Assembly: GCA_019695115.1 (NCBI GenBank)
Contig: JAIBAP010000036.1
Coordinates: 1-58,955 of the forward strand
Source: Caldilineales bacterium
GTDB lineage: Bacteria > Chloroflexota > Anaerolineae > J102
DNA length: 58,955 nt
Direction: 5' to 3'
Position 1 is the stretch's first letter. Each line of letters opens with the position of its first letter. The notes beneath the pieces were generated by a model. That model was not told the origin of the DNA, ran no database searches, and was given only the letters and a program-made list of their open reading frames with translations. Of this stretch, positions 1 through 58,955 are shown one piece after another. A program made the translations under genes and the position numbers.

Positions 1-28
1 CCATCGCCGTCGTAAACGGCATCCCTGA

Positions 29-277
29 CCTCATTCCTCATCCTTTTCTATCGCTTTTGTAAGGTTCAGAACCGCAATACCGAAATCGCGGCGCTTCAAC
101 TCGTCACCGAGTTACCGGAAACTAAAGCATTCTGGATCTGGGTCCGAAGATTTCCTCAAAGCTATGTTCGCCCACTTCTATGGCCTAACGAAGCGGGTGA
201 TTGTTCCCTCTGACTTTGCTGGTCGCGATCCCAAAGATGCTCTTGCGGCTAATAAGCTGCAGTTGTTACTCAACTGA
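29..277 (+). pseudogene. Possible 3' end of an upstream gene, frame broken
   Basis: No intact gene is visible in the first 278 bases. Two overlapping frames look protein-like. One is open from 16 to 213 and reads like EIAALQLVTELPETKAFWIW. The other is open from 29 to 277 and ends in a plausible C-terminus (residues such as SEDFLKAMFAHFYGLTKRV, then a TGA at 275-277). A single frameshift near 140 would join them into one sensible protein end, so this may be a decayed gene or a sequencing indel. The stop lies one base before the ATG of the UbiA-like gene, which would suit an operon. I do not recognise the family. Confidence 0.25.
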
Positions 278-278
278 G

Positions 279-1193
279 ATGAAAGCGATAGTGATGGCCC
301 GTCATTTTCCCTTGGGAGTCCGCGAGCAAGTGCAATTCGTACTCGCCGCAAGACAGTGGCTATCAGAGTTGCTTTCACTGCCCCTCCTATTCATGGTATT
401 GCCACCCTTCCTGATCGGCTACCAACTGGCGAATGGTCATGATCGTCGAACGCTGCTTGAAGGCGTGGCAACGTTGTCCTTGCTCACGATTTGGGGGAGC
501 ATCCTCAATCACTACGCTGACTGGGATGCTGACGCCATCAACGGCAAGCGTCCTTTTCTGCACCTAAATGTCCGTCGGTCTGACCTACTGCGCATGCAAT
601 GGGTTGTGCTAGCCGCGTACCTTGCGGTTTCCGTGGTGAGTTTCTGGCAAAGCCTGACCACGTTTCTGGTAATTCTACTCGGCTGGATGGGCGCAGCGCA
701 GTATTCCGTAGGATTAAGGTTCAAGGATCGTTTGTGGCTTAGCTATCCCTACCTGGCGCTTGCCTACAGCGCATATCCCTTGTTGTTAGGTCTTCTGGTT
801 GCTGGTCATGCGACCCAATCTAAGGCTTTGTCAGTGTTCGTGATCATGCTGCTTTTGTTATTCCTCGACACTGGTATTGCACCTTTTAAGGACTACGAAG
901 ATCAGACTGGCGATCGGCGAATTGGTAAGCGCACTCTGCCGAATGTGTATGGGGCGCGAACCACTGCTCGATTCCAAAGTGTTCTGATCGGATTAGCCGC
1001 TATCGCGGCCAGTCTGCTTGCAGTTGTTTTGCAGGTGACATGGTCATGGGTCTTGGTAGTGTTTTGTTTGGTTTTGCTGATGCTAGTGCAGCTTCAGCGG
1101 CGGATCAGTGATGCCTGGTTCGACTTTCTGCATTACGCTGCCATGGTGGCATTAGCGGTGAATCTGACGCTCTTGCTGCTTACATCTGATTGA
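279..1193 (+). CDS. UbiA-family prenyltransferase-like membrane protein
   Basis: An integral membrane protein of 304 residues if it starts at the ATG at 279; a TTG at 201 in frame would overlap the preceding reading frame and is less likely. It has about eight or nine hydrophobic segments. Two Asp-rich motifs identify the UbiA superfamily, which transfers prenyl groups from polyprenyl diphosphates to aromatic or other acceptors using Mg2+ held by these aspartates. The first is N77-x3-D81-x3-D85 (NHYADWDAD, His where many members have Asp). The second is DYEDQTGDRRIGKRTLP at about 205-221. The acceptor cannot be told from sequence; quinone, heme, tetrapyrrole or lipid routes are all possible. 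The next gene encodes a tiny membrane protein 68 bases downstream. Base composition is lower in GC than most of the window, hinting at a different origin. Confidence 0.75.
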   Translation: MKAIVMARHFPLGVREQVQFVLAARQWLSELLSLPLLFMVLPPFLIGYQLANGHDRRTLLEGVATLSLLTIWGSILNHYADWDADAINGKRPFLHLNVRRSDLLRMQWVVLAAYLAVSVVSFWQSLTTFLVILLGWMGAAQYSVGLRFKDRLWLSYPYLALAYSAYPLLLGLLVAGHATQSKALSVFVIMLLLLFLDTGIAPFKDYEDQTGDRRIGKRTLPNVYGARTTARFQSVLIGLAAIAASLLAVVLQVTWSWVLVVFCLVLLMLVQLQRRISDAWFDFLHYAAMVALAVNLTLLLLTSD

Positions 1194-1261
1194 CCGCCCG
1201 GCTTCCGCAAGCCGTATGGCGAATTTCGTTCGTCGCCCATTGAAGGTAAGGAGCCTAAACG

Positions 1262-1477
1262 ATGTCTGACAACGATACTCCCCAAAGCTCTGAAAAAGAA
1301 GTCATCGTCGCCGACGAGAAATTTCAGTTCTCGTTTCGTTTGGCAATTGCTGGATTGAGTTGGGCCGTCATTCTGGGTATTGGCGCCTATGCCTGGCAGG
1401 AGAGCATCATTCTCGCCATATTGGGTGCTATCGTGGGCTTCGTCTTCGGCTATTTGAGTGGCAGATTGATCGTGTAA
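1262..1477 (+). CDS. Small two-helix membrane protein, unknown function
   Basis: A 71-residue protein. The first 20 residues are polar and acidic. Two hydrophobic helices follow (about 26-44 and 48-66) separated by a short WQES turn, and the protein ends GRLIV. A purine-rich ribosome site (AAGGTAAGGAG) sits 8-10 bases before the ATG, so the start is well supported. It lies 68 bases after the UbiA-like gene in the same direction and may be co-transcribed. The glycine-rich second helix (ILGAIVGFVFGYLSG) resembles oligomerising small membrane proteins. I do not recognise a named family. Confidence 0.65.
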   Translation: MSDNDTPQSSEKEVIVADEKFQFSFRLAIAGLSWAVILGIGAYAWQESIILAILGAIVGFVFGYLSGRLIV

Positions 1478-1616
1478 ACCTGCTTTCTGCCGGACGAGGG
1501 AGCTATCCTTCTGTTCTGGAGTGAGTGCTCTTCCTCACATTAAGGTTGCGCCTTCCAGTCGGGTGTTGCTGCATTCTCCCGTCTCCATTTCTACTTGAGT
1601 TCTCACTGAGGATGCT

Positions 1617-3320
1617 ATGAAGCGTCAATACGACTTTCTAGTCGTCGTTCTCTTGTGTGTTCTGCTTGCCGGCTGCGGCAGCTCAGGACAACCGACGCCC
1701 AGCGCGCAGCCAACCCCCGACACGCAAGCTACCGTCGATGCGCAGGTCCAGGCGACTATCGCCGCCCGCAACGCCCAGACAACGCGTGCCGCCGTTCCAC
1801 CAACTATCGACGTGGAGGCGACCGTGAAAGCAGCAGTGCAGTTGACCATGGAAGCGCAACCGACGGCGACGGCGGAGCCTACGGATACTCCACCTCCAGC
1901 GGATACGCCTACACCCGCGCCGACCAAAACTGCCACTCCGCGCCAAGTCACGGCGACACCGACGGTCAGCGCCGTGACGGCGACCTCAGGCCAAAGACCC
2001 ATTGGCAAGTGGATGGTGCGTTCGTACAAGACCGATGACGCTTCGGCGATCTTTGTCAATGGGGAAATGGTTGGCGCCACTGTTGGCGGAAGAGACTCCG
2101 ATTGGATCAACATCAATGACTATCTGGCGACTGGCCGAGACACGATTGTTGCCTTTGCCAGCTATAATGGAAAGTGGGAAGGTAGTTGGGGATTCGGCAT
2201 CCGACGCGATGATGTTTCAGTTTGGGGCGTGGAACAAACGACGGGTGATGATTGGTCGCTGGCGTATGCCCAACAAGTTGCCATTCACCCCGATGGCACT
2301 GTCGAGGCCGTAGCTCCCGATGTTGTCGAGCGCAAGGCTCCACCGGGCAAGTGGTACGTGCGGGTGCAGAATGTGCAAGACATCGGCAGCATCCTGGTCA
2401 ATGGGCAGCCAGTAGCCGTGTTTTGGAATCAGGAAGGCGGCTGGATTGACATCACGGGCTCGCTATACTCGGATCGAGACAACAAGATAGCCTTTGCTGT
2501 CTGGAATTTCGACAGCGCGTACTCTTGGGATTTTGCTGTCAAACGAGATGACACGATCATCTGGGGCAAGCAGAATACCGGTTCTGGCGCCACGGATCGG
2601 GTGTACCAGGAAGTTGTCATCATCGATGCCGAAGGTAGGTTGATCGAAGCACTGCCGCTTGGTCAGATTGCCAAAAGCAATTGGTCGGCTCGCTCATACA
2701 AGACTGACGACGCATCGGCGATCTTCGTCAACGGAAAGATGGTTGGCGCCACTGTTGGCGGAAGAGATTCCGATTGGATCAACATCAATGACTATCTGGT
2801 GACTGGCCAAGACACAATTGTTGCCTTTGCCAGCTATAACGGGCAGTGGGAGGGTGGTTGGGGATTCGGCATCCGACGCGATGACATCACGGTCTGGGGA
2901 GTCGAACAAACGACAAGTGATGATTGGTCGCTGGCCTATGCCCAGCAAATTGTCATTCATCCCGACGGCAGTATCGAACCTCTACTCAGGGATGTATCAG
3001 CCAAGAAACCCCCTCCGGGCAAGTGGTATGTTCGTGTGCAAAATGTGCAGGATATTGGCGGCATTCTGGTCAATGGGCAGCCGGTGGCTGTCTTCTGGAA
3101 CCAGGAAGGCAGCTGGATTGATATCACCGGCTTGCTATACTCGGATCGAGACAACAAGATCGCCTTTGCCGCCTGGAACTTCGATAGCGCCTATTCCTGG
3201 GACTTCGCCATCAAGCATGATGAAGACATCCTCTGGGCGGTGAGCAACAGCGGGAGCGGACAGACCGGCGTGGTGCTCGCGCAAGACATTATCATGACCG
3301 GCGACGGCAAACTGCGCTGA
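1617..3320 (+). CDS. Exported lipoprotein with four internal beta-type repeats
   Basis: 567 residues. A type II signal peptide (lipobox LAGC, Cys20) is followed by a Thr/Pro/Ala-rich linker to about residue 130. Then come four repeats of roughly 100 residues arranged A-B-A-B. A units carry WMVRSYKTDDASAIFVNG and DSDWININDYL; B units carry WYVRVQNVQDIGSILVNGQ and GGWIDITG. Each ends in a W-G-F/D-F-A/G-I/V-R-R-D-D segment. The A-B pair is duplicated at the DNA level with an offset of 672 bases (2,022 aligned with 2,694) and only scattered, mostly synonymous, differences, so the duplication is recent or homogenised. The fold is probably an all-beta, lectin-like or jelly-roll module; ligand unknown. 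It is probably anchored at the outer face of the cytoplasmic membrane and reaches out through the linker. A strong hairpin follows 20 bases after the stop. Confidence 0.75.
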   Translation: MKRQYDFLVVVLLCVLLAGCGSSGQPTPSAQPTPDTQATVDAQVQATIAARNAQTTRAAVPPTIDVEATVKAAVQLTMEAQPTATAEPTDTPPPADTPTPAPTKTATPRQVTATPTVSAVTATSGQRPIGKWMVRSYKTDDASAIFVNGEMVGATVGGRDSDWININDYLATGRDTIVAFASYNGKWEGSWGFGIRRDDVSVWGVEQTTGDDWSLAYAQQVAIHPDGTVEAVAPDVVERKAPPGKWYVRVQNVQDIGSILVNGQPVAVFWNQEGGWIDITGSLYSDRDNKIAFAVWNFDSAYSWDFAVKRDDTIIWGKQNTGSGATDRVYQEVVIIDAEGRLIEALPLGQIAKSNWSARSYKTDDASAIFVNGKMVGATVGGRDSDWININDYLVTGQDTIVAFASYNGQWEGGWGFGIRRDDITVWGVEQTTSDDWSLAYAQQIVIHPDGSIEPLLRDVSAKKPPPGKWYVRVQNVQDIGGILVNGQPVAVFWNQEGSWIDITGLLYSDRDNKIAFAAWNFDSAYSWDFAIKHDEDILWAVSNSGSGQTGVVLAQDIIMTGDGKLR

Positions 3321-3339
3321 TTTTCGATTTCTCGGCAAA

Positions 3340-3368
3340 TGATGGGAGCGATTTCATCGCTCCCATCA
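3340..3368 (+). terminator. Hairpin after the repeat lipoprotein gene
   Basis: A perfect 13-bp stem (TGATGGGAGCGAT paired with its complement) and a 3-base loop, starting 20 bases after the stop of the lipoprotein gene. There is no long T tract (ACTTGTTCC follows), so this may be a terminator or a transcript-stabilising end. Confidence 0.6.
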
Positions 3369-3429
3369 CTTGTTCCTCCCTGTCCCAGCTATCAGCAAAT
3401 ACATCCGCTCCGATCGAGTACCCATCCGT

Positions 3430-3534
3430 TCACAGCGATTCGATCAATCGGTTGTACTCATCGACCGTCAACCCCATCTCACGAATGATCTTGCGCAGCA
3501 GTGGCCGCATGATGACCTGGCTGCCATGATCACT
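3430..3534 (-). pseudogene. hicA: Truncated hicA toxin, C-terminal remnant
   Basis: Reading on the minus strand in a frame one base off hicB gives the typical HicA C-terminus: DHGSQVIMRPLLRKIIREM, then GLTVDEYNRLIESL and a stop at 3,430-3,432. The conserved HicA start, the double-stranded RNA-binding core and the catalytic GSH motif are absent. Only about 34 codons remain, and they begin inside the last codons of hicB. HicA is normally an about 60-80 residue mRNA interferase neutralised by HicB. The layout implies an internal deletion that removed the end of hicB and the first half of hicA and fused the rest. Confidence 0.6.
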
Positions 3535-3718
3535 CCCCCGGTGTAACCTCCTCAGCCGCAGTCGCCAGATAAACCTGAATCGCCTCCCGCATGTTCGCCT
3601 CCAGCTCCGCCAGACCGGGCGCCTGCGTATAGCAGCCCGGCAATTCAGTCACCGACCCGACCAGCCAGCCGCTTTCGGGGTCGCGTTCGATCAACACAGT
3701 GAATTGGTAGTTCATCAT
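3530..3718 (-). CDS. hicB: HicB-family antitoxin-like protein, probably truncated
   Basis: About 62-65 residues depending on the start (GTG/ATG choices at 3,727, 3,718 and 3,715). The sequence MNYQFTVLIERDPESGWLVG, followed by an ELPGC motif and a helix ending EAIQVYLA, matches the degraded-RNaseH (HicB-like) antitoxin fold. The usual C-terminal strand of this subfamily is missing: the frame ends TPGE and a stop, where the deletion runs into the hicA remnant. With no functional toxin partner it is likely a relic, though a solitary HicB-like protein can persist. No DNA-binding (ribbon-helix-helix) extension is present. Confidence 0.65.
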   Translation of the reverse strand: MMNYQFTVLIERDPESGWLVGSVTELPGCYTQAPGLAELEANMREAIQVYLATAAEEVTPGE

Positions 3719-3816
3719 GGCCTCCATTGTCAGGCGCCGCCAGTGATGTCAGCGGCGCTGTGCTTTGAGTATAGCCACAACTGGCCGGGCGGCCAAGTCG
3801 TTTGGTGTATGGCGCC

Positions 3817-3865
3817 AGCGGTCGGAGCTCTAAGCTCAACACCGTTGAGCCGCGCTCCGACCGCT
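3817..3865 (-). terminator. Nested palindrome after the giant surface-protein gene
   Basis: The outer stem is AGCGGTCGGAGC / GCTCCGACCGCT (12 bp, perfect). An inner stem GCTCAAC-ACC-GTTGAGC (3,834-3,850) nests inside it. It lies 14 bases beyond the stop of the giant minus-strand gene and is well placed as its terminator. The outer arm sequence recurs at 49,504-49,536, so it belongs to a repeat family. Confidence 0.6.
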
Positions 3866-3879
3866 TTCCTTTCCCCTCC

Positions 3880-6800
3880 CTACCTCTCCACCCTCGGCAA
3901 CCACACCCTCTCCACCCCCGTCGCCTCCGGCAGCGGGACCAGCTCGGTGCTGGCGTTGCCGTACACATCTTCAGCGCGCAGCAGGGCCAGCGAGGAGGCC
4001 GGGCCAGGCCAGGACGACAGCTCGAACGACCACTCGATGCCGTTGACAGGGATCGGCAGGTAGCGAACGCCGCCGTCGAGACTGATCTCCAGCGAGCGCA
4101 CGCCCGATCCGTCGCGAGCCGTGCCCTGGAGCCGATCTTCCTCCATCTCCCAGGTCAGCCTCGGCCCCAGATTGTCCAGCACGATCGGCAGCGGCCGTGT
4201 GGCCGGGCCGACGTTGCCCGCTTTGTCGATCGCCCGCGCCTGCACCTGGATCGTCTTGCCGTCCTCGGTCGTCAGCTTCAGCGGGAAACGCCAGGGCGCA
4301 ACCATCGTCGCCTCGCCGCCCTCGGCCAACGCCTGATCGCGGGCGGCGGCCAACACAGCCGGGCGGTAGCGTTTGCCGTCGATGCTCACCTCCACCCGGG
4401 CCGGGGCGCGGGAGGTCGGGAACGCATCCCAGGCCGTCCCCTTCAGGTAGGCGACGGGGCCAGAGAGCACCGCGGCGGCGTCGATCTGGGTTGTGGGCGG
4501 GGTGGAGTCGGCAAAGATGGTGCGGACGACCGGCGTCGAACTGCGCCCGTTCAGGCTGGTGGTGCGGATCTGGATCGTCTGACTGCCGCCGACCGAGATG
4601 TTCCCCACCACCACCGTGCAATCACCCACGGGGCAGGATGGTCGCCACCCGGTATTGCCGGGGTTCACCTCCACCTGACTGCTGCAACGCAGGGCTGTAT
4701 CGAGGTCGATATCCACCAGGATGGGCAGTTCGAAGGCGCCCGGCAGGGTGAAGATGTCGCCCGCCGACGCCTTCATCGGCAGGACGGTGGTCGCGCCGTG
4801 GTCGAGGAAGTATTGCCCGTGCGCGGGCGGTTGCGGCGCCGAGGGCAGACCGCTGTTGGCCAATCGCGCCTGTAGCGCCAACGCCTTGACCCCATCGAAG
4901 TCCTGGCCCAGCGCCCGCGCCTGCACGGTGATCGTCTGCACGCTGCTCGCAGCCACGTTCGCTAGCAGCATCCATTGGTTGCCGTTGACCGGGCAACTCT
5001 GGCAGGCCGCGCCTTGCACGCCGGTCAGAGCCAGCAGCGGATCGACCTGGAGGCTGAGCGGGATATTGGCGTAGGGGCCGAGGTCGGGGTTGCGGACCAG
5101 CATCTGGAAGTTGGCCGGGCGACCGCTGCTGAGGGCGTTGTCCCATTCGGGGTCGAAGACGATCTCCGGGGCCACGACCTGCGTCAGGCTGTCGTTGGGA
5201 TGGCGGGCGTTGGTCAGACCGCCGGGCCAGGTCAGGCCGGGGCCGGCCAGCGCCACCGGGCCGGGCAGATAGGCAGCGGTGGCGGGGCGAGAGCCGGCCG
5301 GCAGCACCGCCCAAACGCCATCCGGGGCGACCATGTCGGCGTCCTCGGCCAGGGCGACGAGGCTGACCCCCGCCGTCATCGCCATCTCGGCCCGATCCAG
5401 GGCCATCTCGGCATCGTCGACGATGCGGGCAAAGCTGACCGGGTTGGGCACAGGCTGCCAGCTGTTGCCGCTGACCCGATAGAGGCTGAAGCCGGGATCG
5501 GCCGGCCGGCCCACCACGAAGGCGAAGTCGGCGGCGAAGGGCAGCGTGTTGGCGCCGCTGATCGGGAGCGAGCTGCTAATGCCGCCAGAACGGGTGTCGA
5601 AGTACAGCGCCAGTGGCGTCTTCTCGCTCCAGTCGTGGCCCGACATGGCCAGATAAAGCTTGCTCGCATCCCACGTCCCCCACAGCGCCGCCGGTTTGTT
5701 GGCCGCGTAGGGGTCGTAGTTCAGCAAAGCGCCGTTGGGGTATTCGCCGGCATCGATATGGCCATCCGCCAGGGCGACGGAAGGGGTGAGGGTGCGGTTG
5801 ACCGGGAAGGGGCCGCTGTGGGCGATAGCTTCATTGCCGGCGCCGTCGCGCACCCGCAGGTGGGCGTAGTAGACGCCCGGTTGGTCGAGCAGGCGGGCGA
5901 CCTGGTTGGCGGCGACGGGCGTGGTCGGGCTGGTGGTTGGGTTGGCGTCGATGGCGGCCCATTTGTTGGCGATGCCGGAACCATCGACAGGAGCCGGCCA
6001 GGTGACGACCAGGTTGGGTGAAGCGTCGGTCTGCCACTGGCCAACCGGGAGCGAGGGCGTCAGGGCGGGGGCGGCGACCACAGTATCGACTGCCAGGCTG
6101 CGCGCAGCCTGGGCGGTGTTGCCGAAAGCGTCGCGGGCCACGGCCAGCAGCTTCAGAGTGCGCAGGTCGCCGCGCGGGATCACCGAGAACTGCGACCAGG
6201 CGCCGTTGCCTGGCGGCAGCCGCCGCCAGGCATAGCCGTCGTAGACCCGGAAGTGCTGGGCAAAGGGCGTCATGCTCAGGCTGCCATTCACGGTCAGCTC
6301 GGTCTGGTTGGCCAGAGCGGGCGGATTGAGGACGACGGTCGCACCGGCCATCGGCGCCAGCCGTCCCGTCACCCAGACGTTACCCAGATGCCAACCCTCG
6401 GCTGAAAGCTGGTTCCCGGCCCGGTCGGTGGCCCGTGCGTAGAGGCGGTAATCGCCGGGGGCGCCGGCGGCCAGGTTGCCCGTCCAGCCGGTGATGCGGG
6501 CGTTGGGGCTGGCGAGGGCGGCCGTCGTCCAGGCCGAAGGCAGGGTGCTGGAATAGGGGGCGGTTGGGTCTGCGACCGGCCCGAAGAGACCGATCTCGAC
6601 CTTGCTCACCCCTGCCACGCCGCCGGGGTCGAAGTCGCCCAGGAAGAGATAGGCTTTGGTCTCGCCCGGCGCGCCGGCCAGCAGGTCGGGGATGTGGTCG
6701 GCGCTGATATCGCCGCTGCTCAGGTACTCGCCCAGGCGTTGGCTGTTGGCCGCGCCGCCGATGAACTGTGTGGCAGCATCGACCGGGAGATTGCGCGCCA

Positions 6801-9800
6801 GGCCGGTGGAGCCGGTGAGGACGAGCGCCACCCGGTTGGGACCGCTGCCGCTGCCCGGCTGCCCGAAGGCAAAGTCAGCCTGCCCGTCGCGGTCGGCGTC
6901 GCCCAGCCCGGTCAGGCCCAGACCCAGACGGGAGCCGCGCGCACCTACGAACGAGGCGTCGGCTTGCGCCGCCAGATCGAAGACGGCGGGGGGAAGCGGC
7001 CAGGGGGTCTCGGCCCGGCGGCCATAGACCAGGTAGACGCTGGGGGTTTCGATGTCGGGGCTGCCGAGCAGGAGGTCATCGAGGCCGTCGGCGTTGACAT
7101 CGCCCACGTGGGCCACCGTCTGCAAGCCACCGCTGCTGAAAAGGGCGGCGGCCTGGCTGCCGAGCGCCATCGTCCCCGGCCAGGCGTCGGTGGTGCGGCC
7201 TGGCACCAGGGCGGCGGGCGTGTTGCGGACGGCGATCAGGAAGTCGGAGAGGCCATCACCGTTGGTGTCGCCCAGCCCGGCCAGGTTGGGCGGGCTGGCG
7301 GTGGCGGCGCCGGGCGGGCTGAACTGGGTTTTCGCCGCAGCGGGGGCGTTCTGCTCGCGGCCCAGGTAGAGCCAGGCCGGAGCGCTGGCACCGGGCATCG
7401 AGGCGGCCCCCACCAGGATATCGTTCAGACCGTCGCCGTTGACATCGCCAGCGCCCGCCGCCGAGCCGCCGAAGGCGCTGGTATTGGCCACGCTCAGTTT
7501 CCAGGCCGCGTTTGCCAGGCTGAACGGCGTCGTCCAGCCGCTGCGGCGTCCCAGGATGAGATAGGCGCGACCTTTGCCAGAGTCGGCGGCGGGGTCGCCC
7601 ACCAGCAGGTCGCCTACGCCGTCGCCGTTGACATCGCCCACGCCGGCGGCGGCAGGGCCAATGCTGGCGTTGGGGGTGAAGGGCGTCTCGCCGTTGAACA
7701 TGACATCGGCGTTGCTGATGGTGAGGCTGGCCGGGAAGCCGCCGGGCCGCCCAAAGAAGAGACCGGCGCGGAAGGCGATGGGGAGAAGGCCGCCGGTGGC
7801 CGGGTAGAGCAGCACCACATCGTCGATGGCGTCGCCGTTGACATCGCCTACGACCACGGCCTTGCCGAGGCCGAGGACGCTGAACTGCGTTTCGGCCTGG
7901 GCGGTGGTCTGAGCCGAGCCGAAGAGGTTGACGGGCTGGCGGTCGCCGACCAGGGCGGTGTCGTCGGCCAGACCGGAGAGGCCGATGGTTGCCCCGGCCA
8001 CGGTTTGCGGCGGGGTCGAGTAGACGACCGGGGCCAGGTTGTCGATCACCACCTTGAGGGTGTCGGACATGGGGCTGGGATTGCCGGCCACGTCGGTGGC
8101 GCCCAACACCAGCCGGTAGTCGCCCGTGGGCGTGCGCACCGAGTCGCCGGGCGGCGGCGTCCAGCGCAGACTGAAGGGGCTGGCGGGCTGGCCGGGGTTG
8201 GTCGCCTCCACCGTCTGCGCGTCCTGACCGAGCAACACGCTAACCGTGCCCACACCGGATACAAATCCCGCCGTAGGGGCGAGGTCGCCTCGCCCTCCCT
8301 GCGCGAGGTCGCCTCGCCCTCCCTGCGCGAGGTCGCCTCGCCCTCCCTGCGCGAGGTCGCCTCGCCCTCCCTGCGCGAGGTCGCCTTGCCCTTCATTCGC
8401 TTGGGCCAAGACGGCGTCCTGCACCTGGCCGCTAAGGACAACCGCAGGCTGTTCACCTGGCAGCGAGGAAGCGGCGAGATAAGCGGCGTCGTTGAGATCG
8501 AAGCTCACCTGGACAGGCGGGCTTTGATCGACGCCGATCTTGAGCGGCCCCGCCGCCTGCCCCGCCAGTCCCCAGCTATCGATGCCATAGGCATGGGCGA
8601 AGTAGACGCCGTCGGCGGGCGGGTCGAAACTGAAACTCCAGACGCCGCCGCCTACTCCGGTGCCCATACTGGCGTACTTCCAGTCGGCGCCGCCGCAGGA
8701 ATCGCTGGTTTTGACGCAGACGAGGACGCTGGCGACGCGGTCGGGGTCTTCGGCCGTGCCGTAGACCGTGACCAGGCCGCCGCCCTGGGCGAAGAACGGC
8801 GCCTGGGCGGCGACGGTGCGGTCATCCAGCCCGGCCTGAGCGCCGCCGACGTTCAGCCCGTCGAGGACGATGGCGCCCTGGACATTGGTGAAGGTCAGGA
8901 CCGGGCCGCCGCTGTTCACCAGCAGGTCGGCCTGAGTCTGGCTGACCTGGTGCACCCCGCCCTCGTCGTAGGCCAGGGCGGCGGTGATGATGGCCGGGTC
9001 GGTGCGATTCTGCGGCGAACCGGTGAGCGTGACCTGGATGTAGCGGCCCTTGCTCAGCGACGGCAACTTCCAGCGGAAGACATTGGGCAGGTGCGAGGCC
9101 AGGGGTGTGCCGTTGGTGAGTTGCGGCAGGAACGCCTGCGGCTGGAGGCGAGCCTTTTGGGTGCTGTTGGCCAGGGTGACGGGCAGGGTGATGGTGAGGG
9201 TGGCGTTGAGGGCCACGGCCTCGTCGTTTTCCCAGGTGGCGGAGGTGAGGTTGAAGACCTGGCCTTTGCCTGCCTCGAAGCCCTGGCCGATGCCGATGGG
9301 GAGCGGCTCGCCCACAGGCACGGGATCGAAGCTGGTGGGGCTGCTGAGCTTGGCCTTTTCCATCTTGTCGTGGCGATGGTCGGCATCGAAATTGGCCTGG
9401 CGGGGGTTCGGATAGGCGGGCGGATTGGGCAGGCCGGGATACTTCTGCTGCATGTCCACCAGCCAGGGTGTGACCAGGTTGAAACCGTTGTCGTAGACGA
9501 TCTCTTCCTTGTCCTTCAGGCCGTCGTTGTCGGTGTCGGGGTCATCAGGGAAGGTGCCGATGAGCAATTCCTGCTCGTCGCCGATGCCGTCATTGTCGCT
9601 GTCGTTGTCGCAGGGGTCGAAGCCCTTGTTCGTCTTCTCGAAGAGGTCGGAGAGGCCGTCGCCGTCCGAGTCCCATTCCTGCCAGGTCTTGACGCCGGGC
9701 AGGTTGGGGCAGAGGTTGGCGTCGGGGCCATAGACGGTGTTGCCGATCTTGTAACCGCTGATGCCGTCGCCGTCGGGGTCGTAGTTGGCCAGTTCTTCCC

Positions 9801-12800
9801 ATTCCCACATGTTGTCCAGGTCGATGGGCAAGATGTCGAAGGTGAATTCGGTGAAGGCAGGCGGCGAGGTGGAGACGGAGGTATAGTCGTCGCAACCGCC
9901 GACGGTCGAGCATTGGTCGTAGCGGATCTTGATGTCCATCGAGACATCGAGCACCAGCTGCTCGTTGATGCCGGCGGCGGGATAGACATCGACATAGCCC
10001 AGGATGTCGTCGGTGCGCTTCTTGGTGTTGCCGGAGGAGACGACAGCGCCCTTGTTTTCGCTGTGTCCGGCGCTCAAGCCGAAGGTGTTGGGAAGATGAA
10101 AGTAGATGATGTGGGCCTGTGCGGCATGGAACTCATCGGTGTAGTAGCCGCCTACGGCCTCCTTGTATTTGTTGAACAGTTCCTTGCTTGGCGTCGAGAT
10201 GCTCGCATCGCCTACTTGTGGCCAGGCGGCGAAGCGGCCCACATGCAGTTGTGTGTACGACTGGCTGAGGTCGTTGGCTGTGCCATCGTTCACCGTCTTC
10301 ATCTTGGCTTTGGCGGGCAATTTCAGACGGAAGCCGGCGCCGGAGACGATGCCGGCTCCCGGTTCCTTCGGCTCCATCGTCAGCTCGCCAAACTCCGGGT
10401 CGCCGTTCAAATCGGTGCGCTGCACGGCTTTGACATCGAACAGCCAGCTGAGCAACAGCGAGATGGGGTCGAACTGGAAGCCGATCAGGCTCTCGATCAG
10501 CTTGATCAGCCCGATGGCGATGGCGACGATGGTGCCGACGGGATAGATCAAGGCCACCACGAACAGCACCACCGCCAGCACCGTCTCGACGATGGCGCGC
10601 ACCACCACCGCCAGAGCCACATTCGGCCCCAGGTCGCCTAACTGTACGAGCACGGCGATCCAGATGATGGCCACGGTGAAGATCAGCCCGACCAACGCCA
10701 GCGGCTTGACCATCGAACTCAACTCTTTGCCCAGCCCGGCCACCGCCGTGGCGAAATCCTTTGCCTTCTCAGCGACGTTGATCGTCGTTCGGATCAAATC
10801 CACCAGCAGCCGGAATTTCTGGTAGATCTGAACGATCTTGGTCAGGATCTCGAGCACCTGTCCGAATTCCTTGACGCCGGGGGTGTCGCTGGGGCCGTTC
10901 TGCCACTCATACCACATGGCGATCAACCCCAAGATCGTGATGGCTGTGCTGGTATAGCCAGCGATTTCCAGGTCGATCGGCTCGCCCTGCGGCGCCGGCG
11001 GTTGCCCTCCGCCGGGGTCCTGGCCCTGCGGAATCACTTTGATATAGTCGTCCGGCGTCTTGTTAGCCATATCCAGGTAGCTGCCGCGGAAGAAATGATC
11101 GGCCTTGTCGAAATAGCCCACCACTGTCGTCCACTTATCTTGCAGCCAGGCAATAGGGCCGCCCGCCACCCAGATCTTGAACAACTGGTTGATCACCGCC
11201 TGAAATCCGCTTGGCAACAGGCCATCCGCATCGAGGAAGGCGAAAACCAACTCCGGGTCGGTCAGGACATCGTTGAGGTTGATGAAGCTGAGCGTGCCGA
11301 TCTTGTAGATCGAGGTGACGCCCACCTGCCAGGCCGTCGTCACCATCTTGAGGATGAGTAGTTCGTCCTCGTAGTAGGGCCAGTTCGGGTCGGTGGTGGC
11401 GCTGTAGTCAGCTTCCACCTTGGCCAATACCTGGTCCAACGACATCGGTTCCCAGTGCCCGAACAGGTCGCCGGGGGCGACCACGTTCTGGTAGGTCTGC
11501 ATCTTCAGCGAGCGGGTGGTATACAGCGGCTTGAGGCAGGTGTTGAGGCTGATGTCCAGGTAGTCCTGCGGCGGGTCCTCGTCCAGGTTGACGGTCGAGG
11601 TGCGTTGCTCGCTGGCATAGATGAAGGTCGGCTTGAGGTTGGGGGCGTCGAAGAACTCGCCCTCCAGCACCTGTTTCGTGGTCGTCATCGTTGTGGTGGC
11701 GATGGCCTCGTCCATGTGCTGGAAGTTCGGGTTATAGGCGACGCGAAATTGCGTCGTCTGCGGGATGCCCCACCGCTGGTCGTTGGTGGCGTTGTTGGGG
11801 GTGTCGAAGCGGCTCTTGATCTCCCCCAGCGTCAGGGCGCCGCCCAGGAATTGCGCTTCCAGCCCGCCGCGCAACAGTGAAATCGGCCCATCGTCGTAGG
11901 GCTGATTGCTGGGGAGGGCTGTCGCCAGCAGCATACTGGCTCCACCCTGGCGGGAGACCTGCATCCCCGTCAACTCGAAGGCTTCATCGTAGACCCACAG
12001 ACCATAGCCATTGTTGGGGCTGACCTGGGGGATGCCGTTGTCATCGAGCATGGCCACATCCGCCACCACCGCCCATTTCAGCCGCACATCGCGCCAACTG
12101 CGCGTCAGGCTGTTGTTGCCGGAGCGGCGGTCGTGCAGCATCTTGGCCTGGAAGGCAAAGACCTGGCCCCCGCGCTCCACCGTCATCAAGGGGATGAGCA
12201 TATCCCACAACGCCTCGCCGTTTTCCGAGACCGGGTTGCCGTCCGCGTCCTTGTGCCGGGCGGCGCTGACACCGTAGACCTGCATGGCTTTGGCGGTGGG
12301 CAGGTCGCGCTCGCGCAGGGTGGCCTGCAACATGGGGATGAGCTTGACCTGGCCGGTGGTGCCGGTATCGTTGTTGTGGATAATCTCCTTCAACAGGGCA
12401 ACGGCCGGATCATCGACGCGAATCGACGCCTCGTCGTCTTCGGGCCAGAACAGGGTCTTATAGGCCCAGCGCAAGGAATCGACCTTGTAGGGCCGGATCT
12501 GCAGCTCGACATAGAAGGGATAGGGCGTGGTGGTCTGGTCGTTCGGGTTCTGGTCGAGGGTGTCGAAGGTGAAATTCGGCGTCGGCCAGAAGTTGCCCAT
12601 ATAGCCGGTCTTGAGGCGAGAGGCCGAGAACGGCGAGAGATCGAGACTGTCGGGCACTTGGTCGTGGTCGTTGTCGTCATCCCAGGCCCAGCCAAAGAGA
12701 TAGCTGTCGCCGCACTTGCCCCGGTGTCGCTCCTCGCCGTCGGTCAGCCCATCCTGGTTGCTATCCGGCATCATGGGATTGGTCTTGATCACCAGCGTCT

Positions 12801-14259
12801 GGTTCTGGCCCTGGCAGGTGACGCCATTGATCTCGTCGTAGTCATCGATGCCGTCGAAGTCGGTGTCGACCGAGAAGGGGCTGGTGCCGTAGTGGACTTC
12901 GTAGCCGTTGGGCAGGCCGTCGCCGTCCTCGTCTTCGTCGTCGATCAGGGCGTTGGCGGGGTTGGGATCATCGCTCGGCGTCAGCCGCTCGCGCATCGCC
13001 CGCAGATCGGCCATCATCGTCGCCGCCTGCCCTTTCTCGCTCCCTCTTTGCGTCTCAGCACCCCTCCTCTCCCGCATCCCCGCCTGGGCGACATTGGCGA
13101 ACAGCGGCGCCACCAACACCACCACCAGCAAGGCCGAAACGGTCTTGAACGCCCGCCGGCTGCCGCGGAAGCTGCGTCCCAACAGCCAGACCAACCCGAA
13201 CAGCGCCAGCCCACCGGCGACCCAGAGACCGGCGCCGAGGCCATGCAGCAGCCCGGCGGCCGGGCCGGGCAAGCCGGTGCTGGGCAGGGCGGCGGGGTCG
13301 AAGCGACCGGGCGGGAAACGCTCGCCAAAGTGCGAGTAATCGGTCTCGGTGTGCACCCGCACACGGTAGGCCCTGTCCTCCACCTGCCGCCAGTTCATGT
13401 CCAGGAGCAGCCGGGCGGGATAGCCGGAGGCGTCGATCCACAGTTCGCCTTCGCCCACGATCTGGGGCGCAGCCACCCTGGCCTTGGCCAGGTTTTCGGG
13501 GCTGAGCGCGCCCTGCTGGGCCAGCGTCAGGCGCAGGATGTCTTCGGCCTGGAGTTTGAAGCCGACGCGCTGATAGCTGCGCTTGAGCGCGCCGCCCAAC
13601 AGCGGCAGCCCCTCAACCGGCTCCAGCCTTTTCACTTCGCTGGCGGCGTCGAGCAGGGTCAGACCGGTGCGATCCAGGCCCAACGTGGCCGGGGCGCCGT
13701 CGGTGCGGCTCCAGCGTTCGCCGCCAGCATCTTTCCTGGCTTCGTAGACGGCGTCATCGCTCACCAGGATTTCCTGGCTGGCGGCGGCGTCCAGGCCAAA
13801 GCTGGCGCGTTGGGGGGAAATGCGAAAGCGGGCCTGGGCCGGGCCGTCGACCTCACCCCGGACGTGGAACTGCGCCCATTCTTCCTTGTTGTGTAGGCCG
13901 AAGGGGTCTTCGGGCGTGACCGATTGGGCCAGCGCAATGTCGATGACATGGCTGCCGGCGGCGCGGGCCTGATCCACCGCCCGGCGCAGCAGGCTCTCGG
14001 CGTCATCCTGGCCCCAGGCCCGCTGCCAGATTCCGCCCAACCAGCCCTCGGCGCGGGCCAACGATGGGCGCGCGGGCGCTGGGGCCGCCTGGGTTCGAGC
14101 GGGCGTCGGAGGCTGTTCCGAGCCGACATCGCCGCCGGCCTTGCCGCCAGCCAGCGCCAGCGGCAGGGCCAGCAGCCCGAACAAGAACAGAACGATGAGG
14201 ATGGCCGCGCCGGCGCGGGCCAGGCGCTTGCCAGAGCGTGAACGAACGAATGTATGCAT
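3880..14259 (-). CDS. Giant exported surface protein with FG-GAP and thrombospondin type 3 repeats
   Basis: 3,459 residues. The start is an ATG with AGGAGG 5 bases upstream. Order of parts: N-terminal membrane segment (about 15-38); a LolA/LppX-like lipid-carrier-type domain (about 80-330, inferred); two more membrane helices (about 336-400); Asp-rich thrombospondin type 3 calcium repeats (about 435-510, e.g. DEDGDGLPNG, DTDFDGIDDYDE); a long unrecognised region; a strongly hydrophobic stretch (about 1,170-1,255); a second thrombospondin-type cluster (about 1,490-1,590); Ig-like segments; an 8-residue tandem repeat (about 1,953-1,993); at least seven FG-GAP beta-propeller repeats (about 2,130-2,540, e.g. 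VGDVNGDGVGDLLVG); a CBM9-like segment (about 2,836-2,890); further beta-sandwich domains; and the tail ERVWLPRVER. FG-GAP and type 3 repeats bind Ca2+ and are typical of adhesion proteins. No enzyme motif was recognised. Its role in attachment, aggregation or sheath structure is inferred. Confidence 0.8.
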   Translation of the reverse strand: MHTFVRSRSGKRLARAGAAILIVLFLFGLLALPLALAGGKAGGDVGSEQPPTPARTQAAPAPARPSLARAEGWLGGIWQRAWGQDDAESLLRRAVDQARAAGSHVIDIALAQSVTPEDPFGLHNKEEWAQFHVRGEVDGPAQARFRISPQRASFGLDAAASQEILVSDDAVYEARKDAGGERWSRTDGAPATLGLDRTGLTLLDAASEVKRLEPVEGLPLLGGALKRSYQRVGFKLQAEDILRLTLAQQGALSPENLAKARVAAPQIVGEGELWIDASGYPARLLLDMNWRQVEDRAYRVRVHTETDYSHFGERFPPGRFDPAALPSTGLPGPAAGLLHGLGAGLWVAGGLALFGLVWLLGRSFRGSRRAFKTVSALLVVVLVAPLFANVAQAGMRERRGAETQRGSEKGQAATMMADLRAMRERLTPSDDPNPANALIDDEDEDGDGLPNGYEVHYGTSPFSVDTDFDGIDDYDEINGVTCQGQNQTLVIKTNPMMPDSNQDGLTDGEERHRGKCGDSYLFGWAWDDDNDHDQVPDSLDLSPFSASRLKTGYMGNFWPTPNFTFDTLDQNPNDQTTTPYPFYVELQIRPYKVDSLRWAYKTLFWPEDDEASIRVDDPAVALLKEIIHNNDTGTTGQVKLIPMLQATLRERDLPTAKAMQVYGVSAARHKDADGNPVSENGEALWDMLIPLMTVERGGQVFAFQAKMLHDRRSGNNSLTRSWRDVRLKWAVVADVAMLDDNGIPQVSPNNGYGLWVYDEAFELTGMQVSRQGGASMLLATALPSNQPYDDGPISLLRGGLEAQFLGGALTLGEIKSRFDTPNNATNDQRWGIPQTTQFRVAYNPNFQHMDEAIATTTMTTTKQVLEGEFFDAPNLKPTFIYASEQRTSTVNLDEDPPQDYLDISLNTCLKPLYTTRSLKMQTYQNVVAPGDLFGHWEPMSLDQVLAKVEADYSATTDPNWPYYEDELLILKMVTTAWQVGVTSIYKIGTLSFINLNDVLTDPELVFAFLDADGLLPSGFQAVINQLFKIWVAGGPIAWLQDKWTTVVGYFDKADHFFRGSYLDMANKTPDDYIKVIPQGQDPGGGQPPAPQGEPIDLEIAGYTSTAITILGLIAMWYEWQNGPSDTPGVKEFGQVLEILTKIVQIYQKFRLLVDLIRTTINVAEKAKDFATAVAGLGKELSSMVKPLALVGLIFTVAIIWIAVLVQLGDLGPNVALAVVVRAIVETVLAVVLFVVALIYPVGTIVAIAIGLIKLIESLIGFQFDPISLLLSWLFDVKAVQRTDLNGDPEFGELTMEPKEPGAGIVSGAGFRLKLPAKAKMKTVNDGTANDLSQSYTQLHVGRFAAWPQVGDASISTPSKELFNKYKEAVGGYYTDEFHAAQAHIIYFHLPNTFGLSAGHSENKGAVVSSGNTKKRTDDILGYVDVYPAAGINEQLVLDVSMDIKIRYDQCSTVGGCDDYTSVSTSPPAFTEFTFDILPIDLDNMWEWEELANYDPDGDGISGYKIGNTVYGPDANLCPNLPGVKTWQEWDSDGDGLSDLFEKTNKGFDPCDNDSDNDGIGDEQELLIGTFPDDPDTDNDGLKDKEEIVYDNGFNLVTPWLVDMQQKYPGLPNPPAYPNPRQANFDADHRHDKMEKAKLSSPTSFDPVPVGEPLPIGIGQGFEAGKGQVFNLTSATWENDEAVALNATLTITLPVTLANSTQKARLQPQAFLPQLTNGTPLASHLPNVFRWKLPSLSKGRYIQVTLTGSPQNRTDPAIITAALAYDEGGVHQVSQTQADLLVNSGGPVLTFTNVQGAIVLDGLNVGGAQAGLDDRTVAAQAPFFAQGGGLVTVYGTAEDPDRVASVLVCVKTSDSCGGADWKYASMGTGVGGGVWSFSFDPPADGVYFAHAYGIDSWGLAGQAAGPLKIGVDQSPPVQVSFDLNDAAYLAASSLPGEQPAVVLSGQVQDAVLAQANEGQGDLAQGGRGDLAQGGRGDLAQGGRGDLAQGGRGDLAPTAGFVSGVGTVSVLLGQDAQTVEATNPGQPASPFSLRWTPPPGDSVRTPTGDYRLVLGATDVAGNPSPMSDTLKVVIDNLAPVVYSTPPQTVAGATIGLSGLADDTALVGDRQPVNLFGSAQTTAQAETQFSVLGLGKAVVVGDVNGDAIDDVVLLYPATGGLLPIAFRAGLFFGRPGGFPASLTISNADVMFNGETPFTPNASIGPAAAGVGDVNGDGVGDLLVGDPAADSGKGRAYLILGRRSGWTTPFSLANAAWKLSVANTSAFGGSAAGAGDVNGDGLNDILVGAASMPGASAPAWLYLGREQNAPAAAKTQFSPPGAATASPPNLAGLGDTNGDGLSDFLIAVRNTPAALVPGRTTDAWPGTMALGSQAAALFSSGGLQTVAHVGDVNADGLDDLLLGSPDIETPSVYLVYGRRAETPWPLPPAVFDLAAQADASFVGARGSRLGLGLTGLGDADRDGQADFAFGQPGSGSGPNRVALVLTGSTGLARNLPVDAATQFIGGAANSQRLGEYLSSGDISADHIPDLLAGAPGETKAYLFLGDFDPGGVAGVSKVEIGLFGPVADPTAPYSSTLPSAWTTAALASPNARITGWTGNLAAGAPGDYRLYARATDRAGNQLSAEGWHLGNVWVTGRLAPMAGATVVLNPPALANQTELTVNGSLSMTPFAQHFRVYDGYAWRRLPPGNGAWSQFSVIPRGDLRTLKLLAVARDAFGNTAQAARSLAVDTVVAAPALTPSLPVGQWQTDASPNLVVTWPAPVDGSGIANKWAAIDANPTTSPTTPVAANQVARLLDQPGVYYAHLRVRDGAGNEAIAHSGPFPVNRTLTPSVALADGHIDAGEYPNGALLNYDPYAANKPAALWGTWDASKLYLAMSGHDWSEKTPLALYFDTRSGGISSSLPISGANTLPFAADFAFVVGRPADPGFSLYRVSGNSWQPVPNPVSFARIVDDAEMALDRAEMAMTAGVSLVALAEDADMVAPDGVWAVLPAGSRPATAAYLPGPVALAGPGLTWPGGLTNARHPNDSLTQVVAPEIVFDPEWDNALSSGRPANFQMLVRNPDLGPYANIPLSLQVDPLLALTGVQGAACQSCPVNGNQWMLLANVAASSVQTITVQARALGQDFDGVKALALQARLANSGLPSAPQPPAHGQYFLDHGATTVLPMKASAGDIFTLPGAFELPILVDIDLDTALRCSSQVEVNPGNTGWRPSCPVGDCTVVVGNISVGGSQTIQIRTTSLNGRSSTPVVRTIFADSTPPTTQIDAAAVLSGPVAYLKGTAWDAFPTSRAPARVEVSIDGKRYRPAVLAAARDQALAEGGEATMVAPWRFPLKLTTEDGKTIQVQARAIDKAGNVGPATRPLPIVLDNLGPRLTWEMEEDRLQGTARDGSGVRSLEISLDGGVRYLPIPVNGIEWSFELSSWPGPASSLALLRAEDVYGNASTELVPLPEATGVERVWLPRVER
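8281..8400 (+). repeat. 24-bp tandem repeat inside the giant gene
   Basis: Five head-to-tail copies of a 24-base unit (GAGGTCGCCTCGCCCTCCCT then GCGC). The last copy is degenerate. Because 24 is a multiple of 3, the gene stays open and gains repeated GGRGDLAQ units on the minus strand. The bases just before it (GTAGGGGCGAGG) match the palindrome at 42,373-42,420, so an interspersed repeat seems to have landed in the coding region and then expanded. Confidence 0.85.
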
Positions 14260-14303
14260 GTTGTCCTCCTACGGTGGGTGTGGCCCTCGACAGTCGTTTG
14301 CTT

Positions 14304-14334
14304 AGTATAGTTTATTATCACGGTGTGAAAGCAA
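14304..14334 (-). promoter_or_regulatory. Probable promoter of the giant surface-protein gene
   Basis: Minus-strand -10 TATACT (14,304-14,309) and -35-like TTGCTT (14,329-14,334), spacer 19 bases, in an AT-rich patch that stands out from its surroundings. This would give a leader of about 40 bases ahead of the AGGAGG site. Confidence 0.45.
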
Positions 14335-14375
14335 ACAAGCCCGCGAGCGGTCTTAGTCGGGAGCATAGCAGGCCC

Positions 14376-14480
14376 GCGTCCGAAATGCGTCCGAAAAGCG
14401 TCCGAACTGCGCCTCCCTCCCTCCCTTCGTCTCCCCCTCTCTGCGTCCCTTCGTCTCCCCCTCCCTCCCTCCCAAGCGGT
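14376..14480. repeat. Three 11-bp repeats followed by a CT-rich tract
   Basis: GCGTCCGAA plus two variable bases occurs three times at 14,376, 14,387 and 14,398. About 70 bases of CCCT/CTCC-rich sequence follow, itself containing two near-identical CCCTTCGTCTCCCCCTC segments. It lies between the divergent giant gene and the ABC-F gene. Iterated direct repeats upstream of a gene can be activator sites, but nothing here identifies the factor. Confidence 0.5.
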
Positions 14481-14519
14481 TTTGGCCGCCCGCGCCCGAT
14501 GCGCTATCATCCGCCCCTC

Positions 14520-16160
14520 ATGATCGCCGCCAACCTCGACCACGTCTCCGTTACCTACCTCCAACAACCCATTTTCCGGGAACTGAGCTGGGAGATCCAC
14601 AACGACCGCTGCGTGGGGCTGGTGGGGCCGAATGGCAGCGGCAAGAGCACACTGCTCAAACTCATCGCCGGGCAAGTGGCAAGTGACACGGGCTTCGTCG
14701 TGCGAGCCAAAGGGCTGACTGTTGGCTATTTACAGCAGGAACCGCAGTTAGAAGCCGGCCGCACCCTGCTGGCATCGGTGCTGACCGCGTCGGAGCCGTT
14801 GCAGCGTTTGGAGGCCGACCTGGCCCGGATCGAAGAACGGCTGGTCGACCCGGCTATCTTCGCTGACGAAAAAGCTCTGGCCCGCGCCCTTGATCGGCAG
14901 GCCCATCTGCTGGAGGAATTCGAGAAGCTAGGCGGGCCGGGCTTCGAAGGCCGCGTGCGCACGACTCTGCGCAGCCTGGGCTTTGCCGAGGCGGATTTCG
15001 ACCTGCCGGTGGAGGCCCTGAGTGGGGGGCAGCGAAAGCTGGCGGGCTTAGCCAGACTGCTGGTCACTCAGCCCGACCTGCTGCTGTTGGACGAACCCGA
15101 CAACCATCTCGACCTGGCGGGCAAAGCCTTCCTGGAGGAATTCATCCGCGACTACAAGGGCGCCGTCGTCATCGTCTCGCACGACCGCTACCTGCTGGAT
15201 GTGGTGGCGGATGAAATTGTCGAATTGGAAGATGGGAAGCTGACCCGCTATCCGGGCAACTACTCGGAATACACCTTTGAGAAAGAGACCCGCCTGCTGC
15301 GACAACAGCAACTCTTCCACGTCCAGCAGGTTCAGGTGACGCGGCTGGAGCAGGCGGCGCAGCGGCTGCTGACCTGGGGCCGCACGCATGACAATGAAAA
15401 GCTGATCAAGCGCGGCAAAGCGATCCTCAAACGCATCGAGCGTATCGAACGCATCGACCGGCCCGTGCTGGATCGGCGACGGATGGCCCTCAAGCTCGAA
15501 GGCTGGCGCGGCAGCGACAAGGTGCTGGAGCTGCGGGATGTGGACAAGGTCTTCCCGGCTGCGGACGGGAATGACGAGAAGATCGTTCTGCTCGGCCTCA
15601 ACCTGCTCATCCGCCGCGACGAGCGCGTGGGGCTGATCGGCCCCAACGGCGCCGGCAAATCGGTCTTGTTCCGCATCATCCTCGGCCAGGAGGAGGCCAC
15701 GGCCGGCCAGGTGCTGGTTGGCCCCAGCATCAAGATCGGCTACTACGCCCAGCAGCACGAGACCCTGGACCCCAACCGCACCCTGATCGAGACCGTCCGT
15801 CTGGCCGCGCCGCGCACCGAATCCGACGCCGTCGCCTTCCTGGGCAAGTTCCTCTTCACCTACCAGCAAGCTCGCAGCCCGGTGAGCACGCTTTCAGGCG
15901 GCGAGCGCAGCCGGCTGCAACTGGCCCTGCTGACCCTCACCGGCCCCAATTTCCTCATGCTGGACGAGCCGACCAACAACCTCGACATCGCCTCAGCCGA
16001 GGTGCTGGAAGCGGCCCTGGCCGATTTCACCGGCTCCGCCCTGATCATCTCGCACGACCGCTACTTCCTCGACCGGGTAGTGGATCGCATCCTCGCCCTC
16101 GACCAGGGGATCGCGCTCGAATATCCGGGGAACTACAGTGACTATTTGAGTCATTCGTGA
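14520..16160 (+). CDS. ABC-F family ATPase (ribosome-associated type)
   Basis: 546 residues from ATG 14,520 (MIAANLDHVSVTYLQQPIF). Upstream in-frame codons are low-complexity and unlikely to be translated. It has two ABC modules and no membrane segment. The first has Walker A GPNGSGKST, signature LSGGQ and Walker B LLLLDEPDNHLD. A charged linker rich in Arg/Lys/Glu (RIERIERIDRP) is the ribosome-facing P-site-tRNA interaction motif region of ABC-F proteins. The second module has GPNGAGKSV, LSGGE and LMLDEPTNNLD. ABC-F proteins bind the ribosomal E site and modulate translation or displace antibiotics. Whether this one is a housekeeping (EttA/Uup-like) or protection factor cannot be decided. 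It is divergent from the giant gene. Confidence 0.9.
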   Translation: MIAANLDHVSVTYLQQPIFRELSWEIHNDRCVGLVGPNGSGKSTLLKLIAGQVASDTGFVVRAKGLTVGYLQQEPQLEAGRTLLASVLTASEPLQRLEADLARIEERLVDPAIFADEKALARALDRQAHLLEEFEKLGGPGFEGRVRTTLRSLGFAEADFDLPVEALSGGQRKLAGLARLLVTQPDLLLLDEPDNHLDLAGKAFLEEFIRDYKGAVVIVSHDRYLLDVVADEIVELEDGKLTRYPGNYSEYTFEKETRLLRQQQLFHVQQVQVTRLEQAAQRLLTWGRTHDNEKLIKRGKAILKRIERIERIDRPVLDRRRMALKLEGWRGSDKVLELRDVDKVFPAADGNDEKIVLLGLNLLIRRDERVGLIGPNGAGKSVLFRIILGQEEATAGQVLVGPSIKIGYYAQQHETLDPNRTLIETVRLAAPRTESDAVAFLGKFLFTYQQARSPVSTLSGGERSRLQLALLTLTGPNFLMLDEPTNNLDIASAEVLEAALADFTGSALIISHDRYFLDRVVDRILALDQGIALEYPGNYSDYLSHS

Positions 16161-16214
16161 TCGAAGCCAGCGGTGGGGTCGCCGAAGAAGGTTCAAATTC
16201 GCGCCATGATGTGC

Positions 16215-16243
16215 TTGAAATTACAATAAAACGGGCGTATACT
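16215..16243 (+). promoter_or_regulatory. Sigma70-type promoter of the Asp-box protein gene
   Basis: TTGAAA (16,215-16,220), exactly 17 bases, TATACT (16,238-16,243). The predicted leader of about 85 bases contains a GC-rich hairpin (GCAGCC-GCCGAA-GGCTGC) just before the GAAGGAGG ribosome site. Confidence 0.65.
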
Positions 16244-16333
16244 GTGCTCAAGATCGTCTCTGCGACGGTGTAGCCTTGTTCGATCAGGCGGCGCAGCCGC
16301 CGAAGGCTGCACCCTTCAGAGAAGGAGGCACAA

Positions 16334-19300
16334 ATGGATAGGCTGCGGATGCTGGTTCTCGTGGTCGTTTTCCTGGCGGCAGGCAGCCAGGCCGGACAAA
16401 CGCTGGCAGACGGTGGGGTGGCGCCGGGGGAGGCGACGGCGACCACCGCCGAAGGATGGAGCAACGTCCTGCACTACGGCCTGTCGGCGATCGACTCGCC
16501 TGACAGCATCTACCTCTGGGCCGTCGGTTCCGAGGGCATCATCCTACGCTCGACCGATGGCGGCGGCCATTGGGCCTCGCAATTCCCGCCCACGGGACAG
16601 TGGCTGGCCGGCGTCGATTTCATCAACCGCACCCAGGGCTGGGCCACAGGCGGGGGCGGCGTCATCCTGGCCACGGTCGATGGCGGCGCCAATTGGTCAC
16701 TGCAAAGCTCCGGCGTCATGTCCACGCTCACGGATATCGCTTTCGTCGATGGCCAACGCGGGTGGGCCGCGGGCGAGAGCAGCACCCTCCTCAAAACCAC
16801 CAATGCCGGCGCGACCTGGCGCCAGATCGCCAACCTGCCGCTGCCAAATGCCAACCTGTCATTGATTGAGGCGGTCAGCGCCACGCACGTCTGGGTGGCC
16901 GGCGCCGATTACAGCACTTGGCCCTATTCCCCCGTGATTTGGGCCACGACCGATAGCGGCGAGCACTGGCAGGCAGAAACCCCTCCTGGTGGTAGTGGAG
17001 CGATCGCCGGCCTCTCCTTCATCGATGCCGCGCATGGCTGGGCGATGGATGGCAGCGGCCAAACCATCGCCACCACCAATGGCGGCGTCACCTGGAACGC
17101 AGCCGGTGCTCTGCCGCCAACCTGGATGGGTGTTCAAGCCCTGGATCTACAATTCACCGGCCTGGTGGAAGGTTGGGCGCTGGCCACGCGACAAGAGGAT
17201 TACATATTTGCCGCCCCCTATGTGGTGCACCACACCACCAACGGCGGTCAATCCTGGACGGTGCTAGGCGGCATTGGCCCCAATGTTGGCTATGGGGGAG
17301 TCGGCGACCTGTTGATCGGCGCCAATGGCAAGCAATGGGCGGTCGGGCGAGGCGAACTTGCCAGCTTCTTCCGCGATGACCCCGGGCCGCTTGGCCCGCA
17401 GGTCTACTATTCTGCCAACGGCGGCCAAAGTTGGGGGCGGCAGTTTGGCTTGACGACCTCGCCAGAGAACACATCCGTCGCCATCGCCAACCCGAACGTG
17501 ATCTATGCGGCAGGTCAGGGCATCCACCGCAGCAGCGACGGCGGGCGGACATGGCGCCTCGTCCACAATTTCGCTGCCAGCGCCCTCGCCGCCAGCGCCG
17601 ACGGCTTGCGAGCCTGGGCCTCCGAATGGCCAGCTGCCGGCGCCATCACGCGCACCACCGATGGCGGCAATTCCTGGCAGCCTATCCAGACGGGAGCCAA
17701 TGCCGCGATCGTGGGCCTTGCCTTTCGCACCAACGACCTGGGGCTGGCGGTCGGCGTCAACGGGCTTATCCTGCGCAGCAGCGATGGCGGCGCCACCTGG
17801 CAGCCGATGGACAGCAACACGGCTGCCGACCTGAGAGGCGTGCGCTGGCTCAGCAGCCTCAACGCCGTCGTGGTCGGCGACGGCGGCAGCATCCTCCGCT
17901 CGACCGATGGCGGTTTCACCTGGGCGCTCATCCCCTCCGGCACGGCCTATCACCTTTACGCCGTCGACTTCGCTGCCGATGGCCTGAACGGCTGGGCGGT
18001 GGGGCAGAGCCGCACCATCCTTCGCAGCGGCGATGGTGGGCTGAGTTGGCGATTACAGGTTCCCCCCATCCCCGAATGGGCGGGTTTGTATGGCGTCGCC
18101 GCCATCGACGCCACACAGGCCTGGGCGGTGGGCCGCGGGGCCGTGCTCAGCACCGCCAATGCCGGCAACACCTGGATCAATTCAGGCTCGGAGGGGGAGA
18201 CATTTCTTTGGGATATCGACTTCGCCGGATCGTTTCTGGGCTTTGCCGTCGGCAAAGAGAGCTATTCGCCCGGCATCCACCGCTACACGGGCGGCGGCAG
18301 TGGCCATCCGGCGGCGGCAAACGCCCTGCGCGCCTTCCCCGCCGCCCAGCCGCCGACCGTAGACGGCAACCTGAGCGACTGGCCCGAAGGCGCCGAACTC
18401 CCGCTCAATGCCGGCACGGCGGGCTACATCCACCCCCGCTCCATCCCCACCCTCGACGACCTCAGCGGCACGATCCGCGCCCAATGGGACGCCAACCACC
18501 TCTACCTGGCCATCGCCGTCGTCGATGATGCGCTCAAGGCCGATAGCGCCGACATCTGGCGCGACGATGCCGTCGAGCTTGGCTTCGACGCCGCCAACAA
18601 CGACGCCCTCGGCGGCCCCGACGACCACAAATACACCCTCAACATCGATGGCCGGGTCAAGGATTGGGATACAGCCATCGGCGCCCTTACGGTGGCGACG
18701 GGCACGGTCTCAGGGGGATGGACGATGGAGATCGCCATCCCGCGCACCCATCTGCAGCCCAGCCAGTGGCAGCCCAACACCCTCCTCGGCTTCGACTGGT
18801 CGCTGCACGACGACGATGACGGCGGCGACTGGGACAGCTATCTGATCTGGCGCTACAACCCCTTCATGGGCAGCGCTGCCGCCCTGGGCGATGTGCGGCT
18901 GGTCGGCTCGCCGCTGACCCTACAACAGGGGCTAGACGGCTACACCGGCGTCGAGGACGCCACCATCGATGCCTGGACGCCGACCACGAACTACAAATCC
19001 AGCCCGCTACTGTGGACGCGCGCCCCCGACTACCACTCCGCCTTGATCCGCTTCCCGCTCGACGGCTATCTCCCGCGCGCCATCACCATCCAGCAGGCCA
19101 CGCTGCACCTGTATGTGAATGGGCGCTCGAACGAAGCCTACAGCATCGGCGTCGGCGCCTACCCGATCAGCCGCACCTGGAGCATCGACACCGTGACCTG
19201 GCAGCAGGCGGCGACAGGCGCGCCCTGGGGCGCGCCGGGCGCCAACGACCTGGGCCGTGACCGCAGCGGGGTCGCCCAGGACACGAAGACCCTCGGCGCC

Positions 19301-19768
19301 ATCCAGCAGTGGGTGACGTTCGACCTCACCGAGGCCGTCCAGGGTTGGGTGCAGGAGCCGGGCGGGAACAAGGGCGTGATCCTCAAATCGACGACACAAG
19401 ACCCAATTCGCTACGACCTGGCCGCCTCCGAGTTCGGCGGCGCCGCCTTCCGGCCCAAGTTGGTGATCAGCTACAGCCTGGAGCGCCACGAACTGCCCAC
19501 CGACACGCCCACACCGACCCCCACCGCCAGCCCGACGGCCACGCCCACGCCCACGCCGACGCGCACTCCCACCCGCACGCCGACGCGGACGCCCACGCCA
19601 TCGCCATCGGCCACGCCAACCCTGACGCCCACGCCATCGCCAAGCCCGACCGCCTCGCCAACCGATACGCCGTCGCCCACGCCCACCGCGACATCGACGC
19701 CAGGCCCGACCGCCTCGCCAACGGCCGAGCCGCTGCGGCTATTCCTGCCGATTCTCCTGCGCCCATGA
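16334..19768 (+). CDS. Exported Asp-box (BNR/Ycf48-like) beta-propeller protein with CBM9-like and DNRLRE domains
   Basis: 1,144 residues with a signal peptide (cleavage near residue 24) and an excellent GAAGGAGG site before the ATG. The first two-thirds contain about 13 Asp-box motifs (S/T-x-D/N-G/A-G-x-T/S-W, e.g. [16 protein letters not shown]), which form one or two beta-propellers like those in Ycf48/HCF136 and sialidase-type proteins. The glycosidase catalytic residues are not identifiable. Next come a CBM9-like sandwich (about 675-855: [30 protein letters not shown]) and a DNRLRE-type domain (about 860-1,050). A long Thr-Pro linker follows, and the C-terminus [11 protein letters not shown] resembles a sorting or anchoring tail. 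It is likely surface-bound. Substrate unknown. It is convergent with the FeoB-like gene, with a shared 20-bp hairpin between them. Confidence 0.8.
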
Positions 19769-19780
19769 TCGCAGTCGGCC

Positions 19781-19827
19781 GCCGGTTGCTGTAACCCAAT
19801 TTGCCAGATTGGGTTACAGCAACCGGC
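19781..19827. terminator. 20-bp perfect hairpin between convergent genes
   Basis: GCCGGTTGCTGTAACCCAAT (19,781-19,800), a 7-base loop, then its exact complement (19,808-19,827). It can serve both converging transcripts. Its right arm covers the last codons and stop of the FeoB-like gene. No T tract is present. Its perfection suggests a mobile palindromic repeat as well as a terminator. Confidence 0.7.
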
Positions 19828-21343
19828 TTGCAACCTGAAACACCATCACCGCCAGCAGCCAGGGCAGAACCGTCTGGATGCCAACCGCCAACGCCGTCCA
19901 GCGCCAGCCCAGTTCGTGCCTCAGGGCGCCGATCGTCGCTGCACAGGGCACATACGTCAGCACGAAGACCAGGAAGGCCAGCGCCGCCGCCGGCGAGAAG
20001 GCCCCAACCAGGCTGCGGCTGAGGGCGATGTTCTGCGCGGGTGCAGCGGTCGGGAAGAGCTGGAGGCCCGGCGTCAGCACCTCTAGCAGCTGCTTGCCGG
20101 CTGCCAACGTGGCGCCGCCCAGCCCGGAAAGGGCGGCGCCGACCTCAGACGCCAGATCCGGCGGCGCCGTGGCTTCGGTCTGCTGGGCGCCGTACAATTG
20201 CGCCAGGCTGGAGATGACCATCTCCTTGGCCACCAGCCCTGTCAGCAGCGCTCCCGTTGCCTGCCATTGGCCGAAACCGGCCGGGGCCAGCGTGGGCGCG
20301 AGGGCGGCGCTGACACGGCCATAGTAACTGTGGCGATGATCCTCGCCCGGACGCCAGGGCAGGTGCAGCCCGGCCCAGAGCAACACCGAGACCAGCAGGA
20401 TGATGGTGGCGGCGTTCTTGATGAACTGGGCGCTCTGCCGGCCGGCATGGAGCAGCAGACGCCGGGGCGATGGCAGCCGGTAGGGCGGCAGAGCGGCGGC
20501 GGTCAGCGCCGGCTGCCGCCTGAACAAGAGTCGGGATAGCACAATCCCGATGATGGCGGCGATGAGGACGCCCAGCACATAGAGGCCCCAGATCACCCAG
20601 CCGGCGTGATGGGGAAAGAAGGCCAGACCAAAAATGACATAGACCGGCAGCCGCGCCGAGCACGACATGAACGGGATCATCAGGCTGGTGATGATGCGGG
20701 TGGGGCGGTCTTCGATCCGGCGGGCGGCGTAGATAGCCGGGACATTGCAGCCAAAGCCGATGATCATGGGCACGAACGAACGCCCGCGCAGCCCAAATCC
20801 TTGTAGCCAGCCGTCCATCACCAGGGCGGCGCGGGGCAGGTAGCCGCAGTCTTCCAGAAAACCCAACGCCAGGTGCATGATGAACAAGCCAGGCGCGAAC
20901 ACCAGCACCCCACCCACCCCGGCCACGATGCCGTCGATCACCAACGACGTCAGCCACGCCGGCGCCTGCACAGCCGCCAACCCGGCGGCCAGCCCATGCG
21001 CCACCGGCCCGGCGATGATGGCGTCGATCCAGTCGAGATAAGGCGCGGCCACCTTCTGCACCAGACTGAAGACCACCACCATGACCGCCAGGAAGACGGC
21101 CAGCCCGCCGAAACGATGGCTGAGGAGAGCGTCCAGACGGGCAGGGCGCGCAACGACGCCCGCACCCGCCGCCAGAGCCGGGGCCAGGCGGAGGTCGCGG
21201 GCGAGATGTTCGCAGGTGCAGCCTTCGCCCCCCGTGGCGCCGGGGGCGAAGGCGCAATGACGGCAGAGCGGGCAGACGCCTTCGCCCGCAGATACTTTGG
21301 CGGTCGGCGATGGCGGCATGGGGAGAGCGGTTTCGTGACTCAT
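19814..21343 (-). CDS. feoB: FeoB-type ferrous iron permease domain lacking the GTPase domain
   Basis: 509 residues from ATG 21,343; upstream in-frame starts are TTG only. FeoB imports Fe2+ across the cytoplasmic membrane. The permease core is clear: start of first helix RLDALLSHRFGG, GYLPRAALVMD, GFGCNVPAI with Cys199, LMIPFMSCSARLPVY with Cys228, and TYVPCAATIGALR near the end. What is missing is the roughly 250-residue N-terminal G-protein and helical spacer that normally couples GTP to transport. In its place are about 70 residues with a Cys cluster (C24, C27, C30, C42, C44), possibly a metal or Fe-S site. No feoA or separate GTPase gene is nearby, so the partner must lie elsewhere or is not needed. 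The promoter carries an FNR-like box. Confidence 0.8.
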   Translation of the reverse strand: MSHETALPMPPSPTAKVSAGEGVCPLCRHCAFAPGATGGEGCTCEHLARDLRLAPALAAGAGVVARPARLDALLSHRFGGLAVFLAVMVVVFSLVQKVAAPYLDWIDAIIAGPVAHGLAAGLAAVQAPAWLTSLVIDGIVAGVGGVLVFAPGLFIMHLALGFLEDCGYLPRAALVMDGWLQGFGLRGRSFVPMIIGFGCNVPAIYAARRIEDRPTRIITSLMIPFMSCSARLPVYVIFGLAFFPHHAGWVIWGLYVLGVLIAAIIGIVLSRLLFRRQPALTAAALPPYRLPSPRRLLLHAGRQSAQFIKNAATIILLVSVLLWAGLHLPWRPGEDHRHSYYGRVSAALAPTLAPAGFGQWQATGALLTGLVAKEMVISSLAQLYGAQQTEATAPPDLASEVGAALSGLGGATLAAGKQLLEVLTPGLQLFPTAAPAQNIALSRSLVGAFSPAAALAFLVFVLTYVPCAATIGALRHELGWRWTALAVGIQTVLPWLLAVMVFQVASRLL

Positions 21344-21379
21344 GGCGGCAGCGCAACTGCAAATCACTTGCAACAGATC

Positions 21380-21420
21380 ATGATAGCGGACTACCCGGCC
21401 GCGGGCGATGATCTAGATCA
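21380..21420 (-). promoter_or_regulatory. FNR/CRP-type box and -10 element before feoB
   Basis: TGATCTAGATCA (21,409-21,420) is a perfect palindrome matching the FNR core TGAT-N4-ATCA (full site ATGAT-CTAG-ATCAG). On the minus strand a -10 element TATCAT sits at 21,385-21,380. With the box centred at 21,414.5, a start at 21,373 puts it at -41.5, the class II activator position, and leaves a 30-base leader to the ATG at 21,343. One such 8-base core is expected by chance in about 60 kb, so the spacing is the main support. Confidence 0.5.
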
Positions 21421-21621
21421 GTTCTGGTCGCCAAAACCCGCTTCGCCCTGGCACCGCTCACGACCGCCGCCTCCTGGCGCGGCTGGCGTCGCTGCGAGTC
21501 AGTCGCCAGGGGCTGACTGCTTTGACAATTCCCGCGCCCGCCCGCATAATCGCGCGTCGCCACGGAATCGGCCTTCGCGCCCCCCGTTGGCGCTCACCAT
21601 GAAACCCCTGGACCCCCAACC

Positions 21622-22566
21622 ATGATCGAACTCGGACAACTCCTGCGCCAAAACCGTGAGGCAAAGGAGCTTTCACTGGCCGATGTCGAAGCGCAGACCC
21701 GCATCCGCCAACGCTACCTGGCCGCACTGGAGGCAGGCGACTGGAGCGAACTCCCCAACGAAGTCGTCGCCCGCGGCTTCTTGCACACCTACACCCGCTT
21801 CCTCGGCCTCGACCCCAGCGAACTCCTGGGCCAATTCGGGCTGGGCGGCGAAGCGACGGTCGCCCCGGCCGGCAAGAACGCCCCGCCCGCCGCGCCCGAT
21901 GCGCCTGCCTACCGCCCCATCGACTTCGACCTCTACACCGCCCGGCCGCAGCGCCGCCTGATGGCGCGACGCCTACTCCGCCTGGCCTTGCTGCTCATCG
22001 TCGCCCTCCTCCTCGGCTTCCTGCTCATCCGTTTCGGCCTCCCCCTGTTGATGGAGAGACGCACAGCCGCCAACACCCCGGCCCCGCTTGCCACCCTGCC
22101 GCCCACCGGCGTCCCGCCCGCCACCCCGCTCATCGTCCTCGGCGCCACCCCCACCCCCTCGCCCGCCCCGGCCCTCGCCACCGCCACAGTGACCCAGACG
22201 GCCGTCCCCGCCGCCACCCTGGCGCCAACCTTCACCCCCACCGCCACCCCCATCCAGCAGCTCCGGCTCCTGGTGGAGGTGACGCAGCGGGCCTGGGTTC
22301 TCGTCACCGCCGATGGCCAGGCGGTGCTCGAAGGCATCCGCGAGCCGGGTTCCCGCCAGGAATTCACCGCCCAGCAGAGCCTGAGCCTGCGCACCGGCAA
22401 CGCCGCCGGGCTGCAACTCACGCTGAACGACCAGGCGCTCCCCAGCCTGGGCGGGCCGGGCGAAATCGTCGAACTGACCTGGGTGCTGGCAGACGGCAGC
22501 ATCAGCCAGCCTTCACCCACCCCCACCCCCCTGCCCCCCACCGCCACCGCCACACCGCCACCCTGA
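21622..22566 (+). CDS. rodZ: RodZ-like helix-turn-helix membrane protein
   Basis: 314 residues. The N-terminal HTH_25 domain (about 1-75: MIELGQLLRQNREAKELSLA, DWSELPNEVVARGFLHTY) is the cytoplasmic part that binds MreB in RodZ. A basic stretch and one transmembrane helix follow (about 118-140). Then there is a Thr/Pro/Ala-rich spacer and a C-terminal DUF4115-type beta domain (about 215-295). RodZ links the MreB cytoskeleton to cell-wall synthesis. The stop lies 18 bases before rimO, so the two are probably co-transcribed; this pairing recurs in several bacteria. No cell-wall gene is adjacent in this window. Confidence 0.8.
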   Translation: MIELGQLLRQNREAKELSLADVEAQTRIRQRYLAALEAGDWSELPNEVVARGFLHTYTRFLGLDPSELLGQFGLGGEATVAPAGKNAPPAAPDAPAYRPIDFDLYTARPQRRLMARRLLRLALLLIVALLLGFLLIRFGLPLLMERRTAANTPAPLATLPPTGVPPATPLIVLGATPTPSPAPALATATVTQTAVPAATLAPTFTPTATPIQQLRLLVEVTQRAWVLVTADGQAVLEGIREPGSRQEFTAQQSLSLRTGNAAGLQLTLNDQALPSLGGPGEIVELTWVLADGSISQPSPTPTPLPPTATATPPP

Positions 22567-22584
22567 AGGCTGCGGCCAGCGCCG

Positions 22585-23994
22585 ATGACCCCCTCCTACT
22601 ACCTCCTCACCCTCGGCTGCCCCAAGAACCAGGTCGATAGCGACGGCATGGCCGCCCTTTTGGCCGGCCAGGGCTACCGCCTGACCGAAAACCCGCGCTG
22701 GGCGGACGTGCTCATCGTCAACACCTGCGGCTTCCTGGAGGCCTCGAAAGAAGAGTCGATTGCGGCCCTGCAAGAACTGGGCAAACGAAAACGCCGCGAC
22801 CAGGTGCTGGTGGCCGCCGGCTGCCTGGCCGAGCGCAACGGCAGCGAGGTGTTGGCGCGAGCGCCGGCCGTGGATGGGCTGCTGGGGACGCGCCGCTGGA
22901 TGGACATCGCCGGCCTGGTGGGGCAGTTGCGGAGCCACGGCCCCGGCAAGGGCAAACGGACGTTCGCTCGCATCGAGATGCTGGGCGACCCCGCAACCCG
23001 GCCCGATGCGCCCACCCCGCGCGGCAGAATCCAGGGCGCCAGCGCCTACCTCAAGATCGGCGACGGCTGCAACGCCCCCTGCGCCTTCTGCTCCATCCCC
23101 TCGTTCAAGGGCAAGCTGCGCTCGCATCCTTTCGCTGCGGTCGTGGCCGAGGCGCAGGCGCTGGCGGCGGCCGGGGCCAAAGAAGTGGTCGTCGTCGCCC
23201 AGGATACCACCGACTACGGGCGCGACCGCGGCGAGCCGAACAGCCTGCCGCGGCTGTTGCAGGCTATCGACCAGAGGGCCGAGGGCCTGCGCTGGCTGCG
23301 CCTGATGTACGCCTATCCTGGCCATGTCTCGGACGAACTGATCGAGACCCTGGCCCGCACCCCCATCCTCCTGCCCTATCTCGACATCCCCCTCCAGCAC
23401 GGCCACCGCGACACCCTCCGCCGGATGCGCCGGCCCAGCAACCTGGACATGGTGCACGACACCATCGCCCGCCTGCGCGCGGCCATGCCCGACATCGCCC
23501 TGCGCACGACTTTTATCGTCGGTTTCCCCGGCGAGACCGAAAGCGAATTCGAAGCCCTGCTCGACTTCGTGCGCGCCATCCGCTTCGACCGCGTCGGCGC
23601 CTTCACCTTCAGCCCCGAACCGGGAACCCCCGCCGCCGAACTCCCCGACCCGATCCCCGACCCGGTCAAAGAGGAACGCTGGCAGCGCCTGATGGCCACC
23701 CAACAACCGATCTCACTCGCCGCCAACCAGGCCCAGATCGGTCGCCGGCTGACGGTTCTGGTCGAAGGTCACGACGGCGACCTCAGCCTGGCCCGCTCCT
23801 ACCGCGACGCGCCTGAGATCGACGGCTATGTGCTGGTCGCAGGCCGCCATCCCGCCGGGTCGATGATCGACGTCCACATCACCGGCGCCCTGGAATATGA
23901 CCTGGTGGGCGAGCCAGCCGGCGCTGCTCCCACCATCGCTCCCATCCCGGCCAGAGGCGCGGCCCTGGCGGCGCCGATCGAGCTACTGGGCTGA
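22585..23994 (+). CDS. rimO: Ribosomal protein S12 methylthiotransferase RimO
   Basis: 469 residues. RimO is a radical-SAM enzyme that methylthiolates the conserved Asp of ribosomal protein S12. Domains: an N-terminal UPF0004 region (LLTLGCPKNQVDSD with the first cluster Cys, VNTCGF, AAGCLAER) holding one [4Fe-4S]; the radical-SAM core with CNAPCAFC (CxxxCxxC) at about 155-162; and a C-terminal TRAM domain (about 375-440). Length and motifs fit RimO rather than MiaB (LGCPKN is RimO-like). It has about 25 extra C-terminal residues rich in Ala/Pro. It converges with the MerR-like gene, with only about 20 bases between the stops. Confidence 0.9.
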   Translation: MTPSYYLLTLGCPKNQVDSDGMAALLAGQGYRLTENPRWADVLIVNTCGFLEASKEESIAALQELGKRKRRDQVLVAAGCLAERNGSEVLARAPAVDGLLGTRRWMDIAGLVGQLRSHGPGKGKRTFARIEMLGDPATRPDAPTPRGRIQGASAYLKIGDGCNAPCAFCSIPSFKGKLRSHPFAAVVAEAQALAAAGAKEVVVVAQDTTDYGRDRGEPNSLPRLLQAIDQRAEGLRWLRLMYAYPGHVSDELIETLARTPILLPYLDIPLQHGHRDTLRRMRRPSNLDMVHDTIARLRAAMPDIALRTTFIVGFPGETESEFEALLDFVRAIRFDRVGAFTFSPEPGTPAAELPDPIPDPVKEERWQRLMATQQPISLAANQAQIGRRLTVLVEGHDGDLSLARSYRDAPEIDGYVLVAGRHPAGSMIDVHITGALEYDLVGEPAGAAPTIAPIPARGAALAAPIELLG

Positions 23995-24015
23995 CCACGG
24001 CGGCGCGAGGAGCCC

Positions 24016-24822
24016 TCACCGTCTGCCGCCCCACAGCCGCTGCCACAGACCGGGGTTCGGGGGCGAAGAAGGCGGGGCGGCGTCTGGCGGGGGGGCCAGG
24101 TCGGCTACGGCCGCAGGGGCGGGGGTCGGAGGGGGCGGGGGCGGAGCCTGGGCGACGAGGGATGGGGACGAGGCCAGGCCATCCAACCGGCGCTGCAAGT
24201 CGAACAGATACTGCTCCATCTGCCGCATGCGCTCGCGCTCCTGCTCGCGGCCCTCGGCCTGGCGCCGCTGCGTCTCGAACAACTTGCGCTCGATCTCCAA
24301 CATGCGCTCGCGCAGCTTGCTGTTCTCTTCCTTCAGGCTGAAATTGTCCTGCAACAGCACCCCCAACAGCTGCCGCGCCGTCTGCTGGTTGGACAAAATG
24401 ATCTGCTGGCTATCGGAGAGCGAGTAGAGGGTGTCGGTCAGCAACTCGCCGACCTTCGCCGCCGGCTTGAGCGGCGACCCCTCCTCGTCCTCCAAAGACA
24501 TCGGCATGGCGGCCTTCTCGATCGCAAACGAGGAGCCGGCAGCAAGCAGGGTGGCGGCCGGGTCCGCTGCCGCCGCATCCACCCCCTGCGCCAGCCGCTC
24601 GCGCACCTGCTGGTAGGTCAGCCCCTCCCCCAACAGCCGTTTGACCACGGCCAGCATCCCCAGATCGGCCGCCGCATAGCGACGATGCCCGCCCGTCCCC
24701 GCAAACTCGCCTGCGGACGGCGTCAGAAAATCGGCAAACTGCCTCGACCAGCGACGCAAGGTCGAGGCGGGGACGCCCAGGAGTTGGGCCGCTGCGGCCG
24801 GACGATGCGCTGGCGCCGCCAT
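24016..24822 (-). CDS. MerR-like DNA-binding protein with long coiled coil
   Basis: 268 residues. The N-terminal winged-helix region (about 8-75) has the MerR pattern: AAQLLGVPASTLRRWSRQF, then GGHRRYAAADLGMLAVVKRL. It recognises DNA as a dimer. No effector-binding domain of a known type follows. Instead there is a predicted coiled coil at about 140-225 (NFSLKEENSKLRERMLEIER and a Glu/Arg/Gln-rich segment) and a Pro-rich tail. Similar proteins with HTH plus coiled coil act in chromosome organisation or cell-cycle regulation as well as transcription, so the target is open. It is followed in the same direction upstream by the DUF1232 gene (end 24,898), 75 bases away. Confidence 0.7.
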   Translation of the reverse strand: MAAPAHRPAAAAQLLGVPASTLRRWSRQFADFLTPSAGEFAGTGGHRRYAAADLGMLAVVKRLLGEGLTYQQVRERLAQGVDAAAADPAATLLAAGSSFAIEKAAMPMSLEDEEGSPLKPAAKVGELLTDTLYSLSDSQQIILSNQQTARQLLGVLLQDNFSLKEENSKLRERMLEIERKLFETQRRQAEGREQERERMRQMEQYLFDLQRRLDGLASSPSLVAQAPPPPPPTPAPAAVADLAPPPDAAPPSSPPNPGLWQRLWGGRR

Positions 24823-24897
24823 GTGCGATCGGACGAAAGCGATGGGCGAGGGCGTGAAAGGCGAGGCGTCGCCACCGGCGTCTCACGCCCCGCGCAC

Positions 24898-25278
24898 TCA
24901 GTCGATAACCCGGTAGCTGGCATCGACCACATCCGCTTCGGGCGGCTGCCTGTCGGCCCCTGCTGCGGCCCGGCCGGAGGGAGTTGCGCCCTGACCAGGG
25001 TGGCGATACTCGTTGACGATGCCCGGCGAGGCCAGTTTCAGCAACAGTTGCAGGCCCAGCCAGAGGATGGCCAGATCATCCAGCTGGCCCAGGCCCAGGA
25101 CGGCGTCGGGCACGAGATCGATGGGAGAGATGAGGTAGAGGCCCACGAGCGCAGGGAGGCCAAAACGCAGCCAGGGGCTGACGCGGCCATCGCGCAGCAG
25201 TTTCCAGGCCAGTTGGATGTTCTCGATCAGCTCACCCAGGCTGCTGGGGCGGGTGGAAGGTTGGGGATTGGAAGCCAT
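24898..25278 (-). CDS. DUF1232 (YkvA-type) membrane protein
   Basis: 126 residues from ATG 25,278, with GGAG about 7 bases upstream. The core (ARG-type segment LIENIQLAWKLLRDGRVSPW, then a helix containing LYLISPIDLVPD and LGQLDDLAIL) is the DUF1232 signature. It forms two hydrophobic segments. Function of the family is unproven; members often sit near membrane or stress genes. The C-terminal 40 residues are polar and variable. Confidence 0.75.
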   Translation of the reverse strand: MASNPQPSTRPSSLGELIENIQLAWKLLRDGRVSPWLRFGLPALVGLYLISPIDLVPDAVLGLGQLDDLAILWLGLQLLLKLASPGIVNEYRHPGQGATPSGRAAAGADRQPPEADVVDASYRVID

Positions 25279-25375
25279 GAAGCTGCTCCGATGAGTGAAG
25301 CCGGAAGTGCAAGCACATGCTAACACAGGCGAGAGGGATTGACGAATGAAGTGTTGCGGGTCGGCGGCTTGCCAT

Positions 25376-25406
25376 TTGACACTTGACGCTTTCGACCTGC
25401 TATAGT
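25376..25406 (+). promoter_or_regulatory. Possible promoter of the helicase-associated-like gene
   Basis: TTGACA (25,376-25,381) and TATAGT (25,401-25,406) with a 19-base spacer, longer than ideal. The -10 is 35 bases before the ATG at 25,442. Confidence 0.4.
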
Positions 25407-25441
25407 GATACGCTCGAACACCCGCCAGGTTTCGTCCGACG

Positions 25442-26929
25442 ATGAAGACCCTTGCCCAACATCTCGCCGCCCTCCCCCCCCTGGTGGTGGAGGCCATTGC
25501 CCGCAGCCAGGGCCTGACGCCGCCGCCGACTCAGTCTGCCGTCGATTGGCTGGCCGCAGCCCTGCTGGAACCGGAGCAGGTGCAGGCGATGTGGCGTCAG
25601 CTACGGCCAGAGGAGCAAGCCGCCCTCCAGCAGCTGGCCGCGGAGGGCAACCTGATGGCCGCGGCCAGCTTTCAACGGCGCTGGGGCGAAGTCCGACGCC
25701 TGGGCGGGGGCAGCCTCCAGCGGCTGCGGCCCTGGCAACAGCCCGCCACCATCGCCGAATCGCTCTGGTATCGGGGGTGGATCGGGCGCGGCTTTGCCGA
25801 AACGCCGGCGGGCCTGGTCGATTGTTTTGCCATCCCCACCGACCTGCTGCCGCTCTTACCCCTGCCGGCGCCCGCAGCCGCCTTCCCCTTGGCGCCGGCC
25901 GCCCTCCCCGACGGGCGCGGCCGCAGCGATGGCGACGCCTTCCTCGATGACCTGGCCACCCTCCTCATCCACCTGCACAACCAGACCGTGTGGGCGGGCG
26001 ACACCGGCCGCTGGCGGGGCAAAGATTTGGCGGTCGTCATCCCGCAATGGCGCACGCCGCCCGCCGACCCCAACCGGCCGCTGGCCGCCGGCAGCCGCGG
26101 CGCCCTGCTGTTCCACTGTCTCGACCGGCTGGGTTTCGTCCAGGCCCAGGGCCGCCGCCAGCGCCTGAACCGGGAGGTCGTGCGCGATTGGCTGGAAGAG
26201 GACCGCTGCGAGCAGCGCTGCTCGCTGTTCGCAGCCTGGCGCACCTCGCCCGACTGGAACGACCTCTGCCTGACGCCCGGCCTACGCTGCATCGAGGGCA
26301 ACTGGCGCAACGACCCTGTCCACACTCGCGCCGCCCTGTTCGCGCACCTGCGCCTGGCGCCGGCCCAGGTCTGGTACGGCCTGGACGATTTCATCACCGC
26401 CCTGCACAGCTATGCCCCCGATTTCCAGCGCCCCGACGGCAACTACGATGCCTGGTATGTGCGCGACCAGGCCGGCGTCCATCTGCGCGGCTTCGAGCAT
26501 TGGCAAGAGGTCGAGGGTCGGCTGTTGCGCTATCTGTGGCAGGGGCCGCTCTTCTGGCTGGGGGTGACGGCGCTGGAGGCGGGCGGCGCCCACTGGCAGC
26601 TGACGCCCGACGGGGCCGCATGGCTGGCGGAGGACGGCCCGGCCGCACGCCCGGCTGCTCCCCCTCCCCCCAGCCTGGTCGTAGGCGAGGACTTCCGCAT
26701 CCATCTCCCCAGCGGCGCCCGGCTGTCGGATCGCTTTCGGGTGGCGCGCTTCGGCGAGTGGGAGGCGACGTGGCTGGGCGGCTACCGCTATCGCATCAGC
26801 CGGCGGGGGCTGCGCCATGCCGCGGCCGCCGGCATCGGCCCGGATCAGGTGCTCGCCTTCCTGGAGCGCGCCAGCCAGGGCGCGCTGCCCGCCAATGTGC
26901 GCAGGGCGGTGGCGGCGTTTCAGCTGTGA
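25442..26929 (+). CDS. Helicase-associated-domain-like protein (XPB/Ssl2 N-terminal type), tentative
   Basis: 495 residues, no membrane segment or signal. The N-terminus (MKTLAQHLAALPPLVVEAIA, then LRPEEQAALQQLAAEGN and QRRWGEVRRLGGGSLQRL) resembles the winged-helix-rich proteins annotated as helicase-associated or XPB/Ssl2 N-terminal-like in Actinobacteria and Chloroflexota. Conserved-looking points include a SLWYRGWIGR segment and a C-terminal segment LSDRFRVARFGEWEATW. No Walker motifs or nuclease motifs are present, so it is not itself a helicase. The C-terminal region, with its YRYRISRRGLRHA turn, may bind DNA. Assignment is by general resemblance only. A hairpin follows eight bases after the stop. 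Confidence 0.5.
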   Translation: MKTLAQHLAALPPLVVEAIARSQGLTPPPTQSAVDWLAAALLEPEQVQAMWRQLRPEEQAALQQLAAEGNLMAAASFQRRWGEVRRLGGGSLQRLRPWQQPATIAESLWYRGWIGRGFAETPAGLVDCFAIPTDLLPLLPLPAPAAAFPLAPAALPDGRGRSDGDAFLDDLATLLIHLHNQTVWAGDTGRWRGKDLAVVIPQWRTPPADPNRPLAAGSRGALLFHCLDRLGFVQAQGRRQRLNREVVRDWLEEDRCEQRCSLFAAWRTSPDWNDLCLTPGLRCIEGNWRNDPVHTRAALFAHLRLAPAQVWYGLDDFITALHSYAPDFQRPDGNYDAWYVRDQAGVHLRGFEHWQEVEGRLLRYLWQGPLFWLGVTALEAGGAHWQLTPDGAAWLAEDGPAARPAAPPPPSLVVGEDFRIHLPSGARLSDRFRVARFGEWEATWLGGYRYRISRRGLRHAAAAGIGPDQVLAFLERASQGALPANVRRAVAAFQL

Positions 26930-26936
26930 TCCAGCA

Positions 26937-26967
26937 GGTGCGACGCACTTTGGAAGTGCGTCGCACC
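26937..26967 (+). terminator. 14-bp perfect hairpin
   Basis: GGTGCGACGCACTT, loop TGG, then its exact complement. It lies between two co-directional genes, 7 bases after the first stop and 17 before the next ATG. No T tract. It is probably an interspersed palindrome that can also attenuate or stabilise the transcript. Confidence 0.6.
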
Positions 26968-26984
26968 TCACTTACACTACCGCC

Positions 26985-27788
26985 ATGAACGACTACCGTA
27001 GCCATCTCAGCGTCACCCTGTGGGCGGCGCTGGCAGTGCTGGCCCTGGGCACGGTCTTGCCCCTGCCCGAGCGCACCCTCAGCGCCCAGATCTTCGGCTC
27101 GCCGGTCACGGTTGTCGTCACCGCCCGTATGCTGACGGGGCTGGTGGCGGTCGTCATCGTCTGCGCCGGGCTGGAGGCGGCCATCCGCACCCACCCCCGG
27201 CCCGAACTGTTGAACCATACCTATCGCTATTGGGGGTTGCCCAGCGCCATCGTCCTCGCCGCCGCCGCCGTCCTCCCCACGGCCCCCTCCGATGCCTGGT
27301 GGCTGGTGGGGCTGGCGATCACAGGTCTGGCCCTGGGCGCCGCCGCCATCGCCGAATATCACGTCATCGACCACGACCACCCCCGCTTCCACAACGCCCG
27401 CCTGGCCCTCAACGGCCTCTGTTACGCCCTGGCGGCCCTGGCCTTTGTGCTTATCTACAGCTCGCGCAGCCGTTCCCTGGTCTCGGCCACCCTGATCAGC
27501 GGCATCGGCGGGCTGTTGGCGTTGGACTTGCTGCGCGAAAGCACCCGCGGCCATCTTGCCGCCCTGCTCTACGGCGCCGTGACGGCGGTGGTGTTGGCGC
27601 AGTTCACCTGGGTTCTGAACTACTGGCCCCATCTCTCGATTCGGGTGGGCATGATCCTGTTGGTCGTGTTCTACTTGCTCGTCGGCCTTGCCCACCAGGA
27701 GCTGTTGGGCCGGCTGACCCGCCTGCGCGCGGCCGAATACCTGGTCCTGGCCGGGATCGTGGCGGCGCTGCTGGTGTGGTTCCCTTGA
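26985..27788 (+). CDS. DUF5656-like multi-pass membrane protein
   Basis: 267 residues from ATG 26,985, with about eight hydrophobic helices. The run of helices with few charged residues, LPLPERTLSAQIFGSP near the start and WVLNYWPHLSIRVGM in the third quarter resemble the DUF5656 family seen in Chloroflexota; that match is from memory of the family and is moderate. Function is unknown. The in-frame region upstream of 26,985 overlaps the preceding gene and hairpin and was not used. Confidence 0.6.
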   Translation: MNDYRSHLSVTLWAALAVLALGTVLPLPERTLSAQIFGSPVTVVVTARMLTGLVAVVIVCAGLEAAIRTHPRPELLNHTYRYWGLPSAIVLAAAAVLPTAPSDAWWLVGLAITGLALGAAAIAEYHVIDHDHPRFHNARLALNGLCYALAALAFVLIYSSRSRSLVSATLISGIGGLLALDLLRESTRGHLAALLYGAVTAVVLAQFTWVLNYWPHLSIRVGMILLVVFYLLVGLAHQELLGRLTRLRAAEYLVLAGIVAALLVWFP

Positions 27789-27872
27789 CGACCTGAAAGC
27801 TCAAGCCAGGTGGTTTCACTTCTGACGCCCCCTCCTCCTCAACCCTTCGCTCTCCACACCCACCACACCCGC

Positions 27873-28775
27873 ATGAACACACGCACCGCCTTCATCGGCC
27901 TGGGCATCATGGGCCAGGGCATGGCCCGCAACCTGCTGCGGGCGGGCTTCCCGCTCACAGCCTGGAACCGCACCGCCGCCAAAACCCAGGCCCTGGCGGC
28001 CGAGGGCGCGCTGGCCGCGACCACACCAGCGCAGGCCGCCGCCACCGCCGAGATCATCATCATCTGCGTCAGCGATACACCCGATGTCGAGGGCGTCCTC
28101 TTCGGCCCCGACGGTATCGCCGAGGGCGCCAGCGCCGGCAGCCTGGTGATCGATTGCAGCACCATCAGCCCCACCGCCACCCGCCAGATGGCGGCGAAAT
28201 TGGCGGCCAAGGGCATCCATCATCTCGATGCGCCGGTAAGCGGCGGCAGCGAAGGCGCAGCCAAAGGGACGCTGTCGATCATGGTCGGCGGCGACGCCGA
28301 AGACTTCGCCCGCGCCCTACCGGTCTTGCAGGCCATCGGCAAGCAAATCACCCATGTGGGCGGGCACGGCGCCGGGCAAACAGTGAAACTGATGAACCAG
28401 ATCCTGGTGGTCGGCCACGCCCTGGCCCTCAGCGAGGCCCTCCTCTTCGGCCAGGCCAACGACATCGACCTCGACGTCGCCCTCGAGGCCGTCAAGGCGG
28501 GCGCAGCCGGCAGCTGGATGCTCAGCTTTCGCGGGCCGCAGGTCCTGGCCCGCGACTGGCGGCCGGGCTTCACCATCGACTTGCAGCAAAAAGACCTGCG
28601 GCTGGTGTTGGAGGCTGCCGACCAGGCCGGCGTCCCCCTCCCGGCCACCTCGCTCATCTTCCAGTTCTATCGCACCCTGCAGGCGCAGGGTCTGGGCGGC
28701 GAGGGCAACCATGCCCTGATCAAGGCGCTGGAGCACTTGGCCGGGCTGGAGGTGAGGGGAAGCCGGGCCGATTGA
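27873..28775 (+). CDS. NAD(P)-dependent beta-hydroxyacid dehydrogenase
   Basis: 300 residues from ATG 27,873. It belongs to the 3-hydroxyisobutyrate / tartronate-semialdehyde / GLYR1 family. The Rossmann glycine motif is GLGIMGQGMARNLL (8-21). Asn and Arg in the loop AWNRTAAK suggest NADP preference. The substrate motif DAPVSGGSEGAAKGTLSIMVGG is at about 120-140, and the catalytic Lys lies in VKLMNQILVV (about 170-180). It interconverts a short beta-hydroxyacid and the semialdehyde or acts on succinic-semialdehyde-like compounds. The exact substrate is not decided by context. A terminator-like hairpin lies between this gene and the converging peptidase gene. Confidence 0.85.
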   Translation: MNTRTAFIGLGIMGQGMARNLLRAGFPLTAWNRTAAKTQALAAEGALAATTPAQAAATAEIIIICVSDTPDVEGVLFGPDGIAEGASAGSLVIDCSTISPTATRQMAAKLAAKGIHHLDAPVSGGSEGAAKGTLSIMVGGDAEDFARALPVLQAIGKQITHVGGHGAGQTVKLMNQILVVGHALALSEALLFGQANDIDLDVALEAVKAGAAGSWMLSFRGPQVLARDWRPGFTIDLQQKDLRLVLEAADQAGVPLPATSLIFQFYRTLQAQGLGGEGNHALIKALEHLAGLEVRGSRAD

Positions 28776-28785
28776 GGACAGAAAG

Positions 28786-28814
28786 AGACCGCCGGGCGTG
28801 GGTCCCGGCGGTCT
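28786..28814. terminator. Bidirectional hairpin between convergent genes
   Basis: AGACCGCCGGG, loop CGTGGGT, CCCGGCGGTCT; 11-bp perfect GC-rich stem. It sits between the ends of the dehydrogenase and the YugP-like gene and fits both strands. Confidence 0.65.
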
Positions 28815-28838
28815 GGTTGAGTTGTGATCGGGTGAGCG

Positions 28839-29540
28839 TCAGTCGCGGCGGCCGAACAGAAGCAGGGCGTAGTACAACACCTGGCCGATGGCAGCGATGG
28901 CGGCAGCGACGTAGGTGAGGGCGGCGGCGTTCAGGGTCTTGTTGACGCCCACCATCTCCTGCTGGCTGAGGATACTCATCTTCACCAGTTCCTGCTTGGC
29001 CCGCTTGCTGGCGTCGAACTCGACCGGCAGGGTGACGACGCTGAAGACGGCGGTGAGCGCAAACAAGATCAGGCCCACCACGGCCAGGTTGTAACCAAAG
29101 CTGGTGATGGCCTGCAGCAGAAAACCACCCATGAACAGGAGCGGGCCGAGGAAGGAGCCAAACTGCGTGGCCGGCACCAGGGCCGAGCGCAGGCTGAGCG
29201 GCGCGTAGTTTTTGGCGTGCTGCAAGGCATGTCCGGCCTCGTGCGCGGCCACGCCCACAGCCGCGATCGACGGGCTCCGGCCGACATCGGGCGAAAGCCG
29301 GAGCGTGCGGCTGCGCGGGTCGTAATGGTCGCTGAGGAAGCCGTTGACCTCCTCGATGCGTACATCCTGCAGACCGTAATAGTCGAGCATGGCCCGCGCC
29401 GCCTGGGCGCCGGTGAAACCGCGGGAATTGGCAACCTTGCCATAGGCGCCAAAGGCGCTGCGGACGCGCACCTGCGCCCACAGGCCCAGAATGAGGCCGG
29501 GAATGGCTAGAATCAACCAGAGAGGATCGAAGAAAAACAT
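28839..29540 (-). CDS. YugP-type neutral zinc metallopeptidase
   Basis: 233 residues, preceded by GGAGG. It is membrane-embedded, with hydrophobic segments at about 4-22, 120-165 and 200-228. The zinc motif HEAGH is at about 107-111 (VAAHEAGHALQHAKNY). Surrounding features match the Zn_peptidase_2/YugP family: GFTGAQAARAML near the N-terminus and LPVEFDASKRA in the middle. It is predicted to hydrolyse membrane or envelope proteins; natural substrates are not known. Asp-rich YDPRSRTLRLS precedes the active site as in relatives. It is co-directional with the DUF456 gene upstream (about 108 bases between them). Confidence 0.85.
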   Translation of the reverse strand: MFFFDPLWLILAIPGLILGLWAQVRVRSAFGAYGKVANSRGFTGAQAARAMLDYYGLQDVRIEEVNGFLSDHYDPRSRTLRLSPDVGRSPSIAAVGVAAHEAGHALQHAKNYAPLSLRSALVPATQFGSFLGPLLFMGGFLLQAITSFGYNLAVVGLILFALTAVFSVVTLPVEFDASKRAKQELVKMSILSQQEMVGVNKTLNAAALTYVAAAIAAIGQVLYYALLLFGRRD

Positions 29541-29648
29541 GGTAGAGAACCTCCAGAAGAGATTTTCGATCGGTGATGGATCTTTTCCTGCTATTTTAGA
29601 GCGTCGTCCTAGCTAAGTATGACATCGGGCTGACAATTGGCTGTCGGG

Positions 29649-30152
29649 TCAGGAAGCGCCAAAGGCTTGCCAGGCAAAAATCACCAGCATCACCACCCCG
29701 ATGGCGAAGCGCACGGCCGAGGAAGCGACATAGCCCAGGATGGCGCCGCCACTCGATTTCCAGGCCTGGCGCCAGTCTCCTCCGCGGCGATAGGTTTCCC
29801 AGACCAATAGACCCAACAGACAGCCGAGGATGGCGCCGAGGAAGTTGAACAAGATGAAACCAACGATGGCGGCCAACGCCGCTGCCAGCATCCCCTGCCA
29901 GCTCGCCCCGCCTTTGGCCGCGCCGAAAGCCGTCAGCGCCACGTCCGCCGCCATCGACGCCGCCACCAACACGGCCAACACCACCAGCGTCGGCCAGCCA
30001 ACGCGCTCGAAACCATCGACCCAGGCCCAGGCCAGCGCCCCGGCCCAGATCAGAACCGCGCCCGGTAGCAGCGGCGCAAACGTACCCACCAGCCCCACGG
30101 CCATAGCCAGGTAGGCCAGCGCCTGCACCAGACTCTGAAAACTGAAGTCCAT
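29649..30152 (-). CDS. DUF456 small multi-pass membrane protein
   Basis: 167 residues from ATG 30,152 (a second ATG lies one codon upstream at 30,155). Four to five hydrophobic helices. The glycine-rich helices (GLVGTFAPLLPGAVLIW, GAILGCLLGLLVWE, GGAILGYVASSAVRF) give the DUF456 pattern. No function is established for the family; glycine-zipper-like helices hint at packing in the membrane. In-frame sequence upstream of the chosen start runs through a hairpin and lacks protein character. Confidence 0.7.
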   Translation of the reverse strand: MDFSFQSLVQALAYLAMAVGLVGTFAPLLPGAVLIWAGALAWAWVDGFERVGWPTLVVLAVLVAASMAADVALTAFGAAKGGASWQGMLAAALAAIVGFILFNFLGAILGCLLGLLVWETYRRGGDWRQAWKSSGGAILGYVASSAVRFAIGVVMLVIFAWQAFGAS

Positions 30153-30197
30153 CATCGGCCCATTGTGCCACACCCCGCCCGCCAAAGCCGCATCCAT

Positions 30198-30239
30198 GCC
30201 CCGGACATGAGGCCGCTGGGCAGCCTCACATCCGGGGGC
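30198..30239 (-). terminator. Hairpin after the molybdoenzyme gene
   Basis: GCCCCGGA-CA-TGAGGC pairs with GCCTCA-CA-TCCGGGGGC: a 6-bp and an 8-bp stem around a 2x2 internal loop. It follows the stop of the sulfite-oxidase-like gene by about 9 bases on the minus strand. Confidence 0.5.
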
Positions 30240-30247
30240 CAACGAAA

Positions 30248-30880
30248 CTACCAGCCGAAGCGTTCCTCCAGCCAGGGGTCGCCCTCCATGTGGTAGCCGT
30301 TCATCTCCCAAAAGCCGGGCCGGTCGCCAGCCATGAACTCGACCCCACGGATCCACTTGGCGCTTTTCCAGAAATAGCGCTTGGGCACCAGCGCCCGCAA
30401 GGGCCAGCCGTGTTCGGCATCCAGCGGCTTGCCGTCGAAGTGCCAGGCGAACATGGTGTCGTCGTCATCCAACACTTCCAGACCGACATTGGTCGTAAAA
30501 CCGTTTTCGCAATGGAACATGACATGGCTGACTTCGGGTTTGAGTCGGATATCGAGCACGCGCAGGAAATCGCGCCAGCTGACGCCCGACCAGGTGGTGT
30601 CCAGCTTGCTCCAGCGGGTGACACAGTGGATGTCGCGGCGGATGGTTGTCTCGGGCAAGGCGCGAAACGCAGCCCAATCGAGCGTGAGCGGCTTCTCGAC
30701 CAGCCCAAACACCCGAAAGTCCCAACGGGACAGATCGACGCGCGGCACCGAACCGTAGTGCAGGACGGGGAACTTGTCGGTCACGAACTGACCGGGGGGA
30801 ACGCGGTCGCTGACGGTTTCGGGGCGCCGCGTGACTCGCTTCAGCCGCTCGACGCGCTTGAGGGGATTCTCGAATTGCAT
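30248..30880 (-). CDS. Sulfite-oxidase-like molybdopterin oxidoreductase
   Basis: 210 residues from ATG 30,880, with GAGGTG upstream; an earlier in-frame start at 30,937 lacks one. The central motif [20 protein letters not shown] contains Cys86, the Mo ligand of the sulfite oxidase / MsrP (YedY) fold, and the His/Arg residues around it that hold the pterin. Later parts fit as well ([43 protein letters not shown]). It is shorter than eukaryotic sulfite oxidase, having no heme or dimerisation domain. There is no Tat signal, so it is probably cytoplasmic, unlike MsrP. Electron acceptor and substrate are unknown. Confidence 0.85.
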
Positions 30881-31023
30881 GTACGACACCTCGCTTGCAT
30901 AGTGATCAGTGAAAACATCGAACCTGCGGCGGAACACGGAACAAACACACGCCGTGCGCCTGACTCACCCTATCAGACGCCGATGATCACAGGCTTGCTT
31001 ACCCCTTACGCGTCTCTTATCGC

Positions 31024-33213
31024 TCAGAGAATGCGGGTCAGTTCACGCAATTCCATGAACCATTGCTGCCGCGGGCGCTCGTGGGGCCAATCGATCTCGG
31101 TCAGGGCCGTTGCCAGGTCAAGGGTCAGGATGTGCTTGCCGCGCAAACCCACCACCCGGCAGTGCGGTTGCCCATCGCAGGCGCGCAGGGCGTCGATGGC
31201 GGCGTTGCCCAGCCGGGCGGCCAGGATGCGGTCGAAGGGACTGGGAGCGCCCCCGCGCTGGACATGGCCCAGCCTGACCGAGCGCACATCGAACTGCCCG
31301 CCGCCCTCGGCGTCCATGATCTTCTGTAACATATCGAGTGTGTAGGTCGACGAAGCGTTTTCGTTCAAGATCACGATCGACAGACGCTTCCCGGCCTCGA
31401 AACCGCGCCGCAACCCTTCCACATCGGCCGCCAACTGCTTGAGGGTGAGGCCCTCTTCGGGCAGATAGACCCCTTCGGCGCCGCTGGCCAGGGCGGCCAT
31501 CAGCGCCAGATAGCCGCAATCATAGCCCATGACCTCGACCACGAAGGCGCGCTTGTTGGCGCCGGCCGTATCCTTGACCTTGTCGAGGGCGGAGATGATG
31601 TTGTTGAGGGCGGTGTCGGCGCCAATCGAAAAATCGGTGCCGGGCAGATTGTTGTTGATGCTGGCCGGCACGATGACGATGGGGATCTGCAGCCCCGGAT
31701 AGGGTTGGCGGCCGTTGGCAATTGCCTCGACATTCTGATACGCATCCATGCCGCCGATGACGATCATCGCCCGGATGTCCCTGGCTGCCAGCACCGCCGC
31801 CAGCGTCTCCAGATCGGCGCTTTGCAGCAGCAGCCGCCCCGCCCCCAGATCCGAGCCGCCCTTCGACGCCCACCCACTCACATCCATCCAGCCCAACGGC
31901 TCGACCTGGCCCTGCAACAACCCCTCGAACCCATAGCGCCCTCCCCACACCTCGTAGCCATGCTCGCTCGCCACCCGCGCCGCCACCCGGGCGGCGGCGT
32001 TCATCCCCGGCGAATCATGCCCGGCCGTCACCAGCAACAGACGGCCCCTGTGCGCCTCAGCCGCCCCCCCCACCCCGGTCAGCAGCCGGAGCAAGTGCAG
32101 CTGGTCCTGAAAACTCGGCCCGCGTAAGGCCAAAGCCCCTTCATAGTCGCCGGCCTCGATGCACTTGCCCACCGCCTGGCTTTTCTCCACCATCTCCACC
32201 AGCGGCGTGCTGTGCACCTGGTTGTTGCGGATGCCCAAAAAGCGGGGTGGGACTTCGGCGCCGTGGGCGACCAGGTTCTCGACCGCCGCCGCGCCCAAGC
32301 GGGTGGAAAGCACACGGTCATAGGCGCTGGGCGAACCCCCGCGTTGGACGTGGCCCAGCACCGTTACCCGCGTCTCGGCGCCCATCTGCTTGGCGATGAT
32401 CTCCTGGACGATGGCCGAGTGCAGGGGCAGGCCATCGGGATGGCGGGCGCCCTCGGCCTGCATGATGATGGCATGTTTGCGGCCGGCCTCGCGCCCGCGC
32501 TTCATCGAAGCGATCATCTCCTGATGCCAGCGCGGCTTCAGTTCCTCTTCGGGGATGATGATCCAGTGGGCGCCGGCGGCGATGCCCCCGGCCAGGGCCA
32601 GATAGCCGCAATTGCGCCCCATCACCTCCATCACGAAGGTGCGCTGATGGGCCGAGGCAGTGCTGGCCAGTTGATCGGCGGCCTCGACGATGCGGTGCAA
32701 GGCCGTGTCGGCGCCGATGGACATATCGCTGCCGTAGGTGTCGTTGTCGATCGACCCCGGCAGACCCACCACGGCCAGGCTGGGTTGGGCGCCGGCGTCG
32801 AGCGTGATCTGGCCCAGGGCCGCCGCCTCGGCCAGTAAGCCCGGCCATTCCTCCGACAAAATCCGCGCCCCGGTCAGCGAGCCGTCGCCGCCAATGACCA
32901 CCAGGCCATCGATCCGGCGCTGGTAGAGATGGACGGCCGCCATCCGGCGCCCCTCGCGGGTGCGGAATTCCTGGCAGCGGGCCGTGCCCAGGATCGTTCC
33001 CCCGCGCTGCAAGATGCCCCCCACCGACCACCAGTTCATCTCGCGAATCGCCTCGCCGCCATCCACGGCCCCTTGCCAGCCGTTCTGAATGCCAAACACC
33101 TGCAGACCGCGGTGCAGACCCATCCGCACCACCGCCCGCACGGCCGCATTCATGCCCGGCGAATCGCCGCCGCTGGTAAGCACGCCGACCGCGTGCACCT
33201 TGTTTTCACTCAT
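31024..33213 (-). CDS. pfkA: Tandem (two-domain) 6-phosphofructokinase, second half degenerate
   Basis: 729 residues from ATG 33,213: two complete PFK domains in one chain, about twice the usual bacterial length. PFK makes fructose 1,6-bisphosphate from fructose 6-phosphate. The N-half keeps catalytic motifs: TSGGDSPGMNAAVR, GGDGS (108-112) and PGSIDND (152-158, with the catalytic Asp). The C-half has lost them: GGDGS is GGMDA and PGxIDND is PASINNN. It keeps the fold and sugar-site residues (GTDFSIGADTALNNI, EVMGYDCGYLA, RLGHVQRGGAPSPFD). This division of labour, and sequence such as NNLPGTDFSIGADTALN, is that of eukaryotic PFK1, where the C-half is regulatory. The phosphoryl donor is probably ATP (Gly at the GGDG site), inferred. 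It is 98 bases downstream of the response regulator. Confidence 0.85.
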   Translation of the reverse strand: MSENKVHAVGVLTSGGDSPGMNAAVRAVVRMGLHRGLQVFGIQNGWQGAVDGGEAIREMNWWSVGGILQRGGTILGTARCQEFRTREGRRMAAVHLYQRRIDGLVVIGGDGSLTGARILSEEWPGLLAEAAALGQITLDAGAQPSLAVVGLPGSIDNDTYGSDMSIGADTALHRIVEAADQLASTASAHQRTFVMEVMGRNCGYLALAGGIAAGAHWIIIPEEELKPRWHQEMIASMKRGREAGRKHAIIMQAEGARHPDGLPLHSAIVQEIIAKQMGAETRVTVLGHVQRGGSPSAYDRVLSTRLGAAAVENLVAHGAEVPPRFLGIRNNQVHSTPLVEMVEKSQAVGKCIEAGDYEGALALRGPSFQDQLHLLRLLTGVGGAAEAHRGRLLLVTAGHDSPGMNAAARVAARVASEHGYEVWGGRYGFEGLLQGQVEPLGWMDVSGWASKGGSDLGAGRLLLQSADLETLAAVLAARDIRAMIVIGGMDAYQNVEAIANGRQPYPGLQIPIVIVPASINNNLPGTDFSIGADTALNNIISALDKVKDTAGANKRAFVVEVMGYDCGYLALMAALASGAEGVYLPEEGLTLKQLAADVEGLRRGFEAGKRLSIVILNENASSTYTLDMLQKIMDAEGGGQFDVRSVRLGHVQRGGAPSPFDRILAARLGNAAIDALRACDGQPHCRVVGLRGKHILTLDLATALTEIDWPHERPRQQWFMELRELTRIL

Positions 33214-33311
33214 GATTGGATCTCCGAACAGGGAAAGTAGCTGCGCCCACGGGCGCAACGGCAAGGGCATTGTAGGCCAGGCCGGGCGCATGGGCAACCG
33301 CGCCGGCCTGC

Positions 33312-34031
33312 TCAGTCCGTCTCGGGCATCACCCAGCGATAGCCCACCCCGCGCTCGGTGAGGATGTACTTCGGTTTCTTGGAATCCTCCTCGATCTTGT
33401 CGCGCAGGTAGGCAATATACAGACGCAGGATCTGCGAATCGTCCTTGTATTCGTAACCCCACACCTTTTGCAGCAGGATGTCGGCGGGGATCAGCCAGTT
33501 GGGATTCTTGACCAGATGATAGAGCAAGCGCCATTCGGTGGGGCGCAGGCCAAGGCGCTTGCCCTCGACGATGACCTCGCGGCGGGCGAAATCGATCTGC
33601 AACCGCTCATCCACCCGCAGCACTTCGCTATCTGTCACCGAAGGGCCGCTGGCGCGGCGCAAAACCGCCTTGATGCGGTCGCTCAGCTCGCGGGGGCTGA
33701 ACGGCTTGGTGACATAATCATCACTGCCAGCGGCAAAGGCAAGGTGCTTGTCGCTTTCCTCGTCTTTCACCGTCAACATGATCACCGGCACATCCGACAC
33801 CTCGCGGATCTGCTTCAGCGCCTCGAAGCCGTCCAGCTCCGGCATCATCACATCCATCACCACCAGGTCGGGCAGAAGCTCGCGCACGCGGACGACAGCC
33901 TCCTGCCCATTGGCAGCGCTGATGACGCGAAAACCGTCCAGTTCCAGATTGTATTGGACGAACTTGATCATCCGCGGCTCATCGTCTACGACCAGGATGA
34001 GCCTGCCGGCAAAGGGATTGTTGCTGCTCAT
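33312..34031 (-). CDS. OmpR-family response regulator
   Basis: 239 residues. Receiver domain about 10-125: acidic pair DDE, phospho-acceptor Asp in LVVMDVMMPELDG (about D60), Thr in MLTVKDEES, and Lys in DDYVTKPFSPREL. The C-terminal winged-helix DNA-binding domain (about 140-235) contains LGLRPTEWRLLYHLVKN and ends ERGVGYRWV. It most resembles the KdpE/PhoP branch. No sensor kinase is adjacent on this strand. The only kinase-like gene nearby, divergently at 36,349, lacks its phospho-acceptor His, so the partner is uncertain. It starts 3 bases after the stop of the exported 438-residue protein gene, so the two are translationally linked. Confidence 0.85.
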   Translation of the reverse strand: MSSNNPFAGRLILVVDDEPRMIKFVQYNLELDGFRVISAANGQEAVVRVRELLPDLVVMDVMMPELDGFEALKQIREVSDVPVIMLTVKDEESDKHLAFAAGSDDYVTKPFSPRELSDRIKAVLRRASGPSVTDSEVLRVDERLQIDFARREVIVEGKRLGLRPTEWRLLYHLVKNPNWLIPADILLQKVWGYEYKDDSQILRLYIAYLRDKIEEDSKKPKYILTERGVGYRWVMPETD

Positions 34032-34034
34032 AGG

Positions 34035-35351
34035 TCAACGCAAAAGCATCGGCAAGGCCACGCTCCAGCGCCCGCCCACCAGGAGATGGACATCGTGCTG
34101 ATAGTTCGGATCGACGCCGAAACGGGCATCGTAGCCGATGAGCATCGTCGGCTGGTTGGGGCACAGCGCCAGCCGGGGCGAGGCAAAGGGAAACGGGCGG
34201 TCGGGAAACAGGGCAAGCGGTTGCAGAACCGGTTGCGGGGCCAGCGGGTCAGGGTTCAGCCGCACCAGGCCCACGCGCGCGGCGGCGCCGGGCGCGGGCG
34301 AACTGGTCAGGCTGATGATCGTATCGCCGCCGATGGGGTCGATATCGCTCCAGGGCGATGTCTCGGCGGCAAACGGGCTATCGGCCACAGAAATGACGGC
34401 GCCGAGGTCGGGGTCGCCGCTGAGGACGCGCTCATCCAACCACCTGGCCCGCACATCGCTGTTGCCGGCGGCTGTGGCCGTCCACACCGCCAGAAACGCC
34501 TGCCGGCTCTGCGAATAGCTCAGCCGCGGTTCGCTTTCGACATCGCTGCCGAAAGCAAGGTCGAAGGCGGCGCCGATCAACTCGTCGCCCGGCGTCGAGG
34601 CCCCGCGCAGCCGCTGCCCGCGCAGGTCGAAATCGCCGGGGGTGAACTCATAGCTGTAAGCCACCAGGAAATACGCATACTGGCTGCCGGCTGCCACCAC
34701 CGGCTCGGTTTCGGCCCGCTCAAAATCGGCCGCCACGATCAGATCATCGCCGATCAACTCGCCCCCACCGGCGCCCTGATGATAGCGAGCCACTCGTTGC
34801 GCCCGGATGTCGCCGTTCAACTCGTAGACCACGGCAAATTGGCCGGTGGCAGGCAAAAAAGCCAGGTCGGGGTCTACCTCTCGGCCCACGGTGGCGCTGA
34901 TATTGAAAGCCGCTCCCCTCAGTTCGGGGCCGTTGTCGCCGCCGCCCGACCAGCCGGCCAGCCGTTGCCCCACCACATCGATGTCGCCGCTGGCCAGCTG
35001 TCGTTCGTAGACCACCAGAAAATCGCCGTCCAACGGGTTGAAGGCAACGCGAGCGTTGCGCTCCGGTGACGAAGTCTCGGCGATCACAAACGCTTCGCCC
35101 AACCACTGGAACCCCGACCCCGGTCGCGCTCTGCGTCCATACAGGTCGGTGTCGCCCCCTCCCATATCCACCTGCCACACCACCAGGATCTCGGCGCGAT
35201 TGCAGTCGTAAACGACAGCCTGCACCCGCTGATCCCGGTCACCGCCGGCGACCTCGATCTCGCGCAGGATGGGCGCGCCCTGGCTGCGGCCAAGCGCGCT
35301 CGGCCACAGCAGCAGGGGAAGGAGGCAGAGGAGCAAACGTAGACTGTTCAT
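34035..35351 (-). CDS. Exported repeat protein, probably beta-propeller, upstream of a response regulator
   Basis: 438 residues from ATG 35,351. It has a signal peptide (hydrophobic core LRLLLCLLPLLLWPSALG). The mature part is made of repeats of about 50-60 residues with a recurring hydrophobic strand of the form ILVVWQVD, FLVVYERQ, FAVVYELN, FLVAYSYE, FLAVWTAT, each followed by G-D-x-D/N-x-x-G/A-x-R/Q-x-L (e.g. GDIDVVGQRL, GDFDLRGQRL). This suggests a six- or seven-bladed propeller. No lipobox and no C-terminal anchor were seen. It is the first gene of a pair with the response regulator (3-base gap), so it could sense or respond to an external signal, but that is inference. Ligand unknown. 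Confidence 0.65.
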   Translation of the reverse strand: MNSLRLLLCLLPLLLWPSALGRSQGAPILREIEVAGGDRDQRVQAVVYDCNRAEILVVWQVDMGGGDTDLYGRRARPGSGFQWLGEAFVIAETSSPERNARVAFNPLDGDFLVVYERQLASGDIDVVGQRLAGWSGGGDNGPELRGAAFNISATVGREVDPDLAFLPATGQFAVVYELNGDIRAQRVARYHQGAGGGELIGDDLIVAADFERAETEPVVAAGSQYAYFLVAYSYEFTPGDFDLRGQRLRGASTPGDELIGAAFDLAFGSDVESEPRLSYSQSRQAFLAVWTATAAGNSDVRARWLDERVLSGDPDLGAVISVADSPFAAETSPWSDIDPIGGDTIISLTSSPAPGAAARVGLVRLNPDPLAPQPVLQPLALFPDRPFPFASPRLALCPNQPTMLIGYDARFGVDPNYQHDVHLLVGGRWSVALPMLLR

Positions 35352-35519
35352 GCTCGTTTTCCCGCCTATTGTGAACCTTTGTGCGCCCGATGGCAAGCCA
35401 GCAGAGCGACCAGAAGTTCCAACCGTAGGCGTGGGGTCTGCTATACTTGCAGAGAGCGATCATCGTCCTGGCCCCGATGCTGGCCTCACCCCTGGCCGAC
35501 GAACGACGCCACCTTCCCC

Positions 35520-36344
35520 ATGCCCCTCATCCTCCTCACCAACGACGACGGCGTCCACTCGCCCGGTCTCCTGGCCGCGGCCCGCAGCCTCGAACCCCTC
35601 GGCGACCTGCTGATCGTCGCCCCGGCGACCCAACAATCAGGCGCCTCGCGCAGCCTGCGATCAGGCTTCGACGGACGCATCTTCCCCACCCTGCTCGAAG
35701 AGGATGGCCATCACTTCCCCGCCTGGCAGCTCGACGGCACACCCGCGCAGGCCGTGCTCTATGGCGTGGTCGAAGTCGCCGCCCGACTGGCAGGCCGCCG
35801 GCCCGATCTCATCGTCAGCGGCATCAACTACGGCGAGAACCTGGGCAGCCAGACGCTTATCTCCGGCACGGTGGGAGCGGCCATCCAGGGCGGCGACATG
35901 GGCATCCGTTCGCTGGCCGTCTCGTTGCAGACCAGCAAGGACTACCACCTCAGCCACGGCCAGGACGTAGACTGGTCGGCCGCCGTTCATTGGCTACGCT
36001 TCTTTGCCGGCGCGACCTTGGGCGCTCAGCCCTGGCCGCCGGATGTGGCCGCGCTCAAAATCGACATCCCCGACGCCGCCAGCGCGCAAACGCCCTGGCG
36101 ACTGACCAGGCAGAGCAGCCAGGAGTATTTCGTCTCGCGTTCCTGGCGTGCGGGCGGGCTGGAAACGCCCTCGCCCCTGGATTACGAGGTCTTCGTCGAC
36201 GACGAACACCTGGAGGCCGACTCGGACATCCGCGCCTTCGCCATCGACCGCATCATCTCCGTCACCCCGCTCAGCGCCAACCTTTCCGCCCGCGCCTCCC
36301 TCCCCGCCTTCGAGACCCTGCTGCGCCAGGCTGCCGCCGGCTGA
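35520..36344 (+). CDS. surE: 5'-nucleotidase SurE
   Basis: 274 residues from ATG 35,520. SurE removes phosphate from 5'- or 3'-nucleoside monophosphates and short polyphosphates using a divalent metal. The metal site is in the N-terminal LLTNDDGVHSPGL motif (paired Asp 8-9), with Ser in QQSGASRS and Asn in the segment VSGINYGENLG. Also present are DGTPAQAVLYG and SGTVGAAIQGG. A -10-like TATACT lies at 35,443-35,448. The next gene, a histidine-less kinase, begins four bases after the stop, so surE heads a probable operon with the kinase and the LysM lipoprotein. Confidence 0.9.
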   Translation: MPLILLTNDDGVHSPGLLAAARSLEPLGDLLIVAPATQQSGASRSLRSGFDGRIFPTLLEEDGHHFPAWQLDGTPAQAVLYGVVEVAARLAGRRPDLIVSGINYGENLGSQTLISGTVGAAIQGGDMGIRSLAVSLQTSKDYHLSHGQDVDWSAAVHWLRFFAGATLGAQPWPPDVAALKIDIPDAASAQTPWRLTRQSSQEYFVSRSWRAGGLETPSPLDYEVFVDDEHLEADSDIRAFAIDRIISVTPLSANLSARASLPAFETLLRQAAAG

Positions 36345-36348
36345 AACC

Positions 36349-37692
36349 ATGAGCACATCGCTACCCGAACCGGGTTTGCTCAACGAACCGGGCATCGTCG
36401 CCAATCGCGCCCGCTCCTATGTATCGGTGCGACTGGCCGTAGATGTGGTAGGGCTGGCGTTGATCCTGATGGTCGGCGCCTCGACCGCAAGTGCGCCAGG
36501 CGGCGTCGTTCCGACCGTGCTGGTGTTGCTCACCGACCTGGCGGGGCTGCTGATCTACCGGCTGGCAGTGCGACGATGGCCGGCGATCAGCACCTATCTG
36601 CAATTGGTGGCGGCGGGGCTGTTGGTCATCGCCCTCGATTACAGCCTGGGCGAGGTGACGGTGTTGGTATGGCTGGTCTTCATCCCGCTGGGGCTGGCCG
36701 GCGGCTTGATCATCGCCCGGCCGGGGTTCAACAGCCTGGTTGTCATCAGCCTGCTGACCATCTTCGCCCTTTTCGTGGGGTCGTTGGCGCTGGGGCGCAA
36801 CCCGCTGCCGCTGGAACTCCCATCGCAACAGACTTTTCTCCTCGCCATTGCCATCGGCCTCATCCTGATCATCATCAACGTCCTGGTCGAGACACTGGTC
36901 ATCCATCTCTATCAGGCCGAAGATCGGCTGGTGCAGACCCAGGTGCATCTCTTCCAGGCCCGCAGCGAACTGGAGCAAAGCCGCGAGCGGCTGTATGACG
37001 TTCAGCAAGCCACGCGACGGATCGAGCGACTCAGCGCCATCGGCCAGATCGCGGGCCAGATCACCAGGTCCCTGCGTGCACCCCTGGCTACCGCCGAGAA
37101 CGGCCTGGCCGCGCTCGAACTCCCGGCCGAGGATCTTGCCCAGGCCCAGGCAAACATCCAGTCTGCCCTGCGCATGTTGGACGGTCTCGATCAATTCACC
37201 CGGCTGGGCCAGATGCAGGTTCAGAACGTCAACCTCGACGACCTGCTCATCGCCGAGATGACCGGGCTGAACGCGCCCCAGGGCGTGACCGTCCAGCGCG
37301 AGAAGCCGCCCATCCTCTCCCCCATCCAGGCCGACCCCCGCCACATCCGTCTGATGATGCACCATCTCTTGCTCAACGCCCTGCAAGCTGTGGGCGATGC
37401 GGGCGTTGTCACCGCCACCCTGGCCCCGGCCCCCGAGGGTGTGCGCTTCGTCGTCAGCGACACCGGCCCCGGCATCCCGCCCAACCGTCTGGAACAGATC
37501 TTCGAGCCGCTTTACACCAGCCGGCCGCAGGGCTTTGGCCTGGGCCTTGCCATCTGCCAGCAAGTCGTGCGGATGCAGGGCGGGCGCATCCAGGTGCAAA
37601 GCGTCGTCGGCGAGGGGACGGCGGTCAGCGTCTATCTTCCCCGCCTTCCCCGCAACCCGCCCGAAGAACTGGCGCAAGACATGGCCGGCTGA
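36349..37692 (+). CDS. Membrane histidine-kinase homologue without the phospho-accepting His
   Basis: 447 residues from ATG 36,349. Five or six transmembrane helices (about 27-185) are followed by a coiled coil (about 189-228), a HisKA-like helix and a full HATPase domain. In the H-box the usual pattern is GQLAxxIAHExRNPL; here it is GQIAGQITRSLRAPL (232-246), so Arg240 and Ser241 replace His-Glu. The ATP site looks intact: N-box Asn343 (HHLLLNAL), G1 DTGPG (371-375), F-box FEPLYTS, G2 GFGLGLAI (395-402). It cannot use the normal His phosphotransfer. It could bind ATP as a pseudokinase, inhibit or scaffold another kinase, or use another residue. It follows surE by four bases and precedes the LysM gene by 25. 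Confidence 0.75.
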   Translation: MSTSLPEPGLLNEPGIVANRARSYVSVRLAVDVVGLALILMVGASTASAPGGVVPTVLVLLTDLAGLLIYRLAVRRWPAISTYLQLVAAGLLVIALDYSLGEVTVLVWLVFIPLGLAGGLIIARPGFNSLVVISLLTIFALFVGSLALGRNPLPLELPSQQTFLLAIAIGLILIIINVLVETLVIHLYQAEDRLVQTQVHLFQARSELEQSRERLYDVQQATRRIERLSAIGQIAGQITRSLRAPLATAENGLAALELPAEDLAQAQANIQSALRMLDGLDQFTRLGQMQVQNVNLDDLLIAEMTGLNAPQGVTVQREKPPILSPIQADPRHIRLMMHHLLLNALQAVGDAGVVTATLAPAPEGVRFVVSDTGPGIPPNRLEQIFEPLYTSRPQGFGLGLAICQQVVRMQGGRIQVQSVVGEGTAVSVYLPRLPRNPPEELAQDMAG

Positions 37693-37717
37693 GCGCACCA
37701 CCCGAAGGAACACGATC

Positions 37718-38533
37718 ATGTCCATTCCATCTCGTCTCGTCATCCTGGCTTTCACCGTCGCCGTCATCCTGGCCGGCGGATGCACGCGCGAGCGGCCGCC
37801 CCAGGGTGGGGCCACACCTGCCAGCACGACCACCACCACACCCGCCCCGCCACCGGCCACCACCACCGCCCATGCCGCCGGCAGTGCCATCCCCACCCTG
37901 GCTGTCGCCGCCACACCCACGGCCATCGTCCTGCAATCGGGCGGGACGCTTGACCCGGCCGCCGGCCTGCCTCCCACCCCCGACGCCCCGGACATCACGC
38001 CCCAGCCCACGGCCCTGGCCGGGCCGGGCGCCTCGGGCGAGTCCTTCACCTACAAAGTGCAGCCCGGCGATACGCTCTACGCCATCGCCCGCAAATTCAA
38101 CGTCGACGCCCAGGCCATCATCGACCGCAACCAACTTCCCAACCCCAATGCCCTCAGCGTGGGCCAGGAGATCGTTGTCCCAGGCCGGGCGCCGGAGGGC
38201 GTGCAGACGGGCGAGGGCTACATCCATGTCGTCGCCGCCGGGGAGACGTTGTTCGCCATCGCGCAAAAATACGGCGTGCCGCTGGACCAGTTGGCGCAGG
38301 TCAACCAGATCACCAACCCCAACGCCTTGCGCGTGGGCCAACGGCTGCTCATCCCCACCGGCGGCCAACAGACGCCCGCGACCGACGCCCAACGCCTGCA
38401 CATCGTCCAACCCGGCGAAACACTCACCGCCATTGCCGCCCGCTACGGCGTCAGTCCACAGGCGATCATGGCAGCCAATGCCCTGCAGAACCCCAATCGC
38501 ATCGTTTCGGGCCAACGCTTGATCATCCCGTAG
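37718..38533 (+). CDS. Lipoprotein with three LysM domains
   Basis: 271 residues from ATG 37,718, with GAAGGA upstream. Signal peptide with lipobox LAGGC (Cys22), then an about 85-residue Thr/Pro/Ala linker. Three LysM domains follow (about 110-152, 168-211, 225-271), each of the type Y/H-x-V-x-x-G-[DE]-T-L-x-x-I-A-x-[KR]-[FY]-[NG]-V, ending N-P-N-x-[LI]-x-V/S-G-Q-x-[LI]-x-[IV]-P. LysM binds N-acetylglucosamine chains of peptidoglycan or chitin. No hydrolase domain is attached, so the protein probably tethers or recognises wall material. It is third in the surE operon. Confidence 0.85.
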   Translation: MSIPSRLVILAFTVAVILAGGCTRERPPQGGATPASTTTTTPAPPPATTTAHAAGSAIPTLAVAATPTAIVLQSGGTLDPAAGLPPTPDAPDITPQPTALAGPGASGESFTYKVQPGDTLYAIARKFNVDAQAIIDRNQLPNPNALSVGQEIVVPGRAPEGVQTGEGYIHVVAAGETLFAIAQKYGVPLDQLAQVNQITNPNALRVGQRLLIPTGGQQTPATDAQRLHIVQPGETLTAIAARYGVSPQAIMAANALQNPNRIVSGQRLIIP

Positions 38534-38690
38534 GCGCAGCCCCCCCCGTCTGGACACAGACCGAATTCGTCAGGGCTTCGGAAGCTGGCCGTCAGGCCCC
38601 TGGCCGGAGTTGCGCCATACTGACAAGGACAACCATCCCCACGGGACGCCACCATCGCCCCGTTTTCCCCCTCTTTCAGGAGCCACTACC

Positions 38691-39764
38691 ATGGGACAAC
38701 TCGTCGTCAGTCTCTTCATCGCCTTCCTCGCCGGCCTGGGTGTGGCGGCGCTCATCGCTGGCGCTCGCGCACGGTCGGGCAAGCCGCAAGCATCCATCGG
38801 CGTGCTCCCTGGGCTGGTTGTCTTCCTGCTCGTCTTCGGCGTCATCGCCGCCATCAACAGCTATACGATCGTCCAGGCTGGCTCGGTGGCCGTGATCAAA
38901 CGCCTGGGCCAGGTGCGCGGCGTCTTCGAACCGGGCCTGAACTGGAAACTACCCTTCCTCGACCAAACCATCGTCTATCGCACTCAGGAAATCGTCTACG
39001 AAACCAGTGACGAACCCAATCAGTCACAGGCCGACTACACCGACATCCCGGTTGACACCGCCACCAGCGACGGCCAGCAGATCACTGCCCGCTACACCGT
39101 GCGCTTTCGCATCAACCCTCAGGAGGCGGCCAACATCGTCAACAACCTGGGCACCGAGCAAGAACTGGTCGAGAAGTTGGTCAAGCAGAACAGTCGCGTG
39201 TGGGCGCGCACCCTGCTGCGCCGCTTCACCGCCAATCAACTGTATTCGGGCGACATCCAGGAGGCGCAAGAGGCCATCCAAGCACAGTTGGCCCAGGATT
39301 TCGCCGCCGAGGGCCTGGAGCTGGTCTTCTTTGGCTTGCGCCAGATCACCTTCTCTGATGCTTACATCGATGCGGTGGAACTCAAGCAGATCGAGGCCGA
39401 AAATATCATCACCAAACAGAACCTGGCCAAGCAGGCCGAGTTCGAGAAGCAGCGGGTGATCACCGAGGCCCAGGCCGAGGCCGAGAAGCAGCGTCTGGAA
39501 CGCATCGGCGTCGCCCAGGGCGAGGCCGAAAGCATCAAACTCAAGGCCCAGGCCGAGGCCGAGGCGACGCTGGTGAAGGCGCGCAGCCAGGCCGAGGCCA
39601 ACAAGCTCATCGCCGAGAGCCTGACGCCGGAGGTGATCAACTGGCAGGCGGTAAACCATTGGTCGGGCTACTATCCCACCGTCTTCAGCCCCGGCAGCGA
39701 GGGCCAGCCCATCATCCTGCCCGGCGATCTCTTCGACGTCGCCACCCCCACGCCGGCGCCGTAA
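38691..39764 (+). CDS. SPFH/band 7 (prohibitin-like) membrane protein
   Basis: 357 residues from ATG 38,691, with CAGGAGCC upstream. Two N-terminal hydrophobic segments (about 3-25 and 40-60) lead into the SPFH domain (about 63-240: VQAGSVAVIKRLGQVRGVFE, LPFLDQT, ARYTVRFRI, RAL-type helix QNSRVWARTLLRRF). A long Ala/Glu/Gln/Lys coiled coil follows (about 245-320, with repeated AQAEAE). SPFH proteins build membrane microdomain scaffolds and often regulate membrane proteases such as FtsH. No NfeD partner is adjacent. It lies 157 bases after the LysM gene in the same direction. Confidence 0.85.
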   Translation: MGQLVVSLFIAFLAGLGVAALIAGARARSGKPQASIGVLPGLVVFLLVFGVIAAINSYTIVQAGSVAVIKRLGQVRGVFEPGLNWKLPFLDQTIVYRTQEIVYETSDEPNQSQADYTDIPVDTATSDGQQITARYTVRFRINPQEAANIVNNLGTEQELVEKLVKQNSRVWARTLLRRFTANQLYSGDIQEAQEAIQAQLAQDFAAEGLELVFFGLRQITFSDAYIDAVELKQIEAENIITKQNLAKQAEFEKQRVITEAQAEAEKQRLERIGVAQGEAESIKLKAQAEAEATLVKARSQAEANKLIAESLTPEVINWQAVNHWSGYYPTVFSPGSEGQPIILPGDLFDVATPTPAP

Positions 39765-39788
39765 CCGCGGTTGCCCCTTGCCAGGGTG

Positions 39789-39817
39789 TTGACAAGCGCC
39801 GTCCAACGTGCTAGGCT
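39789..39817 (+). promoter_or_regulatory. Sigma70-type promoter for the leader and Vms1/eRF1-like gene
   Basis: TTGACA (39,789-39,794, perfect), exactly 17 bases, TAGGCT (39,812-39,817). It is about 280 bases ahead of the coding start, so the transcript has a long leader. Confidence 0.6.
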
Positions 39818-40102
39818 GTAAGTAATCCCAGGTGCGCATCGCCTCGGTGTAGCAGCGTGAATCAAAACCGTCTCACTACAATTCGTCGATGCACCCCACC
39901 CCTTTTTCCGCTTTCTCCGGTTGCTGACAAACGGCAGAGCGCGCGGTTGGCTTCGTTCCGACCGCACCGCTCTGCCGTTTTGCTTTACCGTTTCCTTCCT
40001 TTTTCCCCGACGCGCCGGGTTCGATGGTGAAAGTCCGGTAGGCGTCTCACCTCTCGATGGCCTCGGAGTGACGGGGAGACCCATTGCGCAGGAGGCAAGT
40101 CC
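39818..40102 (+). promoter_or_regulatory. Structured 5' leader with terminator-like hairpins (candidate attenuator or small RNA)
   Basis: This 338-base gene-free gap holds ordered structure. First stem: 39,831-39,841 with 39,887-39,895 (GGTGC-gc-ATCG / CGATGCACC), then CCACCCCTTTTT. Second: 39,929-39,941 with 39,968-39,980 (AAACGGCAGAGCG / complement, 13 bp) followed by TGCTTT, a convincing intrinsic terminator. Third: 40,009-40,018 with 40,035-40,046 (GACGC-g-CCGG / CCGG-tag-GCGTC), then a segment with paired GGTGA/TCACC options ending at the AGGAGG ribosome site. It could release a short RNA of about 165 bases or control read-through. It does not match the riboswitch consensus sequences I know. 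Confidence 0.4.
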
Positions 40103-41200
40103 ATGTTTCACGAAGCTGAGTTGCGGGAGTTGGTCGAATTCGATGGACAAGAAAGCCCGGTTGTCAGCCTGTATCTCCATGTCGATCCGCGCTTTCGCAC
40201 CGCCGACGAGTACAAACTGATCCTTCGCGGGCTTCTGGATGGCGCCGTCGGCGTCGAGCAGGCCGACCGAGAACGCATCGAGCGTTTCTTCGATCTGGAA
40301 TATGACCGCAAGGCGCGAGGCGTCGTTTGTTTTTCGTGTCAAAAACAGGGATTCTGGCGCAGCTATGCGTTCGAGACGCCGGTGGACGATGCCATCATGG
40401 TCGATCGGCGGCCGTTGGTGCGCCGGCTGGTGGAGATGATCGACACCTACGGACACCTGGGCGTGGTGGCTGTGGACAAGCATGGCGCTCGCTTCTTCTC
40501 CTTCCACCTGGGCGAACTGGAAGAAGCGCGGGGCATGGTGGGCGAGGAGGTCCGCCGTCACAAACAGGGCGGCTGGGCGGCCCAACGCTACCAGCGCCAT
40601 GAGGATGAGGCGGCGCTGGCCAACCTGCGTGAGGCGGCGGAACAAACCGATGAATTGCGGCGTCAGAACCACTGGCAGCGGCTGGTTTTGGCCGGCACCG
40701 AAGCCAACGTCGCTCGCTTCCGCGACTTGCTGCCCTCGCACCTGCAACAACTCGTCGTCGGCGCCATGCCGCTGGAATTGGACGCCAACATCAACACCGT
40801 GCGCGAGCGCGCCGAGGCCGTGGCCATGCAGGCGCGGGCCGGCTACATCGCGCAGCTGGCCGATGACTTGCTGGTGGTTGCAGGCAAAGAAAACGGCGCC
40901 GTCGTCGGGCTGAAACCCACCCTCGATGCCGTCCAGTCCGGGCGCATCTACCAACTCCTGTTCACCGAAAACTACGAAGTCGGCGTCGACGCCGTCCGCC
41001 GCTGCGAACGCTGCGGCTATCTCAGCAGCGATGGCAACGGCGCCTGCCCGGTGTGTGGCGGCGCCCGGCAACCCCTCGCCGACGCCATCAACACCCTCGC
41101 CCGACGCAGCATCGCCCAGGGCGCCAATGTCATCGTCCTGCCGCCTGGCAGCTCCCTGGCCACCGAGGGCCATCACATCGGCGCTTTTCTCCGCTTCTGA
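40103..41200 (+). CDS. Bacterial Vms1/eRF1-like (baeRF/VLRF1-type) protein with zinc ribbon
   Basis: 365 residues, GCAGGAGG ribosome site. It resembles the bacterial aeRF1-like family: an N-terminal domain opening SPVVSLYLHVDPR, a central release-factor-like domain (about 118-250: VVAVDKHGARFFSFHLGELE, then GGWAAQRYQRHEDEAA at 156-171), and a C-terminal L7Ae/ribosomal-type domain. The GGW-Q-RYQRH segment is where Vms1/ANKZF1 and relatives carry the Gln-containing loop that cleaves peptidyl-tRNA, here with Gln161. Near the end is a zinc ribbon (C301-x2-C304 ... C315-x2-C318). A role in clearing nascent chains from stalled ribosomes or hibernation is inferred from the family. Its long structured leader suggests regulated expression. 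Confidence 0.7.
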   Translation: MFHEAELRELVEFDGQESPVVSLYLHVDPRFRTADEYKLILRGLLDGAVGVEQADRERIERFFDLEYDRKARGVVCFSCQKQGFWRSYAFETPVDDAIMVDRRPLVRRLVEMIDTYGHLGVVAVDKHGARFFSFHLGELEEARGMVGEEVRRHKQGGWAAQRYQRHEDEAALANLREAAEQTDELRRQNHWQRLVLAGTEANVARFRDLLPSHLQQLVVGAMPLELDANINTVRERAEAVAMQARAGYIAQLADDLLVVAGKENGAVVGLKPTLDAVQSGRIYQLLFTENYEVGVDAVRRCERCGYLSSDGNGACPVCGGARQPLADAINTLARRSIAQGANVIVLPPGSSLATEGHHIGAFLRF

Positions 41201-41246
41201 CCCTCCCTCGCGGGGGCGGTCGCACGACCGCCCCCGCCGCTTAGCC

Positions 41247-42242
41247 ATGCAACAGCCACCCCCTCCCCGCCCGTCCCCCAACCCCCTCCTCATCGCCCTG
41301 CTGACGGCGCTTGGCGTCTTCACCATCGGCCTGATCGCCATCACCATCGGCCTGCGCCTGTTCAATCGCCCACCCGCGGCCACACCCACCCCCGATCTCG
41401 GCGGCATCATCCTGACGCCGCTTGTGCCTGGGAGCACCCCCACCCTTGCGCCCAGCCCCACCCCCACCGAAACGAGCACCCCTAGCCCCACCCCCACCCT
41501 CATCCCCAGCCCCACGCCCACCGAAACGGCCACTCCCACCGTCGTCCCCAGCCCCACCCCCAGCCCCCAACCCACCCCCTATGCCGGGCCGTACCGGGCC
41601 AACGGCGGCGATTATGTCGTCCTCCAGCGCGGCGGCTTCACCATCGATGGCTCGCTGGCCGAATGGGGCGGCGTGCCTTCGCTGCCCTTGACCCAGGTGC
41701 AGCAAGGGCCTGAAAACTACACGGGCCTGGCCGATTTCGGTGTCAGCGGGCGGCTGGCCTGGGATGCGGCCTTTCTCTACATCGCCTGGGAGGTGTCCGA
41801 CGACATCCATGTGCAGGAACTGGGCAGCTACGAGATGTTCAAGGGCGACGAGGTCGAGTTGTGGATCGACGCCGACCTGCCCGGCGACTTCGACGAGAAC
41901 AGCCTCAACGGCGATGACTACCAGTTTGGCTTCTCGGCCGGGCGCAGCATCGGCTTTGGGCCAGAGGGCGTGGTCTGGTATCCGCAGCGCCGGCCCGATT
42001 GGAACACCCAACTGGTGGTGGCCAGCCAGCCGCTGGGGGGCCAGGGCTACACCCTCGAGGCCGCCATCCCCTGGACGATCCTCCTGAGCACGACGCCGCG
42101 GGCGGGCATGGTCTTCGGCTTCGCCCTCAACGCCAGCGACAACGACGTGCCCGGCGCAGCCGCCCAACAGACCATCCTCATGCACACCCCCGGCATGGTC
42201 TTCGGCCAACCGGCCACCTTCAGCAACATCCGCCTGCAATGA
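41247..42242 (+). CDS. Membrane-anchored protein with Pro-Thr linker and CBM9-like domain
   Basis: 331 residues. A short Pro-rich cytoplasmic start, one transmembrane helix (about 14-38), then a long (S/T-P-T)-type linker (about 45-115). The extracellular domain (about 125-331) has the pattern of CBM9/DOMON-like sandwiches: FTIDGSLAEWGG, AWDAAFLYIAWEVSDD, GDEVELWID, LEAAIPWTILL, FGFALNASDND. Such domains bind carbohydrate ends or heme. The related module in the 1,144-residue protein at 16,334 shares the DGxLxxW and EL/VELxxD strands. No enzyme partner is attached. It follows the Vms1/eRF1-like gene by 46 bases and is followed by a hairpin. Confidence 0.75.
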   Translation: MQQPPPPRPSPNPLLIALLTALGVFTIGLIAITIGLRLFNRPPAATPTPDLGGIILTPLVPGSTPTLAPSPTPTETSTPSPTPTLIPSPTPTETATPTVVPSPTPSPQPTPYAGPYRANGGDYVVLQRGGFTIDGSLAEWGGVPSLPLTQVQQGPENYTGLADFGVSGRLAWDAAFLYIAWEVSDDIHVQELGSYEMFKGDEVELWIDADLPGDFDENSLNGDDYQFGFSAGRSIGFGPEGVVWYPQRRPDWNTQLVVASQPLGGQGYTLEAAIPWTILLSTTPRAGMVFGFALNASDNDVPGAAAQQTILMHTPGMVFGQPATFSNIRLQ

Positions 42243-42260
42243 CGGCGCCCGCCGGCTTAC

Positions 42261-42290
42261 ACCGGTCAGGTTCTGCAGACCCTGACCGGT
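42261..42290 (+). terminator. Hairpin after the CBM9-like gene
   Basis: ACCGGTCAGG, a 10-base loop, CCTGACCGGT; perfect 10-bp stem, 18 bases after the stop. No T tract. Confidence 0.55.
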
Positions 42291-42372
42291 GCGCCGTTGG
42301 AGTATTTGAGTTCTGTTAGCGTTGGCCTCAATTGGGGCGCGGCCTACGCCTGGTTGCAGGCTAAACGGGTAT

Positions 42373-42420
42373 AGTAGGGGCGAGACGGTCGCCCAGTCGT
42401 GCGCCCGCCTCGCCCCTACT
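42373..42420. repeat. Palindromic GTAGGGGCGAG-type interspersed repeat
   Basis: AGTAGGGGCGAG (42,373-42,384) and its exact complement (42,409-42,420), directly before clpC. The half-sequence GTAGGGGCGAGG also opens the tandem array at 8,274-8,400, so this is a dispersed family. It could form a hairpin in the clpC leader. Confidence 0.6.
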
Positions 42421-42446
42421 CAAGTCGAATCGGAGTTCTTTCTGCC

Positions 42447-44972
<2,526 letters not shown>

Positions 44973-45011
44973 ACCGTTGCCTGACCCCAGACCGGCCCCT
45001 CAGCCATCGAC

Positions 45012-45042
45012 CAAACGCCCGGATGTCCGGGCGTTTGCTTTT
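45012..45042 (+). terminator. Intrinsic terminator of clpC
   Basis: CAAACGCCCGGA, loop TG, TCCGGGCGTTTG, then CTTTTTC. A perfect 12-bp stem with T tract, 39 bases after the clpC stop and just before the converging Nudix gene. Confidence 0.85.
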
Positions 45043-45049
45043 TCAGGCC

Positions 45050-45520
45050 CTAGTCGCCCCACCGCCCCCACCCCACCCTGCCGCTCTGCCAGTCTGCCAG
45101 CACCTGCTCGACGCCAGGCGTGAGCGGCTGCGGCAGAGCGTCGGGCGGGAAACAGCCGGCCTGGGCGATCTCGGCGCCATCGATCTTCAGGCTGCCCCGC
45201 AGCAACCGGCAGGCAAAGACGAAAATGTGGTCGCGTTTGTACTCGCCCGTGTACAGGTAGACGCCGACCAGCCGCGCCACCTCGACCTCCAGCCCCGTCT
45301 CCTCGCGCATCTCTCGCACCATCGCTTCCGCAGCCGTCTCGGCCCCATGCCCGCCCCCGCCCGGCAGAAACCAGAGCCGCCGGCCGTAGTTGTGCCGCAC
45401 GAAGAGAATGCGCCCCGTTTCCTCCGCCAGGATGCCGCGCACACCGATGGTCGTTGGCCGGCGCAGCCGCCACCACCACCGCAAGACGCTCAAGGCCGGG
45501 TCGCGCCAGTTCCATTGCAT
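45050..45520 (-). CDS. Nudix hydrolase
   Basis: 156 residues. The Nudix box (Gx5Ex7REUxEExGU) is at about 55-77: GGGGHGAETAAEAMVREMRE followed by ETGLEVE; its Glu residues bind the Mg2+ that drives cleavage of a nucleoside diphosphate linked to another moiety. The length is that of a single-domain Nudix enzyme, and the segment after the box (ARLVGVYLYTGEYKRDHIFVF) fits the MutT/ADP-ribose group without fixing the substrate. The start codon is directly preceded by the 7-bp repeat array, with no clear ribosome site. It converges with clpC across its terminator. Confidence 0.85.
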   Translation of the reverse strand: MQWNWRDPALSVLRWWWRLRRPTTIGVRGILAEETGRILFVRHNYGRRLWFLPGGGGHGAETAAEAMVREMREETGLEVEVARLVGVYLYTGEYKRDHIFVFACRLLRGSLKIDGAEIAQAGCFPPDALPQPLTPGVEQVLADWQSGRVGWGRWGD

Positions 45521-45526
45521 GGTATG

Positions 45527-45616
45527 CGTGTTGCGTGTTGCGTGTTGCGTGTTGCGTGTTCCGTGAAGATCGCCGGCGTCTTTTCACGCCTCACGTTTCA
45601 CGTTTCACGCCTCACG
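45527..45616. repeat. 7-bp tandem arrays (GTGTTGC and CACGTTT types)
   Basis: About four copies of GTGTTGC plus GTGTTCC, then, after 18 bases, five units of CACGCCT/CACGTTT. They fill the whole gap between the Nudix start and the psuG stop. Confidence 0.85.
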
Positions 45617-45619
45617 ATG

Positions 45620-46474
<855 letters not shown>

Positions 46475-46481
46475 GGGGATG

Positions 46482-46612
46482 ATGAGTGGCAGGTCGCAGG
46501 TGGCAGGTCGCAGGTGGCAGGTCGCAGGTGACGCGTTTCTCGTTGATTGTTGATTGTTGATTGTTGATTGTTGATTGTTGCCTTATCTACTTGTCTACTT
46601 GTTTCCTCATCC
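46482..46612. repeat. 7-bp arrays (GTGGCAG/GTCGCAG, GATTGTT) and CTACTTGT units
   Basis: Six alternating GTGGCAG/GTCGCAG units (about 46,486-46,530), about five GATTGTT units (about 46,542-46,579) and two CTACTTGT units (about 46,588-46,603). They occupy nearly the whole gap between psuG and the UMF1 transporter gene. Confidence 0.85.
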
Positions 46613-46614
46613 AC

Positions 46615-47970
46615 TCACAAAACCACGCCTTCCGGATTGTTGCCCGAATCGAGCATGGCCTTGCGGACATTGAACGGTATCAGCAGGATGAGGCCAACGA
46701 CGAAGAAGACGATGACCGAGAGAACGGCAATGCGCGTGCTGCCGGTGAGTTGGACGGCCAGGGCGAAGAGGAGCGGGCCGATCCACGAGGTGCCGCGCTC
46801 GCTGATCTCGTAGAAGCCGAAGTACTCCGATTCATTGCTGCGCGGGATGACCTGCGAATAGAGCGAACGGCTCAGGGCTTGCGAGCCGCCGAGGACGATG
46901 GCAACAGCGATGCCGAGCACATACAGTTGCCACATCTCGTACAGCAGGGCATAGGCGGCGATGGCGATCACGCTCCAGATGACCAGGCTGACGACAATCG
47001 AACGCTTGGCCCCCAGTTTCCTCGCCAGCCAGCCGAAGAACAGGGCACCGCCAAAGGCGACGAACTGGATCAGCAGCACCAGGATGATCAGATCATCCGG
47101 TTCTGCCTTCAGTTCGGTGGTGGCGAAGAGGGTGGCGACCACGATGACCGTCTGGATGCCGTCGTTGTAGATCAGGTAGGCGATTAGATAACGCAGGGTT
47201 TCGGGGTATTTCCCGCGGATCTCGCCCAGTGTCTTCAGGATCTGGCGAACGCCCTGCCGGAAGTAGCCCACACCCGATGGCAGCCGCTTCAGCGCCGGGC
47301 GCTGACGCAAGCGCCGGGCTGGGAAAAGCACGGTGAAGACCAGCCACCACACCCCGGCGCTGGCCAGGCTCAGCCGCACGGCCAGGGCGGTGTCTGCCAT
47401 CAGCTGGATCAGCACCAGATTCAGGGCCAGGAGGATGCCGCCGCCCAGGTAGCCCAGCGCCCACCCCTGCGAACTGACCCGATCCCGGTCTTCGGGTGCG
47501 GTGATGTCGGGCAGAAAGGCATTGTAGAAGACGATAGCAGCGCCAAAGGCGAGGTTGGCGATGATGAACAAGAGCCCGGCCAGGAGCACGGCCCCGTTGG
47601 CCCCCAACAGCGGCATGTCGGCTTGAATGAAGAAGAGCAGGGTAGTGGCGATGGCGCCGATGAAGGCAAAGGTCAGCAGCAAACGCTTCTTGAGGCTGGA
47701 GTAATCGGCGATGGTTCCCAACAGCGGCAGGAATAGCACCTGAAGGATGACGGAGATGGAGACGCAGGTGGGGAAGAAGGCATCCGGCTCGAACGAGAAG
47801 CCGAACACCTGCACCCCGCCGACGGTCTTGGCGATGCTGGCCAGATAGGGGCCGAGCAGGGTGGTGACGACGGTGGTGCTGAAAGCGGAATTGGCCCAGT
47901 CGTACATCATCCAGCCGCGAATTTCGCCGCGGTCTTCCTGTTCGCGATGGGCGACGATAGCTTCGGTCAT
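46615..47970 (-). CDS. UMF1-family (Atg22-like) MFS transporter
   Basis: 451 residues with an AGGAGG ribosome site. Twelve hydrophobic helices. The signature near the N-terminus, GWMMYDWANSAFSTTVVTTLLGPYL, is that of the UMF1 / Atg22-like MFS family, whose yeast member exports amino acids from the vacuole. Other points: ITAPEDRDRVSSQGWALGYLGG after helix 4-5, YNDGIQTVIVVATLF in the second half and GGSQALSRSLYSQVIP near helix 10. Bacterial substrates are unknown. It is co-directional with psuG and the Nudix gene but separated by repeat arrays. Confidence 0.85.
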   Translation of the reverse strand: MTEAIVAHREQEDRGEIRGWMMYDWANSAFSTTVVTTLLGPYLASIAKTVGGVQVFGFSFEPDAFFPTCVSISVILQVLFLPLLGTIADYSSLKKRLLLTFAFIGAIATTLLFFIQADMPLLGANGAVLLAGLLFIIANLAFGAAIVFYNAFLPDITAPEDRDRVSSQGWALGYLGGGILLALNLVLIQLMADTALAVRLSLASAGVWWLVFTVLFPARRLRQRPALKRLPSGVGYFRQGVRQILKTLGEIRGKYPETLRYLIAYLIYNDGIQTVIVVATLFATTELKAEPDDLIILVLLIQFVAFGGALFFGWLARKLGAKRSIVVSLVIWSVIAIAAYALLYEMWQLYVLGIAVAIVLGGSQALSRSLYSQVIPRSNESEYFGFYEISERGTSWIGPLLFALAVQLTGSTRIAVLSVIVFFVVGLILLIPFNVRKAMLDSGNNPEGVVL

Positions 47971-47989
47971 GTCTTGCCTCCTTGTGTGG

Positions 47990-48222
47990 GTTGAGTGTTT
48001 GGTGTCCAGTATTCAGTGTCCAGTATTCAGTGTTCAGTGTTCAGTGTTCAGTGTTCAGTATTCAGTATTCAGTACTCAGTGCTCTTATCGACAGTAATCA
48101 GTTGCTACTACCGACCTGTCTACCTATCTACTTGCCTACCTACCTACTTGTCTACTTGTCTACCTGTCTACTTGTCTACCTACCTACTTGTCTACCTATC
48201 TACTTGCCTACTTGCCTACTTT
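47990..48222. repeat. 7-bp CAGTGTT/CAGTATT array and 8-bp CTACTTGT array
   Basis: From about 47,998 to 48,082 there are about eleven CAGTGTT/CAGTATT-type units. From about 48,115 to 48,222 there is a CTAC-based 4/8-bp array (CTACTTGT, CTACCTAT). A 30-base non-repeated stretch separates them. They fill the 256-base gap between the two transporter genes. Confidence 0.85.
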
Positions 48223-48226
48223 CCCC

Positions 48227-49423
48227 TCACCTCACCCACCGCCAGAGCAGCAGGCCGGAAAGAAGGGCCAGGCAGCCGCCAAAGAGGAAGGGGGCGGTCG
48301 GGCCAAAACCCACCCAGGCGCCCAGCCCTTGCCACAGCAGCCCGGCCAACACGCTGGCCGGTAGGGCCGTCAGACCGATAGCAGCGTTGAAGACGCCGTA
48401 GGCCGAGCCGCGACGCTCGGCTGGGGTCAGATCAGCCACGAATGCCTTGGCCACGCCTTCGGTCAGGGCATAATACACGCCATAGGCGGCGTAAAGCAAC
48501 CAGAACTGCCAGGTGGAAGCGGCAAAGGCAAAGCCCAGGTAGACGAAGGCATACAGGCCCCAACCGGCAATGATCAGCCGCCGCCGGTCGATGCGGTCGG
48601 AGAGGGCGCCGGCCGGCCCGGCCACGAGGGTGTAGACCAGGTTGAAGCCGGCGATCATGGCCAGGATCATCAACACCGAGGTCCCAGCCGACTGCGCCCG
48701 CAGCACCAGGAAGGCGTCGCTGCTGTTGCCCAGGGTGAACAAGACCATGACGGCCAGGAAGCGGAGAAACGGACGCTCGAATCCGGCCAGTGTGAGGCGG
48801 GGAGGAGCCGAGGGGGCCGGCCGGCGCGCCTCTCGCACCCCCCAGGCGACCACGGCCACGGCCAGGAGGCTGGGGATCAAGGCCCAGGCGACGATGGTGT
48901 GGAAAGTCGCAGGGTCGAGCACAAGGCTGCCTGCCTGCGAGCGCCAGACCATAGCCATGGCGATGAGCAGGCCAAAGAAAGCGCCGGCTGTATCGGCGGC
49001 CCGGTGGAGGCCAAAGCCGAGGCCGCGCTGTTCTGGCGGCGCCGAATCAGCGATGAGAGCATCCCGCGGGGCCGTGCGGATGCCTTTGCCCAGGCGGTCG
49101 AGGAAGCGATAGAGGAGGACGGCCGGCCAGCTCTGGGCCACCAGCAGCAGCGGTGTGGCCAGCGCCGCCAGGCTGTAGCCGGCCACGGTCAAGCCCTTGC
49201 GCCGCCCCAGCCGGTCCGACAGCCAGCCGGCGTAGATCTTGACCAGGCTGGCGGTGGTCTCGGCGACGCCCTCGATCAGCCCGATGACGCCGGTGCGCAC
49301 CCCCAGCACATTGGCCAGGAAGAGGGGCGTCAGGTGCACCAGCATCTCGCTGGCCACGTCGCGCAGGAAGCTGGTGGCGGCCAGCACCCAGATGTTGCGG
49401 GGGAGGGAGCGGAGGGAGGGCAT
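48227..49423 (-). CDS. MFS transporter
   Basis: 398 residues from ATG 49,423. Further in-frame sequence upstream runs antisense through sucC and is not coding. Twelve helices. The MFS loop motif is SDRLGRRKG (about 70-78), with a partial repeat SDRIDRRR in the second half. FLRDVASEMLVHLTPLFL near the N-terminus, LGKGIRTAPRDALIADS after helix 4 and FVADLTPAERRGSAYGVFN after helix 10 match a widespread group of bacterial MFS proteins annotated as multidrug or sugar-like exporters. Substrate unknown. Divergent from sucCD. Confidence 0.85.
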   Translation of the reverse strand: MPSLRSLPRNIWVLAATSFLRDVASEMLVHLTPLFLANVLGVRTGVIGLIEGVAETTASLVKIYAGWLSDRLGRRKGLTVAGYSLAALATPLLLVAQSWPAVLLYRFLDRLGKGIRTAPRDALIADSAPPEQRGLGFGLHRAADTAGAFFGLLIAMAMVWRSQAGSLVLDPATFHTIVAWALIPSLLAVAVVAWGVREARRPAPSAPPRLTLAGFERPFLRFLAVMVLFTLGNSSDAFLVLRAQSAGTSVLMILAMIAGFNLVYTLVAGPAGALSDRIDRRRLIIAGWGLYAFVYLGFAFAASTWQFWLLYAAYGVYYALTEGVAKAFVADLTPAERRGSAYGVFNAAIGLTALPASVLAGLLWQGLGAWVGFGPTAPFLFGGCLALLSGLLLWRWVR

Positions 49424-49503
49424 GGAGGGTTCGAAATCTGCCTGCGACCTGGGAAAAGAGCGTCCGTGGGCTGCTATTCTACCACGGAATGGATAAACTG
49501 AAA

Positions 49504-49536
49504 GCGGTCGGGGCGCTGCGAGCGCTCCGACCGCTC
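49504..49536. repeat. Palindrome AGCGGTCGG-type, second copy
   Basis: AGCGGTCGGGGCGCT, loop GCG, AGCGCTCCGACCGCT; 15-bp stem with one G-T wobble. The arm matches the outer stem at 3,817-3,865. It lies between the divergent MFS and sucCD genes, just before the sucCD promoter. Confidence 0.65.
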
Positions 49537-49545
49537 GGACTGATT

Positions 49546-49573
49546 TGCCGCGCCCGCCCGCCTCCCCTATAAT
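49546..49573 (+). promoter_or_regulatory. Sigma70-type promoter of sucCD
   Basis: TTGCCG (49,546-49,551), 16 bases, TATAAT (49,568-49,573, perfect). The predicted leader of about 115 bases includes the 7-bp arrays at 49,604-49,676 and ends in AGGAGG six bases before the TTG start of sucC. Confidence 0.65.
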
Positions 49574-49603
49574 CGGACGAACGTTAACGCACTGCGTCAT
49601 AGG

Positions 49604-49676
49604 CGTGTTCCGTGTTCCGTGTTCCGTACGCACCACGCACCACGCAATCCCCAATCTCCAATCTCCAATCCCCCCT
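49604..49676. repeat. 7-bp arrays (GTGTTCC, CGCACCA, CAATCTC) in the sucC leader
   Basis: Three GTGTTCC units, two CGCACCA-type units and about three CAATCTC/CAATCCC units in succession, immediately upstream of the sucC ribosome site. Confidence 0.8.
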
Positions 49677-49696
49677 CTCCCCACAGGAGGCCGCGC

Positions 49697-50833
49697 TTGA
49701 AACTCCACGAATACCAGGCCAAACGCATCTTCGCCCAGTACGGCGTCCCCATCCCCCGCGGCGAGGTCGCCACCTCCCCCACCCAGGCGCGGGAGATCGC
49801 CCAACGGCTGGGCAAGGCGGTCGTGATCAAATCGCAGGTGCTGGTGGGCGGCCGCGGCAAGGCGGGCGGGATCAAGGTGGCAAAAACGCCGGATGAGGCC
49901 GAAGCAAAGGCCGACGCCATCCTGGGCATGAACATCAAGGGCCTCACCGTCAAACGGGTGCTGGTGGATGAGGCCTCGGACATCCAGAAGGAAATCTACC
50001 TGGGTCTGGTCATCGACCGGGCGCGGCGCCGGCTGGTGATGATGGCCTCGAGCGAAGGCGGCGTGGACATCGAAGAAGTCGCTGCCACCCACCCCGACGC
50101 CATCAAGACCGTCACCATCGACCCCGCCCTGGGCATGAAATCCTACCAGGCCATCGGCCTCGCCTCGGCCATTGACCTGCCCCAAGAGCACTTCCGGGCC
50201 TTCACGCAGATCGCCCTGGGCCTGTACGAGGCTTTCACCCGCTCCGACGCCGAGCTGGCCGAGATCAACCCGCTGGTGATCCAGGGCGATGGCAGCGTGG
50301 TGGCCCTGGATGGCAAGATGGTGCTGGATGACAACGCCCTCTTCCGCCATCCCGACCTGGAGGAGATGCGCGACCGCGATGAGGAAGCCCCGGCCGAAGC
50401 CGAAGCCCGCGTCAACGGTCTCAGTTACGTCAAGCTGGATGGCGAGATCGGCTGCATGGTCAACGGCGCCGGGCTGGCGATGGCGACCATGGACATCGTC
50501 AAATACTACGGCGGCGAACCGGCCAACTTCCTCGACATCGGCGGCGGCGCCCGCTCGGAGAAAGTGGCTGCCGCCCTGCGCATCATCCTCAGCGACCCCA
50601 ACGTCAAGGCCGTGCTGTTCAACATCTTCGGCGGCATCACCCGCTGCGATGAAGTGGCGCGCGGCATCCTGGCGGCGCTGGAGCAGGTGCCCACCACGGT
50701 GCCGATGGTGGCCCGGCTGGTGGGAACCAACGAGGAGGAAGGCCGGGCCATCCTGGCCGAAGCCAACATGCTGACCGCCCGCACCCTGGCCGAAGCCGCC
50801 CAAAAGGCTGTGGCCGCCGCGGATAAAAGATAG
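49697..50833 (+). CDS. sucC: Succinyl-CoA synthetase beta subunit
   Basis: 378 residues starting at TTG 49,697 ([20 protein letters not shown]), fixed by ACAGGAGG six bases upstream. With SucD it converts succinyl-CoA and NDP to succinate, CoA and NTP in the TCA cycle. The ATP-grasp domain (about 1-230) has [20 protein letters not shown], and acidic metal ligands lie in [10 protein letters not shown]. The C-terminal flavodoxin-like domain has the CoA-ligase loop GGGARSEKV and [17 protein letters not shown], which contacts the phosphohistidine of SucD. Length is slightly below the usual 385-390. A long hairpin made of 7-bp units separates it from sucD. Confidence 0.95.
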
Positions 50834-50910
50834 TTATTGGGTATTGGTTATTGGTTATTGAAGTGTGCAATCACCAATAACTAATACCCAATAACTAATA
50901 ACCAATAACC
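50833..50910 (+). repeat. 23-bp hairpin built of 7-bp repeats between sucC and sucD
   Basis: The left arm (50,833-50,855, TTATTGG-type units) pairs with the right arm (50,873-50,895, CAATAAC-type units). There is one G-T wobble in 23 pairs and a 17-base loop; extra CAATAAC units run on to about 50,910. The array starts at the sucC stop and ends just before the sucD ribosome site. Confidence 0.85.
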
Positions 50911-50926
50911 AAAATCGGAGCGATTG

Positions 50927-51793
50927 ATGAGCATTCTTGTCGATAAGAACACCAGGCTGGTGGTGCAGGGCATCACCGGGCGCGAGGGCTTGTTCCACGC
51001 CACGCACATGCAGCAATATGGCACCAACATCGTCGCCGGGGTGACGCCGGGCAAGGGCGGGCAGGAGATCCTGGGCGCGCCCATCTTCAACACCGTGGCC
51101 GAGGCGCGGGTGGCCACCGATTGCAACGTCTCGATCATCTATGTCCCGGCCCGCTTCGCTCCCGACGCCATCCTCGAGGCCGCCGATGCCGGGGTCGAGT
51201 TGATCGTCTGCATCACCGAGGGCATCCCCGTCCTGGACATGATCGGCGTCCGCGCCTACATCGACCGGCTCCCCACCCGGCTGATCGGCCCCAACTGCCC
51301 CGGCCTGATCACGCCCGGCGAGGCCAAGGTGGGGATCATGCCCGGCCGCATCCACACCCCCGGCCCGGTGGGGCTGGTCTCGCGCTCCGGCACCCTCACC
51401 TACGAGTCGGTGGCCGCCCTGACCGAGATGGGCATCGGCCAAAGCACAGTGGTGGGCATCGGCGGCGACCCCATCATCGGCACTAAATTCGTCGATGTGT
51501 TGGGGTTGTTCCAGGATGACCCCGCCACCAAAGCCATCGTTATGATCGGCGAAATCGGCGGCAACGACGAAGAGACCGCCGCCGCCTTCATCAAGCAGTA
51601 TGTGACCAAGCCGGTGGTCGGCTTCATCGCCGGCCAGACGGCGCCCCCCGGCAAACGCATGGGCCATGCCGGCGCCATCATCAGCGGCGGCAAGGGCACA
51701 GCCGCCGACAAGATCAAAGCCCTGCAAGAGGTCGGCGTCCCCGTCGCCCACCACCCCGGTCAGATCGCCGAATTGATCGCCGAACGATTGTAA
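50927..51793 (+). CDS. sucD: Succinyl-CoA synthetase alpha subunit
   Basis: 288 residues from ATG 50,927, with CGGAG seven bases upstream. The CoA-binding N-terminal domain ([37 protein letters not shown]) is followed by the ligase domain with the phosphohistidine loop. Its equivalents here are [20 protein letters not shown] and [13 protein letters not shown]; the catalytic His lies in the C-terminal [20 protein letters not shown] segment, as in SucD generally. It is the second gene of the sucCD operon. A hairpin of 14 bp with a T-rich tail follows 6 bases after the stop. Confidence 0.95.
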
Positions 51794-51798
51794 TCTCA

Positions 51799-51835
51799 GA
51801 CCCTAAAGGTTTTGGAAACCTTTAGGGTCTTTTCT
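51799..51835. terminator. Bidirectional terminator after sucD
   Basis: GACCCTAAAGGTTT, loop TGG, AAACCTTTAGGGTC, then TTTTCTT. A perfect 14-bp stem. It also lies right at the end of the converging DUF1028 gene. Confidence 0.8.
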
Positions 51836-52682
51836 TACGCAAGTACTCCACCACCAGGCGGTCGATCACCTCGCCCTCGCCGTTCCAGCGTTCTTCCAGG
51901 TTTTCGACGCCGACCCAGGCGCGCAGGGCGGCGCGGGTGGCCGGGTCGAAGACGCCAGCGATCGGGCCATAGTAATAGCCGGTCCGTCGCAGCAAGCCTT
52001 GCAGCTCGGCGGCAACCGCGGCCAGGGGGATCAGGTCGTCGGGTCGGGTCTGGCCGAAATAGAGGTGATGGAGCATCAGCAGCTGCTTGAGCCTGGCGAT
52101 GGGGCCGGGGTCATCGTCCACGCGCAGGTCGAGATAGCGGTCGTTATCGCCGCCATAGCCGCCGCCCGCCCGCACCACCAACACGCCAGCCGACTGCCGC
52201 CCGCGGCTATCTCCGCCCGCGGCTTCGCCGGCCAGCAGCGCCTCCACCAGCCAGTCGGCCAGTTCCCCCGGCCCCTGCCGCGCTTGCTCGAAGGCAGCGG
52301 ACATGGCCCCCACCGTGCCGGGGACGAGGATATTGCCCTGGCAGGCATAGCCATCGCCCACCAGGTGCCCGGCCCAGGGGTGGCAGCCCTCGCCGGTGAA
52401 GGCCGCCGCCCGGCCCAGGCGATCCACCATCCCCACCTGCCGTTGCGCCCGGCCCTCGTCTGCCGCGGTCAAACGGGCGATGACCTCCTGGGCCGCAAGC
52501 CCCTCTGCCAAAAAGTCCAACCCCTCCAGAGCGTAACCAACTTTGGCATAGGATTGCGTGGCAATGGCCCCGGCGCCGGCCCGCGCCCAGGCCACCACCG
52601 CCGCCGCCGCCAAAAACTTGGAGGCCACGGCCACGCCCCACTCGCCCCGGCCAGGGTCATAGGCGACGATGGAGAAGGTCAT
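51822..52682 (-). CDS. DUF1028 protein with C-terminal peptidoglycan-binding-like segment
   Basis: 286 residues. The start is ATG 52,682, chosen because it overlaps the stop of the preceding solute-binding gene by four bases (ATGA). DUF1028 is an Ntn-hydrolase-like fold of unproven activity; here MTFSIVAYDPGRGEWGVAVA at the start, ATQSYAKVGYALEGLDFLAEG and the GCHPWAGHLVGDGYACQGN region are typical. The last 70 residues (LAAVAAELQGLLRRTGYYYG, VFDPATRAALRAW) resemble a PG_binding_1 helical module, a known fusion in this family. Coupling to a binding protein suggests a role in peptide or amino-acid handling (inference). Confidence 0.8.
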   Translation of the reverse strand: MTFSIVAYDPGRGEWGVAVASKFLAAAAVVAWARAGAGAIATQSYAKVGYALEGLDFLAEGLAAQEVIARLTAADEGRAQRQVGMVDRLGRAAAFTGEGCHPWAGHLVGDGYACQGNILVPGTVGAMSAAFEQARQGPGELADWLVEALLAGEAAGGDSRGRQSAGVLVVRAGGGYGGDNDRYLDLRVDDDPGPIARLKQLLMLHHLYFGQTRPDDLIPLAAVAAELQGLLRRTGYYYGPIAGVFDPATRAALRAWVGVENLEERWNGEGEVIDRLVVEYLRKKRP

Positions 52683-53797
52683 GGCCACACCTGCACGAAC
52701 TCGTTGTCTTTGACCTGGTAGATGTAGATGGGCGCGTTCACGCGGTCGCCGTTGGCATCGTATTGCACGGAGCCGATCAGCGTATCGAGTTTGAGGCCGC
52801 GCAGGGCGCTGGCGATGCGCCCGGCATCCAGGCTGCCCGCCTTCTGCGCCGCTGCCAGCAGCACCTCGGCGGCGGCATAGCCGTTGATCGAGTAGGTGTC
52901 GGGGTTGCGGTACTCCACCGCCTGGTAGGCTTCGGTCCAGGTCGGGTCGGCCACGGCTTTCGGGCTGGGGCCGAAGGCGCTGACATACATCCCCTCGGCC
53001 GTCCCCGCGGCCTCGTCGATGGTGGCGGCCAGGAAGGCGCCGTCCGAGGCCAACATCGGGGCCTGAACCCCGGCTTCGACCAGGTCCGCACGCAGATAGG
53101 GCGTCTCGATCTCATAACCGGCGTAGAAGATGGCGTCGGGTTGGACGGCTTTGATTGCCGCGACCTCGTCCAGATAGCGGCTCTGGCCTTCCTTGACCTC
53201 GCGCGTCAGCACGACTTCGGCCCCGCGCGCTGCTAGCGCCTTCAACATCTCATCCTTCAGACCGCGACCATAGGCGGTATCGTTGTGGAGCACGGCCACG
53301 CGCTTGGCCTGAAGCTGTTTGGTCAGGAAATCGGCGTCGGCGTCGGCCTGCACACGGTCATTGGCCACGATGCGGAAGAAGTTGGTGTAGCCCTTTTGCG
53401 AAAGGGCGACGTTGGAAGCGTTCGAGGTGATGACGACCAGCGGCAGCTTGCCGTAGATCTCCATCGCCGCCAGGGTCTCGCCGGAGTTGTAATGGCCGAT
53501 GAAACCGATGATCTTATCCCCGCGGTCGAGCGCGGCCCGGACTTCTTCGCTCAGGCTCACGGCTACATCCGGGTCGGATTCGTCATCGAGGGCGACGACC
53601 TTGACCTGATAGCCATCGACGCCGCCGGCGCGGTTGGTCTGCTCGGCCTTGAGCCGCACCCCGCCGACGACTGTTTGCCCGCCATTGGCCTGGAACCCGG
53701 ACATCGGCGCCGCCACGAACAGCAGCGCCTCGCCTTTGGGACGAGACGAGCAGGCGGCGAGGAGGAGGAAGGTGAGGAGAAACAGGAGTTTGCGCAT
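52679..53797 (-). CDS. Solute-binding lipoprotein, branched-chain amino acid (LivJ/K) type
   Basis: 372 residues. Signal peptide with lipobox LAAC (Cys16), then a type I periplasmic-binding fold of the Leu/Ile/Val-binding family: VGGVRLKAEQTNRAGGVDGY, VVALDDESDPDVAV, GFIGHYNSGETLAAMEIYG, ITSNASN, RIVANDRVQADADADFL, AVLHNDTAYGRGLKD and DAIFYAGYEIE. It would capture an amino acid, amide or similar ligand at the cell surface. No permease or ATPase genes are adjacent, so it is an orphan: it may serve a transporter elsewhere or act as a sensor. It is followed with a four-base overlap by DUF1028. Confidence 0.85.
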   Translation of the reverse strand: MRKLLFLLTFLLLAACSSRPKGEALLFVAAPMSGFQANGGQTVVGGVRLKAEQTNRAGGVDGYQVKVVALDDESDPDVAVSLSEEVRAALDRGDKIIGFIGHYNSGETLAAMEIYGKLPLVVITSNASNVALSQKGYTNFFRIVANDRVQADADADFLTKQLQAKRVAVLHNDTAYGRGLKDEMLKALAARGAEVVLTREVKEGQSRYLDEVAAIKAVQPDAIFYAGYEIETPYLRADLVEAGVQAPMLASDGAFLAATIDEAAGTAEGMYVSAFGPSPKAVADPTWTEAYQAVEYRNPDTYSINGYAAAEVLLAAAQKAGSLDAGRIASALRGLKLDTLIGSVQYDANGDRVNAPIYIYQVKDNEFVQVWP

Positions 53798-53814
53798 GGT
53801 AGTTGTTTGTTAGT

Positions 53815-53880
53815 GGAGATTGGTTATTTGGAGATTGGAGATTGGAGATTGGCGTCAATAACCAATCTCCAATCTCCAAT
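53815..53880 (-). repeat. 19-bp perfect hairpin built of 7-bp GGAGATT repeats
   Basis: ATTGGAGATTGGAGATTGG (53,834-53,852), a 9-base loop, and its exact complement (53,862-53,880), with further GGAGATT-type units on the left. It sits between two co-directional minus-strand genes, close to the start of the solute-binding gene. Confidence 0.85.
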
Positions 53881-53886
53881 TACTGA

Positions 53887-54747
53887 TTACTTCCCAACCC
53901 TCGCTGTGACACCCTCCACCCGGTAGTCATACACCTGATTGATGCTGTCTACCAGGTCCTGGAGGCTAGAGACTTCGTCGGTCACGTCTTGTTGCAGGCG
54001 TTGGGCGGCGCCGCTGTCGATCTCGCGGCTGTTGCCGATGAGCAGAAGCTGGGAATAGACGGTGCCCAGGGCGGCGATGGAGTTGTCGAGTTGGAGATCG
54101 GCCTTCTCCATCAGATTGTCGATGGCCTGGATGTTCTCGTATTGCTGGCGTTTGGCGGCGATATTGGCCTGGATCTGGCCCTGCACCCCGGCGTCGGTCT
54201 CGCGACGCAGCCGGCCCTGAAGCTCGGTCACAGTCTGGGGCACGGCCTGGCGGTCGCGGTTGAGGATGCCATCGGCGTGATAGGCTTGCAGCCGCAGGGC
54301 CAGGTCGTAGATGTTGCCGACCCACTGCTCCATCTGCCGCACGCTTTCCGAGGTGCGTTCGCGCAGTTGCTTGCTCTTCATGCTGCCACTGACTTCTTGC
54401 AGGCGGTCAAAGTATTGCAGCGCCTGGTCATATTTGGCCCGCAGGTTGCGCTCCTTGATCAGGGCCGGGTCGTGCTGCTCGCGGAACATGGCCGCCACGG
54501 CTTTGGCCGCTTCCTCTTTGTCGGTCAGGTTGCTCCAGATCACGCCGGCCACGCCCACCGCGCCCAGCGCCAGCCAGGCCCACCAGTCGAACTGGGGCAG
54601 GGTCTGCGGGAAGGGCTGGGGGAAGAAGACGGCCAGGAGCATGCTGCCGGCGATGAGGACGGCGTTTTCGACGCGGAAGATGGCCCGCTGCAGGATGGCT
54701 TTGCGGGCTTCGGATTCGATCTCGCGGCGGATGGGGTTAGAGGACAT
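53887..54747 (-). CDS. Membrane-anchored coiled-coil protein, unknown function
   Basis: 286 residues from ATG 54,747. Two adjacent hydrophobic segments (about 25-42 and 52-72) follow an amphipathic Arg/Glu-rich start (RREIESEARKAILQRAIFRV). The rest is almost entirely helical, with heptad-like runs (KYDQALQYFDRLQEVSGSMK, ELQGRLRRE, QANIAAKRQQYENIQAIDN) and an end that includes INQVYDYRVEG. This looks like a cytoplasmic coiled coil tethered to the membrane. Its place in the same region and orientation as the binding-protein and VWA genes resembles clusters where a VWA/solute-binding fusion sits beside helical XpaC/TelA-like proteins, but no motif confirms that. The 7-bp repeats run right up to the ATG, leaving no visible ribosome site. 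Confidence 0.6.
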   Translation of the reverse strand: MSSNPIRREIESEARKAILQRAIFRVENAVLIAGSMLLAVFFPQPFPQTLPQFDWWAWLALGAVGVAGVIWSNLTDKEEAAKAVAAMFREQHDPALIKERNLRAKYDQALQYFDRLQEVSGSMKSKQLRERTSESVRQMEQWVGNIYDLALRLQAYHADGILNRDRQAVPQTVTELQGRLRRETDAGVQGQIQANIAAKRQQYENIQAIDNLMEKADLQLDNSIAALGTVYSQLLLIGNSREIDSGAAQRLQQDVTDEVSSLQDLVDSINQVYDYRVEGVTARVGK

Positions 54748-54795
54748 TGCGGATTGCGGATTGCGTGGTGTGTGTTTCGTGTTGCGTGGTGCGTG
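54748..54795. repeat. 7-bp GCGGATT and GCGTGTT-type units
   Basis: Two to three GCGGATT units followed by GTGTTGC/GTGGTGC-type units, abutting the ATG of the coiled-coil gene. Confidence 0.75.
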
Positions 54796-54882
54796 TTGCA
54801 CAGTAATACAATCGTATTTAACACAAAGACACGAAGATCACGAAGAGAACACAAAGCGATGATGTTTCCTTCGCCCTTTGTG

Positions 54883-55010
54883 TCATTCTGAACGGGTCTA
54901 ACAGCCAATTGACTGACCGAAAGCAGCTCTGTCAAGAAGTCATGGGTTCGGAGCGACGCCAAAGCCAGTGAAGAATCTCCCAACTTCATGAGAGCGCGCA
55001 CCCGCGCCAT
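54883..55010. repeat. Diverged copy of the GTCATTCTGA / GAAGAATCTCC element
   Basis: GTCATTCTGA (from about 54,884) and GAAGAATCTCCC (about 54,973-54,984) bracket about 80 bases. The same two landmarks, closer together, occur in the complement of the element at the right edge (58,828-58,955). No gene was seen in this 128-base stretch. Confidence 0.45.
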
Positions 55011-55379
55011 TCAGTCGTCGCCCTTGCCTGCCGTCATTCCCGCATTCGGCCCTTCGACGGCGGCGCGGATGGCGGCGGTGAGGGCCTCGGTCGGGATGGC
55101 GTCGTTGAGCTTGAGGCTGATCGTACCTTTGCTGGTCTTGATGGTCGGGCAGGCAGCCTGGAAGGCCGGGATAGGGCCCGATCCGGGGTAGACGGAGACG
55201 CCGTGCTTCCAATAGCCCAGGTGGACGCGGCCCGTCGGCAGCTTGTAGCTCGGCACGCCATACGAGAGCATGATCTCGGCCTCGGGATAGAGGCCCAGGA
55301 TCAGCGCCTGCAAGCGGTCGAAAAGCTGCCGGCGCTCGTCCGTGACGGATGCGATGTAGGATTGGACTGATTCGGTCAT
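55011..55379 (-). CDS. DUF1801 protein (YdhG/YjbR-like fold), intact copy
   Basis: 122 residues from ATG 55,379. DUF1801 landmarks: VQSYIASVTDERRQLFDRLQ, LYPEAEIMLSYGVPSYKLP, VHLGYWKHGVSVYPG and GTISLKLNDAIPTEAL. The family is small and cytoplasmic with no firm function; some members bind iron or act in oxidative stress. The first 40 codons are repeated almost exactly at 56,340-56,459. The real ancestral neighbour of this gene appears to be DUF2442 (stop at 56,465), from which it has been separated by the DUF3800 insertion. A TATACC element lies about 20 bases upstream in the inserted DNA, which may now supply its promoter. Confidence 0.8.
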   Translation of the reverse strand: MTESVQSYIASVTDERRQLFDRLQALILGLYPEAEIMLSYGVPSYKLPTGRVHLGYWKHGVSVYPGSGPIPAFQAACPTIKTSKGTISLKLNDAIPTEALTAAIRAAVEGPNAGMTAGKGDD

Positions 55380-55381
55380 TG
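55261..55381. repeat. 121-bp direct repeat, left copy
   Basis: Identical to 56,341-56,461 except for one base (C at 55,311, A at 56,391). This copy is the 5' third of the intact DUF1801 gene plus two bases. Confidence 0.95.
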
Positions 55382-55471
55382 ACACTGCCCTTCGATCTTG
55401 GTATACTGAAGTTGCCAGTGGACAAAAATCGGCTTCAGGCCGTGAGGAGGCCCCACCGCGGTGGGACAGCC

Positions 55472-56326
55472 CTATATCCCTGGCAAGACATCATCAAGGG
55501 CCGCTAATGTAAGCGGCCTTTTTTGTGTGTAGTAACGGCCATAGGGATGCTCTCGCTTGTCGTCCAAATCTTGAACCAGACTGAATTGCGGCCATAGGAA
55601 TTCGAGATAGCGATCCTCGCGGCGTTCGTAGAATCGCTGTAGCGACCAAAGGAAGTAATCCACTGCCTGTAATCCGCCGTTTTGCGGCGGCATTTGGGCC
55701 ATGACGCTCAAGGCAGCGTTGACTTGAATGCCCCATCGGCGGGCAAATCGTTCGCGTGCGAATTCCAGCGATGCTTGCAATGCAGCCGTCCGATCGTGCG
55801 CGCCGCGTTTCGAGAAATGAACCACATACGCATCGTCTTTGTGCAAGATACCTTTGAACAGCGAGCGCGTCATATAATCATATAGTTCATTCGGATGGTA
55901 GCGATAGCCCGCATCTTGCTCGCGGCGCTGAATGGCATAATCAGCAACAGCGTTCTTGTCGCGAACGACGGCCAGAAAACGAAATGCTTGTTTGCCCAAA
56001 TACGCAAAGACCTCGCGGCGTACTTCGGGAATATCGTCTTTGGCATGAAAGGCAAGGGAGGTCTTGCGCGCTTCGGGTCGCATGGACGGTACTTTCTTGA
56101 AGTAGGGATCGGCAAGTAGCTGCGCTCTGAGTGCGTCCAATTCCTGTGTGATGCGACCGGGATCAGGAACGTCCAGGACGCCAAGGATGAAATAGCGAGA
56201 GCATCCTTCTTCACCAAAACGCAGGCGGCCCTTTCGATCGAACAGGTTGCCGTCTCCCGCCTCGTCCACAAAATAGTGACGGACGCCTGACGCAGGTGCG
56301 TTGGGGCTAGCAACTTCACTATCCAT
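55472..56326 (-). CDS. DUF3800 protein (RNase H-like fold family)
   Basis: 284 residues from ATG 56,326, with AGGAAGG three to four bases upstream. It carries the DUF3800 hallmark FVDEAGDGN near the start (about 19-27), with the acidic pair presumed to be metal ligands, then FILGVLDVPDPG, SLAFHAKDD, LAVVRDKNAVADYA, the QAVDYFLWSLQRFYE helix with its conserved Asp, and the end segment YGRYYTQKRPLT. The family is thought to be a nuclease-like fold and is common near mobile and defence genes; activity is not proven. The gene lies in 959 bases of lower-GC DNA bounded by the 121-bp direct repeat. Its upstream side is a 39-codon fragment of DUF1801, so it may be expressed from the host operon's promoter. 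Confidence 0.85.
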   Translation of the reverse strand: MDSEVASPNAPASGVRHYFVDEAGDGNLFDRKGRLRFGEEGCSRYFILGVLDVPDPGRITQELDALRAQLLADPYFKKVPSMRPEARKTSLAFHAKDDIPEVRREVFAYLGKQAFRFLAVVRDKNAVADYAIQRREQDAGYRYHPNELYDYMTRSLFKGILHKDDAYVVHFSKRGAHDRTAALQASLEFARERFARRWGIQVNAALSVMAQMPPQNGGLQAVDYFLWSLQRFYERREDRYLEFLWPQFSLVQDLDDKREHPYGRYYTQKRPLTLAALDDVLPGI

Positions 56327-56339
56327 CGACCTTCCTGTT

Positions 56340-56459
56340 CTACGAGAGCATGATCTCGGCCTCGGGATAGAGGCCCAGGATCAGCGCCTGAAAGCGGTCG
56401 AAAAGCTGCCGGCGCTCGTCCGTGACGGATGCGATGTAGGATTGGACTGATTCGGTCAT
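56340..56459 (-). pseudogene. DUF1801 5' fragment created by duplication
   Basis: The reading frame starts at ATG 56,459 and copies the first 39 codons of the intact DUF1801 gene (Leu to Phe at one position). It then meets TAG (56,340-56,342) exactly at the junction. The DUF3800 ribosome site follows at once. It could be translated as a 39-residue leader peptide coupled to DUF3800. Confidence 0.85.
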
Positions 56460-56461
56460 TG
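56341..56461. repeat. 121-bp direct repeat, right copy
   Basis: Pairs with 55,261-55,381 at an offset of exactly 1,080 bases, with one mismatch. It lies five bases or fewer from the DUF2442 stop. Confidence 0.95.
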
Positions 56462-56464
56462 CTT

Positions 56465-56698
56465 CTATATCTCCAATCGCTCTGACAGAAACTCAGGCGC
56501 GAAATCCGCTCCATTCGGCCATTCGATCGTGCGGCTGGTCAAGAAGACCTGATGGAAAAGACTCACGTCGCGCAAAGGTTCGAAGACTTCGCCATAAAGC
56601 TCTGACTCCAGATCGACAACGCCCTCCGCACCGTTGTTGAACGCGAGTTTCAGTTTATAATCGGCCAGATGTTCGACATTCGTCACATGCAGGAACAT
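56465..56698 (-). CDS. DUF2442 small protein
   Basis: 77 residues. The core LKLAFNNGAEGVVDLESELY and the end WPNGADFAPEFL are diagnostic for DUF2442. Members typically pair with a DUF4160 gene, as here (eight-base gap). The pair has been suggested as toxin-antitoxin-like, but activity is not established. The stop is five bases before the duplicated DUF1801 start, indicating an original DUF4160-DUF2442-DUF1801 operon. Confidence 0.85.
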   Translation of the reverse strand: MFLHVTNVEHLADYKLKLAFNNGAEGVVDLESELYGEVFEPLRDVSLFHQVFLTSRTIEWPNGADFAPEFLSERLEI

Positions 56699-56706
56699 GT
56701 TTCACC

Positions 56707-56964
56707 TCATGGCAGGGGATTGATAGGCAACAAAGGTTGCCGACTACGTGCTCGCTCCCAATCATGGAGCAACTCGGCTTGATGTTCATCCTGCCAGGTC
56801 CAGATAAGGTTGAGCGCTCGTCGAGGCATCTTGCCGGTGACAGAGCCAGTCATAATATCCACCAAAGCCTCGTAATCCTGATACTCCGCATGAAAATGTG
56901 GCGGTTCATGTTCGTTGTAGTTCATACTTATCTTTATTCCGTAAAACATCGATATTGTTGGCAT
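56707..56964 (-). CDS. DUF4160 small protein
   Basis: 85 residues starting MPTISMFYGIKISMNYNEHE. The conserved HEPPHFHAEYQ motif and the segment RRALNLIWTWQDEHQAEL identify DUF4160. It is upstream partner of DUF2442. The composition is distinctly lower in GC than the flanking genes, in line with recent acquisition. No catalytic motif is known for the family; the His-rich motif may bind metal (inference). Confidence 0.85.
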   Translation of the reverse strand: MPTISMFYGIKISMNYNEHEPPHFHAEYQDYEALVDIMTGSVTGKMPRRALNLIWTWQDEHQAELLHDWERARSRQPLLPINPLP

Positions 56965-57063
56965 TGCGTTGGTAATCCCCCATTTATTCTTTGTCAGACG
57001 CTACACAGCGGCAAAACCTGACCATATCGCATCAATTCGCAATCCGCAATCCGAAATTCGCCA

Positions 57064-58794
57064 TCAAAAATACTGCGACAACAAGCGATACAACTCCCGG
57101 ATCGTCTCGATGCTGCCCTCGCGCATCTGGCCGCCGGAAGCCTGGGCCAGCGCCTGCAGCAGGTTGTGGTCGGCGTCGTCGCCATAGGCAACCGTGAAGA
57201 TCACCACCGGCACGCCGCTGGCATTCTCGGACTGAATCTGGTCGAGCAGCTCATTCACGCCCACGCTGCTGGCATTTTCCAGCCCGTCGGTCATGGCCAC
57301 GATGGCGTTGATGCTCTGACTGTCAGCCTCGCGCTGCAAACGCACATAAGCCGCGCGCACGCCGTCCAACAAAGCCGTGTCGCCGTTCGCTTCCAGGCGG
57401 CTGATCTCGTCTTGCACAAGGGCGCGGTGGGCGTCGTCCAGCGGCTGCGGCGGGATGATGTTGTAGACCGAGGACGAGAACTGCACCATGCCCACGCGGT
57501 CTTGCGTGCCCTTGATCTGATCGACGAACGTTTGTAAGGCCGTGCGCACATTGTCGATCTTGTCGCCCTCCATCGAGCCGGAGGTGTCCACCACCAGGTA
57601 GATATTCGACGGGCGTTTGGTGTATTGCCAGGCATTCTGCACCACCTGGACGACGGCGGGGCCGGGCACTTGCAGGGTGGTCTGCGGCTCTTTGGGGTTG
57701 GCGCCATAGCGGGCCGAGATGGGCGAATCGGCGCCGTCGATGGGGATGCTGAGGTCGGCGGGACGGAAGCCGGCGTCGAGCACACGCTTCTGCTGTTCGG
57801 GCGCCAGCAGGAAATCGGCCAGAGCGCGGAAGGTGCGGCGCTGGTTGTCGGTGATGGCCGGGTCATCGAGCAGGGCCAGGGGGTGGTCTTCCCACAAGGC
57901 GCCCTCTTGGGGGTAGATGGCGACCAATTGCTCGCCGCCCGCCCGGTTGTGCTGCACCACCAGCGCCTCCTGCGCCACCAGTGCATCGAGGAAATCCCGG
58001 CCCTCGCTCTGCATCCGCGCCATGGCCACAGCCTCGTTTTCGCCGTAGAAGCTGACCGTGCGCTCCAGGTCGCGGACATGCTCAAGCGTGGTCGGAGCCA
58101 GCACATCGTCTTCGGTCAGGCCGCGCGTCTTGCCTGCCCCAGCATAGAACGCCGCCAGGGTGGCCAACATGCCGCTGGCATAGCTGGTGCTGGCATGGCT
58201 CCAACGGAAGTCCCTGTCGGCGGCGGCCCGGGCCTGGAGGTCGCTCCACCCCACCGGCCCGCCTCCGCCCAGTTCCTGCGCCACATCCGGCCAGGCGGCG
58301 ATGACCACTGGGCTGACCGCGAAACGGGCGCTGTCGGCGATGCGGCGTGGGGCCAGATCGCCTTCCTCGCCACGGTTGGCGTCAGCCCAGCGCAGGTCGA
58401 GCTGGTCGAGCCAGAGCGAGGCGTCGGGGCTGAGGGCCTGAAAGCCGGGGTCAGGGCCGAGACCGGCCTCCACCATCTGGTCGGGGGCCATCTCCACCAG
58501 CCGGACTTCCATCACCCGGCCATCGTCCGTCTTCTGCTTCTGCTGGTTGAAGTCATCCACCAGCCCGGTGATCAGCGGCTTCTTTTCGGGCGAGTAGGCC
58601 AGGGTGAGGACGGCCAGGCGGGCATCGGCGGCGGGCGTGGTCGTGACCTCTTGCGTCGTTCGCCGCCGGTCGATCTGGTACATGCCGACGAAGACGAGGC
58701 CGCAGACGGCGCAGAGGAAGAAGAGGCCGATCGACGCCACCACCAGGGGCGCCCGGTTCTGTGCGCTTGAGGGCTTGGTTTGTTTTTGGCTCAT
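57064..58794 (-). CDS. Membrane-anchored solute-binding / von Willebrand A fusion protein
   Basis: 576 residues. One N-terminal transmembrane helix (about 17-39) anchors an extracellular two-part protein. Residues about 60-375 resemble an extracellular solute-binding fold (AVLTLAYSPEKKPLITGLVD, PVVIAAWPDVAQEL, GENEAVAMARMQSEGRDF, QEALVVQHNRAGG, LADFLLAPEQQ). Residues about 390-576 are a VWA domain with an intact MIDAS: DTSGSM (about 402), Thr in the GDTALLDG loop and Asp in AMTDGLENAS. Such fusions bind protein or ligand in a metal-dependent way at the cell surface. The combination occurs in several Gram-positive-type and Chloroflexota genomes; its role is not settled. It is upstream of the DUF4160 group in the same direction. 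Confidence 0.8.
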   Translation of the reverse strand: MSQKQTKPSSAQNRAPLVVASIGLFFLCAVCGLVFVGMYQIDRRRTTQEVTTTPAADARLAVLTLAYSPEKKPLITGLVDDFNQQKQKTDDGRVMEVRLVEMAPDQMVEAGLGPDPGFQALSPDASLWLDQLDLRWADANRGEEGDLAPRRIADSARFAVSPVVIAAWPDVAQELGGGGPVGWSDLQARAAADRDFRWSHASTSYASGMLATLAAFYAGAGKTRGLTEDDVLAPTTLEHVRDLERTVSFYGENEAVAMARMQSEGRDFLDALVAQEALVVQHNRAGGEQLVAIYPQEGALWEDHPLALLDDPAITDNQRRTFRALADFLLAPEQQKRVLDAGFRPADLSIPIDGADSPISARYGANPKEPQTTLQVPGPAVVQVVQNAWQYTKRPSNIYLVVDTSGSMEGDKIDNVRTALQTFVDQIKGTQDRVGMVQFSSSVYNIIPPQPLDDAHRALVQDEISRLEANGDTALLDGVRAAYVRLQREADSQSINAIVAMTDGLENASSVGVNELLDQIQSENASGVPVVIFTVAYGDDADHNLLQALAQASGGQMREGSIETIRELYRLLSQYF

Positions 58795-58827
58795 GGGGAT
58801 GCTCGCATCACCATCACTGTGTCATGT

Positions 58828-58955
58828 TGAGGAGCGAAGCGACGAAACATCTCGTCTCGCATAGGGGAGATTCTTCGGCTGCGCCTCAGAATGACAGAAG
58901 TCAGAGGAGCGAAGCGACGAAACATCTCGTCTCGCATAGGGGAGATTCTTCGGCT
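58828..58955. repeat. Interspersed repeat, two direct copies at the right edge
   Basis: The block GAGGAGCGAAGCGACGAAAC plus about 34 further bases ending CTTCGGCT occurs at 58,829-58,882 and again at 58,902-58,955, where the window ends. The bases between include CAGAATGACAG. In reverse complement it begins with GTCATTCTGA, an element dispersed in environmental genomes. No gene lies in 58,795-58,955. Confidence 0.8.

Follow-up and report, generated by a model that had tools for sequence, protein, structure and literature searches.

A DUF3800 gene and a convergent structured RNA between direct repeats of a DUF1801 gene start in a Caldilineales bacterium

The direct repeat at DUF1801 and the unit between its copies

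The window, that is, the whole stretch of 58,955 nucleotides analysed here, belongs to a draft assembly in 135 contigs, which we counted against the best explanation given below. On its minus strand, DUF4160, DUF2442, a truncated DUF1801 start, DUF3800 and an intact DUF1801 follow one another in this order. The features of the locus are as follows.

55011–55379, minus strand: intact DUF1801, the target gene, downstream of the unit; homologues align from residue 1
55261–55381: left repeat copy, the 5' end of the intact DUF1801 (start codon 55379–55377)
55379–55407, plus strand: sigma70-type promoter driving the RNA (TTGACA-17-TATACT, a TG preceding the −10; 11 of 12 matches)
55382–56340: inserted 959-bp unit, RNA gene plus DUF3800; similarity to one sister unit (L156) begins at 55379
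55412–55487, plus strand: structured RNA of ~76 nt, a three-way junction of P1, P2 and P3 (model R1, 91.8 bits)
55472–56326, minus strand: DUF3800 (284 aa; Pfam PF12686), with a VDEAGD motif and a predicted RNase HII-like fold
55496–55528, plus strand: intrinsic terminator for the RNA, located in the final codons of DUF3800; the hairpin is kept in many relatives
56341–56461: right repeat copy, truncated DUF1801 5' end with a TAG at the junction
56465–56698, minus strand: DUF2442, DhiA-like antitoxin, the gene before the insertion (NCBIfam antoxin_DhiA, below cut-off)
56707–56964, minus strand: DUF4160, DhiT-like toxin (NCBIfam toxin_DhiT, below cut-off)

Self-comparison of the sequence recovered the direct repeat that a first-pass annotation had described: 55261–55381 and 56341–56461 match over 121 bp with one mismatch (99% identity), lie 1,080 bp apart and enclose 959 bp. 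The probability that this repeat arose by chance is negligible. It is the 5' end of DUF1801, as claimed, and covers the first 40 codons of that gene; the outer copy is indeed closed by a TAG made at the junction, and the whole gene is restored on the far side (55011–55379). DUF2442 had been placed five bases before the outer copy, where the actual gap is three bases (56465 vs. 56461). We likewise saw neither a transposase nor a terminal inverted repeat in the window unit. The size of the insert was also given correctly, but its 959 bases do not carry DUF3800 alone, as an RNA gene is present too. At the left junction, repeat and unit overlap by 3 bp, the TTG that closes the repeat being the first half of the conserved TTGACA box of the unit.

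Neither the uninterrupted DUF2442-DUF1801 junction nor the proposed ancestral order DUF4160-DUF2442-DUF1801 was found in the relatives examined. Among 60 relatives there was no close homologue of DUF1801; homologues of 31–45% identity in the phylum do not adjoin DUF2442, and in one genome with DUF4160-DUF2442 (G011) DUF1801 does not come next. Another genome, G014, was considered as an empty site and rejected, because it has a deletion inside the unit. Elsewhere in the window, the extreme contig end (58829–58955) holds a 52-nt sequence repeated exactly at 75-nt spacing, and two intergenic stretches (53825–53884 and 50831–50912) hold imperfect inverted repeats of the GGAGATTGGAGATTGG and GGTTATTGGTTATTG type.

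A structured RNA convergent with DUF3800

The RNA gene, which the first-pass annotation had missed, has its own promoter and terminator and lies on the strand opposite DUF3800, convergent with it, and its 3' end overlaps the DUF3800 stop codon. When the window was compared with relatives at the DNA level, the match covered DUF3800 and about 90 bp past its 3' end. In the RNA, P1 pairs GCCAG.GGA with TCCCTGGC, P2 pairs CGGC with GCCG, and P3 is an 11-bp helix. Promoters with at least 9 of 12 matches precede the RNA in 75% of full units vs. 0.8% of random genomic positions. Over an alignment of 101 distinct sequences, fitted to the covariance model, 93% of cells were paired and two-sided changes were seen in 16 of 23 pairs, resulting in a covariation score of 0.438 compared with 0.163 in shuffles (0/500) and at most 0.084 in slid controls. 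The same picture of the structure emerged from a 5-sequence MAFFT alignment that predates the model (A4). The RNA gene is conserved and covarying, has both a promoter and a terminator, and is coupled to DUF3800.

No Rfam family matched the RNA when cmscan was run on the window (E up to 5) and on the loci of 13 relatives; a Trp_leader match was rejected as its identity, being the terminator only. Rfam lists DUF3800-I to -XI (e.g. RF02968, DUF3800-IX, and RF02915, DUF3800-VI), which are likewise small structured RNAs beside DUF3800, and DUF3800-IX, found at another locus of this genome (L004) and in other genomes, lies 3' of DUF3800 and convergent with it, the geometry of the window unit. The window RNA nonetheless differs from the Rfam DUF3800 RNAs in sequence and structure, often persists alone, and is partnered with a longer DUF3800 subfamily (about 280 aa). 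Since it fits none of the Rfam DUF3800 models, it constitutes a new class of DUF3800-associated RNA, outside the listed classes. The L004 copy of DUF3800-IX (1305–1375, plus strand, G000:C49) accompanies another DUF3800 of the genome, which has four DUF3800-IX matches. There is no variable 5' or 3' guide segment in the window RNA, where the P3 helix alone varies, largely by compensatory changes; a guide role of the OMEGA or CRISPR type was rejected because a variable segment is missing.

With the covariance model, the RNA was detected in 39 of 396 genomes of the class to which the window belongs. An exact core pattern, run on one-genome-per-species contigs of a wider collection, gave 102 loci in at least ten phyla (Chloroflexota, Planctomycetota, Pseudomonadota, Poribacteria, Latescibacterota, Bipolaricaulota, Armatimonadota, Verrucomicrobiota, Lentisphaerota, Cyanobacteriota and Thermodesulfobacteriota). 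Two contigs of a viral collection also carry it, a phage collection gave no match, and a plasmid collection gave one weak, cyanobacterial match. There is usually one copy of this RNA per genome, and at most loci DUF3800 is directly convergent, with its stop codon near the RNA 3' end. The DUF3800 protein tree clusters mainly by phylum, with few exceptions such as L138, from Acetothermia, amid Chloroflexota rows. Four loci hold two RNA copies, tandem or close, at a spacing of about 145–234 bp (L141, L133, L090) or 2 kb (L100). On two IMG/VR contigs (L163, 1–4338; L164, 1–6406) a lone RNA with a −10-like sequence lies directly upstream of a DNA methyltransferase gene on the same strand; it is possibly a copy that a phage or mobile element uses against DUF3800 or restriction.

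Within the class, the RNA adjoins all 20 DUF3800 homologues of at least 52% identity to that of the window, and model R1 detected no RNA beside three homologues of 43–50% identity. About 20 of the 41 RNA loci in the class are without an intact DUF3800. At loci held in common, the RNA stays where DUF3800 is gone (L040 and L142 vs. L094, L114 and L139; L144 vs. L129), and the scores of orphan RNAs are on a par with those of partnered ones (medians of 70.3 vs. 71.4 bits; p = 0.59). Several orphan RNAs are near, or convergent to, genes of other defence or toxin proteins, namely HsdR, a type III methyltransferase, a DUF1156/HmaB methylase, a GmrSD-like protein, DUF3226 and PIN domains. At L116 (3317–3403) an orphan RNA sits between hsdM and hsdR, near the HsdR stop codon, as if HsdR had replaced DUF3800. 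An antitoxin predicts this asymmetry, in which RNA occurs without protein and not the reverse, but the same pattern could come from a structural cofactor that is the last to disappear.

The protein itself belongs to Pfam PF12686 (31 bits against a cut-off of 21) and matches the PADLOC model DUF3800_VII in part (E = 3e-10). In alignment A7 the VDEAGD motif is invariant at V20, D21, E22, G24 and D25, and the invariant residues of the protein include D21, E22, D25, H94, K96, E101, D223 and D255. We take the VDEAGDG stretch to resemble the DEAG motif of RNase HII. An AlphaFold2 model built on 35 homologues (pLDDT 87.5) had RNase HII as its top structural match (Foldseek E = 3e-5; Z = 10.2, rmsd 5.5 over 173 residues), followed by Argonaute PIWI domains (Z of about 7.8), and a sequence search of solved structures gave nothing credible. 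The resemblance to RNase HII is one of predicted fold; Pfam assigns the protein to no family but DUF3800. An RNase H fold has been reported for DUF3800 (PMC10910872). Full units are often adjoined by restriction-modification genes (raw counts among 93 neighbours: ResIII 8, N6_N4_Mtase 6, Methylase_S 4).

Edge repeats and movement of other units

The units nearest to that of the window (L083, L156 and L096) all lie at one locus, other than the window's; these and L089 are 77–81% identical to the window in DNA. In the comparison with L156, similarity sets in precisely at 55379, where TTGACA begins, 3 bp within the repeat. On the opposite side it stops about 57 bp inside the insert, because the first 14 codons differ. 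The sister units contain no DUF1801 fragment. At one intergenic site of genus g130, three genomes have the whole unit, one has the RNA alone, and most others have 33–67 bp; no target duplication was seen there. Units therefore come and go, with duplication or without it. Between species of one genus (G011, G014 and G015; L014, L179 and L018) the unit is 93–100% identical and the flanks mostly 82–93%, from slower change or later transfer. L031 and L033 lack the middle of DUF3800 but still have both ends of the unit, with the RNA on one side and the DUF3800 start on the other, which recalls non-autonomous elements.

For 51 units with the new RNA, the 200 bp outside the RNA promoter were compared with the 350 bp outside the DUF3800 start, in search of direct repeats that score at least 45. 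Such repeats flank 8 of these units, where 0.28 were expected from same-geometry placements elsewhere in those loci; resampling (20,000 rounds) reached a maximum of 2 and never attained 8. In units that consist of the Rfam RNA DUF3800-IX and a shorter DUF3800 (three of the proteins are DUF3800 by Pfam), edge repeats were found at 4 of 25, compared with 0 of 980 control placements. Apart from that of the window, the repeats are 28–261 bp long and 79–97% identical, and enclose 779–1,385 bp. They are mutually unrelated across loci, which argues that they derive from the target. The repeat corresponds to the beginning of an intact HsdR of 1,050 aa at L138, to that of the next open reading frame (187 aa) at L240, and to the end of the upstream one at L259. 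No conserved terminal motif was found inside the junctions of repeat-flanked units.

Several repeats call for caution. Those flanking L129 were rejected as dispersed elements; that of L267 is probably a dispersed element and those of L133, L141, L101 and L257 are perhaps dispersed, while that of L146 may reflect paralogous small genes. The repeat at L074 scored under the threshold. Flanking repeats are missing from about 83% of units, so that the repeat is a frequent signature but not an obligatory one.

Thus, when other DUF3800 loci are inspected for direct repeats, as the first-pass annotation had proposed, they are found in both sets, and in some cases they consist of the start of the next gene. 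Its suggestion of an insertion with long target duplication is upheld by the window repeat together with the excess of edge repeats in the two sets. The further suggestion that DUF3800 may be mobile in this way survives as a tendency of the whole family; what moves is not DUF3800 alone but DUF3800 with its RNA, and the repeat is not obligatory. Target duplication and the co-mobility of DUF3800 and RNA are well supported.

Proposed insertion and retention of the unit

In the explanation that we place first, with about even weight for and against it, an addictive DUF3800 nuclease/RNA module was inserted through illegitimate or homologous recombination with duplication of the target. The insert would be a small, two-gene selfish or defence module, made up of DUF3800 and a ~76-nt RNA whose transcription runs towards DUF3800. 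Most probably the RNA holds the nuclease in check by binding it, as an antitoxin would, and a cell that has acquired the module could then not easily lose it. Through recombination of either kind the module would have entered DUF1801 at codon 40, and the 121 bp of target duplicated in the process would have left DUF1801 whole beyond the module. The module has neither a transposase of its own nor conserved ends, and such insertions would often be seen because addiction retains the module and only target-sparing insertions survive. The module and the duplicated target can be read off the sequence; insertion by recombination, retention by addiction and the antitoxin-like role of the RNA are inferred.

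Alternatively, the unit may be excised as a circle through its flanking repeats and integrate into other genomes when one homologous crossover takes place within the gene fragment on the circle (Campbell-type integration); of the two direct repeats, one copy of the target gene would then stem from the donor and one from the recipient. Direct repeats would yield such circles, neither conserved ends nor a transposase were found, and repeats that are long (28–261 bp), variable and often 10–20% diverged fit one donor-borne copy. The copies in the window differ at only 1 base in 121, however, so that donor and recipient would have been nearly identical there; the sister units carry no DUF1801 fragment, and the initial capture of a gene fragment would still require illegitimate recombination. 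We consider this route rather unlikely. Less likely again is that DUF3800 already stood beside DUF1801 in ordinary vertical or transferred island DNA and that 121 bp were copied later in a chance segmental duplication. The g130 unit, present or absent without duplication, would be in keeping with such a history, as would the lack of repeats at most units and of any unit-free DUF2442-DUF1801 adjacency. Against it stand the two independent sets, in both of which edge repeats exceed the same-geometry controls, and the closest sister, whose left similarity ends exactly at the junction while the sisters lie at another locus. The outer DUF1801 start, three bases after DUF2442 in an operon-like arrangement, also speaks against it.

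We regard as the least probable explanation that DUF3800 is a mobility enzyme, an RNase H-fold nuclease with an RNA cofactor whose widely staggered cuts are filled in to give long duplications. Transposases and RNA-guided nucleases do share the RNase H fold, repeats accompany two unrelated RNA classes, and L031 and L033 retain both ends of a unit without the DUF3800 middle. Yet a conserved terminal sequence was not found inside the junctions, the RNA usually has one copy per genome, and the nearest fold is RNase HII, not a transposase. To our knowledge, the duplications made by known DDE enzymes are far shorter and less variable than these.

As for the inserted module that we favour, several known systems resemble it in part. 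Restriction-modification genes are the case for which insertion with long target duplication has been described (Nobusato 2000; Furuta 2010; as cited in PMC3031569 and PMC3874152). The cases described there share with ours the long, variable target repeats, the lack of transposase and terminal repeats, and the intact target, but concern restriction-modification, whereas here a nuclease-like protein is joined to an RNA. Toxin-antitoxin systems with RNA antitoxins (types I, III and VIII) are alike in that a nuclease-like protein lies by a small RNA and is not found without it, while the RNA is found without the protein. Unlike in those types, the putative antitoxin of the window unit lies 3' of its partner, converges on it and has its own promoter; unlike in type III, there is no upstream repeat array. 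The domain, RNase H fold and defence context are shared with the candidate defence protein DUF3800_VII of PADLOC and with the DUF3800 of CRISPR types V-A2 and VI-F (PMC10910872, PMC12669027), but there is no CRISPR effector, array or TPR domain here.

DUF3800 proteins and RNAs had been catalogued without a function. New here are a widely distributed RNA class, a clear unit of protein and convergent RNA, and an asymmetry that simplifies a test of the antitoxin role. It is possible, though somewhat doubtful, that DUF3800-RNA modules with several unrelated RNA classes are a broad class of transposase-free selfish elements, each pairing an RNase HII-like toxin with its RNA antitoxin and together present in at least ten phyla, which would spread with long target duplications, often into restriction-modification operons, and whose RNA would persist as immunity to the toxin. 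The movement of the units resembles that so far described for restriction-modification genes, which points to long target duplications as a mark of addictive modules generally rather than of one enzyme.
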